This document shows, piece after piece, positions 1-49,833 of a stretch of DNA of 49,833 nucleotides. The position numbers and the translations under genes were made by a program. This stretch comes from Sphingomonadaceae bacterium PASS1 (lineage in GTDB: Bacteria; Pseudomonadota; Alphaproteobacteria; Sphingomonadales; Sphingomonadaceae). Location of the stretch: positions 1 to 49,833 of the forward strand of contig NKIR01000016.1 in assembly GCA_002255985.1 (NCBI GenBank). Reading direction: 5' to 3'. Position 1 is the first letter of the stretch, and the number at the start of each line of letters is the position of its first letter. The notes beneath the pieces were generated by a model. The model did no database searches. It saw nothing but the letters and a program-made list of their open reading frames with translations, and was not told the DNA's origin.

Positions 1-1
1 T

Positions 2-181
2 CCTGAACTCAACCCGGTAGAGAATATCTGGCAGTTCATGCGCGACAACTGGCTATCCAACCGGGTGTTCACTTCCCACGACAATATCGTCGACCTCAGC
101 TGCGAGGCGTGGAACAAACTCATAGATCAGCCTTGGCGCATTATGACCATCGGGCACCGCAAATGGGCCAGTGGGTTATGA
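2..181 (+). pseudogene. IS630-family transposase, C-terminal end (cut by window edge)
   Basis: An open frame runs in from the window edge to a TGA at 179-181 and gives 59 residues. It begins with PELNPVENIWQF, the motif around the third acidic residue (E of NPVE) of the DDE catalytic triad in IS630/Tc1-type transposases. The rest reads like the usual C-terminal tail of this family. Only the end is visible, so whether the transposase is intact upstream cannot be judged. IS630 elements duplicate a TA target; a TA lies at 196-197, fifteen bases past the stop, and could mark the element's end. An IS5-type element starts at 203, so two insertions adjoin. Confidence 0.8.
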
Positions 182-202
182 TCATTGCAGGTTGGTATTA
201 TT

Positions 203-232
203 GAGACCTGTGCGCGGGTAGTGCTGGACGGC
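203..232 (+). repeat. Left terminal inverted repeat of the IS5-type element
   Basis: Thirty bases starting GAGACCTGTGCGCGGG. They are the exact reverse complement of 1313-1342, and ATTATT flanks the repeat on its outer side. Confidence 0.92.
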
Positions 233-281
233 GGGCTGTTTTTCTGATTCTGTGTGCCTTGTCGAGGTGCAGGAGTGCGAG

Positions 282-1214
282 ATGGCATATCGTTCAATTG
301 GTCAGGAGCGGCTTGGATTTACGGTTTCATCGGGGAGTGCGTCATCGCTTGATGATCTTTCCCGTCTGATAGACTGGGACAGGATCGCGGGCATTCTTGG
401 ACAAGTTCATTCAAGTGCAAAAGGCGAACCAGCATGGCCGCCGCTGGCGATGTTCAAAGCGTTGCTGCTTTCGGTGTGGTACGATCTGTCCGACGTAAAG
501 CTCGCCGAAGCGCTCGATGACCGCGCTTCATTTCGAGCCTTTTGTGGCTTTTCAAGAACGGAAGCGACGCCCGAGCGGACAGCGTTCGTTCGCTTTCGCA
601 AGGCGTTGATCGCTCACCAGCTTGACCGGCTGTTGTTCACGACCGTGACGGCGCAGCTCAAGACCAAGGCAATCACGGTCAAGACCGGGACATTGGTGGA
701 TGCCACGATAATTACGTCTGCGAGCCAAGGCGATGATGATGCGCGCTGGGTCAAACACAAGGGTAAGCCTGCTGTGCACGGCTTCAAGGCACATGTCGGC
801 GCCGATGCCGACACAGCGTTAGTCGAAGAAATTGCAATCACGCCCGCCAATATCAACGATGGCCGAGCTGGTCCCGATGCACTGCCCAGCGATCCCGGCG
901 AGGTATTTGCAGATAGCGCCTATCGCGGTAGCCATTTCGGTGATGCTGTTCGTGCAAAGGGCGGAGTACCGCGCATTGTCGCCACGGGCATGTGGGGCCG
1001 CGACGAACAGGCGACGCTGCGAAAGCTCAAGGAATGGAACCAGCCAATCCACCGGGTACGGGGCCGCATCGAAAAGATATTTGGGACATGGAAACGAAGC
1101 TATGGCCTGCGACGAATGCGATGGCGTGGCATCGCCAAAGCCGCCGTTCAAATCCACCTCACCGCAATCGCCTACAATCTCAAAAGAACACTGAGTATCA
1201 TCCAGCAAGTGTGA
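282..1214 (+). CDS. IS5-family transposase
   Basis: The 310-residue DDE transposase moves the surrounding element. An N-terminal helical DNA-binding region contains the PPLAMFKALLLSVWYDLSD stretch typical of IS5 proteins. The catalytic acids can be recognised as D in LVDATI, D in VFADSAYRG and E in RGRIEKIFGTWKR, the Y-x2-R-x3-E-like signature of the family. A GTG at 252 would add ten residues, but the ATG at 282 gives the usual MAYRSIGQ-type start. No frameshift is visible, so it appears functional. It is a stand-alone gene with no programmed frameshift. Confidence 0.92.
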   Translation: MAYRSIGQERLGFTVSSGSASSLDDLSRLIDWDRIAGILGQVHSSAKGEPAWPPLAMFKALLLSVWYDLSDVKLAEALDDRASFRAFCGFSRTEATPERTAFVRFRKALIAHQLDRLLFTTVTAQLKTKAITVKTGTLVDATIITSASQGDDDARWVKHKGKPAVHGFKAHVGADADTALVEEIAITPANINDGRAGPDALPSDPGEVFADSAYRGSHFGDAVRAKGGVPRIVATGMWGRDEQATLRKLKEWNQPIHRVRGRIEKIFGTWKRSYGLRRMRWRGIAKAAVQIHLTAIAYNLKRTLSIIQQV

Positions 1215-1312
1215 TGATAGTGACCTGATTGAAATTGCGGCAGATGAAGTCCTGGTGAGGCGAGGAAAAACTTGCCTACCGCTCACGCCACGCCAAAAAT
1301 AGACGCAAAATT

Positions 1313-1342
1313 GCCGTCCAGCACTACCCGCGCACAGGTCTC
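1313..1342 (-). repeat. Right terminal inverted repeat of the IS5-type element
   Basis: Exact reverse complement of 203-232 over 30 bases, followed directly by ATTATT at 1343-1348. Confidence 0.92.
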
Positions 1343-1348
1343 ATTATT

Positions 1349-1573
1349 ACCTACGACCGCTACCCTGACGGTTATGAATTTTCGGCAGAAGCAGAAGCGC
1401 GAATGCTGGTCACGGAGCAAAATCGCTATGTTGATTTTGAGGAAGCGGACGTTTTTCGGATTTTTGCGCCAAGCATCAGTGCACGAGACAAAATTGCCAA
1501 ATTTTTAAATGAGAATTGGACGGCGCCTCCATGTGTTGAACTGTTTCCCGCGGGTATCTTAGCGGCGCAGTAA
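1349..1573 (+). pseudogene. C-terminal remnant of an unidentified protein, cut by insertion sequences
   Basis: The frame from 1349 to the TAA at 1571-1573 encodes 74 residues beginning TYDRYPDGYEFSAEAEA and ending FPAGILAAQ. The composition is protein-like, with no start codon near its 5' end. The frame remains open backwards through the right IS5 end to a stop at 1256-1258. Joining across the IS5 element, with one ATTATT removed, extends it only to a TGA at 179-181, which is also the IS630 transposase stop. I infer a host gene whose 5' part was removed or displaced by the insertions. I do not recognise the family. Confidence 0.45.
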
Positions 1574-2136
1574 TTTGACGCTTCGCTTTATCCTGTAGAT
1601 GTACGTTGCTATTTCAGGAAATTTGAGAGCTGTGATTGTGGATCTTCGCTGCAGTTAGAACCCGAGGTTCTGCAACAACAATATGTTCAACCCAGATTCC
1701 TTCGATCGGTATTCCGCCTGTGGATGCGCGAACTCGTAAACACGCGTTCTAACACGTTTTTGTTTAGCTGCTTCTTTAGATCTATCCGCAAAAGCTTCTG
1801 TGTCCGCAACCCATCATTCTTTAACTCCGAAGTTTGCAGATCCGTTAAAGGGCGGTTGGGGAATAAAAAGAACCCCGAGATGGTATCTTGGGAGGGCCAT
1901 CTCGGGGTCAGGGGAAAGAAGCTGGCAGAGCCATTTCCTTCGGGTCGCAAGTGGGGTTTAACGGGCGGGAAACGCTGCTTCATTGATCTGCGTCAAAAAA
2001 CACCGGATAAAATGGTTGGTGTAATGATTTAGGGTAGGCCTGTGAGCTGATCCCGCTCCAGCGCGACCAAAAATATTCTCTAACAGGATATACTTGGGCG
2101 TTTCGTAAGTTTGTCATGGCTGCAAGTGTTGGCGTT
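1574..2136. other. Intergenic stretch with no convincing gene
   Basis: These 563 bases are noticeably more AT-rich than the core genes. The longest frames on either strand (about 100 codons) have no recognisable domain and no ribosome-binding site. The only clear structure is the strong hairpin at 1872-1908. The stretch separates the IS-damaged gene remnant from the recombinase gene and is probably degraded accessory DNA. Confidence 0.6.
1866..1908 (-). terminator. Strong hairpin, likely terminator on the minus strand
   Basis: ACCCCGAGATGG (1872-1883) and CCATCTCGGGGT (1897-1908) form a perfect 12-bp stem with a 13-base loop. Read on the minus strand, the stem is followed by TTCTTTTTATT, a U-rich tail. 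The recombinase gene on that strand ends 230 bases before it, so it may end that transcript. Confidence 0.65.
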
Positions 2137-3066
2137 TCAACTCCACACATTATGCTCGGCGAACTCCAGATAGCGCCCAAGCACGTTGATCGACTTCCAT
2201 CCGCCTGCACGCATGATGGCTGCGGTATCAAAGCCTGCACAAAGTAGGTCCTGAGCCGCCCCCACACGCAGTGAGTGACCACTAAAGGCATGTACCTCTT
2301 CCGGTGTGAACCCCGCCGCGGCCGCGGCCTCCTTGATGATCAGTTTCACCTTCGTGGTGCCAAGCGGGCGGTTAATTGGCTTCCCCTGGTAAATCCCGCA
2401 AAAAAGCGGCGCAATATCCGGCCCGCGCCACGCGAGCCACGCGCTGATCAAATCAGCCGAACGTTTCGAGCTGAACGCGATCCGCCCCATGCCGAACGGA
2501 TCGGCCTTGCTGCGGCGGATAAGTACCCGCAGCGTATCATCCTCCCTAAATTCAATATCGCTCGTCTGTAGTGCCACCAATTCAGAGCGGCGCGTCAGCA
2601 GGTCGTAGCCGAGCGATATCATGGCCTGATTGCGCAGGCCCCACGGATTGTCGGGCTGGGCGGCCAAGCATTTGTCGAGATGCCCGCGCGTCATGCCCTT
2701 GGCCTGTTTGGGACGATTGGCCTTCGCGCGGCGAACCCGCCGCAGGGTCAGGTTAATGTCCTCGTCCCACGTCGGGTCGGGGAGCGCTAAGAGCCGGTGC
2801 GCCTTGCGGATGGCGTACAGCCGCCGCCGAACACTCGACGGCGTAAGGAGGTCGGCTTGGTCCTCAAGGAACGCGCACACCGTCTGGGTAGTTGCGGGGA
2901 ACGGGCTGAACGCCTTTCCGACGCACCACTCCTCAAAAATCCTGACATCGGTATAATAGGACTTCATGGTCGCGGGGGCATAGGCGCCCTCAAGGCGCTT
3001 GAATTCTGCGCGCCAATCTGGTGTTGATATGCATCTAGGTAGTACGTATGGCTTCATGTGAGCCAT
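2137..3066 (-). CDS. Tyrosine recombinase (phage-type integrase)
   Basis: This 309-residue site-specific recombinase would cut and rejoin DNA at att or resolution sites. An N-terminal SAM-like core-binding domain (about 20-110) precedes the catalytic domain (about 125-309). The catalytic set is readable: R159 with E162 in LLTRRSELVAL, K187 in RRSKAD, H264-x2-R267 in HSLRVGA, W290 in GGW and the nucleophile Y299 in LGRYLEF. All are present, so it should be active. It is transcribed divergently from a small XRE-type regulator with only 26 bases between start codons. It is the mobility gene of the accessory block at 2.1-5.0 kb. A start at the fourth codon (MKPYVLP) is equally possible. Confidence 0.9.
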   Translation of the reverse strand: MAHMKPYVLPRCISTPDWRAEFKRLEGAYAPATMKSYYTDVRIFEEWCVGKAFSPFPATTQTVCAFLEDQADLLTPSSVRRRLYAIRKAHRLLALPDPTWDEDINLTLRRVRRAKANRPKQAKGMTRGHLDKCLAAQPDNPWGLRNQAMISLGYDLLTRRSELVALQTSDIEFREDDTLRVLIRRSKADPFGMGRIAFSSKRSADLISAWLAWRGPDIAPLFCGIYQGKPINRPLGTTKVKLIIKEAAAAAGFTPEEVHAFSGHSLRVGAAQDLLCAGFDTAAIMRAGGWKSINVLGRYLEFAEHNVWS

Positions 3067-3096
3067 TTGGTATCAAATGAGTCTAATGTCAAATGA
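3064..3096. promoter_or_regulatory. Candidate operator shared by the recombinase and XRE genes
   Basis: CATTTG-GTAT-CAAATG (3064-3079) is a perfect inverted repeat with 6-bp arms. A further half site, GTCAAATGA (3088-3096), repeats ATCAAATGA (3072-3080) sixteen bases downstream. The palindrome contains the recombinase start codon on the minus strand and the extra half site contains the ATG of the XRE-type gene. A protein bound here would block both genes. The XRE-type product is the obvious candidate, which is an inference. Confidence 0.5.
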
Positions 3097-3326
3097 TTTC
3101 AGGTATTCAAATCCGTTGCGCCCGCTCGGCTCTCCGTTGGAGTGTGCAAGAGCTTGCGGGCCGTTCGATGGTAAGCACATCCACGATAAAGCGCATTGAA
3201 GCCCAAGATGGAATCTCGTCGGCTACGTTCGCCAATTTAGCTGCGCTTAAATCGGCATTCGAGAGCGCCGGTATAGAGTTCATCGGCACGCCCGACGATG
3301 GCCCAGGGATCCGCGTCCGCACTTAG
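3093..3326 (+). CDS. Small XRE-type helix-turn-helix regulator
   Basis: A 77-residue protein consisting of a Cro/CI-type HTH. IRCARSALRWSVQELAGRSMVSTSTIKRIE carries the expected pattern of A-R-x2-L-x-W-x3-L-A and S-x2-T-I-x-R-I-E. The short C-terminal tail (FESAGIEFIGTPDDGPGIRVR) matches a common group of small alphaproteobacterial XRE proteins in which this tail follows the HTH. It lies head-to-head with the recombinase gene and its start codon falls inside a repeat of the candidate operator, so it may repress both itself and the recombinase, in the manner of a phage repressor. No other domain is present. Confidence 0.75.
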   Translation: MISGIQIRCARSALRWSVQELAGRSMVSTSTIKRIEAQDGISSATFANLAALKSAFESAGIEFIGTPDDGPGIRVRT

Positions 3327-3349
3327 TCGCGCCACACGCGACCGTAAGC

Positions 3350-3616
3350 TCAGATCTTTGCGATCACATCTCTACTCTTGCGCATCAGCTCGTTGATCTC
3401 TTTGCGCCACGCAATCGCTTTTGCGGTATGGAGCCCGTTCTTAAGCGCATTCTTATTGCCCTTTGGCGCGCCTGAGCCCTTGGCCCCGCCGTGCATGCGG
3501 CACCGCGCCTTGCCCTGTGTTGCCGGCGCCTGACAGGGCGTGCCTGCACGGGTCTTGGCGCCGCAGCGCGCAGCCTGCATCATTGGCCCTAAATTGCGCT
3601 GGTGACGCCCGCTCAC
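3350..3616 (-). CDS. Unknown small protein with Cys/His cluster and HGG motif
   Basis: An 88-residue basic protein. The N-terminal half holds CGAKTRAGTPC, then RCRMHGG, a C-x7-C ... C-x2-H arrangement that could bind zinc. It continues with GSGAPKGNKNALKNG, a glycine/asparagine-rich stretch, and a charged helical tail. Proteins of this HGG-GSGAP-GN-NALK type are frequent in alphaproteobacterial mobile elements and prophage-like islands, but their job is unknown to me. Its GTG start (3616-3614) overlaps the TGA of the upstream gene as GTGA, so the two are probably made together by translational coupling. Confidence 0.65.
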   Translation of the reverse strand: MSGRHQRNLGPMMQAARCGAKTRAGTPCQAPATQGKARCRMHGGAKGSGAPKGNKNALKNGLHTAKAIAWRKEINELMRKSRDVIAKI

Positions 3617-4221
3617 CTAAGCACTTTTCTGCGGGTGGTTTTTTGGAACTCAGCCGCCGGCAGGATAGCATCCGGCTTTTCAAGGGCAGGAGGCGCGTCC
3701 ACAGGCGCTGCCTTGTTCTGTCCGGCGTCAATATTTCCGACGATGGCCTGGCCGCCGCTTGCAACATTCACGTGCCTTACCGTGATATTTTGCTGTCCCT
3801 TACCGCGGTGCTTGTCGAGCGCCGTTAAATGGCGCGTGTAAAGTCCCATCAACCGCTCCGCTTGCGAGAGATATACCTTCTGAGCCTCTAAACGCTGGTC
3901 GGGGATCATGGCCCGCCTGAAGCACTCAACGATCGCGTTATGCGTACCGATCATCTGCACGGCCAGCATACCCTCGATCACGTCTACGACCTTGAAGCTG
4001 TTGAACATATCGGTTGCCTTGACAAGCAACGCATGGCGCTCTGCCTCGCTACTTGTGGTCGCCATCCAGATCATACCCATGATCTCCTGAATTTTTACAC
4101 GCTCAATATCGGCCTTACTGCAGCTTTCGGCCGCTTCAAATTTGGCAAGTTTGTAGGGAGGTAGGCGGCCCTCCAGCGAGGGCTTCTTGACTGCAGGTTT
4201 TTTGGCAGATTTTTTAGGCAT
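3613..4221 (-). CDS. Unknown Lys-rich-headed protein coupled to the HGG-motif gene
   Basis: A 202-residue protein that I do not recognise. The first 17 residues are a Lys/Ala/Pro-rich basic head (MPKKSAKKPAVKKPS). A predicted mainly helical body (about 25-145) follows, rich in Ala, Glu and Met and including AERLMGLYTRHLTALDKHRGKGQQ, and then a Pro/Ala-rich loose tail ending in basic residues. There is no signal peptide or membrane segment. The stop overlaps the start of the Cys/His-cluster gene downstream. By neighbourhood (recombinase, XRE regulator) it is accessory or phage-like; a packaging, DNA-binding or structural role is possible but not shown. Confidence 0.6.
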   Translation of the reverse strand: MPKKSAKKPAVKKPSLEGRLPPYKLAKFEAAESCSKADIERVKIQEIMGMIWMATTSSEAERHALLVKATDMFNSFKVVDVIEGMLAVQMIGTHNAIVECFRRAMIPDQRLEAQKVYLSQAERLMGLYTRHLTALDKHRGKGQQNITVRHVNVASGGQAIVGNIDAGQNKAAPVDAPPALEKPDAILPAAEFQKTTRRKVLR

Positions 4222-4388
4222 AAACGAAGTTTGCCGACATTAAACAACATTCGCAAGCAGCTAAATTCTACTGTGCATGGGGTTGTTATGCATGTTTGTT
4301 AAAAGACCCTCACCCCCTACTGGCAAACTGCCGATAACGCGTGACCCGGTGCTTGGGCCAATACACCTTCACCACCACCAAACAGAAA

Positions 4389-4423
4389 TGTAGCCATTGA
4401 CTACAATGTAGCTTTGAGCTACT
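4389..4423 (+). promoter_or_regulatory. Tandem inverted repeats, candidate toxin-antitoxin operators
   Basis: TGTAG-CCATTGA-CTACA (4389-4405) and TGTAG-CTTTGAG-CTACT (4407-4423) share one architecture, TGTAG-N7-CTAC, and are 18 bases apart, nearly two helix turns. They stand just upstream of the toxin start. Type II antitoxins commonly bind such paired sites to repress their own operon; that this one does so is inferred. Confidence 0.6.
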
Positions 4424-4431
4424 TCAGGCAA

Positions 4432-4683
4432 ATGAGGGCAATCAGCTATACCAGACAGGCACTGAAGGCACTGCGCAGAATGCCAGCCGATACTGCTCAG
4501 CGGATCATAGCCAAGATTGAACAATATGCACAGGAGCCTGAAACACAGGCCAACAATGTTACGGCATTGAAGGGGCGGGAAGGCATCCGTCTTAGAGTTG
4601 GTGATTGGCGAGTTATCATGAACGACGACGGGGTTGTCCTTGCCGTTCTTGAAATTGGTCCTCGTGGCAGCGTGTACGAATGA
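4432..4683 (+). CDS. RelE/ParE-family toxin
   Basis: An 83-residue toxin of the RelE/HigB type, which inhibits growth, usually by cutting mRNA on the ribosome. The fold's signature is visible: ISYTRQALKALRRMP at the N-terminus, VTALKGREGIRLRVGDWRVIM in the middle (the RxRxGDWRV core) and VLAVLEIGPRGSVY at the end (the basic/aromatic tail used for catalysis in many relatives). A TTG at 4414 would add six residues but lies inside the operator repeats, so the ATG at 4432 is preferred. Its stop overlaps the next gene's ATG (ATGA at 4680-4683). Toxin first, antitoxin second is the higBA-type order. Confidence 0.85.
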   Translation: MRAISYTRQALKALRRMPADTAQRIIAKIEQYAQEPETQANNVTALKGREGIRLRVGDWRVIMNDDGVVLAVLEIGPRGSVYE

Positions 4684-5036
4684 TGGAGATGGCAATGGGT
4701 AAAATGATCACGATCCCCCTTGATGAGTACAAGGCGCTAAAGCTGGCTGCTGAAGATTTGGCCGACCTCAGCGCCTATGACCGTGCCATGGCAGCGATTA
4801 CGCGTGGCGATGATGAACTCATCCCTGCCGAATATGCCAAGCGCCTGATTGTCGGTGAAAGCCCCGTTCGTGTGTGGCGAGAATTTCGTGGTCTTACGCA
4901 GATGGCATTGTTCGAAACGTCAGGTGTAAATCGTGTTCAGATTGCTGATATCGAAGCTGGCCGGAAATCTGGTTCGGTTGAAACAATCCGAAAGCTAGCT
5001 GATGCACTTGGAGTGGCAATGGACGATCTGGTGTAA
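4680..5036 (+). CDS. XRE-family antitoxin
   Basis: A 118-residue partner of the RelE-type toxin. The N-terminal part (about 8-60, MITIPLDEYKALKLAAEDLADL onward) is the acidic, helical toxin-binding type. The C-terminal half (about 65-118) is a Cro/CI-type HTH with the sequence VWREFRGLTQMALFETSGVNRVQIADIEAGRK, where Q, V-x-R and I-x-D-I-E-x-G-R are the typical positions. It should neutralise the toxin and bind the tandem repeats upstream. The start codon overlaps the toxin stop. ATG codons at 4680, 4683 (not in frame) and 4689 onward leave the exact start open; the overlap favours 4680. Confidence 0.85.
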   Translation: MMEMAMGKMITIPLDEYKALKLAAEDLADLSAYDRAMAAITRGDDELIPAEYAKRLIVGESPVRVWREFRGLTQMALFETSGVNRVQIADIEAGRKSGSVETIRKLADALGVAMDDLV

Positions 5037-5152
5037 AAGCCGTTTAGCGCAGGTGCAGGCACTCAGCGGGCGCGTGAACAAAAAACTGCATCACGCCAAC
5101 TTCTAAAATGTCCGGAATACCAAGCTTGCACCGCTCACAGCGTGCAAAAAGT

Positions 5153-5227
5153 TGGTGACCCCTACGGGAATCGAACCCGTGTTTCAGCCGTGAAAGGGCC
5201 GCGTCCTAACCGCTAGACGAAGGGGCC
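5153..5227 (-). tRNA. tRNA-Glu (anticodon TTC)
   Basis: Read on the minus strand, GGCCCCT (acceptor 5' arm) pairs with AGGGGTC at the 3' end, followed by the encoded CCA. The D arm GTCTAGCGGTTAGGAC, the anticodon loop CTTTCAC with TTC, and the T loop GGTTCGATTCC are all in place, giving 75 bases including CCA. It lies between the accessory block (ending at 5036) and recJ. tRNA genes are common integration sites, but I could not find a second copy of its 3' end in the window. Confidence 0.96.
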
Positions 5228-5292
5228 AATCGCTTGGCGAGCCGCGCCTTTACGGATTCGTTATGCACTCGTCAAGGCCAAGTTCGCGCAAT

Positions 5293-7059
5293 TCAGTCGG
5301 CGAATGCGATGTCGTCGATGTGAAGCTCGGCTTTTGGCGTTGCGCCCCAATCGTCGATCTTCGCGCGGCCCGCAAACCAGTACCGTCGCCCGCGATCTGC
5401 GTGCAGCATTGTCTGGCCCAAAACGGTCTCGCCCTGACGGAAAGCCATGGCTTTGAACGACTGCCCGTCGTCGCCCGCCACGATCGCGCGCACATGGTCT
5501 TTGCCGACGATATCGCACTTAATGATGCGCAGCGGCCCCGTGACCACGCGTGGCCCCGGCCAGCCCATGCCATAGGGGCCGGCGGATTCCATCGCGTCGA
5601 CAAAAATCGGGTTTAGGCCCCGCGGCGCGACGATGGCGTCGATCAAAAGGGCTTTGGATCCCGATGCGTTGCTAACGTCTGCCGACAGCCGCGCGTCCAA
5701 CCAGTCGGCCAGCGCATCGATTTTGTCACGCGCTACGGTCAGCCCCGCCGCCATGGCGTGGCCGCCGCCGGCTTCAAGCAAGCCAGCCTCACGCGCGGAT
5801 ATGATCGCGGCGCCCAAATCGACCCCCGCAATCGATCGGCCCGACCCCTTGCCGACGCCATGTTCGTCCACGGCAATGACAATGGAAGGCTTTCCAGTTT
5901 TTTCCTTAATCCGGCCCGCGACAATGCCAATGACGCCGGGGTGCCAGCCTTCGCCCGAAAGTAACGCCACCGCGCGGTTGTGCTGCCCCGCCAACATAGC
6001 CTCGGCCTGTTCCTGAACCACCGATTCAATCGCGCGACGTTCTTCGTTTAGCCGATCGAGCTCAAGCGCAATCTCTTGCGCTTCTGCCGCGTCCTCGGTT
6101 GTGAGCAGGCGCACGCCAAGGTCTGACTTGCCCACACGGCCGCCGGCGTTGATGCGTGGGCCCAAGGCAAAGCCAAGGTCGGAGCAAATAGGTGCGCGGG
6201 TCAGGCGGCTCGCCTGAATGAGCGCCGACAGCCCAATGTTGCGGCGCGCGGCCATCACCTTTAGCCCCTGCGCAACGAACGCGCGGTTCAGTCCCCTGAG
6301 CTGCGCCACGTCCGCCACCGTGCCCAGCGCGACCAAATCCAGCAAGTCCATGATCTTTGGTTCTGCGCGGGTTGCGAAATGGCCACGCGTGCGCAGTGTC
6401 CGGATGAGCGCCGCGCCCAACAAGAATGCCACGCCAACCGCGGCCAGATGCCCGTGGGCGGCCGCGTCGTCGGTTTCGTCCAAACGGTTGGGGTTTACGA
6501 GCGCAAAGGCTACCGGAAGCTCACTGGCGCATTTGTGATGGTCGACGACGATGACTTCAAGTCCAGCGGCCTTGGCTTGTGCAAGCGCATCATATGCCAT
6601 TGCACCGCAATCGACGGTCACGATCAGGCGGCTGCCACCTGCGCCAATACGCACAAGGGCTTCACCTGACGGGCCATAACCCTCCATCAACCGGTCGGGG
6701 ATGTAATAACCTGCATCAAGGCCCAGCATACGCAACAGGCGGATAAGCAACGCGGCACTGGTCGCGCCATCGACGTCATAGTCCCCATAGACAGTGATCT
6801 GCTCGCCCGCCTCGACCGCTTGCGCCAATCGCAGCGCCGCATGTTCCATATCCTGGAATATCGATGGGTCAGGCATGAAGTTGCGAATGGTCGGGTTACG
6901 GTGTCGTTCGATATCATCCCTGTCGACGCCGCGGGCCATAAGCAACTGGGTCACCAGATCGTCAGGCTGGAAATCCGGATCACGCCCATCGGTGCCACCG
7001 CCGCGCCAATGCCAGGCTTGCTCAAGAACGGAACTTTTAATGTCGAGTACGGGCTTCAT
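5293..7059 (-). CDS. recJ: Single-stranded-DNA-specific exonuclease RecJ
   Basis: RecJ degrades single-stranded DNA 5' to 3' in recombinational and mismatch repair. The 588-residue length fits the family. The DHH-superfamily motifs are visible: YGDYDVDGATS (91-101, the metal-binding D-x-D), VTVDCG (148-152) and VVDHHKC (171-177, the DHH motif). A DHHA1-type region follows around GEGWHPGVIGIVAGRIKE, and SGGGHAMAAG-like residues (LLEAGGGHAMAAGLT) bind nucleic acid. An OB-type C-terminal domain completes it. The ATG is preceded by GGAAGCGGG. glpX and hom lie upstream on the same strand, separated by plus-strand genes. Confidence 0.96.
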   Translation of the reverse strand: MKPVLDIKSSVLEQAWHWRGGGTDGRDPDFQPDDLVTQLLMARGVDRDDIERHRNPTIRNFMPDPSIFQDMEHAALRLAQAVEAGEQITVYGDYDVDGATSAALLIRLLRMLGLDAGYYIPDRLMEGYGPSGEALVRIGAGGSRLIVTVDCGAMAYDALAQAKAAGLEVIVVDHHKCASELPVAFALVNPNRLDETDDAAAHGHLAAVGVAFLLGAALIRTLRTRGHFATRAEPKIMDLLDLVALGTVADVAQLRGLNRAFVAQGLKVMAARRNIGLSALIQASRLTRAPICSDLGFALGPRINAGGRVGKSDLGVRLLTTEDAAEAQEIALELDRLNEERRAIESVVQEQAEAMLAGQHNRAVALLSGEGWHPGVIGIVAGRIKEKTGKPSIVIAVDEHGVGKGSGRSIAGVDLGAAIISAREAGLLEAGGGHAMAAGLTVARDKIDALADWLDARLSADVSNASGSKALLIDAIVAPRGLNPIFVDAMESAGPYGMGWPGPRVVTGPLRIIKCDIVGKDHVRAIVAGDDGQSFKAMAFRQGETVLGQTMLHADRGRRYWFAGRAKIDDWGATPKAELHIDDIAFAD

Positions 7060-7100
7060 CCCGCTTCCCTATGTCGCACCAGCGGTGCTAGCAAGCATCG

Positions 7101-7592
7101 ATGCGGCAATTGTTGATAATCTGGCACAGTATGACGGGCGGGTCCGAGGCGTTGGCCCGCGCTGCCTATGACGGTGCCTGCCGTGCGCAGGGTGTCGATG
7201 TCCAATTGGTCAATGCAGCAGATGCAGGCGCTGCACAGGTTATAGCGGCGGACGGATATCTGTTCGCGTTCCCCGAAAACCTCGCGGCCATCAGCGGCGG
7301 CATGAAAAGCTTTTTTGACCGTTGTTATTACCCATGCCTTGGCGCGCTGAACGGGCGGCCATATGCGATGATCGTGTGCGCCGGATCGGACGGACGCAAT
7401 GCTGTGGCGCAGGCGGAGCGCATCGCGACGGGATGGCGCTTGCGGCAGATTGCGGAGAGCAGGATCGTCTGCACCCATGCACAGACGTCACAAGCGATTT
7501 TGGCACCAAAGACCATAAATGAGGCCGATCAACGGGCGGCAGCGGACCTCGGTGAACAGATCGCAACGGGGTTGCTGATGGGTATTTACTGA
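7101..7592 (+). CDS. Flavodoxin-like protein / NAD(P)H-dependent reductase-like
   Basis: A 163-residue protein with a flavodoxin fold. The N-terminal strand and phosphate-binding loop read LLIIWHSMTGGSEALA, the FMN-phosphate loop of flavodoxins (usually T/S-x-T-G-x-T). DGYLFAFPENLAAISGGMKSFFDRCYY resembles the flavin-binding loop region of multimeric flavodoxin-WrbA relatives, where G-x-M-K-x-F-x-D-R is conserved. It would bind FMN and carry electrons or reduce a small substrate; the partner is unknown. It stands alone on the plus strand, divergent from recJ with 41 bases between starts and convergent with glpX. Confidence 0.75.
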   Translation: MRQLLIIWHSMTGGSEALARAAYDGACRAQGVDVQLVNAADAGAAQVIAADGYLFAFPENLAAISGGMKSFFDRCYYPCLGALNGRPYAMIVCAGSDGRNAVAQAERIATGWRLRQIAESRIVCTHAQTSQAILAPKTINEADQRAAADLGEQIATGLLMGIY

Positions 7593-7677
7593 TCACCCGA
7601 TAACGAAGGCGCGCATCGCTGCAGACCGTCGCAAAGCGAACGTTTGCGAATTTTTCTGACCAATCCGGTCAGTTGGT

Positions 7678-8661
7678 TCAGCCGAGATGGCCAGCCTTGC
7701 GATGCTCACTCTTGACCCAGCGCACTGTGCCTGATGATGCGCGCATCACGACGGTTTCTGTGGTGACCCGCCCATCGCGTAAAGTTTTGACGCCAGCGAG
7801 CAACGAACCTTCGGTGACACCAGTTGCTGCAAAGATGCAGTCGCCCTTTGCCAGCTCTTCCAGATCGTAAATCTTGTCGAGATCCTCGATGCCCCATTTG
7901 CGCGCGCGCGACCGTTCATCGTCGTTGCGGAACAGCAGGCGGCCTTTGAACTGGCCGCCGACACAGCGCAGGGCCGCTGCCGCCAGCACACCTTCTGGCG
8001 CACCGCCGCTGCCCATATAGATGTCGACCGTGGTATCGGGATTGGTTGTTGCGATGACACCCGCAACGTCGCCATCGGGGATCAGCATCACGCCACAACC
8101 CAGCGCCCGCAGCTCGGCGATCAACTTTTCATGACGCGGGCGGTCGAGTACGCAAACTATGAGTTCGCCTGGAGCTACACCCTTTTCCTTGGCAACTGCA
8201 TGCACATTTTCAGCAACCGTTTTGTCGAGGTTGACGATGTTGGGCGAGTAACCAGGGCCAACCGCAATCTTGTCCATGTACACATCGGGTGCATTGAGAA
8301 GATTGCCCTCTTCGGCAACTGCCAGCACAGCAAGCGCATTGGGACCGGCCTTTGCGGTAATCGTTGTGCCCTCAAGCGGATCGAGCGCGATGTCGATGCG
8401 TGGGCCAGTGCCGATGGCGGAGCCGACTTTTTCGCCAATAAACAGCATGGGCGCTTCGTCGCGTTCGCCTTCGCCTATGACAACCGTGCCATCCATATAT
8501 AATTCGTTGAGCGCCGCGCGCATGGCTTCCACAGCTGCGGCATCTGCTGCCTTTTCATCGCCACGTCCGATGAGCTTGGCTGCGGCAATCGCCGCGGCTT
8601 CGGTCACGCGGACCATTTCCAAGACAAGCACGCGGTCGAGTATTTGGCTTGCTGCAGTCAT
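7678..8661 (-). CDS. glpX: Class II fructose-1,6-bisphosphatase
   Basis: This enzyme hydrolyses fructose 1,6-bisphosphate to fructose 6-phosphate in gluconeogenesis. The 327-residue length matches GlpX. The metal- and substrate-binding motifs are present: VIGEGERDEAPML (61-73), DIALDPLEGTT (90-100) and the later GSGGAPEGVLAAAALRC, which contacts the sugar phosphate. In related sphingomonads the gene stands between hom and recJ; here the three keep order and strand but plus-strand genes are inserted between them. Some alphaproteobacterial GlpX enzymes also hydrolyse sedoheptulose 1,7-bisphosphate, which sequence cannot decide. Confidence 0.95.
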   Translation of the reverse strand: MTAASQILDRVLVLEMVRVTEAAAIAAAKLIGRGDEKAADAAAVEAMRAALNELYMDGTVVIGEGERDEAPMLFIGEKVGSAIGTGPRIDIALDPLEGTTITAKAGPNALAVLAVAEEGNLLNAPDVYMDKIAVGPGYSPNIVNLDKTVAENVHAVAKEKGVAPGELIVCVLDRPRHEKLIAELRALGCGVMLIPDGDVAGVIATTNPDTTVDIYMGSGGAPEGVLAAAALRCVGGQFKGRLLFRNDDERSRARKWGIEDLDKIYDLEELAKGDCIFAATGVTEGSLLAGVKTLRDGRVTTETVVMRASSGTVRWVKSEHRKAGHLG

Positions 8662-8759
8662 CGTATTTTCCTAGCTATTTGAAAGTCAGGGTGCGAAGTC
8701 CACACCCCAAATGGAATGGCATTTTGGGAGTTAGCTTCCGATAGGGAAGGTCGCGCCAA

Positions 8760-9197
8760 ATGTCGAGATTAGTTGTCGCCATTTTCGCTGCGCACATCTT
8801 TTTGACGTCCGCCGCGGCACAACCATCTACGAATGAAGATGGCGTTGCGGCAAGCATTGAACGCGCGCGCAAATTGGTTGCCGTCGACGAAGAAGGCTGT
8901 GTGAAATATCCGCAGAATGACGAAATCGTCGTATGTGGCGAGAATTCCGACAACAAAAGCCAGCGTATTTTTCGCGACCGTGGTGCGCCGGATGAAGACC
9001 GCATCCGGATCGGCGAAGCGGTGTCGAGCAAAAGAGCAGCGGCCTGCTTACGCGGCGACAATAACTGCAAAATTTACATGAAGGGTGTCGGCATGGGCTT
9101 TGGCTATGTACCACCGCCAGCCATTCCGCTGGAGGAAATCCTCAAAGGTCTACCTGAACCTGATATGGTCGTGCAGGAGGGCACGCCGCCCCCATAA
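8760..9197 (+). CDS. Unknown secreted protein
   Basis: A 145-residue protein with a signal peptide (MSRLVVAIFAAHIFLTSAAAQ, cleavage after AAA or AAQ). The mature part is charged and has paired cysteines: EEGCVKYPQNDEIVVCGE and AACLRGDNNCKIYM, with spacing that could form two disulfides in the periplasm. The VVCG motif after a polar stretch (N-D-E-I-V-V-C-G) recurs in many small secreted sphingomonad proteins. The tail is Pro-rich (VPPPAIPLEEI... GTPPP). No enzyme motif is seen. It lies between hom and glpX on the opposite strand, so it is not part of that group. Confidence 0.65.
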   Translation: MSRLVVAIFAAHIFLTSAAAQPSTNEDGVAASIERARKLVAVDEEGCVKYPQNDEIVVCGENSDNKSQRIFRDRGAPDEDRIRIGEAVSSKRAAACLRGDNNCKIYMKGVGMGFGYVPPPAIPLEEILKGLPEPDMVVQEGTPPP

Positions 9198-9199
9198 GC

Positions 9200-10519
9200 T
9201 TATGCGCCCAAAATGTGCATGACCATTGGTTCGCCAAGCAAGCTGTCGGAATGCTTGAGTGCCTGAAGCGTGTCATTGACCGCTTGCTCTGGACCAGCAT
9301 GGGTGACCATCGCTACCAAAGCCGTTCCGTCGTCACCTGCTTCGGTCTGGATCAGGCTTTCAATCGAAAGCCCCGCATCGCGCATCGCCGCTGTAATCTC
9401 GGCGAGCACACCGACGCGGTCGGCGACCACCATACGCAAATAGGATTTGCTGACACGGTGTGCTGATGCTGCACGTGGTAATTTTTCGAGCTCTGCCGAT
9501 GGCATCGAGAAGGCGGGCCCTGTTTCCTTGCGCGCAATGTCGACAAGGTCGGCAACAACAGCGGATGCCGTTGGCTTGTCCCCTGCGCCCGCGCCTTGGA
9601 ATAAAAGCCGTCCGGAGAAGTTGCCTTCAGCCACGACAGCATTGGTGGCGCCGATGACATGCGCCAGCGGATGGCTGAGCGGGACAAGGCATGGTTCAAC
9701 GCGCTGGAAAATATTGGCTGCGCCATTGTCGCCGTCGATTTCTGCAAGCCCGATGAGGCGGATGCGATAACCCAGCGTCTTGGCTTGGGCGATGTCGGCC
9801 GCCAGTATTTTACGAACGCCACGCGCTTCGACGCCGCCAAAATCAATGACAGAACCAAAGCTGAGCGAGGCCAGAATGGAAAGCTTATGCGCAGCGTCAA
9901 TGCCGTCGATATCGAACGAAGGATCGGATTCGGCAAAGCCCTTTGCCTGTGCGTCGGACAGCACCTGCGCAAAATCGAGCCCATCACGCTCCATCGTCGA
10001 TAGGATGAAATTGCAGGTCCCATTCAGGATGCCATATACGCGATCGATCCGGTTGGCGGCGGCACCGTCGCGCAAGCCCTGAATTACCGGAATACCGCCA
10101 GCGACGGCAGCTTCAAATTTGAGCGCGGCTTGCTTGCTTTCGGCCAGAGCCGCCAGCTCAGCGCCGTGATGGGCGACCATGGCTTTGTTGGCTGTTACCA
10201 AAGCCCGTCCGTTCGTCAGCGTTTCGCGCGCCAATGTAAGCGCTGGACCATCAGCCCCGCCGACAAGTTCAACGACGACATCGACATCCTCTGCGGTGGC
10301 CAGTTCGCCCATGTCGTCGACCCAGCGATAGCCGGACAGGTCAACGCCGCGGTCTTTGGTCCGGTCGCGCGCGGTGATGGCAACAATCTGAATTTCGCGG
10401 CCCGCGCGGCGTGCGATCAAGGCGCTATTTTCTTCAAGAAGGCGGATGACGCCACTTCCTACGGTGCCGAGACCAGCCAGACCCACCTTAAGCGGGGCGA
10501 TACGAGAGGGAGTGGACAT
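9200..10519 (-). CDS. hom: Homoserine dehydrogenase
   Basis: The enzyme reduces aspartate semialdehyde to homoserine with NAD(P)H, leading to threonine and methionine. The 439-residue form starts MSTPSRIAPLKVGLAGLGTVGSG; the Rossmann glycine loop is G-L-G-T-V-G-S-G. The substrate domain holds NGTCNFILSTM and the catalytic region DPSFDIDGIDAAHKL. A C-terminal ACT domain (YLRMVVADRVGVLAEITAAMRDAGLSIESLIQ split over about 75 residues) is the usual site of feedback control by threonine. The frame is open for 34 more codons upstream, but that part has no homology-like pattern and AGGAA precedes the chosen ATG. Confidence 0.95.
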   Translation of the reverse strand: MSTPSRIAPLKVGLAGLGTVGSGVIRLLEENSALIARRAGREIQIVAITARDRTKDRGVDLSGYRWVDDMGELATAEDVDVVVELVGGADGPALTLARETLTNGRALVTANKAMVAHHGAELAALAESKQAALKFEAAVAGGIPVIQGLRDGAAANRIDRVYGILNGTCNFILSTMERDGLDFAQVLSDAQAKGFAESDPSFDIDGIDAAHKLSILASLSFGSVIDFGGVEARGVRKILAADIAQAKTLGYRIRLIGLAEIDGDNGAANIFQRVEPCLVPLSHPLAHVIGATNAVVAEGNFSGRLLFQGAGAGDKPTASAVVADLVDIARKETGPAFSMPSAELEKLPRAASAHRVSKSYLRMVVADRVGVLAEITAAMRDAGLSIESLIQTEAGDDGTALVAMVTHAGPEQAVNDTLQALKHSDSLLGEPMVMHILGA

Positions 10520-10752
10520 AGGTTCTAATTTCCTGCCGAAAGAATGCGCATTGGCGCCGCGCTTAAGCGGATTTGCGTTCAATTGCCAGCCCCAGCTTGC
10601 TGCAAAGTCACGGCCTGACAAACTGCACAGGGCCTATCGCCCCTGCGAAAAAAGCATTGCGACGCGTGCCAACGTCTTTTTGGTGGGAGGAAGCTGGCCC
10701 TTTCACCCATCATTCGCTAGGGGCCACTAATTGGTTTTACAGGGAGCGGCAA

Positions 10753-11622
10753 ATGCGTGCAGTCGGCGTTATCGGAGCAGGTCAAATGGGTGCGGGCATC
10801 GCACAGGTCAGTGCTGGCGCTGGCTATCATGTCTATTTGTCTGACCTTGATCTGGCGAAGGCGGAAGAAGGCAAGGCCGGCATCGCCAAGGCCCTGAGCC
10901 GTCTGGTCGCCAAAGAAAAAATGGCAGCGGGCGACGCAGAGACGCTGTTGTTACGCATAGAACCGGTTGCCAGCTATGAACCGATGGCCGATGCTGGGCT
11001 GATCATCGAGGCCGCGACGGAGCGGGAAGAAATCAAGCGCAAGATATTTGAATCGGTGGGCTCGGTAATGGGCGATCAGGCTGTGTTGGCGTCCAATACG
11101 TCATCCATTCCGATCACGCGACTTGCGCAATCATCACCCGATCCACAGCGTTTCATCGGGGTACATTTCTTCAACCCTGTTCCCATCATGGGCCTCATTG
11201 AAATCATCCGCGGATTGGCGACGACCGATGCGACTGTCGATGTCGTTCGCCAATATGGCGATGCATTGGGCAAGCAATTGGTGTTTGCAAATGATGCCCC
11301 CGGCTTCATCGTTAATCGCGTGCTGATGCCGATGATCAACGAAGCATGTTTCGCGCTGGGTGAAGGCGTTGCCACTATTCGCGATATCGACATGGCGTGC
11401 CAATTGGGGCTCAACCATCCGATGGGGCCACTGACGCTGGCTGATTTCATTGGCCTCGATACCTGCCTTGAAATCACAAATGTGCTGTTTCAATCGACAG
11501 GCGATCCGAAATTCCGGCCAGCGCCATTGCTGCAAAAATATGTTGAGGCTGGCTGGTTCGGACGCAAAACGAAACGTGGCTTTTACGATTATTCAGGCGA
11601 AGTGCCGCAGCCGACACGCTAA
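10753..11622 (+). CDS. 3-hydroxyacyl-CoA (3-hydroxybutyryl-CoA) dehydrogenase
   Basis: A 289-residue, single-function enzyme that interconverts (S)-3-hydroxyacyl-CoA and 3-ketoacyl-CoA with NAD. The N-terminal Rossmann domain reads [29 protein letters not shown] and [21 protein letters not shown] carry the catalytic Ser/His region; [15 protein letters not shown] and [19 protein letters not shown] form the C-terminal helical domain. Its length fits PaaH/Hbd-type short forms rather than FadB. AGGGAG lies seven bases before the ATG. The frame is open 60 codons further upstream, without a recognisable sequence. It is divergent from hom. Confidence 0.92.
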
Positions 11623-11625
11623 TAG

Positions 11626-12810
11626 CTAGCGTTGGGTTCGGGCCACTTCAAAGGCTCGGCCAAGGTCGGCGATAAGGTCATCTGTGTCCTCAAGCCCGAT
11701 TTGCAGGCGGATAAGCGTGCCGGGCTTATCCCACGCCACGACTGACCGGTATTTTTCGGGCTGCACGGGCAGGGCCAAGCTTTCAAACCCGCCCCAGCTA
11801 TAGCCAATGCCAAACAGTTCCAGCGCGTCGACAAAGGCGGCTGCGGTTGCAGTGTCGCCCGTGTGGATGAATGAAAATAATCCTGATGATCCGGTAAAGT
11901 CGCGTTTCCAAATATCGTGTCCCGGGCAATCGGGCAAAGCGGGATGGAAAACGGCCGCGACATCGGCCCGTGTCTGCAGCCATTGCGCAATATGTAACGC
12001 AGAAGCCTCATGCGCCTTCATCCGCACCGACAATGTCCGTAGGCCGCGGCTTGCAAGATAGGCATCGTCGGGTGAAACAGTCTGGCCAAGTTGCTGCGCG
12101 GTTTGGCGTAATTTCGTCCATAGCTTATCGTGCGTGGTCACACTGCCCATCATCACGTCGCTATGGCCGACAATATATTTGGTGCACGACAAAATTGCCA
12201 TATCGATGCCCTTGTCGAGCGCGGTATGGAAATAGGATGTTGCCCATGTGTTATCGAGAAGGGTGACGACATTGTGTTTTTTCGCAGCGGCGCAGATTGC
12301 AGGAATGTCCTGCATTTCAAACGTCAGGCTGCCAGGTGATTCCAGCAATATGGCCCGCGTGCGATCGCAAAATAGCGCATCGTAATCGGTGGTGCGTGGG
12401 TCAAAATATCGGGTCTGTACCCCAAAACGCTTCAGAAACCCGTCAGCCAAAGACCGACTCGGGTCATAAGCATTGTCGGTCATCAGCAAGATGTCACCCG
12501 CCTTGAGGACCGACAGCAGGGAACAAGCAATCGCGGCAACACCAGACGGGTACAGCATGGTCCCATGTGCGCCAGGCTCCATCTCGGTCAGCGCGTCGGC
12601 GAGGGACCATTGCGTCGGCGAACCACGACGGCCGTAGAAAAAGCGGCCGTCTTCGTTGCGCCCTTTGCCCGCCTCCAGTTCAGCCACATTTTCATATAAA
12701 TGTGTGCTGGCTCGCCAAACAGGCACGTTCACGACTGGGCCCGTGAGTGAAGCTTTGCGCCCTGCAGTGACTGTTTTGGTAGCTGGCTTTTGGGGCTTTT
12801 TGGAACTCAA
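11626..12810 (-). CDS. metC: Cystathionine beta-lyase
   Basis: A PLP enzyme of the Cys/Met-metabolism family that splits cystathionine to homocysteine, pyruvate and ammonia. The fold is marked by YPSGVAAIACSLLSVLKAGD (cofactor phosphate), VVTLLDNTWATSYFHTALDKGIDMAI (the Asp contacting the pyridine N) and SCTKYIVGHSDVMMGSV (Schiff-base Lys). GRFFYGRRGSPTQWSLADAL is the usual substrate loop, and LRLQIGLEDTDDLIADL-like residues end it. An ATG 14 codons upstream lies inside sseA without a ribosome site. The TTG at 12810 overlaps the sseA stop as TTGA and is preceded by AGGG at good spacing, so it is the better start (394 residues). Confidence 0.9.
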   Translation of the reverse strand: MSSKKPQKPATKTVTAGRKASLTGPVVNVPVWRASTHLYENVAELEAGKGRNEDGRFFYGRRGSPTQWSLADALTEMEPGAHGTMLYPSGVAAIACSLLSVLKAGDILLMTDNAYDPSRSLADGFLKRFGVQTRYFDPRTTDYDALFCDRTRAILLESPGSLTFEMQDIPAICAAAKKHNVVTLLDNTWATSYFHTALDKGIDMAILSCTKYIVGHSDVMMGSVTTHDKLWTKLRQTAQQLGQTVSPDDAYLASRGLRTLSVRMKAHEASALHIAQWLQTRADVAAVFHPALPDCPGHDIWKRDFTGSSGLFSFIHTGDTATAAAFVDALELFGIGYSWGGFESLALPVQPEKYRSVVAWDKPGTLIRLQIGLEDTDDLIADLGRAFEVARTQR

Positions 12811-13649
12811 GCCGCACCCTGTGCCTTGGGAGTATCCTTGTCCAAGCCCCATTCGGACCAGCTGCCATCATATAAGGCAACGTCCGATTTGCCGGTCAGG
12901 CGCGCGCCGAACAGAACAACAGCTGCGGTCATTCCAGAGCCGCAGGTTGTGATCATGGGTTTGTTCAAATCAACGCCCGCATCGGTAAAGGCTTGGGTCA
13001 ATGCATCGCCGCGCTTCCAAGTACCGTCGGCATTATAAAGATTGCCAAAGGGCAAGTTGCGGCTGCCGGGGATGTGACCCGAAGCCATGTCAGGCCGCGG
13101 TTCAGCTTCTTCGCCGGTAAATCGTCCTGCGCCACGGGCATCCACGACATCGGCTTCCTTGCTGTGCAGATTGGCGAGCATGTCTGCTTTGTTGCGCACG
13201 GCCTTGTCGTCTTTCCAGACAGTGAAGTGGCGGTGGCGCAACGCAGGCTTGCCGGTTTCGAGCGCGCGGCCTTCGGCTTTCCATTTTGCAATGCCGCCAT
13301 CGAGGATCGCAACATCATGCGCGCCAAATAAGGTCAGCATCCACCATGCGCGCGTTGCCGATTTGAACGGGCTGTCGTCGTAGACCACGATACGGCTGCC
13401 GTCGCCAAGGCCCAGCGATTGCATGCGGCTGGCAAATTTCTCCGGCGGTGGCAATGTATTGGGCAGGCTGCTGTTTGCGTCGGCGAGCTCTTGTAAGTCC
13501 ATGAAAACAGCACCGGGAATATGGCCACCTTCATATTCGGCCTGCGCATTGCGGCCGGCATCCGGCATGAACCAGGTGGCATCTACCACGCGCAAATCAG
13601 ACGCGCCGATTTCGTTCGCCAACCATTCGGTGCTTACTACGAATTCCAT
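12807..13649 (-). CDS. sseA: 3-mercaptopyruvate sulfurtransferase (rhodanese family)
   Basis: A 280-residue protein with two rhodanese domains. It moves sulfur from 3-mercaptopyruvate to a thiol or cyanide acceptor. The first domain (about 1-135, DLRVVDATWFMPDAGRNA at the start) is inactive, as is usual. The second carries the active-site loop CGSGMTAAVV; CGSG is diagnostic of mercaptopyruvate rather than thiosulfate specificity. ADVVDARGAGRFTGEEAEPRPDMASGHIPGSRN is the standard inter-domain rhodanese segment, here quoted only as a region near residues 165-197. It is coupled to metC by a 4-base overlap, which groups two sulfur-amino-acid enzymes. Confidence 0.93.
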   Translation of the reverse strand: MEFVVSTEWLANEIGASDLRVVDATWFMPDAGRNAQAEYEGGHIPGAVFMDLQELADANSSLPNTLPPPEKFASRMQSLGLGDGSRIVVYDDSPFKSATRAWWMLTLFGAHDVAILDGGIAKWKAEGRALETGKPALRHRHFTVWKDDKAVRNKADMLANLHSKEADVVDARGAGRFTGEEAEPRPDMASGHIPGSRNLPFGNLYNADGTWKRGDALTQAFTDAGVDLNKPMITTCGSGMTAAVVLFGARLTGKSDVALYDGSWSEWGLDKDTPKAQGAA

Positions 13650-13711
13650 TTTTTTGTCCTTGCCCGCTATTTTTGATTCTGGTGCGCCGCAAGATAAGCA
13701 GCTTTTCCAAA

Positions 13712-15235
13712 CTAGCCAAGCGTTTCGAGAAATTGCTGTGCCTGACCACGAAGCGCAACTTTATCGGCCTGCGCCATACGGTCCCAGTTTTTATATGGCA
13801 TAGCCATGCGCGGGTTTTTGCGCAGTCTATCTTCGTTACGCGCAATAAATTCCCAATAGAGCGCATTGAACGGACACGCCTTGGGCCCAGTTCTTTGTTT
13901 CACATCATAACGGCAGCTGGAGCAATAATCCGACATGCGGTTGATATAGGCGCCACTGGCCGCATAGGGTTTTGACGCGAGCATGCCGCCGTCTGCAAAC
14001 TGGCTCATGCCAAGGCTGTTTGGCAATTCGACCCATTCATAAGCGTCGGCATAAACGGCGAGATACCATATATGCACTTCGACCGGGTTGATGCCCGCCA
14101 GCAGGGCGAAATTGCCTGTAATCATTAGCCGCTGGATATGATGGGCGTAGGAATATGCGATCGTCTGATCGACTGTTTGCGATAGGCAATGCATGTCGGT
14201 TTTGCCGGTCCAATAGAACTCCGGCAGCGGCCGTGCGGCGCCAAGGGCATTGTTCTCCACATATTGCGGACCAGCATGCCAATAAATGCCGCGCACATAT
14301 TCGCGCCAACCAATGACCTGACGAATAAAGCCTTCGGCCGCGTTGATGGGCACTTTGCCGGCCTGATATTGCTCTTCGACCGCACGGCATAATTCGAGCG
14401 GATCAAGCAATCCGGTGTTGATGTAAGGCGACAAAATCGAATGCCATAAAAATGGCTCGCCGGTGAGCATTGCGTCCTGATAATCGCCAAAGGACGGCAG
14501 GGCATGTTTCAGGAAATGTGCTTGCTGTTTCAACGCGTCGGCGCGCGTGACCGCAAAGCCGAATTTCGCGGTCTGGCCCATATTGGTCGCGAATTTTTCT
14601 TCGACCATTTGAATAACATTCTGCGTGATATCATCCGGCGCGAAACGCAGTGGTTGTGGCATCGCCAGATCACGCTTGGCCGGCTTGCGGTTTTCCGCGT
14701 CAAAATTCCATTGCCCGCCTACGGGTGCATCGCCAACCATCAGCAGCCCTGATTTCCGCCGCATGTCGCGATAGAAATATTCCATGCGAAGCTGCTTGCG
14801 ATCCTTGGCCCAGCTTTCGAATTCGGCATGGTCACACAAAAAGCGGTCGTCGCTGCGTATCTCTACGGGCACATCAAAGCGGTCGGTCCAGCTATCAAGC
14901 ATGGCCTTCACCCGCCACTCGCCAGCTTCCGTGACACAAATGGCGGATGCGTTATGGCGTTCTAATGCGCGGGCGAGTTCTCCGGTAAAACTGCCGCTGT
15001 TTTCAGGATCGGTCAGCTTCACATAGTCGACGGTCCATCCGGCTGAACGCAGGTCTTCGGCATGGTGGCGCATCGCCGATAATATGAACGCCATTTTGGA
15101 TTTGTGGTGCGGCACATAGGTCGTTTCTTCGTTGAGTTCGGCCATCAAAATGACACAGGCGCCTTTGTCCTGCCCCGCCAATGACGCGAGCGCGTGGCTC
15201 AGTTGGTCGCCGAGTACCGGAATTAATGTCGTCAT
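13712..15235 (-). CDS. Fe-S type photolyase/cryptochrome (FeS-BCP / PhrB-like)
   Basis: A 507-residue flavoprotein of the iron-sulfur bacterial cryptochrome and photolyase group; Agrobacterium PhrB of this group repairs (6-4) photoproducts. The N-terminus MTTLIPVLGDQLS is typical of the 'deoxyribodipyrimidine photolyase-related' family. The FAD-binding C-terminal domain holds FIRQVIGWREYVRGIYW and HHIQRLMITGNFALLAGI. Near the end, YCSSCRYDVKQRTGPKACPF provides three of the four 4Fe-4S cysteines; the fourth should be the Cys in ELCRAVEEQ, well upstream. Thirty-one extra upstream codons are open but unlikely. It lies divergent from queF with 164 bases between starts. Confidence 0.9.
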   Translation of the reverse strand: MTTLIPVLGDQLSHALASLAGQDKGACVILMAELNEETTYVPHHKSKMAFILSAMRHHAEDLRSAGWTVDYVKLTDPENSGSFTGELARALERHNASAICVTEAGEWRVKAMLDSWTDRFDVPVEIRSDDRFLCDHAEFESWAKDRKQLRMEYFYRDMRRKSGLLMVGDAPVGGQWNFDAENRKPAKRDLAMPQPLRFAPDDITQNVIQMVEEKFATNMGQTAKFGFAVTRADALKQQAHFLKHALPSFGDYQDAMLTGEPFLWHSILSPYINTGLLDPLELCRAVEEQYQAGKVPINAAEGFIRQVIGWREYVRGIYWHAGPQYVENNALGAARPLPEFYWTGKTDMHCLSQTVDQTIAYSYAHHIQRLMITGNFALLAGINPVEVHIWYLAVYADAYEWVELPNSLGMSQFADGGMLASKPYAASGAYINRMSDYCSSCRYDVKQRTGPKACPFNALYWEFIARNEDRLRKNPRMAMPYKNWDRMAQADKVALRGQAQQFLETLG

Positions 15236-15399
15236 GATCGGAGTGTTAGCGAGGCCATGTCCGGGGCACGATACAGGTTTTGAGGAAACAAGCGCGCGTT
15301 GCCCAGCCCAATGCGTTTTTGCGTGCACGCGAAGTGAATATCTGAGCGAAAAGGCATGACCCGTTTGCTTCCCGTGGTGAAACGGCTAAATGCGCAGCT

Positions 15400-15858
15400 A
15401 TGACTGACGAACTAAAGCCGATGTATCTGGGTGCGCAAAGCGCACTTCCCCAAACGCCTGAAGAGGCCGAGCTGGATTATGTCCCCAATCCGCGCCCCGA
15501 TACGCTGTATCTCGCACGCTTTGCCGTGCCCGAGTTCACGTCGTTATGCCCGGTCACAGCGCAACCCGATTTTGCACATCTGGTCATCGATTATGCGCCC
15601 GACAAAAGCATTGTTGAATCAAAGTCGCTGAAGCTGTTCCTTGGTTCTTTCCGCAACCATGCCGCCTTCCACGAAGATTGCACCGTTGGCATAGGGCAGC
15701 GGCTTTTTTCCGAAATGAAGCCGCATTGGCTCCGCATCGGCGGCTATTGGTATCCGCGCGGCGGAATTCCCATCGATGTGTTTTGGCAATCGGGGGAACC
15801 GCCAAAGGGCTTATGGCTTCCGGATCAGGGCGTTGCACCCTACCGAGGCCGTGGCTGA
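15400..15858 (+). CDS. queF: NADPH-dependent 7-cyano-7-deazaguanine reductase
   Basis: QueF reduces preQ0 to preQ1 in queuosine synthesis. The 152-residue length is the short (type I, unimodular) form. [22 protein letters not shown] contains the Cys that forms a thioimide with the substrate and the Asp that protonates it (region about 45-68). [22 protein letters not shown] is the NADPH/QueF motif, with E-S-K-S-L-K fully kept. [13 protein letters not shown] is the conserved end. It is a stand-alone gene here, convergent with the DUF853 gene with two bases between stops. Confidence 0.96.
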
Positions 15859-15860
15859 GC

Positions 15861-17423
15861 CTATTTAAACAGGCTTCCCAAGATTCCCCGAACGAGGGAC
15901 TTGCCGAACGATCCCGCCACTTGGCGACCAATTGATGTTGCAGCGGAGCGCGCTGCCGATTGCAACATCTTGTCCGCAATGCTCGGTTTCGCAGCTTCAC
16001 GCGCATCTGCAGCCTGCTGACGTGCCAATTCCCTGGCGGCAATGGCATCCGCCTTGGCCTGTTCCTTTGCGGCGGCTGCGGCTTGCTTGTCGGCTGCAAC
16101 CATCGATTTGGCTTCCTCGGCAGCGGCAGCGGCCTGCGCACTTTTTGCCGCTAATATTTCCTCTGCCGATTCACGGTCGATCAGCATGTCATATTTGTCG
16201 CCAATCGCATCAGTTGTAATCATCACGCCGCGTTCTTGTGGGCTTAGCGGGCCGACGCGGCTTGCCGGTGCCTTAATCAGCGTACGTTGGACAATAGAGG
16301 GCGACCCGTCAGGCTGAAGCAAAGATACCAAAGCCTCACCTATTTTAAGTTCGGTGATGACCTGTGCGACATCAAGATTGGGATTGGGCCGGAAGGTGTC
16401 TGCTGCCGATTTTACTGCCTGCTCATCGCGCGGGGTAAAGGCGTTCAGCTTGTGCTGAATGCGGTTATTGAGTTGGGCTGCGACCGTATCTGGAATATCG
16501 ATCGGGTTTTGCGTGATGAAATACACGCCGACACCCTTTGACCGGATGAGCCGGACGACCTGTTCAATTTTCTCAAGCAGGGCTTTTGGCGCGTCATTGA
16601 AAAGCAAATGCGCTTCGTCAAAAAAGAAGACCAGTTTTGGTTTTTCCGGATCGCCAATTTCGGGCAGCGTTTCAAACAATTCGGAGAGCAACCACAACAG
16701 AAACGTGGAATACAGCTTTGGGCTGGACATGAGCTTATCAGCGGCAAGGATATTGACGACACCGCGACCGCTGTCGTCGCAACGGATCAGGTCTTCAAGC
16801 TCTAGCGCGGGTTCGCCGAAGAAATTCTCTCCGCCCTGCGCGCGCAGCTGGAGCAGCGAACGCTGAATACTGCCCACCGATTGCTTGGAAATATTACCAT
16901 ATTCGAGCGTCAATTCGTCCGCGCGCTCGCCACAGCTTACGAGCATCGCCTGCAGATCGTCCAGATCCAGCATCAGCAAGCCATCTTTGTCGGCGACGTG
17001 AAAGGCGATTGTCAAAACGCCTTCCTGGACTTCGTTCAAGTCCATCAAGCGTGCGAGCATCAACGGGCCCATTTCGGAAACCGTTGTCCGGACAGGGTGA
17101 CCTTGCTCGCCAAACAGGTCCCAGAATTGCGATGGATTGTCCTTATATACCCAATCTTGCTGGCCGATTTCCGCCGCGCGTCCGGCAAAAATCTCATGCG
17201 TTTTGCTTTGCGGTGAACCTGCCATTGCCAGGCCGGACAAGTCGCCTTTCACATCGGCGACAAAGGACGGTACGCCCGCCGCGGATAATCCCTCGATGAT
17301 ACCTTGCAGGGTAACGGTCTTTCCGGTGCCGGTCGCGCCAGTGATCAGGCCGTGGCGATTTGTCCGTTTCAGGTTGAGCAGTTCGGGCCCGTTTGCGTGC
17401 TTACCGATAAAGATGCCGTCCAT
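15861..17423 (-). CDS. DUF853 / YjgR-like HerA-FtsK-type ATPase
   Basis: A 520-residue P-loop ATPase of the DUF853 group. The Walker A motif is ITGATGTGKTVTLQ near residue 30; the Walker B-like region is LVFFFDEAHLLFNDAPKALLEK, and IRSKGVGVYFITQNPIDIP is the conserved sensor region of HerA/FtsK-like motors. The C-terminal 120 residues are Ala/Glu/Lys-rich coiled coil with a final Gly/Phe tail (KSLVRGILGSLFK). E. coli YjgR is uncharacterised, so only ATP-driven DNA or protein translocation can be guessed. It is a single gene with no NurA-like nuclease beside it. Confidence 0.88.
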   Translation of the reverse strand: MDGIFIGKHANGPELLNLKRTNRHGLITGATGTGKTVTLQGIIEGLSAAGVPSFVADVKGDLSGLAMAGSPQSKTHEIFAGRAAEIGQQDWVYKDNPSQFWDLFGEQGHPVRTTVSEMGPLMLARLMDLNEVQEGVLTIAFHVADKDGLLMLDLDDLQAMLVSCGERADELTLEYGNISKQSVGSIQRSLLQLRAQGGENFFGEPALELEDLIRCDDSGRGVVNILAADKLMSSPKLYSTFLLWLLSELFETLPEIGDPEKPKLVFFFDEAHLLFNDAPKALLEKIEQVVRLIRSKGVGVYFITQNPIDIPDTVAAQLNNRIQHKLNAFTPRDEQAVKSAADTFRPNPNLDVAQVITELKIGEALVSLLQPDGSPSIVQRTLIKAPASRVGPLSPQERGVMITTDAIGDKYDMLIDRESAEEILAAKSAQAAAAAEEAKSMVAADKQAAAAAKEQAKADAIAARELARQQAADAREAAKPSIADKMLQSAARSAATSIGRQVAGSFGKSLVRGILGSLFK

Positions 17424-17617
17424 ATATGATCCGCCCTTGCACGTTAGAATGTTACAACGACAACTATGGAGTGAGTGTTAGGTCAAGTAAATCCTGGAAT
17501 GGATTGTAAGCTGCGCCCCGAATACGCGCTTTCCTCTCGTCGACAACATCGAATCATTCGTCGCAAAAATCACCTTTACCGGTGACAGATCGCCCGCGAG
17601 GTATCTATGATAGCTTC

Positions 17618-18751
17618 ATGGCTCAAATGTTTTCGATGACCACGAAGCGTGTGTATAAAGCTGGCCAAACAGGCCTTGCTTCTTTGGCGCTGTTGTCCGT
17701 TTTATCGGGGTGCGTATCCGCGCCAGCGCGTCGGGGACCTGCTTTGCCGACAGCACAAGCCCCAGCGCCAAGCCGCGCAGCTGCAGCAGTTGTGGCGCCC
17801 GCACGCCCCGCAGTGGGACGGCCGCCTCTAGGCCTTGAAAATCTGATTCAAGATCAATGGCGTTTGTTTCCGGGGCGGACCGGTGTTGCCATTATGCGCG
17901 TTGATGGCGGTGAGTGGGTTTTAGGCCGCAGGATGGATGAGTTGTTTCCCCAACAAAGCGTATCCAAAACCTGGGTTGCGCTCACCGTGTTGGATATGGT
18001 CGATCAAGGAAAGCTTCGCCTCGACCAGAAAGTACGGATCACGCGAGATGATCTGGCGGTTTTTCATCAGCCAATTCGTGATCAGGTGATCGCCAATGGC
18101 AGCATTGAGGTGTCGGTCCTCAATCTGTTGGAGCAGGCCATTCGCGCGAGTGACAATACGGCCAATGACTCGCTGCTGCGCACTGTAGGCGGCCCGCAAG
18201 CGGTAACCAGTTTTATCGTACGCAAGAATTTGGGCGCGATCCGTTTTGGGCCGGGCGAACGCGCGCTACAAAGCGGCATTGCCGGACTCGACTGGAAACA
18301 GGAATATTCAATTGGCCAGCGCTTTTATGCTGCGCGCGATGCCGTGCCGTTGGCGAGCCGCAAGGCTGCGCTTGACCGCTATCTGAATGATCCAATCGAT
18401 GGAGCAAGCCCGCAAGCCATTGTCCGCGCATTGGCGAGGCTCGCCAAAGGCGAGCTGTTGTCGGCGTCTTCAACGCGTCTCATGCTCGATATCATGTCGC
18501 GGACGTCAAGTGGCCCTAACCGGTTGAAGGCTGGCGTGCCTGCGGGCTGGAGCTTTTTGCACAAGACAGGAACGGGACAGGTGTTGTCGCCGGTGTCCAC
18601 GGGATATAATGATATCGGGATTATGACCGCGCCAGATGGCACACGTTACGCTGTCGCAGTGATGATGGGCAGCACGACCGCGTCCATTCCGCAACGGATG
18701 ACGTTCATGCAATTTGTATCTCGCGCCGTGGCTTCATACCACCAGCACTGA
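17618..18751 (+). CDS. Class A beta-lactamase-like serine hydrolase, lipoprotein
   Basis: A 377-residue protein with an N-terminal lipoprotein signal ending LLSVLSGC, so it is probably membrane anchored in the periplasm. A Pro/Ala-rich linker follows. The penicillin-recognising fold is shown by QQSVSKTW (S-x-x-K, catalytic Ser and Lys), ASDNTANDSLL (the S-D-N motif) and LHKTGTGQ (K-T-G). The general-base Glu of true class A enzymes cannot be placed with certainty (GPGERALQ is one candidate), so antibiotic hydrolysis is not proven; an enzyme acting on cell-wall peptides is as likely. GTG 17582 and ATG 17636 are alternative starts. Confidence 0.82.
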   Translation: MAQMFSMTTKRVYKAGQTGLASLALLSVLSGCVSAPARRGPALPTAQAPAPSRAAAAVVAPARPAVGRPPLGLENLIQDQWRLFPGRTGVAIMRVDGGEWVLGRRMDELFPQQSVSKTWVALTVLDMVDQGKLRLDQKVRITRDDLAVFHQPIRDQVIANGSIEVSVLNLLEQAIRASDNTANDSLLRTVGGPQAVTSFIVRKNLGAIRFGPGERALQSGIAGLDWKQEYSIGQRFYAARDAVPLASRKAALDRYLNDPIDGASPQAIVRALARLAKGELLSASSTRLMLDIMSRTSSGPNRLKAGVPAGWSFLHKTGTGQVLSPVSTGYNDIGIMTAPDGTRYAVAVMMGSTTASIPQRMTFMQFVSRAVASYHQH

Positions 18752-18814
18752 CGCCTTATTGCGATGTTTTGGGTTGAGCGCCGCGCGCGGCATCCAATTT
18801 GTCTACGGCGGACA

Positions 18815-18852
18815 AAGAAAAGGGCCGTCCTGCAAGCAGAACAGCCCTTCTC
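18815..18852 (-). terminator. Rho-independent terminator of the Ala-rich lipoprotein gene
   Basis: On the minus strand, AGAAGGGCtGTtCTGC and GCAGgACgGCCCTTTTCT form a long stem with two mismatches, followed by TTTTCTTTG. It lies directly after the stop codon at 18880. Confidence 0.8.
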
Positions 18853-18879
18853 AAAAGCTTTCGCTAAAAAGCGCGAATA

Positions 18880-19119
18880 TTACTTCGCAGCTTCTTTCGC
18901 AGCGTCTGCAGCAGGTGCAGCAGCGGCAGCGTCTGCAGCTGGAGCAGCAGCGTCTGCAGCAGGAGCAGCAGCGTCAGCGCCTTCTACAGCAGCGTCAGCA
19001 GCTTCAGCAGGAGCTTCTGTGGTTGCTTCAGTTGCTTCTGTGGTTGCTTCTTCAGCACCTGAGCAAGCAGCCAAACCGAGCGAAGCGGCAAGAACGAGAG
19101 ATACAGCAATTTTCTTCAT
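18880..19119 (-). CDS. Small Ala-rich low-complexity lipoprotein
   Basis: A 79-residue protein. The signal peptide MKKIAVSLVLAASLGLAAC ends in a clear lipobox (LAAC), and CSG at the mature start has no Asp at +2, so the outer membrane is the likely site. The mature part is almost only Ala, Glu, Thr, Pro and Asp: an EATTEATEATTEAP stretch followed by ADAAAPAA-type repeats. It resembles small abundant entericidin- or linker-like lipoproteins, but no function can be assigned. A GGGG sequence precedes the ATG at good spacing and a strong terminator follows, so it is a well-bounded single gene. The repeats make its length prone to change. Confidence 0.8.
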   Translation of the reverse strand: MKKIAVSLVLAASLGLAACSGAEEATTEATEATTEAPAEAADAAVEGADAAAPAADAAAPAADAAAAAPAADAAKEAAK

Positions 19120-19312
19120 ATGGGAAACCCCCTAGCAAAACTTATGAAAACCTGACAGGCACACCACAACGAATGCAGTAATGTCTGCGGAAAGCCCTCT
19201 AGCCCGTTCACAATTCGGTGGCAATGCGCTTTTTTATTCCGGTAAGCTGATCGGCCCCAAAATTGCAGTTATCTCTACTAGAACGGTAGAAAATACGGGG
19301 GATTTGAGCGGA

Positions 19313-19340
19313 TTGACTTGATATAAAGAATTCTTTATAT
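19313..19340 (+). promoter_or_regulatory. Promoter with perfect 20-bp palindrome before the methionine-cycle operon
   Basis: TTGACT (19313-19318) and TTATAT (19335-19340) are 16 bases apart and resemble a sigma-70-type promoter. ATATAAAGAATTCTTTATAT (19321-19340) is a perfect palindrome covering the spacer and the -10 box. A dimeric ArsR-type repressor bound here would block polymerase; the first gene of the operon encodes one. Transcription would begin near 19347, almost at the ATG (19350). Confidence 0.7.
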
Positions 19341-19349
19341 GATGCCGAG

Positions 19350-20330
19350 ATGATCAATTTACTTAACATCATGCGGGCTCTAGCCGACCCGACCCGGCTT
19401 CGAATCGTTTTTCTTGTGCTTAGGCTTGAACTGTCGGTGGGCGAGTTAGTGCAGATATTGGATCAAAGCCAGCCCCGCGTTTCCCGGCATATCCGTATAT
19501 TGGATGAAGCTGGATTGTTGGAGCGACGCAAAGAAGGAAGCTGGGTTTTCCTCCGGCCGGGCGCTGTTTTGGAGGATGGACGCCTCACTTCATTGCTGAA
19601 AGAAGCGGATGTTTCGCAGGCCAAGGCATTTCAAAAGGATCTGGCGCGGCTGGACGAGGTCCGCAACGCTCGCACGAATATGGCAGCATCCTATTTTGCG
19701 GCACATGCAGAAGAATGGGACTTCCTGAGATCGCTGCATGTTGCCGATTCGGAAGTTGAGGCGAAGATTGCGCAGATTTTGCATAGCGCGCCATTGGGCC
19801 GTGTATTGGACGTCGGTACAGGGACTGGCCGCATTGTTGAATTGTTCGCGGAGAGCGCAAGCCGGTTTGTCGCTTTGGACAATAGCCCCGAAATGTTGCG
19901 GCTTGCCCGCGCAAAAATAGCGAATTTCAGCGCCGATATCGCGAGCAAGGTTGAAATTAAATTGGGTGACTTCAACATGCTCCCCGTCGGCGATGGTGAG
20001 TTTGACACCGTCATTTTCCACCAAGTGCTGCATTACGCCCAAGACCCCGAGGCAGTCATTGCCGAAGCCATCCGGACAGTTGCGGACGATGGGCGGCTCG
20101 TGATCGTCGACTTCGCGGCCCATGACCATGAAGAACTCCGCACCGTCCATGCCCATGCCCGGCTTGGCTTTACCGATGAATTTATGCGGAATGCGTTCTC
20201 TGCACATGGCCTGCAGATGGTGCATCAGGTCGCACTTGAGTCCGGTGAACTCATTGTAAAAGTGTGGATGGGGCAAAAGCTATCGTTCGCCACCCCGCGT
20301 CCGAAAAACAACTTAAGGATTGTTGCATGA
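19350..20330 (+). CDS. ArsR-family regulator fused to a SAM-dependent methyltransferase
   Basis: A 326-residue two-domain protein. Residues 1-75 are an ArsR winged helix (LADPTRLRIVFLVLRLELSVGELVQILDQ, recognition helix SQPRVSRHIRIL). No metal-binding Cys pair is present. Residues about 110-300 are a class I methyltransferase with motif I VLDVGTGTG (152-160), the acidic VALDN, and FDTVIFHQVLHY. ArsR-type regulators of methionine metabolism such as SahR sense S-adenosylhomocysteine; here the fused domain could be the SAH/SAM sensor. That reading is inferred from the fusion and from the following metF and metH genes. Its stop overlaps the metF start (ATGA). There is no Shine-Dalgarno sequence before the ATG. 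Confidence 0.85.
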   Translation: MINLLNIMRALADPTRLRIVFLVLRLELSVGELVQILDQSQPRVSRHIRILDEAGLLERRKEGSWVFLRPGAVLEDGRLTSLLKEADVSQAKAFQKDLARLDEVRNARTNMAASYFAAHAEEWDFLRSLHVADSEVEAKIAQILHSAPLGRVLDVGTGTGRIVELFAESASRFVALDNSPEMLRLARAKIANFSADIASKVEIKLGDFNMLPVGDGEFDTVIFHQVLHYAQDPEAVIAEAIRTVADDGRLVIVDFAAHDHEELRTVHAHARLGFTDEFMRNAFSAHGLQMVHQVALESGELIVKVWMGQKLSFATPRPKNNLRIVA

Positions 20331-21268
20331 TTCTCCCGTTTGCACAGATGCAGGAAGCCAGCCGGGCGCTGGCCGCGCCCCTTTTTGCCGGTCTTGCCGG
20401 TGATTGTGAAATCAGCTTCGAATTTTTCCCGCCGAAAACCGAAAAAATGGAAGAGCAGCTTTGGGATTCGGTTGTCACGCTTGCCCCGCTTGCCCCGCGC
20501 TTTGTGTCGGTCACTTATGGTGCTGGCGGCACAACGCGTGAGCGGACGCACAACACCGTCGCCCGCATTGCGCGCGAAACCAATATTCCAGCCGCAGCGC
20601 ATTTAACCTGCGTCGAAGCATCAAAGGGCGAAATTGCCGACGTTGCAAATGCCTATTGGGAGGCCGGTGTCCGGCACATCGTTGCGCTGCGCGGAGATGC
20701 ACCGGGCTCGGACGGTAAATTTGTTCCGCATCGCGACGGCTATGCCAGTGCCGCGGAATTGGTCGAAGGGCTGCGTAAGCTCCACCCGTTTGAGATATCG
20801 GTCAGTGCCTATCCCGAAACCCACCCGGAAGCCCTGTCCGCTGCAAGCGATATCGATTTTTTGAAGCGCAAGCTTGATTCCGGCGCGAGCCGGGCAATCA
20901 CACAATTTTTCTTTGAACCTGAAACATTCTTCCGTTTCCGCGACGCCGTCGCTGCCGCAGGTGTCGATGCCGAAATCGTGCCGGGTATCATGCCGGTTTC
21001 AAATTTTGGCGCTATCACCCGCATGTCCGCTATGACTGGCACCGCAATTCCGGTGTGGATGGCGCATTTGTTTGAAGGGCTGGATGACCATCCGTCTGCA
21101 CGGCAACTTGTCGCGGCCACCGTAGCAGCCGAAATGTGCCGCAGATTATATGCGGGCGGTGTGCGCGATTTCCATTTCTACACGCTCAACCGCGCCGAGC
21201 TGTCTTATGCAATTTGTCATTTGCTTGGAAAACGGCCCTCTGGCGCTGCGCAGGAGCAAGCGGCATGA
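20327..21268 (+). CDS. metF: 5,10-methylenetetrahydrofolate reductase
   Basis: MetF makes 5-methyltetrahydrofolate, the methyl donor for methionine synthase. The 313-residue TIM-barrel protein has the family's early motif ISFEFFPPKTEKMEEQLW with the catalytic Glu, then FVSVTYGAGGTTRERT, HLTCVEA, HIVALRGDAPG (FAD contacts) and AITQFFFEPETFFRF. FHFYTLNRAELSYAICHLL is the usual C-terminal end. The ATG at 20327 overlaps the regulator's stop; 21 upstream codons in frame are therefore not used. The stop overlaps the ATG of the first metH gene, so three genes are translationally chained. Confidence 0.96.
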   Translation: MILPFAQMQEASRALAAPLFAGLAGDCEISFEFFPPKTEKMEEQLWDSVVTLAPLAPRFVSVTYGAGGTTRERTHNTVARIARETNIPAAAHLTCVEASKGEIADVANAYWEAGVRHIVALRGDAPGSDGKFVPHRDGYASAAELVEGLRKLHPFEISVSAYPETHPEALSAASDIDFLKRKLDSGASRAITQFFFEPETFFRFRDAVAAAGVDAEIVPGIMPVSNFGAITRMSAMTGTAIPVWMAHLFEGLDDHPSARQLVAATVAAEMCRRLYAGGVRDFHFYTLNRAELSYAICHLLGKRPSGAAQEQAA

Positions 21269-22311
21269 CCCCGCGTGAGGCATTTGTTGCAAGAGCGGCC
21301 AAGCAAATTTTGGTCTTCGACGGCGGCTATGGGACGGCCATTCAGGGTTATAAATTATCCGAGGCTGACTATCGCGGTTCATTGGAACTGACCCACGATC
21401 AAAAGGGTAATAACGACCTATTGTCGATCACACGGCCTGACGTGGTGGGTGCCATCCATAGCGCCTATCTGAGCGCTGGGGCGGACATGATTGAAACCAA
21501 CACTTTCAGCGCCACGAAGATCAGCATGGCTGATTATGGCTGCGAACATTTGGTCCAGCAATTGAACATCGATTCGGCAAAACTCGCGCGCGCCTGTTGT
21601 GACGCCGCAGAAGCCGAAGACGGCAAGCGGCGCTTTGTTGCGGGCTCGATTGGGCCAACGAACAAAACATTGTCATTGTCGCCAGACGTCAACGACCCCG
21701 GCTATCGCGAAATCGACTTTGATTATCTCAAAGGCGTCTATCGCGAACAATGCGACGCGCTCATCGAAGGCGGGGTAGATTTCCTGCTGATTGAAACGAT
21801 ATTCGACACGCTAAACGCCAAATGTGCAGCCATGGCGGCGCAAGAAGCCGCACTGGCATCGGGCAGGGACGTGCCCTTGATGATATCCATGACGATCACC
21901 GATATGGCCGGTCGCAATCTTTCGGGGCATACCGTTGAGGCATTTTGGGCCGCGATCCGGCACGCCAAACCACTTACCATCGGGTTGAATTGCTCGTTCG
22001 GCGCAGACCTATTGCGTCCACATTTGGCCGCTTTGTCAAAGCAAGCCGATGCACTTGTCATGGCCTATCCCAATGCGGGCCTGCCCAATGATCTTGCCGA
22101 ATATGACGAACTGCCCGAAACGACGGCGCAGCTGATTGGCCAATGGCTGGATGACGGGCTGGTCAACATTGTCGGTGGTTGTTGCGGCACCACGCCTGCG
22201 CATATCGCCGCGATTGCCAAGGCCGTTGACGGCCGCGCCCCGCGCAGCATCCCGCAGCCACAAGTGGTCACGCGGCTCGCTGGCCTCGAACCCTTCATCA
22301 TGGCCGCCTGA
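21265..22311 (+). CDS. metH: Methionine synthase, homocysteine-binding part (split MetH, first gene)
   Basis: A 348-residue homocysteine S-methyltransferase domain, equal to the first quarter of E. coli MetH. It binds zinc and activates homocysteine. Conserved parts are [54 protein letters not shown], the zinc ligand Cys in [16 protein letters not shown] and the two zinc Cys in [12 protein letters not shown]. All three ligands are kept. The remaining domains lie in the next gene, 23 bases on. The same split occurs in other alphaproteobacteria. The start at 21265 forms ATGA with the metF stop; a longer frame exists but overlaps metF. Confidence 0.95.
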
Positions 22312-22334
22312 ACTCCTTAAAGCTGAACATAGAT

Positions 22335-24953
22335 ATGACATCCTCCTCCTCCCGTTTCGTCAACATCGGTGAACGTACGAACGTCACCGGCAGTGCCAAG
22401 TTCAAGAAGCTCATTCTGTCCGGCGATTATGAAGCCGCTGTCGAAGTCGCGCGCGACCAGGTCGAAAATGGCGCGCAGATTATCGACATCAATATGGATG
22501 AAGGTCTGCTCGACGCGCATGAGGCGATGACCACGTTCATCAAACGAATTGCTGCCGAACCAGACATTGCGCGCGTGCCGTTGATGATCGACAGTTCCAA
22601 ATGGAGCGTCATTGAGGCGGGGCTGAAATGCGTTTCGGGCAAGCCCATCGTGAATTCGATTTCGATGAAAGAAGGCGAAGAAGCCTTTTTGCATCATGCG
22701 CGGCTGTGCATGGCCTATGGCGCTGCTGTTGTCGTGATGGCGTTCGACGAGACAGGCCAGGCGGACACCAAAGAGCGCAAGGTCGAAATCTGCAAACGTG
22801 CTTATGACTTGCTGGTCGGCATTGGTTTCCCGCCCGAAGATATCATTTTCGATCCCAATATTTTTGCGGTGGCAACGGGGATTGAAGAGCATAATAATTA
22901 TGGCGTCGACTTTATCGAGGCGTTGAAGGAATTACGCGTCCTATGCCCGCATGCCCATTATTCGGGCGGCCTTTCCAACCTGTCCTTTTCCTTCCGCGGT
23001 AACGAACCTGTCCGCCGCGCGATGCACTCGATATTCTTATATCATGCTATCCCTGCCGGCCTAGACATGGCGATCGTCAACGCAGGGCAGTTGGATATCT
23101 ATGACGATATTGATTCGGAACTGCGGGTGGCGTGCGAAGATGTAATCCTCAACCGCGACCCCGATGCCACCGAGCGCCTCATCACGCTGGCCGAGAAATA
23201 TCGCGGTACCGACGTAGCGCAGGAAAAGGCGGAGGCCGAGTGGCGCGGCTGGGAAGTTAAGAAGCGCCTTGAGCATGCCTTGGTCAAAGGCATCGATGCG
23301 CATATTGTCGATGACACCGAAGAAGCGCGGCTTGCGATCAAGGCCGCTGGCGGTAGGCCTATCGAGGTTATCGAAGGCCCATTGATGGACGGCATGAATG
23401 TCGTTGGCGACTTGTTCGGGTCGGGTAAAATGTTTTTGCCGCAGGTCGTGAAATCGGCGCGCGTCATGAAAAAAGCGGTCGCGCATCTGTTTCCCTATAT
23501 CGAGGCCGAGAAAGAAGTCGGCGCGAAGGGTAAGGGCAAGATCATCATGGCCACCGTCAAGGGCGACGTGCATGACATCGGCAAGAATATCGTTGGCGTT
23601 GTGCTGCAATGTAATGGTTTTGAGATTGTCGATCTGGGCGTGATGGTCCCGTGGCCAGAAATATTGAAGGCGGCGGTCGAACATGATGCCGACATGATCG
23701 GGCTATCGGGCCTGATCACACCTTCGCTGGACGAGATGGTCACCGTCGCTGAAGAAATGCAGAAGGCGGGCATGACAATGCCGTTGATGATCGGCGGCGC
23801 AACCACGTCCAAAACGCATACGGCGTTACGGATCGAGCCTGTCTATTCGGGCCCCGTCATTCATGTGCTCGATGCATCACGCGCTGTCGGTGTTGCAGGC
23901 ACATTGGTCAGCGATACCATGGCCGAAAAGTTCGTCGCTGACACCCGCGCCGAATATAGCCACATCCGCGATGCCCGTGCTGGCAAGACCGCAAAGCCAT
24001 TGGCTTCGCTGGATGAAGCCCGCGCCAATGCGTTCGAGATTGACGAGACGCTGAAGCCTGCCCCGCCATTAAAGCCTGGCGTGCATGTCTATGATGATTG
24101 GGACCTTGCAGATCTGCGCAATTATATCGATTGGACGCCGTTTTTCCGCGCATGGGAATTGCATGGCAACTACCCCGCCATTTTGACCGACGAAGTCGTT
24201 GGCGAAAGTGCCACCAGCCTGTTTGCCGATGCCAACGCGATGCTCGATAAAATCGTCAGTGAAAAATGGCTGCGCGCAAAGGGCGTTGCTGGGCTGTGGC
24301 CATGCTGGCGCGATGGCGACGATGTTGTCGTCTATTGCGAAAAGACCGAGACCCATATTCGCCTGCCGTTCCTGCGGCAGCAAATCGCCAAGCGCGAAGG
24401 CAAGGCGAACATGTGCCTGGCCGATTTCATCAGCCGCGACGGCGACTGGATTGGCGGCTTTGCCGTAACCACCGGCCATGGCATCGGCGCGCATTTGGCG
24501 CAGTTCAAAGCCAATATTGATGACTATTCCGACATCATGTTGAAAGCGCTCGCCGACCGTCTGGCCGAAGCCTTTGCTGAGCGGATGCACGAGCATGTCC
24601 GCACAACATTATGGGGTTATGCGCCCGACGAGCAGTTCACCATGGAGGCGCTCAACCGTGAGGAATATCGCGGCATCCGGCCCGCACCGGGCTACCCCGC
24701 ATGTCCGGACCACAGCCTGAAGCCCATATTGTTCGACCTGCTGGATGCCACCCATAAAACGGGTATCACCTTAACGGAAAGCTTTGCCATGTTGCCGACC
24801 GCAGCGGTCAGCGGCTTTTATTTCGGGCATCCTCAAGCGGAATATTTCGGCGTTGCGCGGATTGGCGAAGATCAGGTTGCGGACTATGCCACACGGCGTG
24901 AACTCGATTTGGATCGGGCGCGGCAGTATCTGAGGCCGAACCTCAACGAATGA
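22335..24953 (+). CDS. metH: Methionine synthase, pterin/cobalamin/activation part (split MetH, second gene)
   Basis: An 872-residue protein carrying the other three MetH modules. The pterin-binding domain starts at once ([20 protein letters not shown]; later [18 protein letters not shown]). The cobalamin part has a helical cap and [17 protein letters not shown], where D-x-H-x-x-G supplies the His that binds cobalt. The activation domain has [18 protein letters not shown], the SAM-binding R-x3-G-Y-P-A-C-P-D-H signature, and ends near [10 protein letters not shown]. It cannot work alone on homocysteine and needs the previous gene's product. The first ATG (22335) is five codons before the conserved FVNIGERT. 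Confidence 0.96.
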
Positions 24954-25047
24954 TCGGCGCACTGTCTCTCCCGGGGACGCGCCAATCAATGCTTGGTTAA
25001 TCGGCTGGATTTATTGTGCGGCATGGGGTTAATTCAACACCGAAGTG

Positions 25048-25113
25048 CTGAGCCTGTCGAGGCACGTCTTTCGGGATTGCGCTCAGCTGAGAAGCGCCCT
25101 TCGACAGGCTCAG
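25048..25113. repeat. REP-like inverted repeat element
   Basis: CTGAGCCTGTCGAGG (25048-25062) and CCTTCGACAGGCTCAG (25098-25113) are inverted copies differing by one inserted base. Between them lies the perfect palindrome CTCAGCTGAG (25082-25091). The motif CCTTCGACAGGCTCAGG is a widespread extragenic repeat in sphingomonads as I recall it. It lies between metH and the beta-helix gene. Confidence 0.75.
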
Positions 25114-25143
25114 GGCTACGGTAAATTTTACGGACGAATGCCC

Positions 25144-26076
25144 ATGAAGAACACCGCACTCTTTATCCTGACCGCCATTTGCGCGGTGGCGGCATTTGCC
25201 CAGAACCCGGCCCCATTCCGCAATGGCGAGACGGGGCGTGGCTATGCCAGCCTTCAAAAAGCGGTCGATGGCATAGGCAGCGGCGAAGGCACGATCATCA
25301 TCGCGCCGGGCACCTATCGCCAATGTGCTATCCAAAAAGCAGGCATCATCGCATTTCGCGCCGCAGTGCCGGGCCAGACGATATTTGATGGCGCAACCTG
25401 TGAAGGCAAGGCCGCTTTGGTCCTGCGCGGTCAGGCAGCACGCATTGATGGCGTCATCTTTCAAAATATGCGCGTGCCTGATGCCAATGGCGCGGGTATC
25501 CGGCTGGAAAAGGGTGACCTGACGGTGACGCGCGCCATCTTTCGCAACAGCGAACAGGGGATCTTAACGGCCGAGGATAGGTCCGGCGCAATCCGCATCG
25601 ATCAGTCGACCTTTTCCGGCCTTGGTCGCTGCGATCGGGGGCTGTCCTGCGCGCATAGCATTTACATTGGCGGCTATGGCAGCCTGACCGTCACCAACAG
25701 CCGCTTCGAACGTGGCAATGGCGGGCATTATGTCAAAAGCCGCGCGTTGCAGGTGTCGATTACCGACAACGCATTTGACGATACGCGTGGCCGCGAAACC
25801 AATTACATGATTGATTTGCCCAATGGCGCAACCGGCAACATCGCCCGCAATGTGTTCGTGCAAGGCGCGAGCAAGGAAAATTATAGCGCCTTTATCACCG
25901 TTGCACCCGAAGGCCGAACCCAAAGCAGTGCTGGCCTGGCGATTAACGCCAACGAAGCCAGCATCGCGCCCGGCGTGAATCGCGAAACCGTATTTCTTGC
26001 GGATTGGTCAGGCGACCGGCTGGCGTTGGGTGGCAACCGGTTGGGCCGCGGATTGAAACCGTTCGAGCGGCGGTAG
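25144..26076 (+). CDS. Secreted right-handed beta-helix protein
   Basis: A 310-residue protein with a signal peptide (MKNTALFILTAICAVAAFAQ). The mature part begins like pectate-lyase-type parallel beta-helix proteins, GYASLQKAVDGIGSGEGTIIIAPGTY, and continues with short repeating turns such as ARIDGVIFQNMRV, LTVTRAIFRNSEQGI and LTVTNSRFERGNGGHYVKS. Several Cys (QCAI, TCEG, RCDRGLSC) may pair. No catalytic set of a known polysaccharide lyase is evident; glycan binding or epimerase/lyase activity is possible. The frame is open 33 codons upstream through the REP-like repeat, which is unlikely to be coding. Confidence 0.75.
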   Translation: MKNTALFILTAICAVAAFAQNPAPFRNGETGRGYASLQKAVDGIGSGEGTIIIAPGTYRQCAIQKAGIIAFRAAVPGQTIFDGATCEGKAALVLRGQAARIDGVIFQNMRVPDANGAGIRLEKGDLTVTRAIFRNSEQGILTAEDRSGAIRIDQSTFSGLGRCDRGLSCAHSIYIGGYGSLTVTNSRFERGNGGHYVKSRALQVSITDNAFDDTRGRETNYMIDLPNGATGNIARNVFVQGASKENYSAFITVAPEGRTQSSAGLAINANEASIAPGVNRETVFLADWSGDRLALGGNRLGRGLKPFERR

Positions 26077-26117
26077 TTGGCATTAAGTTGGTATTTTCAA
26101 CGGCAGCGCAACCAGCT

Positions 26118-26172
26118 TAAAGATACAAATGATACCGATGCGTTGGGCCGCACTGTATTCTTTGTATCTTTA
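26118..26172. repeat. Inverted repeat TAAAGATACAAA ... TTTGTATCTTTA
   Basis: Twelve-base perfect arms (26118-26129 and 26161-26172) enclose 31 bases. The AT-rich arms lack the GC stem and T tail of a terminator, so a small inserted repeat or an operator is more likely. Confidence 0.6.
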
Positions 26173-26314
26173 GCGGACATCGATGGCCCTTCGGATTTCG
26201 GGCAATCTCGACACTGAGAAAGAGCGGCTCCAGCCCTTGCGGACCGGCCAAATGACGCTCTCAAATCAAATCCTACATTGCAAGGCGGCAATGGCCTGTG
26301 GGCCGCACTCCTTT

Positions 26315-26340
26315 CTCCCCCTTAATGGAAAGTGGGGGAG
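26315..26340. repeat. Hairpin CTCCCCC ... GGGGGAG
   Basis: Seven-base perfect GC-rich arms around a 12-base loop. No T run follows on either strand. It could be part of an extragenic repeat. Confidence 0.5.
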
Positions 26341-26449
26341 TTGCCTGATTCGTAACTTGTCCACGAATTTGTGACGAAGATGGCGTAAAATTGACTCTAC
26401 CACCGGACACTGTATTTTGCCCATGACGGATTTCTGGGGGGATATCGGT

Positions 26450-26953
26450 ATGAGGCAGCGGTTAATTTCGATTTCATGTTGTGCGATTGCAGTGAGCTTG
26501 TCGGCACAGGCCAAAGCACCCGTTCCGACCGCAACTTTAAACCTTAAAAAAGGCTATGACAAAGGCGCCGGACTTGCGACGGGCACTGCGCAATTTTATG
26601 ATTATGCCCCGGATAACCGCTGCATTGGTCGCAAACGGCTGTATAAATTCTCCGTCATTACGAAGGGACAAGCGAGCAAGCCGGTGCCCGCTGGGCAGAA
26701 AGTCGTAATTTCCGCCTACACCAACCGCTACAACTCGACCTTGGATGTGTCCGCTCCGTCGGGTGTGGGCGTATCCACCGCGACTTGTGAAAATCGCGTC
26801 GCGTTCACGCCTGTCGCTGGGGAAAGCTATGACGTCTTGCAACCGGTCGAAGTCGGCAAACGCTGTACGATGAAAGTGACAGTTGCCAGCAGCGGCTTGC
26901 CACCGGCAGATTTGCAGTTGCTTGACCCGGCTACGTTTACAGCCAAAAAGTAA
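26450..26953 (+). CDS. Unknown secreted protein
   Basis: A 167-residue protein with a signal peptide (MRQRLISISCCAIAVSLSAQAKA). The mature part is beta-rich: ATLNLKKGYDKGAGLATGTAQFYDY, then KLYKFSV-like strands, and two Cys pairs are possible (NRCIG, ATCENR, KRCTMK). No known domain was recognised. The frame opens 11 codons earlier, but the ATG at 26450 is preceded by GGGGGGATATC and begins the signal peptide cleanly. It converges with the HerA-like ATPase gene, with nine bases between stops. Confidence 0.65.
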   Translation: MRQRLISISCCAIAVSLSAQAKAPVPTATLNLKKGYDKGAGLATGTAQFYDYAPDNRCIGRKRLYKFSVITKGQASKPVPAGQKVVISAYTNRYNSTLDVSAPSGVGVSTATCENRVAFTPVAGESYDVLQPVEVGKRCTMKVTVASSGLPPADLQLLDPATFTAKK

Positions 26954-26962
26954 CAGCTGACC

Positions 26963-28699
26963 TCACCGGCCCTGCGCACGCCACCTGCGTACGACGCGGT
27001 CCAGTATTTCCGGTTCGCCGCCAGTTTCCAGCCATAGCTGGCTGAACAGCGGATCTTCCGATGCTGGGCGTTTTTTCGATTCCAGATGATCGAGCGAGAC
27101 ACGTATTGGAATGCTGACACCTTCGCCGCAGATGATGCATTCGCGGTTACGCAAGGCGGGGATGGCATCGAGGAACCCACGCGCACCTTCCGGCATTGCT
27201 GCGCGGACAAATGCCTGATCGCGTTCGTTGTTCAATCGCATCGAAATGATCGTGCCGCATTGCGAGAGCACGCCTTCGGCCAAATCGGATGGACGCTGGG
27301 TAATCAGGCCAAGCGACACGCCATATTTACGGCCTTCCTTGGCAATCCGTTCAAGGATGGAGCGAACTGCGCTGTCTTTGGAAACGCGATCCGAAGGAAT
27401 GTACCGGTGGGCTTCTTCACAAACGAGCAGGATTGGGCGCTGCAGTTCGTTGCGCGACCAGCTGGCAAAGTCAAACACCAGACGGGACAGAACCGCGACG
27501 ACTGTCGAAGTGATGTCGGCGGGTACGCCGGACACATCGATAATCGAAATCGGTTTGCCATGTGATGGCATGCGGAAAATCTTGGCGACAAACTCGGCCA
27601 TTGTGTCGCCGACCAGCATTCCGGAAAACATGAAGTTATAGTGTGGGTCAGCTTTCAGTTCGTCAATTTTGCTCTTCAGCCGCATGAACGGCGCGGACGA
27701 CGTCACCTTGTCGAGCTTGCCCATTTCATTCTGGATGATGTTGGTCAAGTCAGACAACAAATAGGGGATAGGTGCATCTACCGTTAGCTTACCGATGGTT
27801 TCGGCCATCCGGTTTTTGGCGCGTGCCTGCAACAGGCAGCGGGCGAGAATATCTGCGTCAATTTGCTTGTCGTCGCCGGTGGATGTGACGAACACTTCGC
27901 AATGCTCTGCAAAGTTCATCATCCAATAGGGCATGGCCAGGTTATGCACGTCGAACAACGCGCCATTATGTTTGAACGCCGCACTATATTCGCCATGGGG
28001 ATCAATCATGACGATATGGCCTTCGGGCGCGATATCGCAGATCTTGTGTAGAATGAGAGCTGCACTCGTTGATTTACCGGTACCTGTCGAACCCAAAAGC
28101 GCGAAATGCTTGCCGAGCATTGCGTCTACATACAGCGTCCCGCGAATGTCCTTGGTCGGGAAAACGGTGCCGATTTCAACATGCGCTCGGGCGTCTGCAG
28201 TATAGATTTGCTTCATGTCCAAGCTTGACACGGCATATACTTCGCTGCCGGGGATGGGATAACGCGTCACACCGCGGCGGAAATTGTAGATCTTGCCGGT
28301 GAGGCGTTCCTCGCTGCCTTCGCCGAGAAAGTCGACTTGCGCCATGATCACGCCGTGGTCTCGTTCGTGTATGCGTTGCGTTCGGATGCTTGCGAGCAGC
28401 CAGCTATTGCCAACACGAATCTTGATTTGGCTGCCCACCTGTCCGGCCATCGCAATGCTTGGATCGCTATGCGACATCAGCTTCGTCAATATGCTGGCAT
28501 CTAGGGTAAGTTGAGAACCTGATCCGGCAACTTCCATGACAAAGCCGATATGGTGCAGTGCAGGGCCGTTTATAGGCACGCCGCCGGTGCATGTCGCCGC
28601 GCCAGATTTATCGCTTGTCGCAGGGGTAGCTTTTGCCACTTGTTGTCCCTGCTCACTTGGTTCTGCGGATGTAAACTGCCGATGCCCTGTCATATCCAT
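26963..28699 (-). CDS. HerA-like ATP-binding protein
   Basis: A 578-residue hexameric-type translocase of the HerA/FtsK branch. An unusual polar head of about 50 residues is followed by a HAS-barrel-like region (TLDASILTKLMSHSDPSIAMAGQVGSQIKI) and the Walker A loop FALLGSTGTGKSTSAALIL. ILLVCEEAHRYIPSD is Walker B with the catalytic Glu, and EGRKYGVSLGLITQRPSDLAEGVLSQC is the sensor segment of HerA proteins. In archaea HerA works with the nuclease NurA; none is next to it here. Bacterial relatives also act in anti-phage systems paired with SIR2 or other effectors, but the neighbours (TIGR02186/TSUP pair, secreted protein) do not suggest that. Confidence 0.88.
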   Translation of the reverse strand: MDMTGHRQFTSAEPSEQGQQVAKATPATSDKSGAATCTGGVPINGPALHHIGFVMEVAGSGSQLTLDASILTKLMSHSDPSIAMAGQVGSQIKIRVGNSWLLASIRTQRIHERDHGVIMAQVDFLGEGSEERLTGKIYNFRRGVTRYPIPGSEVYAVSSLDMKQIYTADARAHVEIGTVFPTKDIRGTLYVDAMLGKHFALLGSTGTGKSTSAALILHKICDIAPEGHIVMIDPHGEYSAAFKHNGALFDVHNLAMPYWMMNFAEHCEVFVTSTGDDKQIDADILARCLLQARAKNRMAETIGKLTVDAPIPYLLSDLTNIIQNEMGKLDKVTSSAPFMRLKSKIDELKADPHYNFMFSGMLVGDTMAEFVAKIFRMPSHGKPISIIDVSGVPADITSTVVAVLSRLVFDFASWSRNELQRPILLVCEEAHRYIPSDRVSKDSAVRSILERIAKEGRKYGVSLGLITQRPSDLAEGVLSQCGTIISMRLNNERDQAFVRAAMPEGARGFLDAIPALRNRECIICGEGVSIPIRVSLDHLESKKRPASEDPLFSQLWLETGGEPEILDRVVRRWRAQGR

Positions 28700-28797
28700 T
28701 GCCGAACTGCCTTTGAATTAAGGAAGCGACCAGCGATAGGTACAGAAGGTAAAGATATATTTACCATGACGGCCGCCATGGCCACCGCGGACCCCGG

Positions 28798-29562
28798 CTA
28801 TAAGCGCTGGAAAACATATCCTGCGAACCAGCCAAGTAGCAACGAGACAAGCACCGCCATAGCGCCATAGAAAAAGGCGTAATCCTGTGCCAAGATGGTC
28901 ACCAGTTGCTCAAACCCGGTTTTGCGTATCCGTACTTCGACATTATCGTCCGCGACAATGACGCGGCCATTGCGGATGAGCAATGTTTCGGCGGTATATG
29001 TGCCAACAGGCACGCTGGACGGAATGTTGAGCCGCGCGCGGTACAATACCTGATCGGTGATTTCGACGGTGCCTGCCTCCTGCCGGAAAAGACCGTTGCG
29101 GCGATTCAGATCGACAAGGCCATCGACAAAGCGTTTTTGCTCTGCGGCATCAACTTCACCGCTCGGCGACAATTGCAGTCTTTCCAGGCCGAGTTCGTAA
29201 ATGGCCGCGGTTTTGCTATCGACGATCTCGCTTAGCGGGCGCGAGGAGGCGATCGCGTAATAAGCGGGGACTGATCGGAAATCCGTGCTGTCCGCATTAA
29301 TCCAGATGCCCGCAATATTCTGCTTTTCCCGCAGCGTTACCGAGCGCGTTGGCCCGCGCAGGACAACGGCGACGTCAACTTGACCCTCCGGCGCAACGCC
29401 GCGCGGGTAAATGATCGCGCCAAACAGCAGCATTTCAGCGCCAGTGAAACCAGATTGAATGTTGATTTCGCGCTGCGATACATCGGGCACAAGCTTGGGC
29501 ACATTTTGGGCGCTCGCCACCATAGGCAGCAAAAACAGGAGTAGGGCGAGCAAGCGCATCAT
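28798..29562 (-). CDS. TIGR02186-type membrane-anchored protein
   Basis: A 254-residue protein with a signal peptide (MMRLLALLLFLLPMVASAQ), a mainly beta-stranded periplasmic part containing EMLLFGAIIYPRGVAPEGQVDVAVVLRGP (region about 43-71), and one C-terminal membrane helix (FFYGAMAVLVSLLLGWFAGYVF). This matches an alphaproteobacterial family of unknown function that travels with TauE/SafE-type permeases. Here its ATG (29562) overlaps the permease stop as ATGA. A helper role for the transporter, at the periplasmic face, is the natural inference. The frame is open far upstream, but only antisense to or inside the permease gene. Confidence 0.78.
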   Translation of the reverse strand: MMRLLALLLFLLPMVASAQNVPKLVPDVSQREINIQSGFTGAEMLLFGAIIYPRGVAPEGQVDVAVVLRGPTRSVTLREKQNIAGIWINADSTDFRSVPAYYAIASSRPLSEIVDSKTAAIYELGLERLQLSPSGEVDAAEQKRFVDGLVDLNRRNGLFRQEAGTVEITDQVLYRARLNIPSSVPVGTYTAETLLIRNGRVIVADDNVEVRIRKTGFEQLVTILAQDYAFFYGAMAVLVSLLLGWFAGYVFQRL

Positions 29563-30473
29563 AAGGCTTGCAACGTGTAAATTTCGTCCGGACGCCAGCC
29601 AAGGCCGAGCGCCATCCGGATAGCGACAAGCAGTACAATAACTGCAAGGAAAAGGCGTAGATAATCTGGACGCATCCGCTGCGCCAGTCGTGCGCCAATT
29701 TGAGCGCCAATGACGCTTCCAATCAGCAAGAATACCGCCAACACAATATCGACCGCCTTGGTTGTCAGGCTGTGCATCATGGTGGATGCCATGGTGACGA
29801 ACAATATCTGAAAAAGCGATGTTCCCACAACAACCTGCGCACCCATACCAAGCAAATACAGCATGGCCGGCACCATGATAAAACCGCCGCCAACGCCCAG
29901 CAGCATGGTCATAATGCCAGTGATAAAACCTAATATGAGGGGTGCGAGTGGCGAAATATAGAGGCCCGACCGGTAGAAACGCCAACGCATGGGCAAATTG
30001 GCGACCAATGGGTGGTGCCGCCTTTTGGCTGCAGGCAACGGTTTGCCTGCACGTGAAGCGCGGACGCTGGTCAGGCTTTCTTTTGCCATCAGTCCGCCGA
30101 TGCTGCCCAACATAACGACGTAAAGGATGTTGATGACGGTATCGATCTGGCCAAGCGCTTCCAGTATCTCAAAGATCGCAGCCCCCGCCGCTGTGCCAAA
30201 AATGCCGCCGAAAACCAATACAGCGCCCATCTGGAAATCCACACCGCCGCGTTTCATATGCGCAAAAACACCCGATACGCTTGCGCCTGTTACCTGCGTT
30301 GAGGCCGACGCTGCTGCAACAGCCGGCGGGATACCGTAGAAAATAAGCAGTGGCGTGGTCAGGAATCCGCCGCCCACGCCAAACATACCTGACAGCACGC
30401 CAACGCCGCCACCCAGCAGGATGATGACCAGCGCATTGACCGACAAATTGGCTATGGGAAGATAGATATCCAT
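29559..30473 (-). CDS. TSUP-family permease (TauE/SafE type)
   Basis: A 304-residue inner-membrane protein with about eight hydrophobic segments. The repeated family motif appears twice: GVLSGMFGVGGGFLTTPLLIFYGI near the N-terminus and GIMTMLLGVGGGFIMVPAMLYLLGM in the second half; both are inverted-repeat halves of the TSUP fold. A basic cytosolic loop (RASRAGKPLPAAKRRHH) joins the halves. Members export or import small sulfur-containing or organic anions such as sulfite, sulfoacetate or taurine products; the substrate cannot be read from sequence. The next gene overlaps by four bases and likely forms a unit with it. Confidence 0.9.
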   Translation of the reverse strand: MDIYLPIANLSVNALVIILLGGGVGVLSGMFGVGGGFLTTPLLIFYGIPPAVAAASASTQVTGASVSGVFAHMKRGGVDFQMGAVLVFGGIFGTAAGAAIFEILEALGQIDTVINILYVVMLGSIGGLMAKESLTSVRASRAGKPLPAAKRRHHPLVANLPMRWRFYRSGLYISPLAPLILGFITGIMTMLLGVGGGFIMVPAMLYLLGMGAQVVVGTSLFQILFVTMASTMMHSLTTKAVDIVLAVFLLIGSVIGAQIGARLAQRMRPDYLRLFLAVIVLLVAIRMALGLGWRPDEIYTLQAL

Positions 30474-30778
30474 GTTTGACTAACCGACCCTAACGGCATT
30501 TAGCGGCAGGATAAAGGCTGGCGCTTAGAAACTCGTGCACAATGTTACCGCTGACGTTTGCGTGCGCATCTGGCGCAACATGGATACGCATGTCATTGTC
30601 CTGTCCGCGCCTCAAAAACTCTCTGCGCCAAAGGCAAGCGGGTCCTTTTTCGACTTTGCGATTGGTCGGAGTGCTTGCACGGTAACATCAGCAAAAGGGC
30701 CGCCGCTAAGGCAAGGGATATGCTCAATCTTTCGTGCTGTGCTTGCTATCGATTATGCAGGCAGGCATAAAGCTTGCG
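30474..30778. other. Divergent intergenic stretch before nhaA
   Basis: These 305 bases lie between the permease gene (minus strand) and nhaA (plus strand) and must hold promoters for both. No coding frame, terminator or clear palindrome was found. A pair TGTTACCG (30542-30549) and CGGTAACA (30681-30688) is too far apart to weigh. Confidence 0.5.
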
Positions 30779-31999
30779 ATGACTGAAACGCTCCAAAAGC
30801 GCCACGACCAATCCGCATTGCGCGCGTTTCTTTCCAGCGAAGCGGCCGGTGGAATTTTGCTGATGGCTGCAGCGGCTTTGGCGCTGCTTGTAGCCAATTC
30901 GCCTTTTGCCGATAGCTATGCCCATTTTGTGCACGCGGTGATTGGGCCTGAACTAACGCAAAAACTTGGTCCGATGACCGTCCATTTATGGATAAATGAT
31001 GGACTGATGGCGATATTTTTCCTGTTGGTCGGGCTGGAGATTAAGCGCGAGTTTGTCGACGGCCATCTGTCAACGTGGAGCGATAGGCGGCTACCCATCA
31101 TTGCGGCTGCGGCGGGCATGGTCGTTCCGGCGCTGATATATCTGGGCGTGGCGGGCGGCGACCCAGATCTGCATCGCGGCTGGGCGATACCGGCTGCAAC
31201 CGATATTGCATTTGCCATAGGCGTGCTGGCGCTATTGGGCAGCCGCGCCCCTGCATCTTTGAAACTGTTTCTAACGACGGTTGCGATTGTCGATGACATG
31301 GGTGCGGTCGCCATCATTGCGCTGTTCTACACCGCGGAACTGAACATCATGGCGTTGGCCGCGGCGGGCGCAATCTGGCTGTCGATGATGGCGCTCAATC
31401 GTTTTCGGGTGCATGTGCTTTGGCCCTACCTCATCCTTGCGGCCTTGCTTTGGTATGCGACATTGCTGTCTGGCGTTCATGCCACGATTGCCGGTGTCAT
31501 GGCCGCATTTGCCATTCCGTTTCACCGGACAATCGCAGCGCCTGATGCCGAAGATTCGGCGTTACACCGGCTTGAACATGCCTTGTTGAAGCCTGTCGCG
31601 TTTTTCATTGTCCCTATATTTGGCTTCGCCAACGCTGGCGTTTCGTTGGCGGACACAAGCTTTGCTGCACTGGCTGCGCCGCTTCCGCTTGGCATTGCCA
31701 TGGGGCTGTTTCTGGGCAAGCAAATCGGCATTTTCGCAAGCGTCTGGCTTTCCGTGACATTCGGAATAGCTGCCCGCCCAAAGGACGCCAGCTGGGTTCA
31801 CGTCTATGGCGTCGCTTTGCTGTGCGGGATAGGTTTCACGATGAGCCTGTTTATCGGCGGCCTTGCCTTTGTCGGGCCGGAACAATCCGACGCGGTCAAA
31901 ATTGGCGTTTTGATGGGGTCGGTGGTTTCTGCAATGGCGGGCTATTTCATTTTGCGCTTTGCGGCGCGCCAAAACCAAATATCGGGACACGCAATATGA
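30779..31999 (+). CDS. nhaA: Na+/H+ antiporter NhaA
   Basis: A 406-residue inner-membrane antiporter that expels Na+ in exchange for H+. The protein has the expected dozen membrane segments. VAIVDDMGAVAIIALFY carries the two adjacent Asp that bind the ion (D163/D164 of E. coli). WAIPAATDIAFAIGVLALLG contains the T-D element of the unwound helix, and PTYLGVAGG-like AMVVPALIYLGVAGGDP matches the pH-sensor side. The frame opens 15 codons earlier, but MTETLQKRHDQSALRAFLSSEAAGGI is the normal NhaA head. Its stop overlaps the next gene's ATG. Confidence 0.95.
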   Translation: MTETLQKRHDQSALRAFLSSEAAGGILLMAAAALALLVANSPFADSYAHFVHAVIGPELTQKLGPMTVHLWINDGLMAIFFLLVGLEIKREFVDGHLSTWSDRRLPIIAAAAGMVVPALIYLGVAGGDPDLHRGWAIPAATDIAFAIGVLALLGSRAPASLKLFLTTVAIVDDMGAVAIIALFYTAELNIMALAAAGAIWLSMMALNRFRVHVLWPYLILAALLWYATLLSGVHATIAGVMAAFAIPFHRTIAAPDAEDSALHRLEHALLKPVAFFIVPIFGFANAGVSLADTSFAALAAPLPLGIAMGLFLGKQIGIFASVWLSVTFGIAARPKDASWVHVYGVALLCGIGFTMSLFIGGLAFVGPEQSDAVKIGVLMGSVVSAMAGYFILRFAARQNQISGHAI

Positions 32000-33309
32000 A
32001 GCTTTTCTATCCCATTCTCACGGTCGCGTTGCTGGCTTCGGCCTGCAGCGCGGTTCCCTTGGCGGCACGTTCGGCGACGCCGGCCCCGGCGCGTTCTTTA
32101 ACCAGCATCTCGCAAGATTATGTCGGCCTCACGCTTGAGGCCGGAACGCATGAGGCCGAATATGTCGATGCTTATTATGGGCCTGAATCGTTACAGGCAG
32201 CGGCGAAAGCCCATCCGCGTTCGCTCACCGAACTCATTGCGGAAGCCCGCAAGCTTACGGCTGCTATTGATGTAAGCCTGCCGACCATCAAGGATGATGC
32301 CGACCGCCGCCGGGGCTTGGCCTTGCGGGGCATGCTCGTGGCCGCAGATACCAGACTGCAAATGCTTCAGGGCCGCAAATTTGCGTTTAATGATGAAGCA
32401 AACGGCCAGTTTGCGACTGTCCCGGCGCTTATGACGCTTGAACATTATGACGCTATATTAAGCGGGCTTAATACGCTGATTCCCGGTACGGGCCCACTCG
32501 CGGCGCGGGTCGATGCGTTTAACGAGCGTTACACCATTCCCAAAGAGCGGCTGCAACGCGTATTCAATGCCGCGATCTCCGAATGCAAACGCCGCACCGC
32601 GCAGCACATCGCGCTCCCTGTTGGCGAGAGCTTTGATATGGAGTTTGTAACGGGGAAAACCTGGTCCGGTTACAATTATTACAAGGGCAATTACAAAAGC
32701 CTGATCCAGATTAATACCGACCTTCCGATCCGCGTCAGCCGCGCTGTCGATCTGGGTTGTCATGAAGGTTATCCCGGCCACCATGTTTTGAACCTGATGG
32801 TCGAACAACGGCTTGCGCGTGCAAAAGGGTGGAGCGAATATGAGGTCAACCCGCTCTATAGCCCAACCAGCGTCCTTTCCGAAGGCAGCGCCAACTATGG
32901 CATAGATCTGGCCTTCCCGGCGCAGGAGCGCTTGGCATTCGAACGCGACATTCTGTATCCGCTCGCTGGCCTCGATTCGAAGTCTGCCGATGCATATTGG
33001 AAAATGCAGCAAATGACCGAGATGCTATCCGGCGCGCGGCTGACCATTGCAAAAATGTATCTCGACGGGGAATTATCCCGCGCGCAGGCACTTGAACTGA
33101 CTCAGAAATATCTGCTGTTATCGCCCGCGCGCGCCGAACAATCGGTGGCATTTACGGACCATTACCGCAGCTATGTTATCAACTATGGCTGGGGCAAAGA
33201 CCTCGTGCGTGGTTATGTCGAGCGCGGCAATCCGGATCAAGCCGAGCGCTGGCGGCGGATGGAAAAGATACTCAGCGAGCCCACGCAGCCCGCCGATTTG
33301 CTACCCTAG
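31996..33309 (+). CDS. DUF885-like zinc metallopeptidase, lipoprotein
   Basis: A 437-residue protein with a lipoprotein signal (MKLFYPILTVALLASAC). The zinc-binding motif HEGYPGHHVLN (H-E-x3-H) lies in the middle of the sequence, and SEGSANYGIDLAF downstream supplies a likely third ligand Glu, as in gluzincins of the DUF885 type. The rest is mostly helical. The substrate is unknown; peptides are probable. The ATG overlaps the nhaA stop, so the two genes are co-translated, an unexpected pairing. Its TAG stop shares bases with the TAG of the Doc toxin gene on the other strand (33306-33309). Confidence 0.78.
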   Translation: MKLFYPILTVALLASACSAVPLAARSATPAPARSLTSISQDYVGLTLEAGTHEAEYVDAYYGPESLQAAAKAHPRSLTELIAEARKLTAAIDVSLPTIKDDADRRRGLALRGMLVAADTRLQMLQGRKFAFNDEANGQFATVPALMTLEHYDAILSGLNTLIPGTGPLAARVDAFNERYTIPKERLQRVFNAAISECKRRTAQHIALPVGESFDMEFVTGKTWSGYNYYKGNYKSLIQINTDLPIRVSRAVDLGCHEGYPGHHVLNLMVEQRLARAKGWSEYEVNPLYSPTSVLSEGSANYGIDLAFPAQERLAFERDILYPLAGLDSKSADAYWKMQQMTEMLSGARLTIAKMYLDGELSRAQALELTQKYLLLSPARAEQSVAFTDHYRSYVINYGWGKDLVRGYVERGNPDQAERWRRMEKILSEPTQPADLLP

Positions 33310-33701
33310 GCAAGATGATCGCGGAACCAGGCGGTTAGCTCTTCTTCGGACAATTCACCGGCGGCGAGGGCCAAAACAATGCGTGTCGCGTCCTGTGGGT
33401 CGAATGTTAGTGCATGCCCGTTGAGCGCTAAAAACAAACGCGCAAGTACCCATGCTGTGCGTTTGTTGCCATCGGCAAAAGGATGGTTCCGGGCAACACC
33501 ATAAGCATAAGCCGCAGCCAGTGCAGCGGGATCGTCCGTGCCATAATTCCACTGGTTCACGGGTCGTCCTAATGCCGAATCCAGCAAGTTGGAATCGCGC
33601 ACACCGCTAATCCCGCCATGCTCGGCAATTTGCCGGTCGTGGATGGCAAGCGCATCACGTGCGTCGAGCCAATGAGGCTCAATTCGAATGGGCGCAGGCA
33701 A
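33306..33701 (-). CDS. Fic/Doc-family toxin
   Basis: A 131-residue Doc-type toxin. The Fic motif HPFADGNKRTAWV (H-x-F-x-D-G-N-K-R) is intact; Doc enzymes phosphorylate elongation factor Tu and stop translation. GGISGVRDSNLLDSALGRPVNQW is the family's N-terminal signature. The start is a TTG (33701-33699); AAGGG lies six bases before it, overlapping the antitoxin stop, which supports this start and coupling. The partner upstream is an AbrB-like antitoxin. The final bases overlap the convergent metallopeptidase gene. Confidence 0.88.
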   Translation of the reverse strand: MPAPIRIEPHWLDARDALAIHDRQIAEHGGISGVRDSNLLDSALGRPVNQWNYGTDDPAALAAAYAYGVARNHPFADGNKRTAWVLARLFLALNGHALTFDPQDATRIVLALAAGELSEEELTAWFRDHLA

Positions 33702-33710
33702 TTGCGGCCC

Positions 33711-33938
33711 TTACTGTGCCAACACGCGCAATATGTCGCGGTCTTCACGCATGATCGTTTCGGCCAACGCCATCTTTGCCTCAAAGCCGGGGTCGCTTGG
33801 GGTCAGGTGAAAGCCGTTAGCGGTTTCCGTCAGATACAGATCGTCGCCAAGCGACACCCGCAGCTTGGCGAGTATCTCTTTGGGAAGAATCATACCGGCA
33901 CTGTTGCCGACTTTTATAACTTTAATTGGTTTGTTCAT
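33711..33938 (-). CDS. AbrB/MazE-type antitoxin
   Basis: A 75-residue protein with an N-terminal swapped-hairpin AbrB/SpoVT DNA-binding domain: PIKVIKVGNSAGMILPKEILAKLRVSLGDDLYL has the G-N-S-x-G-x-x-L-P and L-x-V-x-x-G-D-x-L pattern. The C-terminal part (FEAKMALAETIMREDRDILRVLAQ) is the helical toxin-binding tail, similar to that of Phd-like partners. It should both inhibit the Doc toxin, nine bases downstream, and repress the operon. ATG at 33938 was chosen; six more codons are open upstream. GTTATAAC (33945-33952), just before the start, is a small palindrome or -10-like box. Confidence 0.85.
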   Translation of the reverse strand: MNKPIKVIKVGNSAGMILPKEILAKLRVSLGDDLYLTETANGFHLTPSDPGFEAKMALAETIMREDRDILRVLAQ

Positions 33939-33962
33939 ACGTCCGTTATAACACAAACAGTG

Positions 33963-34757
33963 CTACAGCTGCAAGTCCGGCATATTGACGTTCACGGATT
34001 GCGAAATCATGTTGGCGGTGCCGAAGATCGTCATAAAGCTGATGTCGGTTGCATCGCGGCCCACGGCAATACGGACCAGATGTTCCTCGGGCGCGAGCCG
34101 CGTTGGGTCGACAAGGTGCCATCGGCCATCAAGATAGACCTCTACGACGGCGTGAAAATCGGGCGGATCAACGCCCAAGCCATATGCCGACACCATGCGG
34201 GCAGGGACATCCGCCGCACGCGCAAAAGCGATTAAAAGATGCGCGAAATCGCGGCAGACACCGCGCCGTGAAATGAAGGTGTCGGTGGCGGTTGCGCCAA
34301 TGGGCGAATACCCCGGCGCATAGGAAATATTGTCGAACAACCATTCGGCCATTTGCAATATCTGGTCACCCTTTGTCGCGCCATCGAATCGCGTCGTCAC
34401 AAAGTTTTCATGCCGGTCGGACGGGCAATAGCGGCTGGGCATAAGATATTGGATATAGGCAGGTGGCAGTTCCAAATGGGGCAGCGTATCCAGCCCAGCA
34501 ATATTTGTCGTTTCGCGGTCAATCTCCACGATCGCCGTGTAACTGATATCAATACGGCCCTCGGCATGCAGCCAGGTGCGCCGGCCAAGACCATCCATGC
34601 CCTCGATGGTCTTCAGCGGTGAACAATCGCCCTTCACCTTGAGCAGATCTTTCAGCAACCTTTGGTCCGCCATGGGAATAGCCTCCACCACAAGCAGGAC
34701 GTCGGCCGGATTGGGCAATTGGTAATGGAGATTTGCGGAAATTTCGACAGTGGTCAT
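33963..34757 (-). CDS. Transglutaminase-like cysteine peptidase family protein
   Basis: A 264-residue cytosolic protein. The papain-like transglutaminase core is clear: SRRGVCRDFAHLLIAFARAADVPARMVSAYG holds the catalytic Cys, DFHAVVEVYLDGRWHLVDPT holds the His and Asp of the triad. The N-terminal 150 residues are beta-rich and match the bacterial transglutaminase-like N-terminal domain (ISANLHYQLPNPADVLLVVE). Such proteins are probably peptidases or amide hydrolases; some stand beside cyanophycin or alpha-E genes, not seen here. The frame is open 67 codons upstream, overlapping the divergent gene's region, which is unlikely. Confidence 0.85.
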   Translation of the reverse strand: MTTVEISANLHYQLPNPADVLLVVEAIPMADQRLLKDLLKVKGDCSPLKTIEGMDGLGRRTWLHAEGRIDISYTAIVEIDRETTNIAGLDTLPHLELPPAYIQYLMPSRYCPSDRHENFVTTRFDGATKGDQILQMAEWLFDNISYAPGYSPIGATATDTFISRRGVCRDFAHLLIAFARAADVPARMVSAYGLGVDPPDFHAVVEVYLDGRWHLVDPTRLAPEEHLVRIAVGRDATDISFMTIFGTANMISQSVNVNMPDLQL

Positions 34758-34858
34758 GGGTGCGACCATCGGGCATTTGCAAGAGTCGCGCAAGCTCTCG
34801 CAAAGTGCATGTTGTCGGGCTATGCGGTGGCATACTGTAAACTGGAATATGCCGAACG

Positions 34859-35863
34859 ATGCGCCTGTTTTTTGATCCCCGCCAGCTTGACCATGCGCCG
34901 GTTCAAGAGCTGCATAATGGGGCGTTCGTCCCTTATGCCGAAACCCCCGCGCGCGCACAGGCGCTATGTGCGGGCGTACCCGCTACGGATCGGCCCACCG
35001 ACCATGGAGAGGCGCCGATATTGGCGGTACATGACGCAGACTACATCGCATATCTAAAGACTGCGCATGACCGTTGGGTTGCCGCCGAACGGTCAGGTGA
35101 TGTGATGGGCTATATATGGCCAGTGGTGCGGCGGCGCGGGTTGGACTTAACGCGTATTGACGCCTTGGCCGGTCGCTACAGCATGGACAGCTCTACGCCG
35201 CTCACCGCCGACAGCTGGACCTCGGCCTATTGGAGTACGCAGTCGGCCTTATCGGCGCTTGATACTGTGCTGGCTGGCGACCGCGTTGCCACCGCCTTGT
35301 GTCGCCCGCCGGGGCATCATGCAGGTAGCGACTATCTTGGCGGATATTGCTTCATCAATCAGGCGGCGGTTGCGGCGCAAGCGGCGCGCGACGCCGGCAT
35401 CCCGAGTGTCGCGATTCTCGACATTGACTATCACCATGGCAACGGCACGCAGGATATTTTCTGGGACCGGGGCGATGTCTTTTACGCCTCTGTCCACGCA
35501 GATCCTGCGACCGATTTCCCGTTTTACTGGGGCCATGCCGATGAAGTCGGCGAAGGCGCAGGGGCAGGCTCGACGCTGAATCTGCCATTGCCGCAAGGAA
35601 CAACACTGACCGCCTTTCGCGCGGCACAAGCGACAGCCCTTGAAGCGATCGCCCAATTCGACCCCGGCCTGCTGATTGTCAGCTTCGGCGCAGATACGTT
35701 TGAAGGTGACCCCATCGCCAATTTCGCACTGAAGACATCGGATTATGCCATGCTCGCCCAAGACATTGCCGCGACCGGATTGCCGACCGTGGTTCTGACC
35801 GAGGGCGGCTATGCGGTCGATAATTTGGGCGAAAATCTCGCCAGCTTCTTAAGCGGGTTTTGA
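34859..35863 (+). CDS. Histone-deacetylase-family amidohydrolase (acetylpolyamine amidohydrolase-like)
   Basis: A 334-residue zinc hydrolase. CRPPGHHAGSDYLGGYCFINQAA contains the double His of the charge relay; AILDIDYHHGNGTQDIFW provides Asp and His zinc ligands; SFGADTFEGDPI supplies the last Asp ligand; TEGGYAVDNLGEN has the transition-state aromatic (Tyr after Gly-Gly). All catalytic residues are kept. The start MRLFFDPRQLDHAPVQEL is typical of acetylpolyamine amidohydrolases, so acetylated polyamines are more likely than proteins as substrates. It is a stand-alone gene divergent from the transglutaminase-like gene, ended by a strong terminator. Confidence 0.9.
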   Translation: MRLFFDPRQLDHAPVQELHNGAFVPYAETPARAQALCAGVPATDRPTDHGEAPILAVHDADYIAYLKTAHDRWVAAERSGDVMGYIWPVVRRRGLDLTRIDALAGRYSMDSSTPLTADSWTSAYWSTQSALSALDTVLAGDRVATALCRPPGHHAGSDYLGGYCFINQAAVAAQAARDAGIPSVAILDIDYHHGNGTQDIFWDRGDVFYASVHADPATDFPFYWGHADEVGEGAGAGSTLNLPLPQGTTLTAFRAAQATALEAIAQFDPGLLIVSFGADTFEGDPIANFALKTSDYAMLAQDIAATGLPTVVLTEGGYAVDNLGENLASFLSGF

Positions 35864-35883
35864 TACTGCGTTTCTGTTGCTCA

Positions 35884-35920
35884 AAAGAAAAGGGCGGCCA
35901 TTTATGACCGCCCCTTTTAA
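35884..35920. terminator. Bidirectional terminator between the HDAC-like gene and etfA
   Basis: AAAAGGGCGG and CCGCCCCTTTT form a GC-rich stem with A runs on one side and T runs on the other on both strands. It lies between convergent gene ends (35863 and 35940) and should end both transcripts. Confidence 0.85.
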
Positions 35921-35939
35921 AGCTCAAGTTTGAACGTGC

Positions 35940-36869
35940 CTACAGCTTGCCGACCAACTCCGGCACGACCGCAAACAGGTCACCGACGAGGCCGATGTCT
36001 GCGACCTGGAAGATCGGTGCGTCTTCATCTTTGTTGATGGCGACGATGACCTTGGAGTCCTTCATGCCCGCAAGATGCTGGATCGCGCCGGAGATGCCGA
36101 CCGCGATATAGACTTCAGGGGCAACGATCTTGCCGGTTTGGCCCACCTGATAGTCATTGGGGACATAGCCTGCATCGACAGCAGCGCGGCTTGCGCCAAC
36201 GCCAGCACCAAGCTTGTCCGCGAGTGGCAAGATGACTTCGCTGAACGTCGCCGAGTCCTTGAGTGCGCGGCCGCCGGATACGATGATCTTGGCAGAGGTA
36301 AGCTCAGGGCGTTCCTGCTTGGCGATCTCTGCCGAGATGAACGTCGACGTTCCTGCATCGCCGCTGCCCGAGACAGCTTCGATTGCAGCTGAACCGCCAG
36401 TTTCCTCGGCCTTGGCAAAGGCTGTGCCACGAACGGTGATGACCTTCTTGGCGTCGGACGACTGCACAGTCGCAATCGCGTTGCCGGCGTAGATGGGACG
36501 CGTGAACGTGTCCGCGCTTTCAACGCTGAGGATGTCCGAGATTTGCATGACATCCAGCAAGGCAGCAACGCGTGGTGCGATGTTCTTGCCGTTCGATGTG
36601 GCAGGCGCCAAAAATGCGTCATGCGTGGCCATCAATGATGCCACCAAAGGCGCAACATTTTCAGCGAGCTGTTGTGCATAAGCTGCATCATCAGCAACAT
36701 GTACCGTGGTCACGCCAGCGATCTTTGCCGCCTGCTCGGCAACTGCACCGCAGCCGGATCCAGCGACGAGGACATGCACTTCGCCAATTTGCGATGCAGC
36801 GGTGACGACCGCAAGCGTTGCATCCTTCAGCGATGCATTGTCATGTTCGGCATAAACGAGGGTCTTCAT
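35940..36869 (-). CDS. etfA: Electron transfer flavoprotein, alpha subunit
   Basis: The FAD-carrying subunit of ETF, which takes electrons from acyl-CoA and other dehydrogenases and passes them to ETF-ubiquinone oxidoreductase. The 309-residue length fits. The C-terminal FAD domain reads [94 protein letters not shown] over the second half, with [19 protein letters not shown] and N-x-D positions all kept (about residues 190-290). The start overlaps the etfB stop (ATGA). Confidence 0.97.
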
Positions 36870-37612
36870 GCGGCCACTCCTATTTCCTTGAGCTTTGCAA
36901 CCAGCGCATCGACGTCGGCAACCTTGATACCAGCGCTGCGCACAGGCGGTTCAACAACCTTCAATGTCTTCAGGCGCGGGCTAACATCCACACCATAATC
37001 GGCAGGTGTTTTCTGCGCGAGTGGCTTGGACTTTGCTTTCATGATGTTCGGCAGCGACGCATAACGTGGCTCGTTCAAGCGCAGGTCGGTCGTGATGATG
37101 GCGGGCATCTTCAACGCTACCGTCTGCAGGCCGCCATCGACTTCGCGCGCAACATGCACGTCATCACCGGACACGTTGACCGTGTTGGCAAAGGTGCCCT
37201 GCGGACGACCGGTCAACGCAGCGAGCATTTGGCCCGTCTGGTTCGAGTCATCGTCAATCGCTTGCTTGCCAAGAATGACGAGGCCGGGCTGTTCTTCGTC
37301 CATGATCTTCGCAAGAATCTTGGCAACTGCGAGCGGCTCGACATCTTCAGCAACGACCAGGATTGCGCGGTCAGCGCCCATGGCGAGCGCAGTCCGCAAT
37401 GTTTCTTGCGCCTTGTCTGGTCCGATCGACACCGCGATGACTTCGGTCGCAACGCCCTTTTCACGCAAACGCAGCGCTTCTTCGACCGCGATTTCGTCAA
37501 ACGGATTCATGCTCATTTTGACGTTCGCCAAATCAACACCCGAACCATCGGGCTTAACCCGCGGCTTAACATTATAATCAATGACCCGCTTAACGGGGAC
37601 GATGATCTTCAT
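36866..37612 (-). CDS. etfB: Electron transfer flavoprotein, beta subunit
   Basis: The AMP-binding subunit of ETF, 248 residues. It starts [20 protein letters not shown], has [16 protein letters not shown] and [27 protein letters not shown], which bind AMP (D-x-D-x-x-Q-T-G), and the recognition loop [22 protein letters not shown] that docks onto partner dehydrogenases; the key Leu of the L-N-x-P-R loop is present. It leads etfA with a 4-base overlap. The gene group on this strand is sucC, methyltransferase, etfB, etfA, and a TTGACGT palindrome stands 72 bases before its start. Confidence 0.97.
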
Positions 37613-37683
37613 GTGCTCATCCTTCCATACCTACTCAAACGGCGAGTGAATGCCCGCCTAAACTGGTGCGCCTATGCTTAAGG

Positions 37684-37699
37684 TTGACGTGAACGTCAA
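37684..37699 (-). promoter_or_regulatory. Palindrome TTGACGT-N2-ACGTCAA upstream of etfB
   Basis: TTGACGT (37684-37690) and ACGTCAA (37693-37699) are perfect inverted arms around two bases. The site lies 72 bases before etfB and its minus-strand TTGACG could be a -35 box. It also overlaps the last codon and stop of the preceding methyltransferase gene. The form resembles operators of MerR-type regulators of acyl-CoA/branched-chain catabolism (LiuR type); this assignment is an inference. Confidence 0.6.
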
Positions 37700-38424
37700 G
37701 CTCCAAAGCGGCGACGCACGCGATTCAGCGCATTGTCCGCAACCGCCGATAGTTGCATTTTAGCTTTAAACGCGTCGGGGTGAACGACATCAATAAGTTT
37801 TGGAGTAACATCGCGTTTTTGGTCCAAAGTATCTATCAGGACCTGATTACTTTTGTCTGCAAAAATGACCATATTCTGCCGATGCCACCATTGCACCGTC
37901 TCGTCGTGCCAAAATGCCGGACGAATGATGTCGAAAAGGCGATAACCGCATTTCGCAAAATGCTCGACCCAATAGGACAAAGGTTGTTCGTTCACATGAT
38001 GTGTGCCGCCCTGCCCCGGGGGTGCAGCCGAAAACAATACGGCCGGACTATGCTTGCAAAGCAGCTCGACAAAACCAGATGCCCGATCTGCGGTCAAATG
38101 CTCCGCCACTTCAATACAGGCAACGAGATCAAAGGTACCGAGGTTGCCGTCAAAGCTGGCGAGATTGACCGACGTGAAATGCGCGTCGTCAATCAGCAAA
38201 GCTGAACGCGCGTAGTCGCCGTCGCTGGCGCGCAAGTACGGCACATTATTTTCGAGAAATGCCCGCGACCACGCGCCAGAACCGCACCCGACGTCAAGCA
38301 CCGATTTTGGGGCAATCAGATCCGTAACAAATGGCACGATCCGGCTAGCAGACCGTGCAGATGTCGAATTCTGACGCTGGAAAAAACCGGAGCGGTAGAC
38401 GTTCGGGGCAGCGTTATCAGCCAT
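37696..38424 (-). CDS. Class I SAM-dependent methyltransferase
   Basis: A 242-residue methyltransferase. Motif I is KSVLDVGCGSGAWSRAF at about 40-55; LRASDGDYA gives the acidic residue contacting the ribose; FDLVACIEVAEHLTADRASGFVELL is the post-I/motif II region. VLFSAAPPGQGGTHHVNEQPLSYW and the later FWHDETVQWWHRQNMVIF are like SAM enzymes that act on sugars or small polar compounds; the acceptor is unknown. It starts five bases after the sucC stop, so it is probably co-transcribed with sucC. Interposition of a methyltransferase between sucC and etfB looks like an insertion into a core gene group. Confidence 0.82.
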   Translation of the reverse strand: MADNAAPNVYRSGFFQRQNSTSARSASRIVPFVTDLIAPKSVLDVGCGSGAWSRAFLENNVPYLRASDGDYARSALLIDDAHFTSVNLASFDGNLGTFDLVACIEVAEHLTADRASGFVELLCKHSPAVLFSAAPPGQGGTHHVNEQPLSYWVEHFAKCGYRLFDIIRPAFWHDETVQWWHRQNMVIFADKSNQVLIDTLDQKRDVTPKLIDVVHPDAFKAKMQLSAVADNALNRVRRRFGA

Positions 38425-38428
38425 TTAG

Positions 38429-39637
38429 CTAGGCCGCTTTGCGTACTTCCGCGACAATCTTCTCGGCTGCATCGCCAAGGTCGTTGGCCGATACGATAGG
38501 CAAGCCGCTATTGGCGAGGATGTCCTTGCCCTGCTGCACATTGGTGCCTTCAAGGCGGACAACGAGCGGTACCGACAGGTTCACTTCCTTTGCCGCAGCA
38601 ACGATACCGTCCGCGATGATATCGCATTTCATGATGCCGCCGAAGATATTGACCAAAATCCCCTTTACGGCAGGGTCCTTCAGAATGATCTTGAATGCCG
38701 CAGTCACCTTTTCCTTCGAAGCGCCGCCACCGACGTCCAAGAAGTTGGCGGGGAATTCGCCGTTCAGCTTGATGATGTCCATGGTCGCCATCGCAAGACC
38801 AGCGCCGTTGACCATGCAGCCGATGTTGCCGTCGAGCTTGATATACGCAAGGTCATATTCGGATGCTTCGACTTCAGCAGGATCTTCTTCGGTCAGGTCG
38901 CGCAACGCGGCGAGATCCTTGTGGCGGAACATGGCATTGCCATCAAACGCAACCTTGGCATCCAGCACCAACAGCTCGTCGCCATTCTTGCCTTCGCACA
39001 CAGCGAGCGGGTTGATTTCAATCTGTTCGGCATCGGTGCCCAAGAACGCGGCATAAAGACCAGCAAGGACAGTTTGCGCCTGCTTGGCCAAATCACCCGT
39101 CAGGCCAAGCGCCTTTGCAACGCTGCGGCCATGATGTGGTTGAAGTCCGGTTGCCGGATCAACAACGATGGTGTGAATTTTCTCTGGGCTGTCATGCGCC
39201 ACGTCTTCGATGTTCATGCCGCCTTCGGTTGAGGCAACAATAGCAATCCGGCTGGTTGCGCGGTCCACCAGCAATGCGAGGTAGAATTCCTGCTTTATGT
39301 CGGCGCCATCGGTGATGTACAGACGGTTGACCTGCTTGCCTTCAGGGCCGGTCTGGATCGTCACCAGCGTGTTGCCCAGCATTTCTTTTGCATGCGATTC
39401 AACTTCGTCCAAGTTGAAGGCAAGGCGAACACCGCCCTTTGCATCCGGACCCAATTCCTTGAACTTGCCCTTGCCGCGTCCACCCGCGTGGATTTGCGAC
39501 TTCACGACATAAAGAGGACCAGGCAATTGCTTCGCAGCCGCAACCGCTTCTTCAACGCTGAGCGCCGCGATACCAGCGGGGCAAGCCACACCAAATTTCG
39601 CAAGCAGTTCTTTGGCCTGATATTCATGGATATTCAT
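38429..39637 (-). CDS. sucC: Succinate-CoA ligase, beta subunit
   Basis: SucC, with the alpha subunit SucD, converts succinyl-CoA to succinate with formation of ATP or GTP in the citric acid cycle. The 402-residue protein starts [17 protein letters not shown], has the ATP-grasp nucleotide region [18 protein letters not shown], the substrate/Mg region [12 protein letters not shown] and [14 protein letters not shown], and ends with the CoA-ligase part [21 protein letters not shown] and [20 protein letters not shown]. All are typical. sucD is not beside it in this window; instead the methyltransferase and etfBA follow. Confidence 0.97.
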
Positions 39638-39740
39638 GGGAGATTACATCCTCGACTATAAAAAGTTTCGCCGGTCGCTTAAGCACAGACGGGCGCTGAA
39701 TGGAAGGGCTTGCGCCGATGTTTTTTGGTTGATGCAGAGC

Positions 39741-39793
39741 CGCAGAGCGCGCCGAGGAAATCATATATTCGCTGCGTCCTTGGCGCCTCTGCG
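39741..39793. repeat. Imperfect inverted repeat before sucC
   Basis: CGCAGAGCGCGCCGAGGA (39741-39758) and TCCTTGGCGCCTCTGCG (39777-39793) pair with a few mismatches around an AT-rich loop. It lies just after the end of the HAD gene (39804), so it may end that transcript, though no T run follows. The CGCAGAGGCGC core is a frequent extragenic repeat motif as I recall it. Confidence 0.55.
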
Positions 39794-39803
39794 TGCGAAA
39801 AAA

Positions 39804-40415
39804 TTAAACCAGTAAATCGAGCTCCACCAATTCGCGACGCAGCGTTTCTGCATCGGTGAAATGATGCGCAGCAAAGCCATTGGCGCGGGCGCTGACGACA
39901 TTGTCGTGATTGTCATCGATGAATATCGCTTCACCGGGCTTCAGCCCAAAGCGCCGCAGCGCAAGCGCATAGATATCAGGGTCTGGTTTGACCATTTTCT
40001 CGACGCCCGAGACGACAATATCTCCGAATTGGTCGAATATGGGCTGGGTCGGACGGAACATCTCCCAAAACTCCGCGCCAAAATTGGTAATCGCGAAAAG
40101 CGGGACGGCGGCCGCGGCCAGTTCGTGCACGATTTCCAGCGCGCCCGTGACAGGGCCCGGAATCGTCTCGTTAAAACGTGTTCGGTACGCGTCGATCTCG
40201 TTTTCATATTTTGGATATAGAGCGATCCGTTCAGCGGTCATCTCTGCCAACGGACGACCGGCGTCATGCTGAAAGTGCCATTCGGGCGTAACAACATGCG
40301 TGACGAAATATTCCAGCTCCGCCTTGTCGGCGATCAACTTTGCAAAAAGATGCCGCAAATCCCATTCGAACAGCACTTTGCCGACATCAAACACGACGGT
40401 GGTGATCTTTGTCAT
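39804..40415 (-). CDS. HAD-superfamily hydrolase (HAD-IA type)
   Basis: A 203-residue phosphatase- or dehalogenase-like protein. Motif I is VVFDVGKVLFEWD (nucleophile Asp; the normal second Asp two residues on is replaced by Gly, FDVG, as in the HAD-IA/YihX group). Motif II is LFAITNFGAEFW, motif III is the Lys in KMVKPDPDIYALALRRFGL and motif IV is AIFIDDNHDNVVSARANGF. YihX of E. coli acts on glucose 1-phosphate; the pattern here fits that branch, but the substrate is not fixed. Single gene between rpmJ and sucC. Confidence 0.88.
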   Translation of the reverse strand: MTKITTVVFDVGKVLFEWDLRHLFAKLIADKAELEYFVTHVVTPEWHFQHDAGRPLAEMTAERIALYPKYENEIDAYRTRFNETIPGPVTGALEIVHELAAAAVPLFAITNFGAEFWEMFRPTQPIFDQFGDIVVSGVEKMVKPDPDIYALALRRFGLKPGEAIFIDDNHDNVVSARANGFAAHHFTDAETLRRELVELDLLV

Positions 40416-40440
40416 GGGAAATATCTCACCTGAAGACGCA

Positions 40441-40478
40441 AAAAAACCGCCCGCGAATCAGATTCGGAGCGGTCTTTT
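40441..40478 (-). terminator. Rho-independent terminator of rpmJ
   Basis: On the minus strand, ACCGCTCCGAATC and GATTCGCGGGCGGT form a stem with small mismatches, followed by TTTTTTT. It lies 40 bases after the L36 stop codon. Confidence 0.82.
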
Positions 40479-40517
40479 GATGCAACCATCTGCCCGCATT
40501 GCGCAGGCAGCGGCCAA

Positions 40518-40643
40518 TTAACCCTGGCGCGCCTTAAAGCGTGGCTGGGTCTTGTTGATCACATAGGTCCGGCCACGACGACGAATCACGCGGTTGTCAC
40601 GATGGCGGCCTTTGAGCGACTTGAGAGAATTAACGACTTTCAT
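40518..40643 (-). CDS. rpmJ: 50S ribosomal protein L36, zinc-free (type B) form
   Basis: A 41-residue protein, [17 protein letters not shown] followed by [19 protein letters not shown] and KARQG. It matches the type B (YkgO-like, C-minus) form of L36, a small large-subunit protein that binds 23S rRNA. The zinc ligands of the classical form (two Cys near RD-Q, one Cys in VICKT and a His in PRH) are replaced here by H/N, N and F. A sphingomonad having only this form is common. A terminator follows directly. Confidence 0.95.
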
Positions 40644-40796
40644 CGGATTTACCCGTCTTTTTGATGCATAAAGCTTGAATTGAAGGCGCGCTCCTATGGG
40701 TGGGGCAGCGGAAAGTCAAGCGCGTTCGGCGCTATTATGCGATTCAGCCCCCATACATAGCTTGCCATGATATATGACGCGCTTAAGGATAGGACC

Positions 40797-41390
40797 ATGA
40801 TGAAAACTCCAAGAATCTTTCCGCTTTTCGCGCTTTCACTGTTGTCGGCCTGTGTCGTTCCCACTGGCCCTGTCGAGGTTACGCGTTTTAACCGTGCGGC
40901 CGAAGGCGTGCCTTATGGCAATGGCAGTTTCGTGGTGGATGTTGCCGGCGAATCGGCGGCGGACCGATCGCTATCGGCTTCGCCTTATGTTGCGGCGGTG
41001 ACGCGCGAAATGCAGCGGGTCGGCTATCGCAGTCAGGCCGGCACAAGCGACGTTGTTGCCGAGATACGCTTTGGCGCGAGTATGATACGTCCGGATCGCC
41101 GGTCACCGGTTTCCGTGGGCGTCGGCGGATCAACCGGCAGCTATGGGTCGGGCATTGGCTTGGGCGTTGGCATCAATCTCGGTGGTGGCTCGGCAGCGCA
41201 ATTGCAGACCACATTGTCGGTGCGCATCATCAGGCGCAGTGACCAGCTGGTGATATGGGAAGGGACGGCGGTGCAATCTGCCAAAGCGGGCTCGCCTGCC
41301 GCGCAGCCCGGTATTGCTGCCTCTAAATTGGCAGAAGCTTTGTTTAAGGACTTCCCCGGCGTGTCTGGCGAGACTATCCGCGTTCCATAA
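40797..41390 (+). CDS. DUF4136-type lipoprotein
   Basis: A 197-residue lipoprotein. [22 protein letters not shown] ends in a lipobox (LSAC). The mature part has the DUF4136 pattern: [24 protein letters not shown] (region about 65-88), a Gly/Ser-rich flexible part ([25 protein letters not shown] in the middle), then [20 protein letters not shown]. The family is unknown in function and lies in the periplasm/outer membrane. The ATG at 40797 is preceded by AAGGATAGGACC; a GTG/ATG ten codons earlier (40767) is less likely. The carboxypeptidase gene follows 25 bases later. Confidence 0.8.
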
Positions 41391-41415
41391 ACTTCATTGC
41401 GAGAGCGAACCAAAA

Positions 41416-42552
41416 ATGCCGATCACCGATATCAATGCTGCATTCGACAGCGGTAACATCCTAGTGCACGCCATCGATGGCAACAGCGCCACCCTTGGCA
41501 TTCGCAAAGATAAGGATTCGGAGTTTGCGCAATGGTTCCACTTCCGTGTTGCGTGCGCAGCGGGTGAAGAAATTGAACTGCGCATAACGGGCTTGGAAGG
41601 CAGCGCCTATCCCGGCGGCTGGCCAGATTATCGCGTCTGTGTTTCCGAAGACCGCGATTACTGGGGCCGCGCCGATACAAGCTATGACAAAGCCGCGGAC
41701 GGCGGCACCCTGACAATCCGCTACACGCCCGCCAGCGACATCGTCTGGTTCGCCTATTTCGCGCCCTTTAGCATGGAACGGCACCATGATCTGATTGCCG
41801 ACGCCGCAACATGCGAAGGCGTTAGCTACCGGTGCTTGGGCCACAGCCTTGAAGGGCAGCCGATTGATTGTCTGTCGATGGGGGATGGCGAAACGCAAGT
41901 CTGGCTTTATGCGCGCCAGCATCCGGGCGAAACGCAGGCCGAATATTGGATGGAAGGTGCGCTGGATATGCTCACCGACCTTAGCGATCCGCACACCCGC
42001 GTGCTGCTGGAAAAATGCCGGTTGCATATCGTGCCCAACTGCAATCCCGACGGCAGCTGCCGCGGACATTTGCGTACCAATTTTGCGGGCGTAAACCTGA
42101 ACCGCGAATGGGCCGAACCAAGCTTGGAGCGTAGTCCAGAGGTTCTGGGAATCCGCAACGCCATGGATGAAACTGGCGTGCACTGGGCGATGGATGTTCA
42201 TGGGGATGAGGCTATTCCCGCTGCATTCATGGCGGGGTTCGAAGGCATCCCGTCATGGACCGATGATCAAGGCGCGCGATATAACAATTTCATCAACCGC
42301 CTCGCCGCGCGCACGCCCGATTTCCAGACTGAGTTGGGCTATGGCAAGGCCGGACCGGGCAAAGCCAACCTGACCATGTCGACAAACCAGCTCGCCGAAC
42401 GTTTTGGCCCGTCGCATAGATGCGTGTCGATGACGTTGGAAATGCCTTACAAAGACACCGTGCACGGCAATGATCCCTATCAGGGATGGTCGCCCGAACG
42501 GAGCCGCCTGCTGGCCCGCGAGTGCCTCGCGACGCTGGCGGAGACGGTGTAG
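41416..42552 (+). CDS. M14-family zinc carboxypeptidase, cytosolic carboxypeptidase (CCP) type
   Basis: A 378-residue enzyme without signal peptide. The N-terminal 120 residues form a beta-sandwich domain found before the peptidase in cytosolic carboxypeptidases (AFDSGNILV ... [15 protein letters not shown] ... [13 protein letters not shown]). The catalytic domain begins [18 protein letters not shown], with H-x-G-E zinc ligands; [17 protein letters not shown] has the N-x-N-R-x-W substrate residues; MDVHGDE carries the third ligand; MTLEMPYKD holds the catalytic Glu. All are kept. Eukaryotic relatives trim glutamates from tubulin; the bacterial substrate is unknown. The frame is open 34 codons upstream within the DUF4136 gene, unlikely to be used. 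Confidence 0.9.
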
Positions 42553-42561
42553 CCAGTCCCC

Positions 42562-43017
42562 ATGCGCATCATCGTGGATGATCTTTCCGGCAACGAAATC
42601 CGCGCATTGCTGGAAACGCATTTTGCCGGGATGCTGGCAAGCTCGCCACCGGAAAGTTGCCATTTTCTTGATTTCGACGGGCTGAATGCGCCCGATGTGA
42701 CCTTTTGGTCGATCTGGGACGGGGATGCGCTTGCGGGGTGCGGGGCGTTGAAAGAGCTGACGCCCGAACATGGCGAGGTCAAATCGATGCGGACGCACGC
42801 GGACCATTTGCGCAAAGGTGTCGGCGCCAAAATGCTGACGCATATCATTTCGGAAGCGCGCACCCTGGGTTATCACCGCCTGAGCCTTGAGACAGGATCG
42901 TCGGCGGACTTCGCGCCGGCGTTGGCGCTGTATGAAGCGCACGGGTTTCAATATTGCCCACCCTTTGGCGATTATGTCGAAGACCCGTTTAGCCGTTTCA
43001 TGACCTTGGCGATTTGA
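42562..43017 (+). CDS. GNAT-family N-acetyltransferase
   Basis: A 151-residue acetyltransferase. The acetyl-CoA loop is VKSMRTHADHLRKGVGAKMLTHII (motif A, with the R-K-G-V-G-A pattern in place of R-x2-G-x-G). HRLSLETGSSADFAPALALYEAHGFQYCPPFGDYVEDPFSRFMTL is the usual end, with Y-x2-H-G-F. The N-terminus DDLSGNEIRALLETHFAGM is shared with a group resembling YsnE/PhnO-like small-molecule acetyltransferases. It starts ten bases after the carboxypeptidase stop and may be made with it. The acceptor amine is unknown. Confidence 0.88.
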   Translation: MRIIVDDLSGNEIRALLETHFAGMLASSPPESCHFLDFDGLNAPDVTFWSIWDGDALAGCGALKELTPEHGEVKSMRTHADHLRKGVGAKMLTHIISEARTLGYHRLSLETGSSADFAPALALYEAHGFQYCPPFGDYVEDPFSRFMTLAI

Positions 43018-43059
43018 CCAACTTGCGTTAGGGCGCGGTGAAACAACGAAGGAAATCCC

Positions 43060-43743
43060 ATGCCAAAGCTTATCCTCATTCGCCACGGACAATCCCAATG
43101 GAACCTGGAAAACCGGTTCACCGGTTGGTGGGATGTTGATGTGACCGAAAAAGGCGCAGCCGAAGCGTGGGCCGCGGGCGAGTTAATGAAGGCCAAGGGC
43201 ATTGCACCTGATGTCGCCTTTACCAGCGTGCAGACGCGCGCGATCAAGACGTTGAACCTTGCGCTTGAGGCGATGGGTCGGCTTTGGATTCCCGTGACCA
43301 AGAACTGGCAATTGAACGAACGCCATTATGGCGGCCTGACGGGCCTTGATAAGGCAGAGACGGCGGCCAAGCATGGCGACGAACAGGTCAAAATCTGGCG
43401 CCGCAGTTTTGATATCCCGCCGCCGCCATTGGAGGTGGGATCGCCTTATGACCTGTCGTCTGATCCGCGTTATGCGGGCATCAAAATTCCAGCGTCGGAA
43501 AGCCTGAAGGACACGATATTGCGCGTTCTGCCATATTGGGAGAGTGCAATTGTCCCTGAGCTAAAGGCCGGAAAAACTGTTCTAATCTCTGCGCATGGCA
43601 ACAGCTTGCGCGCGCTGGTGAAGCATATTTCGGGCATTTCGGATGCGGATATCAATGGCCTTGAAATCCCGACGGGCCAACCGATTGTCTATGAACTCGA
43701 CGACAATTTGAACGGTGAATATCACTATCTATCTGCGCGGTAA
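43060..43743 (+). CDS. gpmA: 2,3-bisphosphoglycerate-dependent phosphoglycerate mutase
   Basis: GpmA interconverts 3- and 2-phosphoglycerate in glycolysis and gluconeogenesis. The 227-residue length matches. [29 protein letters not shown] has the phosphorylated His (R-H-G); [22 protein letters not shown] gives the E-R-H-Y-G-x-L motif; [16 protein letters not shown] has the second active His. AAGGAAATCCC precedes the ATG. It is a single gene between the GNAT gene and purE. Confidence 0.96.
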
Positions 43744-43856
43744 CAATGTCGTGCCGCGTGCGTGCGCGGGTCGGCGATTATCGCATTGTTGCTGGATTGC
43801 GCCTTTTGCACCACGCGGCTAAGGCCATGCCATCGAAGTTGTCAGGGGAGTGACAC

Positions 43857-44345
43857 ATGACTGACTCAGCGCCGCTTATTGGCATCATCATGGGAAGCCG
43901 TTCGGACTGGGAAACGATGCGCGAAGCGTCAGCCACGCTGACCGCGCTCGAAATTCCCCATGAATGCAAAGTGGTGTCCGCGCACCGAACGCCCGAGCGT
44001 CTGTATGCATATGCAAAAGGCGCGGCCGATAGGGGTCTGCAATGCATTATCGCTGGCGCCGGTGGCGCGGCGCATCTGCCGGGTATGGCGGCATCGATGA
44101 CCCGGCTTCCGGTGCTTGGCGTGCCGGTGCAGTCGAAGGCGCTGGATGGCATGGACAGCCTGTTGTCGATCGTCCAGATGCCAGCAGGCATTCCCGTCGG
44201 CACGCTCGCGATTGGCAAGGCGGGCGCAACGAACGCCGCGCTTTTGGCAGCAGCGATGCTGGCCAATAATGATACAGCGCTCGCGTCACGGCTGGATGCA
44301 TGGCGCGCGGCCCAGACCGCGTCGGTAGCCGAAACGCCAGAGTGA
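43857..44345 (+). CDS. purE: N5-carboxyaminoimidazole ribonucleotide mutase
   Basis: PurE converts N5-CAIR to CAIR in purine synthesis. The 162-residue protein has [21 protein letters not shown] (phosphate and base loop, S-D/S-R), [38 protein letters not shown] (catalytic His in S-A-H-R and the [13 protein letters not shown] loop) and [37 protein letters not shown], all at about residues 5-125. The class I (bacterial) form is confirmed by the purK gene ten bases downstream. Confidence 0.97.
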
Positions 44346-44355
44346 GAGTAAGCCG

Positions 44356-45426
44356 ATGACTGCGTTGCCGCCTGGTTCGACCATTGGAATATTGGGTGGC
44401 GGCCAGCTTGGCCGGATGCTGGCGGTTGCGGCGGCCCAGCTTGGCTATCGTTGCCATATTTACGCGCCAGCAGGTGACAATGTGGCGTTTGACGTCGCCG
44501 CGCAAAGCAGCATCGGCGCGTATGACGACCATGCCGCGTTAAAAGATTTTGCGCAGCAATGCGATGTCGTGACCTTCGAATTTGAAAATGTGCCGGTTGC
44601 ACCGCTTGAAACGATTGCAGGCCTTGTCCCCATCTATCCGCCGGCCAAGGCGTTGGAAGTTGCGCAGGATCGCGATGCCGAAAAGCGCTTTGTGCGCAGC
44701 CTTGGCGGACAGACAGCCAACTTCGCCATCGCAAATGTGCCAGGCGACGTGCAGGCGGCGGTTGATGCGGTTGGTATCCCGTGCATCCTGAAAACCATCC
44801 GCATGGGATATGATGGCAAGGGGCAGCTTCGCGTTACGTCGCAGGACGATCTGGCCGATGCATGGGCGCAGACGGGTGCGCAGCCGCTGATCGCGGAAGC
44901 CATGGTGCAGTTCGATGCCGAATTTTCGGTGATCTTGGTGCGCGGCCAAGATGGCGAGATCCGCTATTGGGATAGCCCGCACAATGTGCATGTCGGCGGC
45001 ATTTTGGCAACGTCGACGCTACCCGCCGGAGCACTTGTGCAAGGCCAGCAACAGGCGGCACGCGATATGGCGGCGGCGGTTGCGACCAAGCTTGATTATG
45101 TCGGCGTATTCACCGCCGAATTTTTCGCCAGCAGCGCCGGTCCCTTGTTCAATGAAATCGCGCCGCGTGTGCACAATAGCGGCCACTGGACGATTGAAGG
45201 CGCGGCCACCAGCCAGTTTGAAAACCACATCCGCGCTATTTGCGGACTGCCGCTTGGCAGCACCGAAACGGTGGCGGCCCGTGTCGAAATGCAGAACCTG
45301 ATCGGGGATGATGGCGATGCCTTTGAACAGGTTTTGGCCGACCCCGCGGCGCATCTGCATCTCTATGGAAAGGCGGAGGCGCGCCCGGGCCGAAAAATAG
45401 GCCACGTCACCCGCTTGTATCGCTAA
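44356..45426 (+). CDS. purK: N5-carboxyaminoimidazole ribonucleotide synthase
   Basis: PurK joins AIR, bicarbonate and ATP to give N5-CAIR, the substrate of PurE. The 356-residue ATP-grasp protein starts with GSTIGILGGGQLGRMLAVAAAQLGY; GIPCILKTIRMGYDGKGQLRV is the ATP-binding K-x-x-x-x-G-Y-D-G-K-G loop; EFSVILVRGQDGEIRYWDSPHNVH and APRVHNSGHWTIEGAATSQFENHIRAICGLPLG (region about 270-305) are the catalytic motifs. It follows purE with a spacing of ten bases, forming the usual purEK pair. Confidence 0.97.
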   Translation: MTALPPGSTIGILGGGQLGRMLAVAAAQLGYRCHIYAPAGDNVAFDVAAQSSIGAYDDHAALKDFAQQCDVVTFEFENVPVAPLETIAGLVPIYPPAKALEVAQDRDAEKRFVRSLGGQTANFAIANVPGDVQAAVDAVGIPCILKTIRMGYDGKGQLRVTSQDDLADAWAQTGAQPLIAEAMVQFDAEFSVILVRGQDGEIRYWDSPHNVHVGGILATSTLPAGALVQGQQQAARDMAAAVATKLDYVGVFTAEFFASSAGPLFNEIAPRVHNSGHWTIEGAATSQFENHIRAICGLPLGSTETVAARVEMQNLIGDDGDAFEQVLADPAAHLHLYGKAEARPGRKIGHVTRLYR

Positions 45427-45449
45427 GTTTTTCAAGGCAAAGCGGGGTT

Positions 45450-45947
45450 ATGAATCGTCCCGAAATTATCCTTGTCCTCGCCCGCGCCGCCAATGGAGTC
45501 ATCGGGAAAGATGGCGGCATGCCGTGGCATCTCCCTGCGGACCTGCGTCATTTCAAACAGATAACCAAAGGCCGGCCCATGATTATGGGGCGCAAGACCT
45601 TTGACAGCCTGCCCGGCCTGCTGGATGGCCGACGCCACATTGTTTTGACGCGCGATACCGAATGGGAAGAAGACGGCGCCGAAATCGCGCATTCGGTGGC
45701 CGACGCGTTGAAGCTCGCCAATGGCCCGCATGTGTGCGTTATCGGCGGTGCGGAAATCTATAATCTGTTTCTGCCGCTCGCAGACCGCATTGAACTAACC
45801 GACATTGCCGCGCAGCCCGAAGGCGACACGTCGGTCCCGGATTTCGATATGGCGGAGTGGGACGAACTGTCTCGCGAACACCATGCTGCGTTGAACGACG
45901 CACCAGCGTTTGATTTTGTAACGCTCGTGCGGCTGGCAAAGAACTAA
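45450..45947 (+). CDS. folA: Dihydrofolate reductase
   Basis: DHFR reduces dihydrofolate to tetrahydrofolate. The 165-residue protein contains EIILVLARAANGVIGKDGGMPWHLPADLRHFKQIT, with the P-W-H-L-P-x-D-L motif and the catalytic Asp, then GRPMIMGRKTFDSLPGLLDGRRHIVLTR (NADPH) and VCVIGGAEIYNLFLPLADRIELTDI. It begins 23 bases after purK, and AGCGGGG precedes the ATG. Tetrahydrofolate also feeds the MetF/MetH operon 21 kb away. Confidence 0.96.
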   Translation: MNRPEIILVLARAANGVIGKDGGMPWHLPADLRHFKQITKGRPMIMGRKTFDSLPGLLDGRRHIVLTRDTEWEEDGAEIAHSVADALKLANGPHVCVIGGAEIYNLFLPLADRIELTDIAAQPEGDTSVPDFDMAEWDELSREHHAALNDAPAFDFVTLVRLAKN

Positions 45948-45971
45948 ACGCGCGGTATATTGGGGGACATA

Positions 45972-47159
45972 ATGCGTAAGAAATTCTGGATTCCGCTGAC
46001 GCTGATTGGCGCGGCTGCGATTGGCTTTTTCGGATTTTTGCCCGGCTATGTCGAAGGTTCGATGAACGCGGTTGACGGTCAGCCGCTGATTAAAGTCAGC
46101 GATGAGGCCAAGGCGTTGCACAAGACATTGAACATCGTAGACCTGCACAGCGACACGTTGATGTGGAACCGCGACTTGGGCGACCGAGCGGATCGCGGCC
46201 ATATGGATTTGCCGCGCTTGCAAGAGGGCAATGTCGCGCTTCAGCTTTTTTCGTCGGTCACCAAAACGCCCAAAGGCCAGAATTATGATGGCAATGGCGC
46301 GGACACGGACAATATCACTTTGCTGACCTTCGCGCAGTTGCAGCCGGTCAAGACATGGCGATCATTGGTGGAGCGGTCGCTGTATCACGCGTCGAAGCGC
46401 GACAATGCGGTCACGGGATCGGACGGGAAATTGCAAGCGGTGGACAAGGCGCAGCAGCTCGATGCCTTGCTTGCCGCGCGGCAAAAGGACCGGAGCACCG
46501 TCGGCGCCATGCTGACCATTGAAGGCCTCCATAATCTTGAAGGCAAATTGGAGAATCTCGACCGATTGTACGACGCAGGGTTCCGCATGGCGGGGTTCAC
46601 GCATTTCTTTGACAATGAATTGGGCGGGTCGATGCACGGCCTGAAAAAAGGCGGACTGACACCATTCGGCCGCGACATACTGCGCCGGATGGAGGCGAAG
46701 GGCATGATCGTCGACATCGCGCATCTCAGCCATGCTGGCGTTGCCGAGGTCTTGGCGATGGCGAAACGTCCCGTGGTCTCCAGCCATGGCGGCGTGCAAG
46801 CGACGTGCAAGGTCAACCGCAATCTGACCGATGACGAAGTGCGCGGCGTCGCCAAAACCGGTGGCATCATTGGCATCGGCTATTGGGAAGGTGCAATATG
46901 CTCCACCGATCCGCGTGCCGCGGCCAAGGCGATGAAGCATGTACGCGATCTCGTCGGCATTCAGCACGTTGCTTTGGGGTCGGACTATGATGGCGCAACC
47001 ACCGTGCGTTTCGATACGTCACAACTCGCGCAAGTCACCCAAGCGTTGATGGAAGAGGGTTTTACGCCAGACGAAATTCGCGCTGTCATGGGCGAAAACG
47101 CATTTCGCGTCATCCGCGCTGGCTTGGTACCGATGGAAAAGGCTGCCGCCGCGCAATGA
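45972..47159 (+). CDS. M19-family (renal-type) dipeptidase
   Basis: A 395-residue zinc dipeptidase. A non-cleaved-looking hydrophobic N-terminus (MRKKFWIPLTLIGAAAIGFFGFLPGYV) suggests a membrane anchor with the enzyme in the periplasm. Metal-binding residues are seen in IVDLHSDTLMW (H-x-D), MLTIEGLHNLEG (bridging Glu), IVDIAHLSHAGVAEVL (His) and PVVSSHGGVQATCKVNRNLTDDEV (His and the C-x3-R-N segment); ALGSDYDGATT supplies the last Asp. All are kept. It may cleave dipeptides or D-amino-acid dipeptides from cell wall turnover. The frame opens four codons earlier with a TTG, but that GGGGG is the ribosome site. Confidence 0.92.
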   Translation: MRKKFWIPLTLIGAAAIGFFGFLPGYVEGSMNAVDGQPLIKVSDEAKALHKTLNIVDLHSDTLMWNRDLGDRADRGHMDLPRLQEGNVALQLFSSVTKTPKGQNYDGNGADTDNITLLTFAQLQPVKTWRSLVERSLYHASKRDNAVTGSDGKLQAVDKAQQLDALLAARQKDRSTVGAMLTIEGLHNLEGKLENLDRLYDAGFRMAGFTHFFDNELGGSMHGLKKGGLTPFGRDILRRMEAKGMIVDIAHLSHAGVAEVLAMAKRPVVSSHGGVQATCKVNRNLTDDEVRGVAKTGGIIGIGYWEGAICSTDPRAAAKAMKHVRDLVGIQHVALGSDYDGATTVRFDTSQLAQVTQALMEEGFTPDEIRAVMGENAFRVIRAGLVPMEKAAAAQ

Positions 47160-48091
47160 CCATTCCACGCCTTTCTGCCAAAGACCAAATGCCTGACGCA
47201 TTGCGCGGTGGTGTCGTTGCCTTGGGCAATTTTGATGGCTTTCATTTGGGGCATCAAGCGGTTGCTGGCGCAGCGATAAAACAGGCAAAGGCGGCAGGTA
47301 AGCCAGCGATTATCGCGACATTTGATCCGCACCCCGTGCGCTTTTTTGCGCCGGAATCGCCGTGGTTTCGGCTGACGACGCTCGAGCAGCGCCAGCAGCT
47401 TTTTGAAGAAGCCGGTGCCGACGCAATGCTGGTGTTTGATTTCGATGCAGATCTGGCCGCAACCAGTGCGGAAGATTTCATCGTCAAATTGCTCATGGAA
47501 CGCTTGGGCATTTCGGCGGTGGTAACGGGCGAAGACTTTACCTTTGGGCATAAACGCGGCGGCAATATTGACGTGATGCGCGACTTGGGCGGCGCGCATG
47601 GCTTGACGTCGACCGCCATGGGGCCAGTGGTGGATGATGGCGGCGTGATATCGTCGAGCCGTATCCGCAGTGCGCTCAAGGATGGCGATTGCGCCACGGC
47701 CACGGCCTTGCTCACCCGCGCGTTCACGGTTGAGGGCATCGTGCAGCATGGCGATAAAAACGGGCGGCTTTTGGGTTTCCCCACCGCCAATATCGACATG
47801 GGCCATTATCTGCGCCCGCGTTATGGCATTTATGCGGTGAAGGGACGCTTGCCCGATGGCCGCGTGCTGAATGGCGCCGCGAACCTTGGTATTCGCCCAA
47901 CATTTGATCCGCCCAAGGAATTGCTTGAGCCGCATTTCTTCGACTTTGCCGAAGACCTGTACGGGCAGAATATCGAAATCGAATTCCACGCCTTCATCCG
48001 CGGAGAGGCGAAGTTTGACAGTCTGGACGCACTGATGGCGCAGATGGCGAAGGATTGTGACGAAGCCCGCCGGATATTGAGCGCGCAATGA
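47156..48091 (+). CDS. ribF: Bifunctional riboflavin kinase / FAD synthetase
   Basis: RibF makes FMN and then FAD. The 311-residue protein has the N-terminal adenylyltransferase domain with VVALGNFDGFHLGHQAVAG (H-x-G-H), TFDPHPVRFF and VVTGEDFTFGHKRGG, ending with ISSSRIRSALKDGD, and the C-terminal kinase domain with GRLLGFPTANIDMGHYLRPRYGIYAVK (G-x-P-T-A-N) and NLGIRPTF. The ATG overlaps the dipeptidase stop (ATGA). Its stop in turn overlaps the next gene's ATG, giving three translationally linked genes. Confidence 0.96.
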   Translation: MTIPRLSAKDQMPDALRGGVVALGNFDGFHLGHQAVAGAAIKQAKAAGKPAIIATFDPHPVRFFAPESPWFRLTTLEQRQQLFEEAGADAMLVFDFDADLAATSAEDFIVKLLMERLGISAVVTGEDFTFGHKRGGNIDVMRDLGGAHGLTSTAMGPVVDDGGVISSSRIRSALKDGDCATATALLTRAFTVEGIVQHGDKNGRLLGFPTANIDMGHYLRPRYGIYAVKGRLPDGRVLNGAANLGIRPTFDPPKELLEPHFFDFAEDLYGQNIEIEFHAFIRGEAKFDSLDALMAQMAKDCDEARRILSAQ

Positions 48092-48939
48092 GATTTAACC
48101 GCCAACAATCGATCATCATATTGCTGATTACCGCATTGCTGATGGTCTTTACGCTGTTTCAGGCAAGCTGGCTTGCGGACAAGCCCATAGGCAAACCAAA
48201 GCTGATCGCTGATCATGCAGCAGATCCCGTTCGCGACAATTCGGGCTGTGTCGCCAGCGCGAACAGCGGCTATGGCGGCGCGGTGGTTGGGCCAGATATT
48301 GCCGCGTTACAGGTGGCGGCGGGCATTGGAGCAGATGCGATCCGTGTCACCACGCAAATGACGAATAGCGCGCTGAACGTTGCGCCGCAGTTCGAAAGTG
48401 CCTGTGTAGCCGACAATGCGCGCGCACCGGCCAGTATAAAGGACGCTGTGGCCGGCCTCACGAAACCTGAACTTTTCTGGCAAGTACAGGGTGCGCTCGC
48501 AGCCAAGCAACTGGTGGCAAGCCTGCCGCCGCCGTCGATTGACGTTACCGGCCAAAATATATTGATCGGCGATGCCGCCGCCGTTGCTTTCATCGAAAGC
48601 CTTCAGCCTGCGCATGCGGCATTCTCCATCGCTGGCGCGCGGAAATGCGCATCGGATTATCACGTGTCCGGCATGTGGGGCAGTGTTCCGGAGTCGTGCA
48701 ACAACGGCACGATGCTGCTGACGCTGGATGACATTGGCTATAGTTTGTGGGGCTGGCCCAACCGCTTTCTGGCGCGGATGAAGGCCGCGAACGTGCGGCT
48801 GATTATCGCGGAAGATGTTGTGGATGGTCAGATCAAGGGCCTGACCGACGTCACCCAATATGGCGACATTGCCAACAGCTATAATGGCTATATCTGGGTG
48901 GATAACATCGAAGAGCTTGGCCCAGCGCTGCGGCGGTAG
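48088..48939 (+). CDS. Unknown membrane-anchored protein coupled to ribF
   Basis: A 283-residue protein that I do not recognise. One membrane helix near the start (QQSIIILLITALLMVFTLFQASWL) would anchor it with the rest in the periplasm. Cys residues (SGCVAS, ESACVAD, ARKCASD, PESCNNG) may form disulfides. The end, AANVRLIIAEDVVDGQIKGLTDV and DIANSYNGYIWVDNIEELGPAL, resembles the last strands of a TIM barrel as in glycerophosphodiester phosphodiesterases, but the H-R-G catalytic start of that family is missing. It overlaps ribF by four bases (ATGA) and precedes ileS, a position where many bacteria have lspA. Confidence 0.65.
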   Translation: MRFNRQQSIIILLITALLMVFTLFQASWLADKPIGKPKLIADHAADPVRDNSGCVASANSGYGGAVVGPDIAALQVAAGIGADAIRVTTQMTNSALNVAPQFESACVADNARAPASIKDAVAGLTKPELFWQVQGALAAKQLVASLPPPSIDVTGQNILIGDAAAVAFIESLQPAHAAFSIAGARKCASDYHVSGMWGSVPESCNNGTMLLTLDDIGYSLWGWPNRFLARMKAANVRLIIAEDVVDGQIKGLTDVTQYGDIANSYNGYIWVDNIEELGPALRR

Positions 48940-49061
48940 ATTTGGTGCACGTGGGTGCGCAGTGGACGGAGAGATAAACTATCGCCGTCGTCCTGAACGC
49001 GTTTGTGCGCTGCACGCCTTCGGCTCCAGGGTCTTAATTCCGAACGGCTTGAAGAAGTAAG

Positions 49062-49082
49062 ATGCTGAAACAAGTTCAGCAT
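49062..49082. repeat. Short extragenic hairpin repeat
   Basis: ATGCTGAA-ACAAG-TTCAGCAT: perfect 8-bp arms around five bases. The minus-strand form CATGCTGAACTTGTTTCAGCATC is, as I recall it, a very frequent extragenic repeat in sphingomonad genomes (quoted only as the motif of positions 49061-49083). It stands in the 252-base gap between the unknown gene and ileS; no gene was seen in the gap. Confidence 0.7.
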
Positions 49083-49191
49083 GACGGTGTAAGGCATCCC
49101 TTCCCAAACCATCTCCACATGAAGCGGTGCGAGCAACAGCGCGGATACAGGCTTTATTTGCAGCGCCATATCCTTTAGGCACCCGCACAAC

Positions 49192-49833
49192 ATGACTGAC
49201 CCTATCGACTATCGCGACACCGTTTTCCTGCCGAAAACAGATTTCCCTATGAAGGCTGGCCTTCCGCAGAAGGAACCGGGCATTCTCGCGCGTTGGCAGG
49301 CGCAGGATTTTTATGCGGCGCTGCGCAATCGCCGTCGCGGGCGTGAGAAGTTCATTCTGCATGATGGCCCGCCATACGCGAATGGCGACATGCATATCGG
49401 CCATGCGCTGAACCATATTCTGAAGGACATGGTCGTCCGCACGCAGACATTGTTGGGCAAAGACGCGCCTTATGTGCCCGGTTGGGATTGCCACGGCCTG
49501 CCCATCGAGTGGAAAGTCGAAGAACAATATCGCAAGAAAAAACTCAATAAGGACGAAGTGCCCGCTGTCGAGTTCCGCGCCGAATGCCGCGCTTATGCGC
49601 AAAATTGGGTCGATACACAGCGCGAGCAACTGAAGCGGCTGGGCATCAATGCCGATTGGGACAATCCCTATCTGACGATGGATTTCCAGGCCGAGGCGAC
49701 GATTGTTTCGGAGCTATTGAAGTTCGCTGAAAGCGGTCAGCTCTATCGCGGCGCAAAGCCCGTCATGTGGTCGCCCGTCGAAAAGACCGCCTTGGCCGAG
49801 GCCGAGGTCGAATATGAGGACATCGTCTCGACG
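49192..49833 (+). CDS. ileS: Isoleucine-tRNA ligase, N-terminal part (cut by window edge)
   Basis: The first 214 residues of a class I aminoacyl-tRNA synthetase. [20 protein letters not shown] is the normal IleS start; [14 protein letters not shown] is the conserved E-x-x-I-L-x-x-W region; [26 protein letters not shown] holds the H-I-G-H signature for ATP and the G-P-P-Y-A-N substrate loop; [16 protein letters not shown] follows. The frame stays open to the end of the window. The ileS 5' end thus lies 252 bases after the preceding gene. Confidence 0.95.

Follow-up and report, generated by a model that had tools for sequence, protein, structure and literature searches.

A probable SahR-type regulator and its palindromic operator in a methionine-cycle operon of a sphingomonad

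What does a regulator sense when its ArsR-type DNA-binding domain is fused to a methyltransferase fold, and does it control the methionine-cycle genes that follow it? This question is raised by a locus in the window, the whole stretch of 49,833 nt (contig NKIR01000016.1, Sphingomonadaceae bacterium PASS1) that was analyzed. An earlier note, made by reading the raw sequence from first principles, proposed that the fused domain senses SAH or SAM and that the protein, which would be no metal sensor, controls its own methionine-cycle operon. The proposal is supported by the analysis presented here; the mechanism, already known, is a re-derivation of the published SahR system.

Organization of the operon

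Domain searches found the genes anticipated from the raw sequence, a winged helix of the ArsR type joined to a SAM-type methyltransferase fold, followed by metF and a split metH. The features of the locus are:

19313–19318, + strand: −35-like box TTGACT, read from the sequence, with a TT[GT]AC counterpart in relatives
19321–19340, + strand: putative SahR operator, perfect 20-bp palindrome ATATAAAGAATTCTTTATAT, exact in the sequence and used in the genome-wide motif search
19336–19341, + strand: putative −10 TATATG, a weak hexamer, placed by its 17-base spacing to the −35-like box
About 19347–19350, + strand: probable transcription start, at the start codon, placed by spacing
19350–20330, + strand: sahR, regulator ORF (326 aa) and first gene of the operon, with HTH_5 and Methyltransf_11 domains
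20327–21268, + strand: metF, 5,10-methylenetetrahydrofolate reductase, TIGR00676 above cut-off, MTHFR domain
21265–22311, + strand: metH1, the half of the split methionine synthase that binds homocysteine, S-methyl_trans domain
22312–22334, no strand: intergenic gap of 23 bases between metH1 and metH2, read from the sequence
22335–24953, + strand: metH2, the other half of the split methionine synthase (pterin, cobalamin and activation domains), with Pterin_bind, B12-binding and Met_synt_B12

Genes sahR, metF, metH1 and metH2 form a genuine four-gene operon, a standard case of the published SahR system. They had been described as chained by ATGA overlaps, the last one of 23 bases. This holds for sahR/metF (20327–20330) and metF/metH1 (21265–21268), which overlap by 4 bases each, but metH1 stops at 22311 and the first base of metH2 is 22335, which makes the last junction a gap of 23 bases.

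The regulator

SahR proteins consist of an ArsR-type HTH and a SAM-methylase-type effector domain. The window protein contains an ArsR-type winged helix (about residues 1–70), a long linking helix (residues 92–118) and a sensor domain (about residues 110–312) that is predicted to be a complete class I SAM/SAH-binding methyltransferase fold; in a search with the whole protein, structure neighbours matched mostly over the methyltransferase domain. Outside the SAM motifs, residues H228, D254, F255, H258, R264 and L272–F274 were invariant in a 100-row alignment, and F255 was altered in four loci (L069, L082, L090 and L096) of a wider set of 47. Homology to SahR was judged against proteins of Desulfovibrio sp. 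A2 (35 % identity over 271 residues, spanning both domains), N. vulgaris (34 %) and Oleidesulfovibrio (33 %); the Desulfovibrio sp. A2 gene adjoins ahcY and lies under a related palindrome.

The regulator not only lacks a metal-binding Cys pair, as the earlier note had remarked, but has no cysteine at all, which rules out cysteine-based metal sensing of the ArsR/SmtB type. Cysteine is likewise absent from 11 of the 47 fetched relatives and, counting the window, from 24 of the 100 rows of the alignment. The ArsR/SmtB family also has metal sites made without cysteine. An NCBIfam metalloregulator model scored 75.5 on HTH residues 6–69 (cut-off 55), and this score above cut-off is a point against the SahR reading.

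Operator, promoter and leader of sahR

The perfect palindrome that had been placed on the −10 box is exact at its coordinates and, given the positions of TTGACT, the 17-base spacer and TATATG, occupies most of the spacer and of the weak −10. The sahR promoter was not among the sites reported by a generic promoter scan of the window. A TT[GT]AC −35-like box lies directly 5′ of the operator in 99/120 relatives (45/60 in the window's family, with which L096, a second copy in genome G123, was grouped, and 54/60 elsewhere). A palindrome near the regulator start was found in 46/47 loci at up to 4 mismatches to 16 fixed positions, and in 35/47 at up to 1. In the window's family the stretch from the −35-like box to the start codon would be taken up by the operator, so that repressor, polymerase and first codon would all fall within about 40 bp. 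Judged by position, the sahR message is probably leaderless in that family, with its 5′ end at, or a few bases from, the AUG. A literature search returned nothing on leaderless sahR, or on SahR in sphingomonads, among the matches listed.

Riboswitch control of the operon was rejected: an Rfam search identified no riboswitch in the window at gathering scores and none at metK or ahcY at E 0.1, the SAH riboswitch RF01057 included, and the predicted fold of the 80 nt from position 19341 was no better than those of shuffled sequences (z −0.08). A genome-wide SAH riboswitch search of seven genomes matched no control genome and is not counted as evidence of absence.

Regulon and conservation

At up to 3 mismatches, the palindrome occurs in three places of the 3.07-Mb genome, versus about 0.015 expected by chance from composition: at the sahR operon, 5′ of metK and 5′ of ahcY, the last two being genes near which the earlier note had proposed to look for it. 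The reversed palindrome, searched for as a control in the same genome, occurs in none. These three sites are the core SahR regulon.

In those genomes of the order that reach 90 % completeness, the palindrome, called at up to 1 mismatch, was present in 118 of the 120 with the regulator and in none of the four without it. The two exceptions with a regulator were G025, whose best site has 4 mismatches, and G038, with 2. Five genomes below 90 % completeness (G037, G095, G098, G102 and G106; 66–77 % complete) have the palindrome and no regulator match, which may be explained by assembly gaps. Gene order, a lack of conservation of which had been named beforehand as a possible refutation, was kept in 45/47 loci. 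The amino acid at residue 49, in the recognition helix (K/R versus G/A), matched the presence of A at position 8 of the operator in 119/120 rows, but the tree contains only 2 and 3 changes, so that this covariation was rejected as proof of cognate binding; no use was made of a Fisher test applied naively to 122 related rows.

Proposed mechanism and alternatives

SahR of Desulfovibrio alaskensis was reportedly characterized by Novichkov et al. in 2014, and Desulfovibrio SahR is said to come off its operator on binding SAH. Papers that refer to this work also cite the response, and it is the Desulfovibrio work that leads us to choose SAH over SAM as the ligand. By analogy with that protein, from which repression, induction by SAH and the accompanying loss of DNA binding are taken, the operon is very probably self-regulated by SahR through the 20-bp palindrome in response to SAH, with metK and ahcY included. 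A SahR dimer on the palindrome would cover spacer and −10 and block transcription of the operon, and SahR would also act at the matching metK and ahcY sites. The methyltransferase-like domain would be the sensor: accumulated SAH would enter the SAM/SAH pocket, SAH-bound SahR would release the DNA, and AhcY, MetF, MetH and MetK would be made together, so that SAH is cleared, homocysteine remethylated and SAM regenerated. The proposal of the earlier note as a whole is supported by the palindromes at ahcY and metK, the joint absence of regulator and operator in near-complete genomes, the gene order, the complete SAM/SAH-binding fold, the absence of cysteine and the lack of an Rfam riboswitch match at the sites searched.

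Conservation of fold and motifs cannot separate SAM from SAH, and SAM might act as a co-repressor, as in a SamR-like system, instead of SAH as an inducer. SamR of the Xanthomonadales, a distant homologue with about 30 % identity to SahR, adjoins metH1-metH2 as sahR does here (PMC4239095); since SamR may sense SAM, the ligand could differ between relatives. However, SamR has a 24-bp palindrome and metK as its sole SAM-cycle target (PMC4239095), whereas the perfect symmetry of the window palindrome extends over 20 bp and no further and a site lies in front of ahcY, and SahR, with a 20-bp palindrome, was published for 7/7 genomes of the Sphingomonadales (Leyn et al., 2014, PMC4239095), making SAM co-repression highly improbable. 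It is very unlikely, too, that the domain is a trigger enzyme that methylates some substrate while the regulator reads out the reaction, an idea not strictly exclusive of SahR. The complete SAM fold with its motifs and the invariant residues beyond them would suit an enzyme, but these residues could just as well relay a signal to the winged helix, F255 varies in the wider set of loci, and the genetic context suggests neither substrate nor partner gene.

Arsenite has also been claimed as a substrate, again not strictly to the exclusion of SahR, for the bifunctional regulator and arsenite methyltransferase ArsR^M of Brevundimonas sp. M20, whose gene order (arsR^M, metF, HMT-1, metH) is identical to that of the window (PMC10190100). 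This 2023 paper reports that the protein binds the promoter in EMSA, that it raises the MIC of arsenite in E. coli and that it is active in a methyltransferase kit assay, for which the legend names controls lacking SAM, arsenite or enzyme; its main text mentions SahR zero times, and its arsenic site derives from modelling and docking. In the window protein, Q225 and Y229 have a spacing like that of the docked Q224 and Y228 and may be their counterparts. At position 229, H, Y and F each make up roughly one third of the 100 aligned rows, and the proposed arsenic residue C134 has no counterpart in the cysteine-free window protein. Near the C134 region, whose column is approximate, cysteines occur in 5 rows at column 139, 8 at 141 and 32 at 149. 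An arsenite-methylating regulator is extremely improbable for the window. The activity reported in Brevundimonas (PMC10190100) does imply that the domain may be more than a sensor; a joint reading, in which sahR of the window's family has no leader and is tied to metF through the ATGA overlap, the sensor domain is catalytically active, and SahR and ArsR^M are a single sensor-enzyme, is unlikely.

Comparison with known systems

Reading the raw sequence from first principles thus recovered a true regulatory circuit, one already published. What is added to the known SahR system is the probably leaderless sahR of the window's family and the double naming of SahR and ArsR^M, by which one gene order carries two names and two functions. 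The family-specific, probably leaderless layout offers a simple system in which repression and leaderless translation meet at one promoter.

ArsR^M (PMC10190100) shares with the window its gene order, its fusion architecture and a palindrome with CTTTATATAAAG, but differs in the proposed arsenic residue C134; judged by description, both are probably one orthologous group under two names. In other Proteobacteria the same signal is read by the SAH riboswitch (RF01057), an RNA instead of a protein. With SahR the window shares the HTH and methylase-type domains, the 20-bp palindrome, probable self-regulation and a regulon of sahR, ahcY, metK, metF and metH. The alpha-type operator of the window, ATATAAAG-N4-CTTTATAT, differs from the ATCAAG-N4-CTTGAT of Desulfovibrio sp. 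A2, and sahR heads metF-metH1-metH2 in the window but ahcY in Desulfovibrio; a further difference is the probably leaderless sahR of the window's family.

Organization of the operon and its surroundings

The operon comprises four genes, delimited by ORF calls and domain searches:

19350-20330, + strand, sahR, regulator of 326 aa with HTH_5 and Methyltransf_11 domains
20327-21268, + strand, metF, MTHFR domain
21265-22311, + strand, metH1, S-methyl_trans domain
22335-24953, + strand, metH2, Pterin_bind, B12-binding and Met_synt_B12 domains

From the distribution of domains between the last two products, the split in metH falls just behind its homocysteine domain. The earlier note had all four genes chained by ATGA overlaps, the last by 23 bases; this holds for the first two junctions, with 4-base ATGA overlaps, but the third is a 23-base gap. 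The perfect palindrome that it described, the putative operator, is exact at 19321-19340. The nearest organism-named protein in the database listing (96 % identity) is labelled Sphingorhabdus sp., and the family of the window (f1) is thus presumably Sphingomonadaceae.

Just 3′ of the operon, an imperfect inverted repeat (25039-25122; 22-nt arms, 86 % complementary) surrounds CCTGTCGA/TCGACAGG and resembles a dispersed repetitive element, for which it is a candidate only. The operon is flanked on each side by a gene for a HerA-type ATPase (15861-17423 and 26963-28699, - strand); the two genes differ from each other (HerA_C and DUF87) and are ca. 10 kb apart. Upstream there are also a short lipoprotein-like ORF with a LAAC box, the rest being nearly all Ala, Glu, Thr, Asp and Pro repeats (18880-19119, - strand), a gene for a photolyase-related protein (Pfam DPRP; 13712-15232, - strand), and one for a serine beta-lactamase-family protein (Pfam Beta-lactamase2; 17582-18751, + strand) with the motif strings SVSK, SDN and KTG.

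Operator sites in the PASS1 genome

A search of the genome (3,072,882 bases in 30 contigs, 95.9 % complete) allowing up to three mismatches located the palindrome at three places, and its reversed control at none; ca. 0.015 places are expected by chance, by a simple composition estimate using the G+C of the window and ignoring neighbour effects. One of the three is the site in the window; of the genes near which the earlier note suggested looking, metK and ahcY have the other two. That of metK has one mismatch and ends 29 bases before the ATG, and that of ahcY has two and is directly 5′ of an in-frame TTG, a putative start codon. The one C-terminal MetE domain match of the genome (Pfam Meth_synt_2, 46.6 bits) is on a contig that holds none of the three sites.

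Conservation in the order Sphingomonadales

Among 147 genomes of the order, the regulator (E ≤ 1e-20) was found in 135 and the palindrome, with at most one mismatch, in 137, the reversed control appearing in 11 by our own reading of the table. The palindrome occurred in 132/135 genomes with the regulator versus 5/12 without it (p 3.4e-7); these five are 66-77 % complete. In the 124 near-complete genomes (≥90 % complete, ≤5 % contaminated), 120 carry the regulator, 118 of them with the palindrome, which is absent from the other four (G019, G030, G100 and G128; Fisher p 1.6e-6). Both p values are optimistic because the genomes are related. Of 30 palindromes with fetched loci, 22 lie before metK, six before the regulator, one before ahcY and one before none of six tested genes.

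Gene order was compared in 47 hand-picked loci, mostly one per genus, covering 46 of the 135 genomes with the regulator. Its loss in relatives would have spoken against the proposal of the earlier note, but regulator-metF-metH1-metH2 stand in this order on one strand in 45 loci; the remaining two both belong to genome G123, which has two copies. An operator-like site within 400 bases upstream of the regulator matched the 16 fixed positions with at most four mismatches in 46/47 loci and with at most one in 35/47.

In three of the near-complete genomes lacking the regulator (G019, G030 and G100), metH1 is missing as well (E ≤ 1e-30). Each of the three has four MetE-domain matches, which include an adjacent pair in G030 and another in G100, and a switch to the B12-independent enzyme is therefore likely. 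The fourth, G128, retains metF-metH1-metH2, without regulator or palindrome.

In genome G025, loci L069 and L113 have upstream of the regulator a variant near-perfect palindrome, ATATAAGAATTTTCTTATAT, in place of the usual operator, and a recognition helix reading VSQHVARL versus the usual VSRH..IL; operator and regulator might have changed jointly. Of the two sahR-like copies of G123 (L084 and L096), one has no recognisable operator or met genes, and the other has an operator, with metF adjoining on the opposite strand.

Promoter layout and a probable leaderless sahR

Promoter layout was examined in 137 loci, representing 122 distinct regulators, 120 of them with an operator. A TT[GT]AC box lies just 5′ of the operator in 99/120 (45/60 in the window's family and 54/60 in other families), indicating that the operator spans the core promoter in widely differing sequence. 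Start codons were looked for on the downstream side of the operator alone, and the one closest to the aligned first residue was taken. On this basis, the start lies at most 13 bases past the operator in 52/60 loci of the window's family and 1/60 of other families; since the loci are related, the 52 cases reflect one or a few evolutionary events. Shine-Dalgarno-like strings were found in 1/60 and 23/60, respectively. A 17-base spacer would place the predicted message start at or beside the sahR start codon, suggesting that sahR is probably leaderless in this family. Leaderless transcripts are a topic of start-site mapping papers on alphaproteobacteria.

Comparison with SahR and ArsR^M

The founding paper on SahR is that of Novichkov et al. 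2014. The window regulator was compared directly with Desulfovibrio sp. A2, a genome found via cytochrome c3. Its best match there (35 % identity over 271 residues) is encoded directly 5′ of ahcY, with ATCAAG-TTTT-CTTGAT upstream, a pattern with one further exact occurrence in that genome, before a metF; metK has no exact site of this pattern, and the three further places found with one mismatch lack any of six tested proteins. This operator and that of the window type share AT[A/C]AAG-N4-CTT[T/G]AT. Identity to the window regulator is 33 % for a protein named as Oleidesulfovibrio and 34 % for one named as Nitratidesulfovibrio vulgaris. According to papers that cite Novichkov et al. 2014 (PMC8877191, PMC7950407), Desulfovibrio SahR binds operators of SAM-cycle genes in a SAH-dependent manner.

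The same gene order (arsR^M, metF, HMT-1, metH) is described for Brevundimonas sp. M20, whose ArsR^M is reported to bind the promoter in EMSA and is claimed to methylate arsenite, with a proposed arsenic site formed by C134 and Q224-L229 (PMC10190100). The main text of that paper contains no occurrence of "SahR", "Novichkov" or "Leyn". The window protein has no cysteine at all, in agreement with the earlier note, which had seen no metal-binding Cys pair. Cysteine is likewise missing from 11/47 fetched relatives and, counting the window, from 24/100 alignment rows, so that an arsenic site built on cysteine cannot be a general feature; part of the alignment does have cysteines near the SAM motif (e.g. 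8/100 rows at column 141 and 32/100 at column 149). The figure legend of the ArsR^M kit assay lists controls lacking SAM, arsenite or enzyme (PMC10190100), so residual methyltransferase activity may be present. We consider it likely that SahR and ArsR^M are one and the same.

Leyn et al. 2014 (PMC4239095) describe SahR as a regulator that responds to SAH and occurs in alpha- and deltaproteobacteria as well as in two gammaproteobacterial groups. They give it a 20-bp palindrome and, as its core regulon, sahR, ahcY, metH, metH2, metF and metK, and their Table 1 has it in 7/7 Sphingomonadales; elsewhere it is listed in 62 genomes from nine groups (PMC5343134). In outline, the mechanism proposed in the earlier note, a self-regulated methionine-cycle operon that senses SAH or SAM, is correct, and it has been published before under the name SahR. 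To this known system, the probable lack of a leader on sahR and the likely equivalence of SahR with ArsR^M are small additions.
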